Source: Prevotellaceae bacterium UBA7028 (GTDB lineage: Bacteria > Bacteroidota > Bacteroidia > Bacteroidales > Bacteroidaceae). From it: 14,350 bases of DNA. Position 1 is the first letter of the stretch, and the number at the start of each line of letters is the position of its first letter. Made by a program: the position numbers and the translations under genes. This document shows, one piece after another, positions 1-14,350 of the stretch. The stretch is from positions 280 through 14,629 of the forward strand of contig DLBF01000069.1 in the NCBI GenBank assembly GCA_002494215.1. Direction: 5' to 3'. The notes below the pieces were generated by a model. That model did not search any database. It was given only the letters and a program-made list of their open reading frames with translations, and was not told the origin of the DNA.

Positions 1-22
1 GGTTCGAGTCCCACTAGTCACC
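1..22 (+). tRNA. 3' end of a tRNA gene, probably tRNA-His (partial)
   Basis: The first bases hold a T-loop (GTTCGAGTC, 2-10) followed by the 3' side of the T-stem (CCCAC, 10-14) and a seven-base acceptor 3' strand (TAGTCAC, 15-21). Base 22, a C, would be the discriminator. A C at position 73 is characteristic of tRNA-His, and the acceptor strand would pair with GTGACTA, a typical bacterial His start. The CCA end is not fully encoded, as is common in Bacteroidetes. The anticodon lies outside the window, so the identity is inferred from the acceptor arm only. Confidence 0.75.
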
Positions 23-23
23 C

Positions 24-54
24 AAAAAGCCTTGGCAAAAGCCAAGGCTTTTTT
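24..54 (+). terminator. Rho-independent terminator after the tRNA
   Basis: AAAAAGCCTTGGC (24-36) and GCCAAGGCTTTTT (41-53) form a perfect 13-bp stem with an AAAA loop. It is followed by a T-run on the + strand and placed two bases after the tRNA end. The A/T flanks mean it could also work in the other direction, but no minus-strand gene ends here. Confidence 0.9.
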
Positions 55-370
55 GTTTGTCAATCTCCGAAATTTCGCTAAAACAGTTCTTGTCGTCTAA
101 AGTCTAAGGCCTATATACTATAACCCTTAGATGTGTAAATAATTTTCATAACTGCTATTGCACCCATGTTCTGTTTCCCCGTTGGAGAAAATTTACTGCC
201 TAACCTGAGAAATTTTATTACCTCGTGTGGTAGATAATACTCGTAGGCTATAGGGTGGGGAGCTATGTTTTGGTATGGTGTTGTAGTGTCAAGATATTTT
301 AAGGCCGTATTACGGTCGTATGATGGCAGAAGAATTACCCCAATCCTAATTCCGTGGCTCCGTAATTCTG
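55..370. other. Intergenic stretch without recognisable gene
   Basis: No credible coding sequence, RNA gene or promoter was seen here on either strand. The only local features are a short palindrome, CCGTA-T-TACGG (305-315), and a two-copy 7-bp repeat GTCTAAA/GTCTAAG (95-108). The tRNA 3' end is not duplicated further in, so there is no sign of an integrated element. Confidence 0.5.
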
Positions 371-565
371 TAGCTTCCTTACCTTACCCTCGTTGTTCCC
401 ATAATGTAGCAAGGTATTAGCCTCAGATTATGTGCGGTAGAAGTACGCTTGATGTTCGGTATATGTTCGGTTTACACCGGACATATACCGGATAAGTACC
501 GAACAAGTACCGAACATCAATTTAGGGTGCTCCCTTTCTGCAACGAGGAAAGGGTAAGGGAAGCA
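371..565. repeat. Large imperfect inverted repeat enclosing an 11-bp array
   Basis: The left arm (about 373-395, GCTTCCTTACCTTACCC then TCGTTG) matches the reverse complement of the right arm (541-563, CAACGAGG then AAAGGGTAAGGGAAGC) over roughly 23 bp, with small gaps and one or two mismatches. The arms enclose a second, perfect 13-bp inverted repeat (449-461 with 508-520). The whole 195-base stretch can therefore fold as an outer stem plus an inner stem. No ORF lies in it. It could be an extragenic repeat element or an unrecognised structured RNA. Confidence 0.6.
454..519. repeat. Six-unit 11-bp phased array with strand switch
   Basis: Six consecutive 11-bp units lie without gaps: GTTCGGTATAT, GTTCGGTTTAC, then ACCGGACATAT, ACCGGATAAGT, ACCGAACAAGT, ACCGAACATCA. 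The first two carry the word GTTCGGT and the last four carry its complement form ACCGRAY. The array thus changes orientation once and keeps 11-bp phase throughout. It also gives a 14-bp hairpin (457-470 with 477-490, one T/G wobble, six-base loop) and, alternatively, the 13-bp stem 449-461/508-520. The spacing of about one helical turn would put all copies on one DNA face. Function unknown. Confidence 0.75.
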
Positions 566-582
566 TCTGCTAAGCATCTGAT
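561..582. repeat. 11-bp tandem duplication
   Basis: AAGCATCTGCT (561-571) is followed directly by AAGCATCTGAT (572-582), two 11-bp units matching at nine leading bases. The period is the same as in the array at 454-519, although the word is different. It overlaps the right arm of the large inverted repeat. Confidence 0.6.
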
Positions 583-689
583 ATGTTTCTCTTCTTGGAA
601 ACAAAGGTCTAAAACCTAATGCTTTTTCTTGTGAAATATCCTCCCATACTCAATATATAGCTTTAATCTCGACAGCCATGGTTGTTTAC

Positions 690-823
690 AGGACGGGAGG
701 TGTTGTTCCAAGACCTCCTGAAGACCTCCCGTATTTTTTTTGATGCCAAGATAAAAATGTCACTATGGATTTTAAACCAACGGGAGGTTATACGGGAGGT
801 CTTAATGCAACACCTCCCGTCCT
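690..823. repeat. Nested palindromic element built from ACGGGAGGT words
   Basis: Outer arms 690-705 (AGGACGGGAGGTGTTG) and 808-823 are perfect 16-bp reverse complements. Inner arms 721-734 (AAGACCTCCCGTAT) and 790-803 are perfect 14-bp reverse complements. Extra copies of the core sit at 710-718 (11 bp ahead of its neighbour) and 781-788 (12 bp ahead of its neighbour). The left arm carries a 15-base spacer where the right has four. The centre (about 735-780) is A/T rich. A 60-codon ORF across it has no independent support. It resembles a small non-autonomous palindromic element, but no terminal target duplication is evident. Confidence 0.7.
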
Positions 824-954
824 ATAAGCCCGATAACCATCGGTCTTCATCGCTCTTTTTGTAATATGGGAGTTTAAAATATAGAGTCAACCTTTATTAA
901 TTATATTGTTTAACAGGGTCAATTTGTTCTAGCGTAAGACTGTTTACTGTTTTT

Positions 955-1024
955 CGGTTATCGGTTATCGAAACGTGAAACTATTATCTATCATCTATCA
1001 TCTATTATCTCTCAATTGTCATCT
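955..1024. repeat. Heptanucleotide block element A
   Basis: Ten consecutive 7-bp units in phase: CGGTTAT twice (955-968), CGAAACG and TGAAACT (969-982), ATTATCT, ATCATCT, ATCATCT, ATTATCT (983-1010), then CTCAATT and GTCATCT (1011-1024). The block order is CGGTTAT word, GAAAC word, ATCATCT word. The same order recurs at 8781-8887 and 11187-11291. It lies about 90 bases upstream of the GH95 promoter. Confidence 0.7.
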
Positions 1025-1113
1025 ACATTCCAGATTTAGGGTATTTAGTGTCTTTCGATGTAAATTGTTATATGCACGAGCGTGGCCTTTTTGCACCAAA
1101 TTGGCGATAAAGT

Positions 1114-1144
1114 TTTGCCGCTTACATTATTATATATATATTTG
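1114..1144 (+). promoter_or_regulatory. Bacteroidetes-type promoter for the GH95 gene
   Basis: A TTTG -33 box (1114-1117) is followed after 19 bases by TATATTTG (1137-1144), a perfect TAnnTTTG -7 box. Transcription would begin near 1150, leaving a leader of about 20 bases before the ATG at 1170. This placement supports 1170 rather than the in-frame ATG at 975 as the translation start. No operator was recognised. Confidence 0.8.
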
Positions 1145-1169
1145 TGGCAGAAATAAACTGTTAATACGC

Positions 1170-4100
1170 ATGAAATACGCTAAAATCGTTTTTACATTCC
1201 TTCTTGCCATGTTCGCTGGCTTGGTTTGGGCGGCAGACCTGAGCAACGCTAAGTGGTATACTGTTAAAGTGGCTAACGGTGGCTTCCTGAGTACGGCTTC
1301 CGGCTATATGAACGGGGGTTACCTGACCCTGTCTAACACTACGGAAGATGCAAGTGACAATGGTCTGTGGACCTACATCGGCAATGATACGGACGGGTAT
1401 TCCTTCTATAACAAGGCCAAGGGTGCCAACTATGTGCTGGGCATGACGGGCTCGGAGGCGCAGGGACGCGCCCAGATGGTGACGGAAGGCAATTCCTCGA
1501 ATGTCACGAAGTTCGATATGGGACAAAATGGTACGGGGTTCTGGATTAAGGATCATGGCTCGGCCAACAAATACTGGAACAAACGCGGCGACTTCCTTGC
1601 TTACTGGGATAGCTCGGCTGGCAGCAGCGATACGGGCTCCCGCTTCGTGTTTACTGTTCAGAGTGTGCCTGACGAGTTCTTCAGCGCTGAAGGGGTGGAG
1701 GACAACTATTACTACATCGCATTTGGTAAATCTAATCTGGTGATTCAGGATATGGGGGCTTCCAAGAATGTTACAACGCAGGCGCGCCTGTATGGCGAAG
1801 ATACCCAATTGTGGAAACTTGTTGGCAACGAAGCGAAATTCCAGCTTGTGAACAAAGGCTCGGGCCGCAGGGCGTACTACGACGGAAGTCGTGTAAAGAC
1901 ACGCACCAGTGATGATGCCAAGGGCTTTGCCATTAAGAAGACTACCAACGCCAGCTATGCGGGAATGTACGAGATTTCGTGGGTTGGAGCAGCCTCCCAG
2001 ACCAACCGTTTCTTTAACCAGTGGGGTGGAACGGGCGTAGGCAAGGAAATTGGACTGTGGGAGGCAGGGGACGGTAACAACCCCCTCTACCTTGTTGCCG
2101 AAGCGGATGTGCTGCCTTCTGAGTTCTGTGTGGGGCTGAAGGGCTCCCGCCCAACGGACATACATGATTTCTCGCTCTGGTACGACACTCCCGCCACTGC
2201 CACGGGTGTCAGCGATACGTGGATGGAATATGCCCTGCCTATGGGTAACGGTCAGATAGGAGCCACCATACGGGGAGGGGTGCTCACGGACGACATCCAG
2301 TTCAACGAGAAGACGCTGTGGAGCGGCTATGCCACGAACGGCAGTTCCGTAGGGCAGGGGTACTTCCAGAACTTCGGCTCTATCCTGGTTAAGGACCAAA
2401 GTGGAACCTTCTCGGCAATAGCATCCGACAACAAACCGATAGAGAACTATAACCGTTTCCTTGACATCATAGACGGTGTGGCTGGTGTGAACTTTCAGTC
2501 CCCCGACCACCAGACAACCTTCCGCCGTCGTTACTTCGCCTCTGCCACCGACAAGGTCTTCGTGGCCAGATACGAGGCTGACGGGGCAGAGAAGATGACA
2601 CTGGGCATCATCTATGCACCAGACGAACAGATTGGCGCCAGCAAGGTGTCCTATCAGAAGGAATCGGACGGAAAGGCTTCTGCCACATTCCGTGGCAAGT
2701 TGCAGGTGGTTAGCTACAACACGCGCTTCAAGGTTGAGAGTGACGGCACGGTGAGCACAAGCTCGGAGGGCGTAAGTGTAAGCGGTGCTACGTGGGTGAA
2801 CATCATCATGGCTGCCGCAACGGATTACGATGCACGCAAAAACGGTTGCGTGAGCGGAGCATCGGCAACAACATTGTCGTCGAATGTGAACAGCCGTATC
2901 AACAAGGCTTATAACAAAGGATACGCCACGCTGCTCTCTGACCACAAGGCTGCACACAGCGAACTGATGAATCGTGTGAACCTGCAGTTGGGAGGCTCTT
3001 CGGCAATGACAACGGAGAACCTTATAAAGTTCTATAATGCATCCGAGCAGAACAAAACAAGCAGCGACGGGCTCTTCCTGGAAGCGCTCTACTTCCAGTA
3101 CGGACGATACTTCACCATAGGTGCCAACTTGGACACCAGCATTCACGCACCCTCTAACCTGCAGGGTATATGGAACGACCGTAGTAATACCAATTTCTGG
3201 CATTGCGACATACATGCCGACATCAATGTACAGATGAACTACTGGCCTGCAGACCCCACCAATCTATCTGAGATGCACCTGCCTTTCCTGAATCATATAT
3301 TGGATTTGGGCGCTACAGGCAGCAACTCTCCATGGTATCAGTTTGCAACCAAAATCAACAGCAGTGCCAACGGATGGACGGTGGCAGTGGAGAACAATAT
3401 CTTTGGCGGTACCTCTACGTGGAGCAATAGTAGTATGAAGACACTGGGCGCATGGTATTGCTCGCATCTGTGGCGTTACTACAGATACACCATGGACCAA
3501 GATTTCCTCAAGAAGGCACTCCCCGTTATGTATCAGTGTGCGCTCTTCATCAAATCCATAGCTACCAAGGACACCAAGGGACTCTATGAGATTACAAACG
3601 AATGGAGCCCCGAGCACGGCCCCTATGACGTAACGGCCTTTGCCCAGCAGACAGCCTATGAGGTGTTGGACGAGGTGATGAAGGGGCATGCCGAACTGGG
3701 CAGTAATTCACCCCTCACGGCTTCGCAGATTGCTGCCATTCAGGATCTTTATGACAACTTCGACAAAGGGCTGTGGACAGAGACTTATAACGGCAAGACT
3801 TGTATCTCGGAATGGAAGAACAATGCGCTTTCCGACCCTGGACACCGCCATCTCTCACATCTGATGTGCCTCTATCCCTTCTCGCAGGTCAGTGCCTACG
3901 ACCAGAGTGCAGAGGGTAAACAGCTCTTCGAGGCTGCCTATAACGGACAGATAGCCCGTAACGGCGATGTAACGGGATGGTCTATGGGATGGCAGACAAA
4001 TACCTACAGCCGTTGCCTGGATGGCGACCGTGCCCGTAAGAACCTCTCACTGGCGCTGCGCCACTCTGGCAGTTATGTGATAGAAATGGGTAACTATGGC

Positions 4101-4646
4101 GGTTGCTATTACAACCTGTTCGATGCTCACTCGCCCTTCCAGATAGATGGTAACTATGGTTGCACCAGCGGTATTGCCGAGATGTTGCTGCATAGCTTCG
4201 ACGGCATAGCTCTGTTGCCTGCTTTGCCTACGGCATGGGCTAACGGAAGTGTAAGCGGCCTGAAAGCCGAGGGTAACTTCTTGGTTGATATGCAGTGGAA
4301 GGCGGGGAAACTGTCCTATGCCGAAATCAAGAGCCAGGCAGGCGCTCCTCTAACACTCCGCAGCACAGCTTCCATAGACCTGAGCAAGGCATACTTCTAT
4401 GTGAACTGCAGTAGGGTAACACCTGTGCAGAATCAGGATGGAACTTTCTCCATCGAGATGAAGAAGGCAGATACACTGGTTATCTCGTCAGAGAATATAG
4501 ACGAGCAGATGACAGCCATAGAGGGTGTTCCGGCATGCCTTTCTTCTTCTGGACTGGTGTATGATCTGTCTGGCCGTCGCTATGCCGGCATATCAGGTCG
4601 TTGCGGTATACGCGTGGTGAACGGACAGAAACGAATGCTGAGGTAA
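1170..4646 (+). CDS. Secreted glycoside hydrolase family 95 (alpha-L-fucosidase/galactosidase type)
   Basis: Predicted inverting exo-glycosidase acting on terminal alpha-L-fucose or L-galactose of glycans, 1158 residues. Residues 1-21 are a signal peptide ending WA/AD. Two trefoil-like modules follow (about 25-165 and 178-311), each with an LWxxxGN motif (xLWTYIGN, QLWKLVGN). The GH95 beta-sandwich starts near 333 (SLWYDTPA, ALPMGNGQIGA), the helical catalytic barrel spans about 610-1010, and a C-terminal beta domain follows. Catalytic candidates, by analogy with Bifidobacterium AfcA, are E815 (WSPEHGP), N686 (INVQMNYW) and D993 (FQIDGNYG). The position expected to be Asn two residues before N686 is D684. 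The last about 30 residues (YDLSGRR, VVNGQK) resemble short type IX sorting tails. The start was chosen because the signal peptide begins at M1 here and a promoter lies 26 bases upstream. The longer ORF from 975 would add 65 unrelated residues and run through the repeat element. There are no SusC/SusD neighbours, and the 3' end overlaps the convergent S41 gene by 54 bases. Exact substrate is uncertain. Confidence 0.9.
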   Translation: MKYAKIVFTFLLAMFAGLVWAADLSNAKWYTVKVANGGFLSTASGYMNGGYLTLSNTTEDASDNGLWTYIGNDTDGYSFYNKAKGANYVLGMTGSEAQGRAQMVTEGNSSNVTKFDMGQNGTGFWIKDHGSANKYWNKRGDFLAYWDSSAGSSDTGSRFVFTVQSVPDEFFSAEGVEDNYYYIAFGKSNLVIQDMGASKNVTTQARLYGEDTQLWKLVGNEAKFQLVNKGSGRRAYYDGSRVKTRTSDDAKGFAIKKTTNASYAGMYEISWVGAASQTNRFFNQWGGTGVGKEIGLWEAGDGNNPLYLVAEADVLPSEFCVGLKGSRPTDIHDFSLWYDTPATATGVSDTWMEYALPMGNGQIGATIRGGVLTDDIQFNEKTLWSGYATNGSSVGQGYFQNFGSILVKDQSGTFSAIASDNKPIENYNRFLDIIDGVAGVNFQSPDHQTTFRRRYFASATDKVFVARYEADGAEKMTLGIIYAPDEQIGASKVSYQKESDGKASATFRGKLQVVSYNTRFKVESDGTVSTSSEGVSVSGATWVNIIMAAATDYDARKNGCVSGASATTLSSNVNSRINKAYNKGYATLLSDHKAAHSELMNRVNLQLGGSSAMTTENLIKFYNASEQNKTSSDGLFLEALYFQYGRYFTIGANLDTSIHAPSNLQGIWNDRSNTNFWHCDIHADINVQMNYWPADPTNLSEMHLPFLNHILDLGATGSNSPWYQFATKINSSANGWTVAVENNIFGGTSTWSNSSMKTLGAWYCSHLWRYYRYTMDQDFLKKALPVMYQCALFIKSIATKDTKGLYEITNEWSPEHGPYDVTAFAQQTAYEVLDEVMKGHAELGSNSPLTASQIAAIQDLYDNFDKGLWTETYNGKTCISEWKNNALSDPGHRHLSHLMCLYPFSQVSAYDQSAEGKQLFEAAYNGQIARNGDVTGWSMGWQTNTYSRCLDGDRARKNLSLALRHSGSYVIEMGNYGGCYYNLFDAHSPFQIDGNYGCTSGIAEMLLHSFDGIALLPALPTAWANGSVSGLKAEGNFLVDMQWKAGKLSYAEIKSQAGAPLTLRSTASIDLSKAYFYVNCSRVTPVQNQDGTFSIEMKKADTLVISSENIDEQMTAIEGVPACLSSSGLVYDLSGRRYAGISGRCGIRVVNGQKRMLR

Positions 4647-6314
4647 GCTTCCCTTCAGCATAGCTTCCTTCTTATTCTTGCTTGTTGGATTGTTATCCTC
4701 GGCATTGGGTGCCTGTGGGTAGGCGAGTCCGTCTTTCAATACCTGAATGGCACGTAACACGGTGGGGTCTTCCTCGTTTAGGAACTGCAGGTAGTCCTGT
4801 ATGTCGCGTGCATTGTAGATGATGGAGCCGAAGATGTTCTCTTCGAAGAGTGCCTTGCTCTTCAGCAGCATCAGGTTGCGACGCTTCAGGTCGTGCTCCT
4901 CGCCAAAGCGGGCAAAACGCTCCAGCAGGTTCTCCTTACGCAGGAATTTCTCTACGGCTTTGACATCGCTGAAGCTGCTTAGGCGTTGACGGTTCTCGTC
5001 GGTATAGGCGAATGCGAACTGTCTGATGAGGCCCGTGTAGGCTGCTTCCTTATAATAAGAGGTCACCCCCGATGTATCAACGGGAATGAAGATGTCTGGC
5101 ATGATGCCACCGCCTCCATACACAACACGGCCTAAGTTGGTGTAGTACTTCTCTCCATCCTGATGTATGCTGTCCTGATAGAAGAATTCTCCACGCTCGT
5201 AACGTGCTATCAGCTCGTTGTCGTAATCCTCGCCTTTACCCTTTACATAGGGCTTCTGGATGCAGCGTCCGCTGGGTGTATAGTAGCGGGCTATGGTCAG
5301 GCGCACTACGCTGCCGTCTGAACGGAACTCCATGGGCTGCTGCACAAGGCCCTTGCCAAAGCTGCGTCGGCCGATGATGGTTCCGCGGTCGTTATCCTGA
5401 ATGGCACCAGCAAAGATCTCGCTGGCACTGGCGCTGATTTCGTCCACCAAGACCACCAAGGGCAGATGCTGGAAGGTTCCCCTTCCGTCGGAACGGAACT
5501 CCTCGCGCGGACTCTTACGTCCCTCTGTGTAAACGACCAGTTGGTTCTTGTGCAGGAACTCGTTGGCCATCTGAATGGCGATATGCATGTATCCGCCCTG
5601 ATTGCCTCGCAGGTCGATGATAAGGTTCTTCATACCCTTCATGTTCAGGTCGGCAAGGGCTACCAACATCTCGGCGTAGGTCTGCTCTCCAAAGTCCTTT
5701 ACACGTATGTAGCCGGTCTTGTCGTTAATCATATATGAGGCATCGACACTGACTACGGGGATGTCTCCACGCTTAACGGTGAAGTATAGGATTTCCTTTG
5801 AACCATGGCGTTTGATGCCAAGCTTCACCTTGGAGCCTTTCTCGCCCTTCAGGTGCTTCATCACCTGATTGGAGTCCATTCCTACCAGCGAAGTCTTGTC
5901 GGCTGTTATGATACGGTCTCCTGCCAGAAGGCCTACCTTCTCGGCGGGACCTCCATGAATCACAGACATCACATTCACGGTGTCCCTCTCCATAATAAAC
6001 TGGACACCTATACCGCTGAAGCTGCCTTTCAGTTTCTCGGCTGCCTCCTGGGCATTGTTGGCACTGATATATGTGCTGTGGGGGTCGAGCTCTAAGAGAA
6101 TCTGGGGAATGGCATCCTCGACAAGTGATGTCATATCCACCGTATCCACGTAGTTGTTGTCTATCAACTGCAACAGATAGTTCAGCTTGTTGCTACCCGT
6201 GTTGATGATGTTCAGGCGGTTGCCTGAGTAATGACTGGCATAGAAGGTGCCAATGACGACACCAACAACCATACTGATTGCCATAAGTAATGGCGTAACG
6301 CGATGCTTATTCAT
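4593..6314 (-). CDS. S41 family C-terminal processing peptidase (CtpA/Prc-like)
   Basis: Serine endopeptidase of 573 residues that cleaves C-terminal regions of envelope proteins, expected to be anchored in the inner membrane facing the periplasm. Residues 8-25 form a hydrophobic signal anchor. The N-terminal LDPHSTYI motif (76-83) is typical. A PDZ domain covers about 100-180 (SGIGVQF, GGPAEKVGLLAGD). The catalytic core follows with YIRVKDF (202-208), LRGNQGG (235-241), the nucleophile S296 in SASASEIFAGA and the general-base K321 in SFGKGLVQ. The 25-residue Ser-Lys spacing matches E. coli Prc. The C-terminal helical region (430-530) ends in a low-complexity basic tail, whose last about 18 codons are antisense to the GH95 3' end. 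Its ATG overlaps the stop of the upstream fusion gene by eight bases (ATGAATAA), implying co-translation. Complete and probably active. Confidence 0.93.
   Translation of the reverse strand: MNKHRVTPLLMAISMVVGVVIGTFYASHYSGNRLNIINTGSNKLNYLLQLIDNNYVDTVDMTSLVEDAIPQILLELDPHSTYISANNAQEAAEKLKGSFSGIGVQFIMERDTVNVMSVIHGGPAEKVGLLAGDRIITADKTSLVGMDSNQVMKHLKGEKGSKVKLGIKRHGSKEILYFTVKRGDIPVVSVDASYMINDKTGYIRVKDFGEQTYAEMLVALADLNMKGMKNLIIDLRGNQGGYMHIAIQMANEFLHKNQLVVYTEGRKSPREEFRSDGRGTFQHLPLVVLVDEISASASEIFAGAIQDNDRGTIIGRRSFGKGLVQQPMEFRSDGSVVRLTIARYYTPSGRCIQKPYVKGKGEDYDNELIARYERGEFFYQDSIHQDGEKYYTNLGRVVYGGGGIMPDIFIPVDTSGVTSYYKEAAYTGLIRQFAFAYTDENRQRLSSFSDVKAVEKFLRKENLLERFARFGEEHDLKRRNLMLLKSKALFEENIFGSIIYNARDIQDYLQFLNEEDPTVLRAIQVLKDGLAYPQAPNAEDNNPTSKNKKEAMLKGSLPQHSFLSVHHAYTATT
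4635..4661 (+). terminator. Possible weak terminator hairpin after GH95
   Basis: ATGCTGAGG (4635-4643) can pair with CCTTCAGCAT (4652-4661), allowing one bulged base. It spans the GH95 stop codon and is followed by T-rich sequence without a pure T-run. It lies inside the coding region of the convergent S41 gene, so it may be fortuitous. Confidence 0.3.
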
Positions 6315-8769
6315 CTTTCTTTTCTCCTTCTTCTGAGATTGGTAGGTTAATCACTTCTATGCCGGCACGGCGCAGCAGATCCACACCGTCCAGTATGCGA
6401 TATTCGCGGTCGTAGATAACACGCTTGATGCCAGCCTGTATGATGAGCTTGGCACACTCGATGCAGGGCGAGTCGGTGACATACAGGGTAGAGCCGTCGC
6501 TGTTATTGCCGCTGCGGGCTATCTTGGTGATGGCGTTGGCCTCGGCATGCAGTACGTAGGGCTTGCTGACGTTGTTCTCGTCTTCGCAAACATTCTCGAA
6601 GCCCTGGGGCGTGCCGTTGTAGCCGTCGCTGATAATCATCTTATCCTTTACGACAAGGGCACCCACCTGCCTGCGTACGCAGTAGCTGTTCTCGCTCCAG
6701 ATGCGTGCCATGCGCAGGTAGCGTATATCCAAATTATGTTGCTTGGTGTCAGGCAGGCCATTACGACGCAGAAGTGCATCGATGGTGGGCTCCTGACCAC
6801 GGAAACGCTTGTATAGTTTCTGTGGGGGTTCTGTGCCACCCTTGGAGAGTACCTCGTTGCGGAATCGCTGCGCCGTCTGCTGGTCCATGATTCCGTTCTT
6901 CAGGAACATACTAAAGGCATCTGCATCCAGCACCTCTGCCCACTTGTAGCTGTAGTAACCTGCCGAGTAGCCGCCGCTCATGATGTGGCTGAACTGAACA
7001 CTCATACAGGTACCCTCTATGCAGGGTAGTAGCTTGGCACGCCTCCAGGCATGCTGCTCAAACCGCAGGATGTCTTCCTGAAGCGGTTCTGTGCGGGTGT
7101 AGTAGGCCATATCCAACAGACAGAAGCTCAGTTGGCGCACGCAGGCATATCCGCACATGAAGTTGCGACTCTTGCGAATACGCTCTATAAGTGACGTAGG
7201 GATGGGTTCGCCTGTCTGGTAATGGAAGGCAAAGGTATGCAGGAACTCAGGCTCTACGGCATAGTTCTCCATAAACTGAGAGGGCAGCTCCACAAAATCC
7301 CAGAAGACGTTGGTGCCGCTCAGACTTTGGAAGCGTACCTTCGAGAACATGCCGTGCAGGGCGTGACCGAACTCGTGCAGGAAAGTCTCCACTTCGCCCA
7401 ATGTCAGCAAAGAGGGACGCTCGGCTGTGGGCTTGGTAAAGTTGGTGACTATGCTGACGTGCGGACGGACATCATTTCCTTCGTCTGTGTATTGCTCCAG
7501 ATAGCTTGTCATCCAGGCACCACTCTGTTTGCTCTCGCGTGGGAAGAAATCGGCATACAATACGGCTAAGAATGAACCATCCGCATCGAATACCTCAAAT
7601 GCCTCTACATCAGGATGATAGACTTCGATATCTGAATTTTTCCTAAAGGTAATTCCGTATAGCTTGGTTGCCAAAGAGAAGACACCCTCCCGAACCTTCT
7701 GCAGGGGGAAGTAGGGGCGTAACATCTCGGCATCCAGGTTGTAGCGCTCCAGCTTCAGCTTGTGGCTGTAATAAGCCCAGTCCCAAGGCATCAGGGTGAA
7801 GTCGGGACCCTCTGTCTGACGTGCCTTCTGCTGCAACTCGCGCAGTTCGCCACGGGCCACGGGCATGTAGGCTTTCAGCAGTTGGTCTATCAGTTGGTTC
7901 ACATGCTGGGTATCCTGTGCCATGCGGCGTGTCAGTACGTAGTCGGCATAGGTGTTGTAACCCAATAGCTGAGCTATCTCCTGACGCAGGTTGACAATGC
8001 GCTGTACAATCTGTCGGTTGTCGAACTCATCGCCATGTGCACAGATGGTCATTTTGCCCATGTAAAGCTGGCGACGCAGTTCGCGATCGTCGGCATAAGT
8101 CATGAAGGGCTGATAGCTGGGGAAGTGCAGCGTGATGAGCCATCCCTCCAACTGCTTCTCTTGTGCTGCTTGTGCGGCAGCCTCTATGGCAGTCTGAGGC
8201 AGACCCGACAACTGTTTCTTGTCTGTTAGGTGTAGTTGGAAGGCATTGGTCTGCTTCAGCTCGTTCTGGCTGAACTGCAGGGTTAGGGTAGAGAGCTCCA
8301 CCTGTAGGGCAGAGAAGCGCTTCTTGTCTTCTGCATTCAGGCAAGCTCCATGACGCAGGAATCCTTGGTACACGTTCTCCAACAGTGTCTGCTCTTCTGG
8401 AGCCAGGTCTCCATGATGCTCGTAGACATACTTAACGCGTTTGAACAAATCCTCGTTCAGCATGATGCGGTTGGCATGTTCCGTCAGCAAGGGACTCAGT
8501 TTCTGAGCCAGCTCGTCCATCTCGTCGTTCGTGTTGGCACTTATCAGATTAAAAAAGATGGTGGTGGCAGTGTCCAGCAGCTCGCTGGTGCGGGGCTGTA
8601 TGGTGTTCTGGAAGGTTGGCTCCTCGGGGTTGTTGATGATAGCCTGAATGGCTTCATCCTCCAGTCTCATACCTTCCATGATGGCAGGTTCGAAGTGCTC
8701 CAGCTTGATTTGGCTGAAGGGCGCCGTGCCATGTAGTGTCTTGAATTTATCTGTTAGCAATGGATTCAT
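6307..8769 (-). CDS. Fusion: M3 peptidyl-dipeptidase (Dcp-like) plus dCMP deaminase
   Basis: A single 820-codon frame. Residues 1 to about 672 are a full-length M3 zinc metallopeptidase of the Dcp/oligopeptidase type: HEFGH at 465-469 (Zn ligands H465 and H469, catalytic E466), third ligand E494 in FVELPSQ, and the downstream GGYSAGYYSYKW (599-610). No signal peptide, so cytoplasmic; expected role is release of dipeptides from peptide C-termini. Residues about 676-820 are a complete deoxycytidylate deaminase (dCMP to dUMP, dTTP supply): HAEAN (741-745; Zn ligand H741, proton shuttle E743) and PCIEC (768-772; Zn ligands C769, C772). The junction is NGLPDTKQHNLDIRYLRM, with no in-frame stop or ATG between the domains until M687. 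A TGA lies one base out of frame at 6751-6749, so a single indel could convert this into two genes. If it is real, the fusion links peptide turnover and nucleotide metabolism in one chain. If not, two adjacent genes. Domain identities are firm; the fusion is less so. Confidence 0.88.
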   Translation of the reverse strand: MNPLLTDKFKTLHGTAPFSQIKLEHFEPAIMEGMRLEDEAIQAIINNPEEPTFQNTIQPRTSELLDTATTIFFNLISANTNDEMDELAQKLSPLLTEHANRIMLNEDLFKRVKYVYEHHGDLAPEEQTLLENVYQGFLRHGACLNAEDKKRFSALQVELSTLTLQFSQNELKQTNAFQLHLTDKKQLSGLPQTAIEAAAQAAQEKQLEGWLITLHFPSYQPFMTYADDRELRRQLYMGKMTICAHGDEFDNRQIVQRIVNLRQEIAQLLGYNTYADYVLTRRMAQDTQHVNQLIDQLLKAYMPVARGELRELQQKARQTEGPDFTLMPWDWAYYSHKLKLERYNLDAEMLRPYFPLQKVREGVFSLATKLYGITFRKNSDIEVYHPDVEAFEVFDADGSFLAVLYADFFPRESKQSGAWMTSYLEQYTDEGNDVRPHVSIVTNFTKPTAERPSLLTLGEVETFLHEFGHALHGMFSKVRFQSLSGTNVFWDFVELPSQFMENYAVEPEFLHTFAFHYQTGEPIPTSLIERIRKSRNFMCGYACVRQLSFCLLDMAYYTRTEPLQEDILRFEQHAWRRAKLLPCIEGTCMSVQFSHIMSGGYSAGYYSYKWAEVLDADAFSMFLKNGIMDQQTAQRFRNEVLSKGGTEPPQKLYKRFRGQEPTIDALLRRNGLPDTKQHNLDIRYLRMARIWSENSYCVRRQVGALVVKDKMIISDGYNGTPQGFENVCEDENNVSKPYVLHAEANAITKIARSGNNSDGSTLYVTDSPCIECAKLIIQAGIKRVIYDREYRILDGVDLLRRAGIEVINLPISEEGEKKDE

Positions 8770-8780
8770 ATCTTGCGTTT

Positions 8781-8887
8781 AATTCATAATTCATAATTCA
8801 TAATTTAAATTTCAAACTTGAAACATGAAACTTGAATCTTGAAACTATCTATCATCTCTAATCTCTAATCTCTAAACTCTCCTCTCT
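8781..8887. repeat. Heptanucleotide block element B
   Basis: Three copies of AATTCAT (8781-8801) and a degenerate unit are followed, after a short phase slip, by TTGAAAC, ATGAAAC, TTGAATC, TTGAAAC (8818-8845). Then come TATCTAT, CATCTCT, AATCTCT, AATCTCT, AAACTCT, CCTCTCT (8846-8887). The block order matches elements A and C. The third block enters the 3' end of the Crp-family gene and supplies its last nine codons and stop. The rest fills the 88-base gap before the M3/deaminase gene. No TAnnTTTG box was found here for that gene. Confidence 0.75.
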
Positions 8888-9556
8888 CATCCTTCCAATA
8901 TCTGGGATTACAATCAGCGAGCGTTTCAACTCTATGATGTCCTCCTTTTCCATTTGATTCAGAGCCCGTGATGTGTTCAGACGCGTCTCTCCGATGTAGT
9001 TGGCCAAGTCTGTCATCTTAATGGCTATCTCAACCTGTCCGCAGCAGTCGGTGAACAGTCTTTGCAGCAGGCTGCTTATCTTCTCTCTTACCGTCAGTCC
9101 CTGCACAGGTTGCAGCTGTGCCTCCTTCTTGTGAATGATGGCCGACAGCAGGTTGAAGTAGTTGATGCGGAATATCTCCGTCTTCATAAGATGCTGCATC
9201 ACATCCCTCTTCCTAACGGTGATGAAAGATACATCTTGCAGTGGGGTGTACGAGCACCTGAAGCGGCAGTCCAGCCCATACAGGTTATGCGGTTCCAATA
9301 TTGCTGGGGCCTGCAGGATGGACTTTGTCTGATAGAGACCGTCGTCGGATTTGTATTGGCGTATCATCTTTCCTGTAGTCAGAAATATAAGATGTGTGCA
9401 TGGGTCGTTCTGGCGAATCAGCGGTCTGCTCATAGGCGGTACCTCGTTCACCTCCATACCAATCACACTCTCTATGTGTGCCAGTTCCTTGCCGCTTATT
9501 CCTTGCAGCAGAGGCAGTTTGGTCAGCAGTTCATATTTCTGAGTCAGTGATATCAT
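8858..9556 (-). CDS. Crp/Fnr family transcriptional regulator
   Basis: Protein of 232 residues with an N-terminal cyclic-nucleotide-binding-like beta barrel (about 15-125) and a dimerisation helix (about 125-160). A C-terminal winged helix follows (about 175-220), with the recognition region MTDLANYIGETRLNTSRAL, the usual position of the Crp DNA-reading helix. The barrel lacks the cAMP-binding RxxS signature of E. coli Crp. The cysteines (C53, C97, C101, C171, C172) are not arranged as an Fnr iron-sulfur N-terminus, so the effector is unknown. Its ATG overlaps the apbE stop (ATGA), so it is likely translated with mntP and apbE and may regulate metal or redox functions (inference). The C-terminal nine residues (REESLEIRD) are encoded by 7-bp repeat units, so the tail is probably not conserved and could vary in length with repeat number. 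Confidence 0.88.
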   Translation of the reverse strand: MISLTQKYELLTKLPLLQGISGKELAHIESVIGMEVNEVPPMSRPLIRQNDPCTHLIFLTTGKMIRQYKSDDGLYQTKSILQAPAILEPHNLYGLDCRFRCSYTPLQDVSFITVRKRDVMQHLMKTEIFRINYFNLLSAIIHKKEAQLQPVQGLTVREKISSLLQRLFTDCCGQVEIAIKMTDLANYIGETRLNTSRALNQMEKEDIIELKRSLIVIPDIGRMREESLEIRD

Positions 9557-10614
9557 TCGGGTTGTTCTGTTTCGTAGAAGTTGGGGGTGTGCCAGGTCTG
9601 GTACTGACCATCCTCATTAGCATAGATGAAGTAAGCCTGCAGTTGGGGATGTTCTTTCAGGAAATCCTGCGAGCGTTTCATGCCCATCACCATAAAGGCT
9701 GTAGCATAACCATCGGCCATGGCACATGAGGGAGCCTTGACCGTGCTGCTCAGTATGCTCTGTTGTGCAGGATACCCAGTCTTCGGGTCTATGGTGTGGC
9801 CAATCTTGCGTCCATTCTGGATGTAGTAGTTGCGATAGTTGCCGCTGGTGGCAAGGGCTCCGTCGTGGACTTCGATGACTTCCTGCAAATCGTTTTTGAT
9901 GCATGTGGTATCGTCGTCGGGCTTGTTGATGCCTATGCGCCATGCCTCCCCCTTGGGGTTGGTGCCTTGTGCCACAATCTCGCCTCCTATCTCAACCATG
10001 AAGTTCTCTATCCCCATGTTGCGGAACAGGTTGGCTACGTGATCTACGCCAAAACCTTTGGCAACGGCGCTGAAGTCCAGTATGATACGTGGGTCATCCT
10101 TGCAGAAGTTGCCGTTGTGGATGGATATACGATACCATCCCACCAAGTCCAGCAGGCTGTCTATCAGTGCTTTGTCGGGGACCTGTCGTTTCTTGTATCC
10201 AAAGCCCCATACGTTTACCAAAGGCGCTACGGTTGGGTCAAAGGCACCGTCTGTTTCCTGGCTGATGGAGCGTGACACGTTCCAGACACTGGTAATGAGT
10301 GAGTCGGCTTTCATGCTCTCTCCTCTGTTGATACAGGAAACGGTACTTGCCGGGTTGAACATAGACAGGGAGGCATCTATGTCCTTCAGGCGAGCCAGTA
10401 TGCTGTCGTGCAGGCTTTCCTTGTATTGGTATTTAATGTGATAAACGGTACCGAAGATAGAACCCTCCTCTGTCTGGAAAGGCGTGTTGTCTTGGGTGCC
10501 GTGTTCACGTTGTGCAACAAAGATGGTTCCTACAATCAATACTGCCAGAAGGGCAATATGGTAGGGACGGAAGCGATTTTCCGTCGGTTGGTCGGATACG
10601 TTTTGCATTTTCAT
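9553..10614 (-). CDS. apbE: FAD:protein FMN transferase (ApbE)
   Basis: 353-residue flavin transferase that attaches FMN through a phosphoester to Thr/Ser of extracytoplasmic proteins; in Bacteroidetes the expected clients are Nqr/Rnf subunits (known for the family, not visible here). Residues 18-34 form one membrane segment and there is no lipobox, so the enzyme is probably a signal-anchored periplasmic protein rather than a lipoprotein. Family motifs in order: SMFNPAS (84-90), DPTVAPLVNVWGFG (126-139), DFSAVAKGFGVD (180-191), EIGGEIVAQG (208-217), ATSGNYRN (255-262), HTIDPKTGYP (273-282) and ADGYATAF (300-307), with metal-binding candidates D301 and T305. Length is normal. It overlaps mntP upstream by ATGA and the Crp-type gene downstream by ATGA, the middle of a tightly coupled trio. 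Confidence 0.95.
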   Translation of the reverse strand: MKMQNVSDQPTENRFRPYHIALLAVLIVGTIFVAQREHGTQDNTPFQTEEGSIFGTVYHIKYQYKESLHDSILARLKDIDASLSMFNPASTVSCINRGESMKADSLITSVWNVSRSISQETDGAFDPTVAPLVNVWGFGYKKRQVPDKALIDSLLDLVGWYRISIHNGNFCKDDPRIILDFSAVAKGFGVDHVANLFRNMGIENFMVEIGGEIVAQGTNPKGEAWRIGINKPDDDTTCIKNDLQEVIEVHDGALATSGNYRNYYIQNGRKIGHTIDPKTGYPAQQSILSSTVKAPSCAMADGYATAFMVMGMKRSQDFLKEHPQLQAYFIYANEDGQYQTWHTPNFYETEQPE

Positions 10615-11180
10615 ATTAGGTGTTCGATTAGTAGTTTTATTCCTATTGAGATTAATATTATTCCACCCAGAATTTCGCTCCTGATGTTTATATGTTTACT
10701 TGCTTTGATTCCTATGTACAGACCCGCAATGCCGAATAGGGTAGAGCAGAGCCCAATGATGCCAGCTGCTGTCAGTACCATCTGAAGGGTTGCGTTCTGC
10801 AAGCAGGCAAAGGAGATGCCGACAGCCAGAGCGTCTATGCTGGTAGCCACGGAAAGGACTATTATGCCCACGGGTGTCAGCAGTTTTGTGGCAGTGGCAT
10901 TATCTTTCTTTTTGAGCCCTTCCCATAGCATCTTCATTCCCAGGTAGAACAGCAGCACTACGGCTATGTACTCCAGGTGTTGAATGTGGTGGCTCAGCAG
11001 CGATGTGCCCATGTAACCCAACAGTGTCATGCCGCCCTGGAAGATTCCGAAGGACAGTACCAACGCCGTCATGATTGGCCATATCACACGTCGTGCCGAC
11101 AGCCCTTGGGCTATACTAACAGAGAAGCAATCCATTGCCAGTGCTACTCCTAAAAGCCATATTTCAAGAATCGTTATCAC
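10611..11180 (-). CDS. mntP: Putative manganese efflux pump MntP
   Basis: 189-residue inner-membrane protein with six predicted helices in two homologous halves, the MntP (YebN) architecture that exports Mn2+. The paired acidic motifs are present: ALAMDCFSVS with D17 and ATSIDALAVG with D116, matching the essential Asp residues of E. coli MntP. Cytosolic loop EGLKKKDNATATK separates the halves. The start at 11180 fits the first helix directly. A 109-base gap separates it from the DUF6048 gene upstream, filled by heptad element C. No yybP-ykoY manganese riboswitch or TAnnTTTG box was recognised in that gap. The stop overlaps the apbE start (ATGA). Confidence 0.93.
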   Translation of the reverse strand: MITILEIWLLGVALAMDCFSVSIAQGLSARRVIWPIMTALVLSFGIFQGGMTLLGYMGTSLLSHHIQHLEYIAVVLLFYLGMKMLWEGLKKKDNATATKLLTPVGIIVLSVATSIDALAVGISFACLQNATLQMVLTAAGIIGLCSTLFGIAGLYIGIKASKHINIRSEILGGIILISIGIKLLIEHLI

Positions 11181-11186
11181 TATTTG

Positions 11187-11291
11187 TTTATCGTTGAGCG
11201 GTTATCGGTTATCGTTGAGCGGTTAGTGGTTAGCGTTTTGCGCTACCTGAAACCTGAAACTTTCTCTTTTAATTTTTATCTCTTATTCTCT
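11187..11291. repeat. Heptanucleotide block element C
   Basis: Fifteen 7-bp steps in phase on the + strand: TTTATCG, TTGAGCG, GTTATCG, GTTATCG, TTGAGCG, GTTAGTG, GTTAGCG, TTTTGCG (11187-11242); CTACCTG, AAACCTG, AAACTTT (11243-11263); CTCTTTT, AATTTTT, ATCTCTT, ATTCTCT (11264-11291). The order is GTTATCG word, CTGAAAC word, ATCTCTT word, as in A and B. It fills the gap between the DUF6048 stop, which it touches, and the mntP start. Confidence 0.75.
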
Positions 11292-12114
11292 ACTGCGCCC
11301 TTCTCTTCGCAGCTCTTGGCGTTGATTCTGTGGGGGAAGGAGTCTTTTCTTTGGGCTTAGCGTCTTCTTTCTCCTTGTTTTTCTTCTTGCCAAACAAGTT
11401 GCCGAATAGCGGCTTCTGCCCGTTCTTGCGTGCAGACTTACCAATATCGAAGGTCAGGTTTACTGTTCCACCGAAGGCTGTGTCGTCATTCCTGCCGTAG
11501 CCAGGCACGTAGTAGGGCGTTCCCAAGTCAGAGTAGCTCTGCATGGTGGGCATCTTGTAGCGGATATTGTATCCCAGACGAACGATACTCCATAGTCTGG
11601 TTTCAAAACCCAGGCAGAACTCCAACCATTGGTTGTTGCCTTGCAGTCCCTCCAGTTGCAGAGGTCTGACGGTGCCATAAACGGGGTCTGTGAAGTCTGG
11701 ACAGGTGAAGTCGTATTTGTACGAGCTGAATCCATAGCGTACGCCCAATAGGAAACGGTTGCCGTTTACTTTCTTGTTTAAGTTGTAGTCCATACCAATG
11801 CGCCAGTAGGGTGCTCTGGTGCTGAAGACGTTGGTGGTCTCTCCACCGTAGCGGGTACAGTCACCTATACCAATCTCAAAGATGGGGAAGTATTTCTCCT
11901 TCAGACCGATGCGCCCGGATATCTCCATGTTGGCAAATCGAGCGCCTACAGCCTTCATGGCCAATCCGCAGATGTCTATGCCGACACCTACGCCACTCAA
12001 CAAGGGGGCTTTCTCCTTGGGCTTGCTGTCTTTCTTGTTCCCTGCCCATGCTGTGGGGCAGAGTAGGCTAATCAGCAGCAGGATAGAAATGAATCTGCAG
12101 GTTCTCGTCTTCAT
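11290..12114 (-). CDS. Exported DUF6048 family protein
   Basis: 274 residues. A signal peptide (1-24, cleavage after TAWA) is followed by a short charged linker (KKDSKPKEK). Then comes a region of alternating beta-strand character with many aromatic and glycine residues (about 38-235: GVGVGIDICG, YWRIGMDYNL, FLLGVRYGFSSYKYDF, WLEFCLGFETRLW, GGTVNLTFDIG). This looks like a small outer-membrane beta-barrel. The C-terminus is a highly basic tail (KKKNKEKEDAKPKEK to RAAKRRAQ). Biochemical function is unknown. The start lies 47 bases inside the 3' end of the DUF6452 gene, in another frame, so the two are probably translated together. The ATG used gives an intact signal peptide. The stop TAG touches heptad element C. 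Confidence 0.8.
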   Translation of the reverse strand: MKTRTCRFISILLLISLLCPTAWAGNKKDSKPKEKAPLLSGVGVGIDICGLAMKAVGARFANMEISGRIGLKEKYFPIFEIGIGDCTRYGGETTNVFSTRAPYWRIGMDYNLNKKVNGNRFLLGVRYGFSSYKYDFTCPDFTDPVYGTVRPLQLEGLQGNNQWLEFCLGFETRLWSIVRLGYNIRYKMPTMQSYSDLGTPYYVPGYGRNDDTAFGGTVNLTFDIGKSARKNGQKPLFGNLFGKKKNKEKEDAKPKEKTPSPTESTPRAAKRRAQ

Positions 12115-12550
12115 AAAAATCTACGTCTGGACGGCTTATGGTTACTGAATCTATGAACAGGTGGGTACTTCTGACTGCAGTGATGTTGTGAAACATGTTC
12201 ACAGGGCAGTCGGGGCTTTCGAAGTGATTGTATGATGTTTTCTTTATCCAGAGGGTATCTGTAACGGAGTAATCCTCGCTGCTTACATGCAATAGCAGGG
12301 TGTCCACCTCGTTGAAGAAACTCAAGGGCAGGGCCATGGAGCTGGTTCCGATCTTGCGGTTCAGTAGTGGGTTTTCTACGCCTACGGCAGTTATGGTAAG
12401 CGTGTCGTTCAACTGTACAACCTTCCCGTCCTGATAGAATTTGCATGTCATCGCCACCGTGTTGTTCAGGGTGCAGTCTATGGTGTCACAACTGCTTATA
12501 CCCAGCAGAGCGGTGATGCATGCCAGAAAGAAAGTTTTTCCGTACCTCAT
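12068..12550 (-). CDS. DUF6452 family lipoprotein
   Basis: 160 residues. The N-terminus is a lipoprotein signal with a lipobox ending ISSC (lipidated C21), so the mature protein is probably membrane-anchored in the envelope. It is rich in beta-strand-forming segments (NNTVAMTCKFY, DTLTITAVGV, DTLLLHVSSEDYSVTDTLWI) and contains the family-like stretch NHFESPDCPVNMFHNI. Function unknown. The ATG overlaps the glycosyltransferase stop (TAATG), and the end overlaps the DUF6048 start by 47 bases. This continuous coupling suggests that the lipoprotein and the barrel-like DUF6048 protein work together (inference). Confidence 0.8.
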   Translation of the reverse strand: MRYGKTFFLACITALLGISSCDTIDCTLNNTVAMTCKFYQDGKVVQLNDTLTITAVGVENPLLNRKIGTSSMALPLSFFNEVDTLLLHVSSEDYSVTDTLWIKKTSYNHFESPDCPVNMFHNITAVRSTHLFIDSVTISRPDVDFYEDENLQIHFYPAAD

Positions 12551-13512
12551 TATATTTCCTTCTCAATGTGATAGTTGTTACGCTCAGGGGCGTTGCGGCT
12601 TATCAGTTCGCCCAGGAAGCCTGCCACAAACAACTGAGTACCCAGTATCATGGTGGTCAGGGCTATGTAGAAGTAGGGGCTGCTGGTTACCAGCGGATGG
12701 GCTATGCCGTTGCTCATGTAGTACAGCTTGGTAGCTCCGACAGCTATTACAGCCAGGAATCCTATAATGAACATCAGGGTGCCTACAAAGCCGAAGACGT
12801 GCATGGGCTTCAGTCCGAAACTGTCCAGGAACCAAAGGCTCAGCAGATCCAGATATCCATTCACAAAGCGGTTCCAGCCCATGAACTTAGATTTGCCGAA
12901 CTTCCTCTTCTGGTGGTGAACGCGCTTTTCGCCAATCTTGCTAAAGCCTGCATTCTTGGCCAGATAAGGGATGTAGCGGTGCATCTCGCCATACACCTCA
13001 ATATTTTTCACCACCTCCAGGCGGTAGGCCTTCAGTCCGCAGTTAAAGTCGTGCAGGTTATGTATGCCGCTTACCTTACGTGCTGTAGCGTTGAACAGCT
13101 TGGTGGGGATGGTTTTGGAAAGAGGGTCTCCCTTACTACGGTTCATCTTATAGCCGCTTACCAAGTCGTATCCGTCCTCCTTAATCATACGGTAGAGCTC
13201 AGGAATCTCGTCGGGCGAATCCTGCAGGTCGGCATCCATGGTGATAACCACGTCACCCTGTACACGTGCAAAACCACAGAATAGGGCAGGGCTCTTACCG
13301 TAGTTGCGGCGGAACTTAATGCCATGAACCACATCGGGGTTCTCTGTCTGAAGCTGTTCTATCACTTGCCATGAGTGGTCTGTGCTACCGTCGTTTACGA
13401 AGAATACCTCGTATGTAAAACGGTTCTCGTCCATCACTCTTTTTATCCAGCTGAAGAGCTCGGGCAGCGACTCCTCTTCGTTGAATAAGGGTATAACAAC
13501 AGAAATATCCAT
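12550..13512 (-). CDS. Family 2 glycosyltransferase, polyprenyl-phosphate type (GtrB/DPM1-like)
   Basis: 320-residue enzyme expected to transfer a sugar from a nucleotide donor to undecaprenyl phosphate at the cytoplasmic face of the inner membrane. The GT-A domain (1 to about 230) shows ISVVIPLFNEEESL at the start, VNDGSTDHS (39-47), the metal-binding DADLQD (93-98) and the HDFNCGLKAYR acceptor-side segment (154-164). It is followed by the basic GEKRVHHQKRKFGKSKF (194-210). Two membrane helices (about 235-262 and 278-303) follow, as in GtrB. Length and motif order are normal. The donor sugar cannot be read from sequence. It lies 32 bases downstream of the DUF4199 gene and overlaps the DUF6452 start by one base, so it belongs to the envelope block. 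Confidence 0.92.
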   Translation of the reverse strand: MDISVVIPLFNEEESLPELFSWIKRVMDENRFTYEVFFVNDGSTDHSWQVIEQLQTENPDVVHGIKFRRNYGKSPALFCGFARVQGDVVITMDADLQDSPDEIPELYRMIKEDGYDLVSGYKMNRSKGDPLSKTIPTKLFNATARKVSGIHNLHDFNCGLKAYRLEVVKNIEVYGEMHRYIPYLAKNAGFSKIGEKRVHHQKRKFGKSKFMGWNRFVNGYLDLLSLWFLDSFGLKPMHVFGFVGTLMFIIGFLAVIAVGATKLYYMSNGIAHPLVTSSPYFYIALTTMILGTQLFVAGFLGELISRNAPERNNYHIEKEI

Positions 13513-13544
13513 AATTTCTTTTTTACTCTTCTGTTAATTTTCTT

Positions 13545-14120
13545 CTAATTTTGTTCTGGTCGGTTGATATCCCTTTTGCTTATGGTGGGAAGTGAGGCAA
13601 CACCAGCTGTTATAAGCGAGACAGGTACAGACATCAGAAGGTTTGTAATGATGAAATTCACCATCAGTGTCTGAATGTTTATCTGTTGGAAGGCCTCGTT
13701 CCATTGGCTTTGGGAAATATCGGCAAAGGCGGAAAAGAAACGCTCTGTCATCTCCTTGTATTCTGGAGTTTCCATTATAGATGTCAGAGAAGACAGAAAG
13801 AATCCCTTGTCAAAGAACTGAAAGTAGGCATACTGTACCACATTGGTTAGCAAACCGGCAAAGATGCAGATTAGGAAGGCCATCTTCAGGCAATTGCCAA
13901 ACTTGATGTCCTTTACCTGTAGCCTGTATCTCAGTATGTACTTGAAGATGTCGTATGCAGCCCAAAGTGCTGTAAAATGTCCTACCAGTCCCATGCTGGG
14001 CGATGCTATGCCTCGTATGCAGCAAACAAAACTGATGCTGCACAAGACGCCAATCTTTATGGCAATGTGCGATGCAGCCTGTACAATTGTGGGGCTTTGG
14101 TGTGGTGTATCGTTACTCAT
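13545..14120 (-). CDS. DUF4199 family membrane protein
   Basis: 191 residues with four predicted membrane segments (about 20-38, 44-64, 78-101, 150-176) and an amphipathic stretch between the third and fourth (about 104-148: FFLSSLTS, MTERFFSAFADISQSQWNEAFQQ). This pattern is typical of DUF4199 proteins in Bacteroidetes, which commonly precede a GT2 glycosyltransferase gene. Molecular function is unknown. A role beside the membrane glycosyltransferase, for instance in lipid-linked sugar handling, is inference from position only. It is the first gene of the minus-strand run, with a TACCTTTG box about 50 bases upstream of the ATG. Confidence 0.82.
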   Translation of the reverse strand: MSNDTPHQSPTIVQAASHIAIKIGVLCSISFVCCIRGIASPSMGLVGHFTALWAAYDIFKYILRYRLQVKDIKFGNCLKMAFLICIFAGLLTNVVQYAYFQFFDKGFFLSSLTSIMETPEYKEMTERFFSAFADISQSQWNEAFQQINIQTLMVNFIITNLLMSVPVSLITAGVASLPTISKRDINRPEQN

Positions 14121-14168
14121 TCTCAGACAAAGATTCTTTTCCTTTTTTAGCTTTTTTCAAAAATCATG

Positions 14169-14176
14169 CAAAGGTA
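14169..14176 (-). promoter_or_regulatory. -7 box of a minus-strand promoter for the DUF4199-led run
   Basis: Read on the minus strand, 14176-14169 is TACCTTTG, a perfect TAnnTTTG box. Transcription would start near 14163, giving a leader of about 43 bases before the ATG at 14120. A TTTG -33 box is not visible at the expected distance, so this promoter may be weaker or need an activator. It is the only recognisable promoter box for the minus-strand genes. Confidence 0.6.
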
Positions 14177-14245
14177 TAAATTTATTTCTTGTTATGTACG
14201 TATGTGCGCGATAAAAAATTGAGATATAAAAAAATAGGGCCAAAA

Positions 14246-14277
14246 TTTGTGTTTTCCGTCAATAATATCTACCTTTG
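14246..14277 (+). promoter_or_regulatory. Strong Bacteroidetes promoter for the SRP RNA gene
   Basis: TTTG (14246-14249), 20 bases, then TACCTTTG (14270-14277): both boxes match consensus with optimal spacing, as expected for a stable RNA gene. It is back to back with the minus-strand promoter at 14169-14176. Confidence 0.85.
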
Positions 14278-14282
14278 CACTC

Positions 14283-14350
14283 GCAAAAAACGGGAAAGTC
14301 CTGTACGGCATGCTCCCTTCGAATCCCCCAGGGCTTGACCGCAGCAAGGG
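14283..14350 (+). ncRNA. ffs: Small signal recognition particle RNA (4.5S), 5' part
   Basis: The segment after the promoter contains the conserved SRP domain pattern: CTTCGAATCCCCCAGG (14317 onward) and GCAGCAAGGG (14341-14350). These are the two strands of the internal loop that binds the M domain of Ffh, separated by the short apical loop. The preceding arm (CCTGTACGGCATGCTCCC) is unpaired within the window, and its partner strand would lie just beyond 14350, so about two thirds of the gene is present. The apical sequence GGGCTTGACC has no GNRA tetraloop as in E. coli. The GGGAAAGTCC near the start recalls RNase P RNA, but the rest does not fit that RNA. The 5' end is estimated from the promoter. 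Confidence 0.85.

Follow-up and report, generated by a model that had tools for sequence, protein, structure and literature searches.

Composite heptanucleotide arrays in intergenic gaps of a Prevotellaceae genome and its relatives

How do separate gaps between genes come to hold clusters of 7-bp units that appear to follow a single block order? The question is raised by three such clusters in the window studied here, i.e. the whole analysed stretch of 14,350 nucleotides from Prevotellaceae bacterium UBA7028, in which a preliminary description had recognised three-block elements sharing order, orientation and period.

The clusters were found at 955-1024, 8781-8887 and 11187-11291 as described, and their 7-bp periodicity is real. 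Lag-7 identity was 0.63, 0.74 and 0.61 in elements 1, 2 and 3, identity at the other lags from 3 to 13 was 0.20-0.35 and that at lag 14 was 0.49-0.64; only 0, 0 and 2 of 1000 resamples, respectively, matched the best period-7 segment. Each of the nine blocks was further assessed individually with 2000 dinucleotide resamples (Table 1). Seven were periodic (first and third of element 1, all three of element 2, first and second of element 3), and two, the middle block of element 1 and the third of element 3, were not periodic above chance. The clusters are also intergenic, provided that the GH95 gene starts at the ATG at 1170, which is our own reading; with an alternative GTG start at 975, the longer GH95 frame would take in most of element 1, and element 2 additionally overlaps a gene end. 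By period in seven of nine blocks and by location between genes, the elements belong to the intergenic heptanucleotide tandem repeats.

Table 1. Blocks of the three elements in the window, with individual periodicity scores
Block	Coordinates	Strand	Units	Copies	TRF	Lag-7 score	Resamples reaching that score
Element 1, block C (first)	954..970	-	GATAACC (CGGTTAT on +)	2.4	period 7, 100%	10/10	3/2000
Element 1, block B (middle)	970..983	-	GTTTC pair (GAAACGTGAAAC on +); repeat family D4; weak			5/10 (over 967-983)	468/2000
Element 1, block A (third)	981..1025	-	GATAGAT/GATAATA (ATCTATC on +)	6.4	detected	28/38	1/2000
Element 2, block D (first)	8780..8805	-	AATTATG (AATTCAT on +)	3.7	100%	19/19	0/2000
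Element 2, block B (second)	8813..8847	-	AAGTTTC (GAAACTT on +)	4.7	84%	22/28	0/2000
Element 2, block A (third)	8847..8891	-	TTAGAGA (ATCTCTA on +)	5.4	detected	31/38	0/2000
Element 3, block C (first)	11187..11237	-	GATAACC/GCTAACC/GCTCAAC		periods 7 + 21	31/44	0/2000
Element 3, block B (second)	11245..11261	-	AGGTTTC (GAAACCT on +)	2.3	100%	9/10	31/2000
Element 3, claimed third block	11262..11296	-	pyrimidine-rich on +			15/28	414/2000

The three-block structure holds for element 2, whose blocks are all solid, whereas elements 1 and 3 each comprise two blocks plus a weak one; block C of element 3 has a 21-bp higher-order unit. The shared order and strand hold for the recognisable blocks: on the + strand, a GTTATCG-type block precedes GAAAC in elements 1 and 3, and GAAAC precedes ATCTATC/ATCTCTA in elements 1 and 2. 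As the shared pairs are few, we estimate this agreement to be about a 1-in-16 coincidence. The label of a variable first block masks that another word, AATTCAT, makes up the first block of element 2.

In the sister genome G001, counterpart blocks (TTGAGAG/TTTAGAG, GTTTAC and CTAACC) occur together at many loci. Over the whole of this genome, GTTTAC (B) and CTAACC (C) lie on one strand in 30/32 junctions (p=2.5e-7) and at 17/19 loci (p=0.0007), both values assuming an independence that is not fully valid. These 30 comprise 21 B-to-C junctions, which follow the window's order, and 9 reversed C-to-B ones; 2 junctions join opposite strands. The linkers at the 21 B-to-C junctions recur (GTTCC 9 times, TTTTTCGCC 4 times, TATAACG 3 times), junctions and linkers alike having been counted by eye with patterns chosen after seeing locus L001. 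At L001 itself, a 62-bp stretch including a linker is 95% identical at two places 6.3 kb apart. Adjacent pairs were co-oriented in 26/27 cases in a G001 sample, with classes A, B and C drawn up once the window and L001 had been seen; the junction counts and the G002 pair count given below are less biased than this class count. Composites at separate loci with their blocks on one relative strand and in a preferred order, together with the recurring non-repeat linkers, show that the G001 composites are copied as units. Relative to genes, 16 composite loci showed no common orientation (5 sense, 7 antisense, 3 mixed, 1 unknown), and no constant ends, terminal inverted repeats or target-site duplication were noticed when these 16 were read by eye.

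Composite copying is not uniform, since the arrangement of composite pairs in genome G002 is near random (11/33 conserved, 14/33 with one block flipped). Outside the close relatives, AATTCAT-to-GAAAC in the window's arrangement was found in 0 of 14 heptad-rich genomes, which had been hand-picked, 12 of them because of high counts or TTGAAAC words and the other two being the genomes of loci L068 and L033. The idea of a composite element that spreads, put forward from the window, is thus supported in G001 but neither in G002 nor in these 14 genomes. A phylum-wide fixed order gained no support: three arrangements were seen in 0/14 genomes, and GTTTC-to-AATTCA gave 3 matches at 2 places in 2/14 genomes. 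Viral carriage was rejected; the exact composite-junction pattern matched five viral contigs, and these matches look like chance, as the stretches examined there held no period-7 array.

We further assessed how widespread such arrays are. In related genomes, gap segments of period 7 numbered 62, versus 0 in resamples, and those of periods 8, 9 and 6 numbered 13, 6 and 2; the stretches of genome G035 had been picked around octad hits, all but one. A separate period-22 class, noticed after the fact in this comparison, accounted for 25 gap segments in it and 36 in the follow-up listing, with 0 overlaps with heptads. Across 99 genomes, a pattern that detects only words containing TTGA found period 7 in 36/99 genomes at 360 places, period 6 in 12/99 (31 places) and period 8 in 14/99 (90 places), all counted or summed by hand. 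In the relatives, arrays occur at many loci per genome: GCTAACCNCTAACC matched 106 times in G001 and 117 times in G002, its reversed control 0 times. The distribution is patchy: 200-kb samples of G271 and of G105 and a 40-kb sample of G097 contained no period-7 segment, and that of G132 held 0 of period 7 and 3 of period 8.

Arrays are concentrated between genes, with 475 per Mb in gaps (174 arrays) versus 12.7 per Mb in the interiors of large ORFs (32 arrays), where "gap" and "interior" are approximate, genes having been called by a longest-ORF caller; in this survey the gap before the M3 gene was examined at 74/80 loci. Co-directional gaps carried an array in 96/914 cases, convergent ones in 13/198 and divergent ones in 6/200 (tandem versus divergent, p=0.0004; tandem versus convergent, p=0.11). 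Many different words are used at once within one genome, and identical words made up 5.5% of same-genome array pairs versus 1.0% of pairs between genomes (16.6% of same-genome pairs without G001 and G002). Words are thus shown to be genome-typical, those of one genome being more alike than those of different genomes. They are also a non-random sample of gap heptads: compared with letter-shuffled words, enriched triplets include TGA/TCA and AAC/GTT and depleted ones ATA/TAT, GTA/TAC and TAG/CTA, so that TGA is the sole stop triplet enriched, TAA being as expected, and self-complementary 4-mers are rarer in words (0.285) than in gap heptads (0.358). A hidden common word was rejected, mere tendencies such as TTGA or GTT being found.

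Orthologous gaps revealed turnover. The composite of element 2 is missing in both close relatives, L001 and L002, and the CTAACC block of the element 3 gap is kept in all three species, which could reflect constraint. Between L006 and L064 (93.6% identical), one gap holds the word AAGAAGT in both with differing copy number, and two further array sites differ entirely. The siblings L045, L033 and L032 carry different words at the same gap, which would require an efficient overwriting process. Positional persistence gained no support overall, as orthologous gap pairs with arrays on both sides numbered 17 versus 19.5 expected (at least 75% protein identity); further comparisons gave 23 versus 22.1 and 6 versus 11.5 expected. 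Some individual gaps nonetheless look persistent.

Element 2 shows how an array can meet a gene end. The ORF of the Crp-like gene, 8858-9556(-), covers most of block A and has its 3' end inside it, the array supplying the TAG stop; the encoded protein ends in ...IPDIGRMREESLEIRD*, whereas those at L001 and L002 end in ...IPELQKLKQE* and ...IPDIKKIL*. Arrays can therefore recode gene ends, which affects C-terminus annotation and gap-based markers. A strand rule was considered, purine-rich words being in sense in 23/27 arrays near stops and 3/14 near starts, and was dropped as it faded with more data: in the larger set, 15/25 arrays abutting or covering starts and 28/56 arrays 3-30 bp upstream were purine-rich.

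On balance, we regard these arrays as probably neutral or selfish composite heptanucleotide satellites that grow in place and spread by copying from one gap to another. Slipped-strand or template-switching synthesis, strongly biased towards 7-nt steps, would give rise to short arrays in gaps; these would then mutate and re-expand. Arrays of several words, together with non-repeat linkers, next form multi-block composites at separate loci that are copied as units, as is shown for G001; this copying probably runs between similar arrays, by ectopic gene conversion or by template switching. The greater likeness of words within than across genomes, shown by the pair counts, is the third step. Lastly, since 7 cannot be divided by 3, changes in copy number disrupt reading frames; arrays would hence persist in gaps or at the ends of genes, where words with a stop may close the frame at once. 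A sequence-specific regulatory function is not needed in this model. The model leaves the step size of 7 and the non-overlapping period-22 class unaccounted for; the triplet skews of the words, unexpected under a purely neutral model, and the retention of CTAACC in the element 3 gap, which could mean constraint, count against it.

Growth by slippage alone, independent at each gap, would make the window's shared order a coincidence. Orthologous gaps, in which arrays co-occur no more than expected, and the near-random arrangement in G002 agree with it, and the window's three elements alone are weak evidence against it. As non-repeat linkers recur in G001, independent slippage alone is insufficient; with nearly all junctions on the same strand and mostly in the window's order, it is already disfavoured in G001 and, as a full account, appears rather improbable. 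Alternatively, the repeated words could tune neighbouring genes, either as binding sites for a protein or by folding into an RNA structure. Arrays are commoner in co-directional than in divergent gaps, block D of element 2 ends 10 bp before the start codon of the M3-peptidase gene, the gap 3 CTAACC block is kept in three species, and the folding of element 2 is better than that of its shuffles, with z -3.58 on the gene-sense strand and z -3.47 on the other strand. Elements 1 (+1.96 and +0.40) and 3 (-1.47 and -1.51), however, do not exceed shuffles beyond z of about -1.5, no Rfam family reached its gathering score at the elements, and with element 2 alone folding better than shuffles, the elements show no sign of the shared secondary structure that would place them in a structured RNA class. 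Moreover, G001 composites are oriented at random to genes, the same gap carries different words between species, element 2 is missing from both close relatives, and arrays are scarcest in divergent gaps, where promoters must lie. The structured regulatory module that had been suggested is accordingly little supported, and a regulatory role seems unlikely.

Even less probable is selection for translation-stop cassettes, in which a stop-bearing 7-mer closes three frames in three units and blocks read-through. The window's Crp-like gene does end on an array stop, and in the 41 arrays containing a gene's stop all three sense frames are stopped in 37/41, versus 13 on the other strand; this comparison is circular, since a stop on the sense strand is what ends an ORF in the first place. 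There is little strand bias in arrays whose start lies between -2 and 10 bp from the stop (24 sense, 21 antisense, n=36) or in mid-gap arrays (33 versus 30, n=45), and the stop triplets are skewed towards TGA alone, with TAG depleted. As a general cause, this explanation is largely refuted, the bias being nearly absent where arrays do not overlap a stop. A mobile or enzyme-written element, for which an enzyme with a 7-nt register or template, be it a telomerase-like reverse transcriptase or a transposase moving composites, would write or insert the arrays and leave its template reflected in the genome-specific words, would fit the narrow period, the genome-wide dialects, the same strand relation of composites at 16 G001 loci and the word differences between siblings at one gap. 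The lack of constant ends or target-site duplication noticed by eye in those 16 composites, the use of many words at once, unlike the output of a single template, and the seemingly fortuitous viral matches without arrays nearby leave it rather doubtful. A bolder form, which we hold to be very unlikely, is a heptad-writing process dedicated to this task in Bacteroidota, whether homology-driven overwriting or a polymerase or reverse transcriptase working in a 7-nt register, that continually replaces gap DNA by the heptads then in use in the genome and copies ordered multi-word cassettes between gaps; if true, it would explain the narrow period, the dialects, the sibling differences at one gap and the same-strand cassettes. 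The data yield testable claims: a 7-nt step in preference to one of 6 or 8, genome-wide dialects, word differences between siblings at one gap and strand-fixed composites copied between gaps.

The STRR heptanucleotide repeats of cyanobacteria are tandem 7-mers present at many loci; unlike for the G001 arrays, composite order is nowhere described in the available accounts of them. Tandem heptanucleotides of Calothrix are mentioned in the introduction of Rehm 2015 (PMC4692102), whose GGGNATC quadruplex heptads of Xanthomonas and Nostoc are, in the sections available, also gap-located and genome-wide, prefer gaps between aligned ORFs and sometimes overlap stop codons. Their G-tracts are able to form quadruplexes, whereas the three window elements contain no GGG or CCC and are thus not G-quadruplex heptads. 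Nor do they qualify as REP/BIME palindromes: not one of the 25 listed inverted pairs, out of 96, covers them, and the words are poor in self-complementary 4-mers relative to gap heptads. The TAACTGA direct repeats of Beggiatoaceae, cyanobacteria and some Bacteroidetes, as given in the accessible text of MacGregor 2015 (PMC4679880), resemble the window elements as heptamers in Bacteroidetes gaps, but are all the same fixed word, which in the Beggiatoaceae genome mostly stands directly before starts, and TAACTGA is absent from both strands of the three elements, which sets them outside that class. The same text reports gaps with other heptamers and, in Elizabethkingia, near-identical intergenic regions with larger heptamer assemblages; block order and strand do not appear to be treated in it. 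One survey (PMC12699852) describes, in the part available, a subset of 6-9 bp repeats enriched in prokaryotic phyla and a high repeat density in Bacteroidota, and in their available portions neither it nor a second one (PMC4060949) singles out Bacteroidota gap heptads or composites. The repeats of the SPADE survey (PMC6344855) agree in period, intergenic location and wide occurrence: heptamers are there the commonest tandem repeats in the gaps of many prokaryotes, with no clear clue to function. The main text of the survey contains no words starting with Bacteroid or Prevotella and, as far as the available text extends, is silent on multi-word composites, fixed block order and genome-wide word dialects. 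Intergenic heptamers, unexplained, are thus already known; what is added here is a dispersed, ordered composite and words typical of whole genomes.

Period 7 was recovered in all three clusters: identity at lag 7 reached 0.63, 0.74 and 0.61 for elements 1, 2 and 3, respectively, and 0.20-0.35 at the other lags from 3 to 13, and Tandem Repeats Finder reported period 7 in each. The preliminary description had divided every cluster into three blocks (i.e. runs of one 7-bp word); tested one by one, seven of the nine blocks exceeded dinucleotide resamples, the exceptions being the middle one in element 1 and the third in element 3. The preliminary description is thus correct in outline and overdrawn in detail. 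On the strand that is gene sense for elements 2 and 3, the blocks run from A (TTAGAGA, GATAGAT) through B (AGTTTC) to C (GATAACC, GCTAACC), with D (AATTATG) in place of C in element 2.

The window is a piece of Bacteroidales chromosome. Among the sequences compared, the MAGs L001 (RUG14681) and L002 (RGIG9995, from yak reticulum) were its nearest relatives; their M3-peptidase protein was 91-92% identical, and the long aligned stretches had 75-79% nucleotide identity. The M3-gene match measured about 2.9-3.06 kb in Bacteroides/Phocaeicola loci (e.g. L042, L056, L062, L072, L077) rather than about 2.45 kb, so in those loci the M3 and dCMP deaminase parts may lie apart or be joined in another way. 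Two long inverted repeats, possibly the remains of an integrated element, occupy the gene-poor stretch that separates the GH95 gene from the apparent 3' end of a tRNA at the left edge; no complete tRNA was reported in the window by ARAGORN. A Prevotella-like M3 gene was also borne by a contig labelled Roseburia (L050), probably a binning error.

Repeats and genes in the window and in related loci (L-numbers)
Sequence	Coordinates	Strand	Feature
window	449-520 and 686-827		inverted repeats, 23 nt at 91% and 33 nt at 85%
window	955-1024		element 1, upstream of GH95
window		+	GH95 glycosidase, near clusters
window	6307-8769	-	single ORF, M3 peptidase (residues 222-671) fused to dCMP deaminase domain (681-786)
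window	8781-8887		element 2, between Crp-like and M3 genes
window	11187-11291		element 3, between DUF6048 and MntP
window		-	near clusters: S41 peptidase, Crp-like regulator, ApbE, MntP, DUF6048, DUF6452, glycosyltransferase, DUF4199
window	14285-14350	+	Bacteroidales small SRP RNA, cut by window end
L006	11353-11384		array within M3 gene
L002	17600-17700; 7545-7690; 9955-10001		hexad-like runs (TTTTCG, ACGATA) in gaps
L016	5981-6010 and 9622-9651		facing inverted heptads
L022	14189-14276		facing inverted heptads
L027	16911-17048		facing inverted heptads
L071	10944-11051		facing inverted heptads
L003	22219-22384		period 22 (example, as next three; others exist)
L036	9616-9759		period 22
L063	14228-14347		period 22
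L066	20199-20286		period 22

Segments scoring at least 14 were counted per period in 751 gaps (i.e. stretches between genes) of the first 81 sequences and compared with resamples. Period 7 gave 62 segments (0 in resamples), there were 37 at its multiple 14 and 32 at 21, and periods 8, 9 and 6 gave 13, 6 and 2, with none for 4 and 5. Period 22 (25 segments) is a separate repeat class, since none of 36 such segments in the 81 whole sequences overlapped a period-7 segment; its units appear genome-specific as well. Facing inverted heptad pairs lie from tens of bases up to 3.6 kb apart. In two of the L002 gaps listed, the hexad-like runs have CGCTAAC heptads as neighbours, so units of another length can adjoin heptads.

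Across Bacteroidota, sampled over 200 kb per genome (G208, 160 kb; G097, 40 kb), heptad occurrence is patchy: 10 period-7 segments were found in G172, 4 in G208 and 2 in G035, and none in the samples of G271, G105, G132 and G097. The preference for 7 is broad and extends beyond the close relatives of the window: TTGA every 7 bases, four times, matched in 113 of 296 Bacteroidota genomes, and of the identical first 99 genomes 36 matched at period 7 (counted by hand), against 12 for period 6 and 14 for period 8. G035, whose stretches were mostly chosen for octads, also had 7 segments at period 8; its octad dialect (L181-L189) uses GTTGANNN units with NNN variable, often as inverted arrays that face each other and might fold into long imperfect intergenic hairpins.

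Array density was 475 per Mb in gaps and 12.7 per Mb within large ORFs, a 37-fold difference. They occupied 96 of 914 co-directional, 13 of 198 convergent and 6 of 200 divergent gaps; co-directional gaps differed significantly from divergent (p=0.0004) and not from convergent ones (p=0.11). Arrays frequently run over gene ends; a stop codon lies within 41 of them, from 19 genomes. The Crp-like protein of the window ends in IPDIGRMREESLEIRD, its final residues encoded by TTAGAGA units, where L001 has IPELQKLKQE and L002 IPDIKKIL. The array in the L006 M3 gene, in frame overall, reads REKMANGQWSMVNERPHVS; L064, with 93.6% identity across 5.9 kb of alignment, has RKGENVRPHVS at that site.

A common block order and strand had also been described, as a sign of a composite that spreads or is maintained, or of a structured regulatory module. 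In the sister genome G001, counterparts of the block words, TTGAGAG/TTTAGAG, GTTTAC and CTAACC, co-occur at many loci. We searched whole genomes with gapped patterns for four block arrangements; reversed control patterns gave no match. GTTTAC-to-CTAACC had 64 matches in G001, i.e. 21 junctions at 16 loci, versus 22 for CTAACC-to-GTTTAC, which formed 9 junctions in 5 loci (4 of these loci also show the former order), and one for each of the two opposite-strand arrangements. Non-repeat linkers recurred (GTTCC at 9 junctions, TTTTTCGCC at 4, TATAACG at 3). When junctions in the sampled parts of G001 were compared independently of words, 33 of 53 comparisons were conserved, 13 had the order reversed on the same relative strand and 7 had one block flipped; random expectation is about 1/4, 1/4 and 1/2, respectively, and comparisons sharing junctions are non-independent. 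The G001 composite is therefore real, and copied. In G002, the other close relative, the same comparison was near random (11 of 33 conserved, 8 reversed, 14 flipped), with one GTTTAC-to-CTAACC match and none for the other three arrangements. The window arrangement AATTCAT-to-GAAAC and its swap were absent from 14 heptad-rich genomes, whose sole composites were GTTTC before AATTCA (3 matches, 2 places, 2 genomes). Block order is therefore the property of a lineage of copies and no general rule.

Consensus words are more alike inside one genome than across genomes: same-genome pairs had the identical word in 5.5% of 2153 cases (16.6% of 169 once G001 and G002 are excluded) and between-genome pairs in 1.0% of 16375, and the frequency of word distance 0 or 1 was 0.162, while 200 label permutations averaged 0.085 and did not exceed 0.116. 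The word at a single gap can differ between sibling species: after the M3 gene they carry AAGTTGA (L045), GGTTTGA (L033) or AAGCATT (L032) units, and L066 has no called array.

Orthologous gaps were compared between the window, L001 and L002. All three share a CTAACC-type block in gap 3 (a large array in L001, a single unit in GGTTTCGCTAACC in L002). The gap 2 composite is unique to the window: L001 has no composite there and L002 an ACGATA hexad-like run. In gap 1, the window and L002 share GTTTCG with two CTAACC-type units after it, while the repeats that come before differ; in L001 the GH95 gene is missing at that location. Before the M3 gene, one of 74 loci examined (80 in total) had an array (L025, AAGTTGA). 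As co-occurrence over 6381 orthologous gap pairs was also about what chance predicts, or less, arrays appear and vanish quickly.

The elements are probably heptanucleotide satellites that enlarge by 7-nt duplication and disperse as composites through copying between similar arrays. Unit likeness inside arrays fell from 0.863 between neighbours to about 0.79 for units five to seven apart, with 0.835 at eight (58 pairs), broadly as local duplication predicts. Slippage or template switching would be the source of the arrays and gene conversion the route of their copying. The fixed core and variable triplet of the G035 octads are not what simple slippage gives, and the satellite model leaves unexplained both the word preferences (TGA/TCA and AAC/GTT enriched; ATA, GTA and TAG depleted) and the period-22 class. 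A dedicated enzyme writing the arrays seems improbable to us. The structured regulatory module suggested earlier would account for folding better than shuffles in one of the three elements, but it is unlikely because the other two fold no better, array words change, and G001 composites point both ways with respect to the genes (5 sense, 7 antisense, 3 mixed, 1 unknown). Arrays copied as satellites may well have no function.

Heptad repeats in bacterial gaps are already documented in PMC6344855, PMC4692102 and PMC4679880, the last of which also remarks on mixed heptamer assemblages in Bacteroidetes; the passages compared from two short-tandem-repeat surveys, PMC4060949 and PMC12699852, give no special place to composites or to intergenic heptads of Bacteroidota. 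In the open-licence literature, partially covered, we found neither a heptad survey of Prevotellaceae nor an account of heptad composites with set order and strand that are copied from gap to gap. Intergenic heptads as such are known, and these composites are what the present analysis apparently adds.
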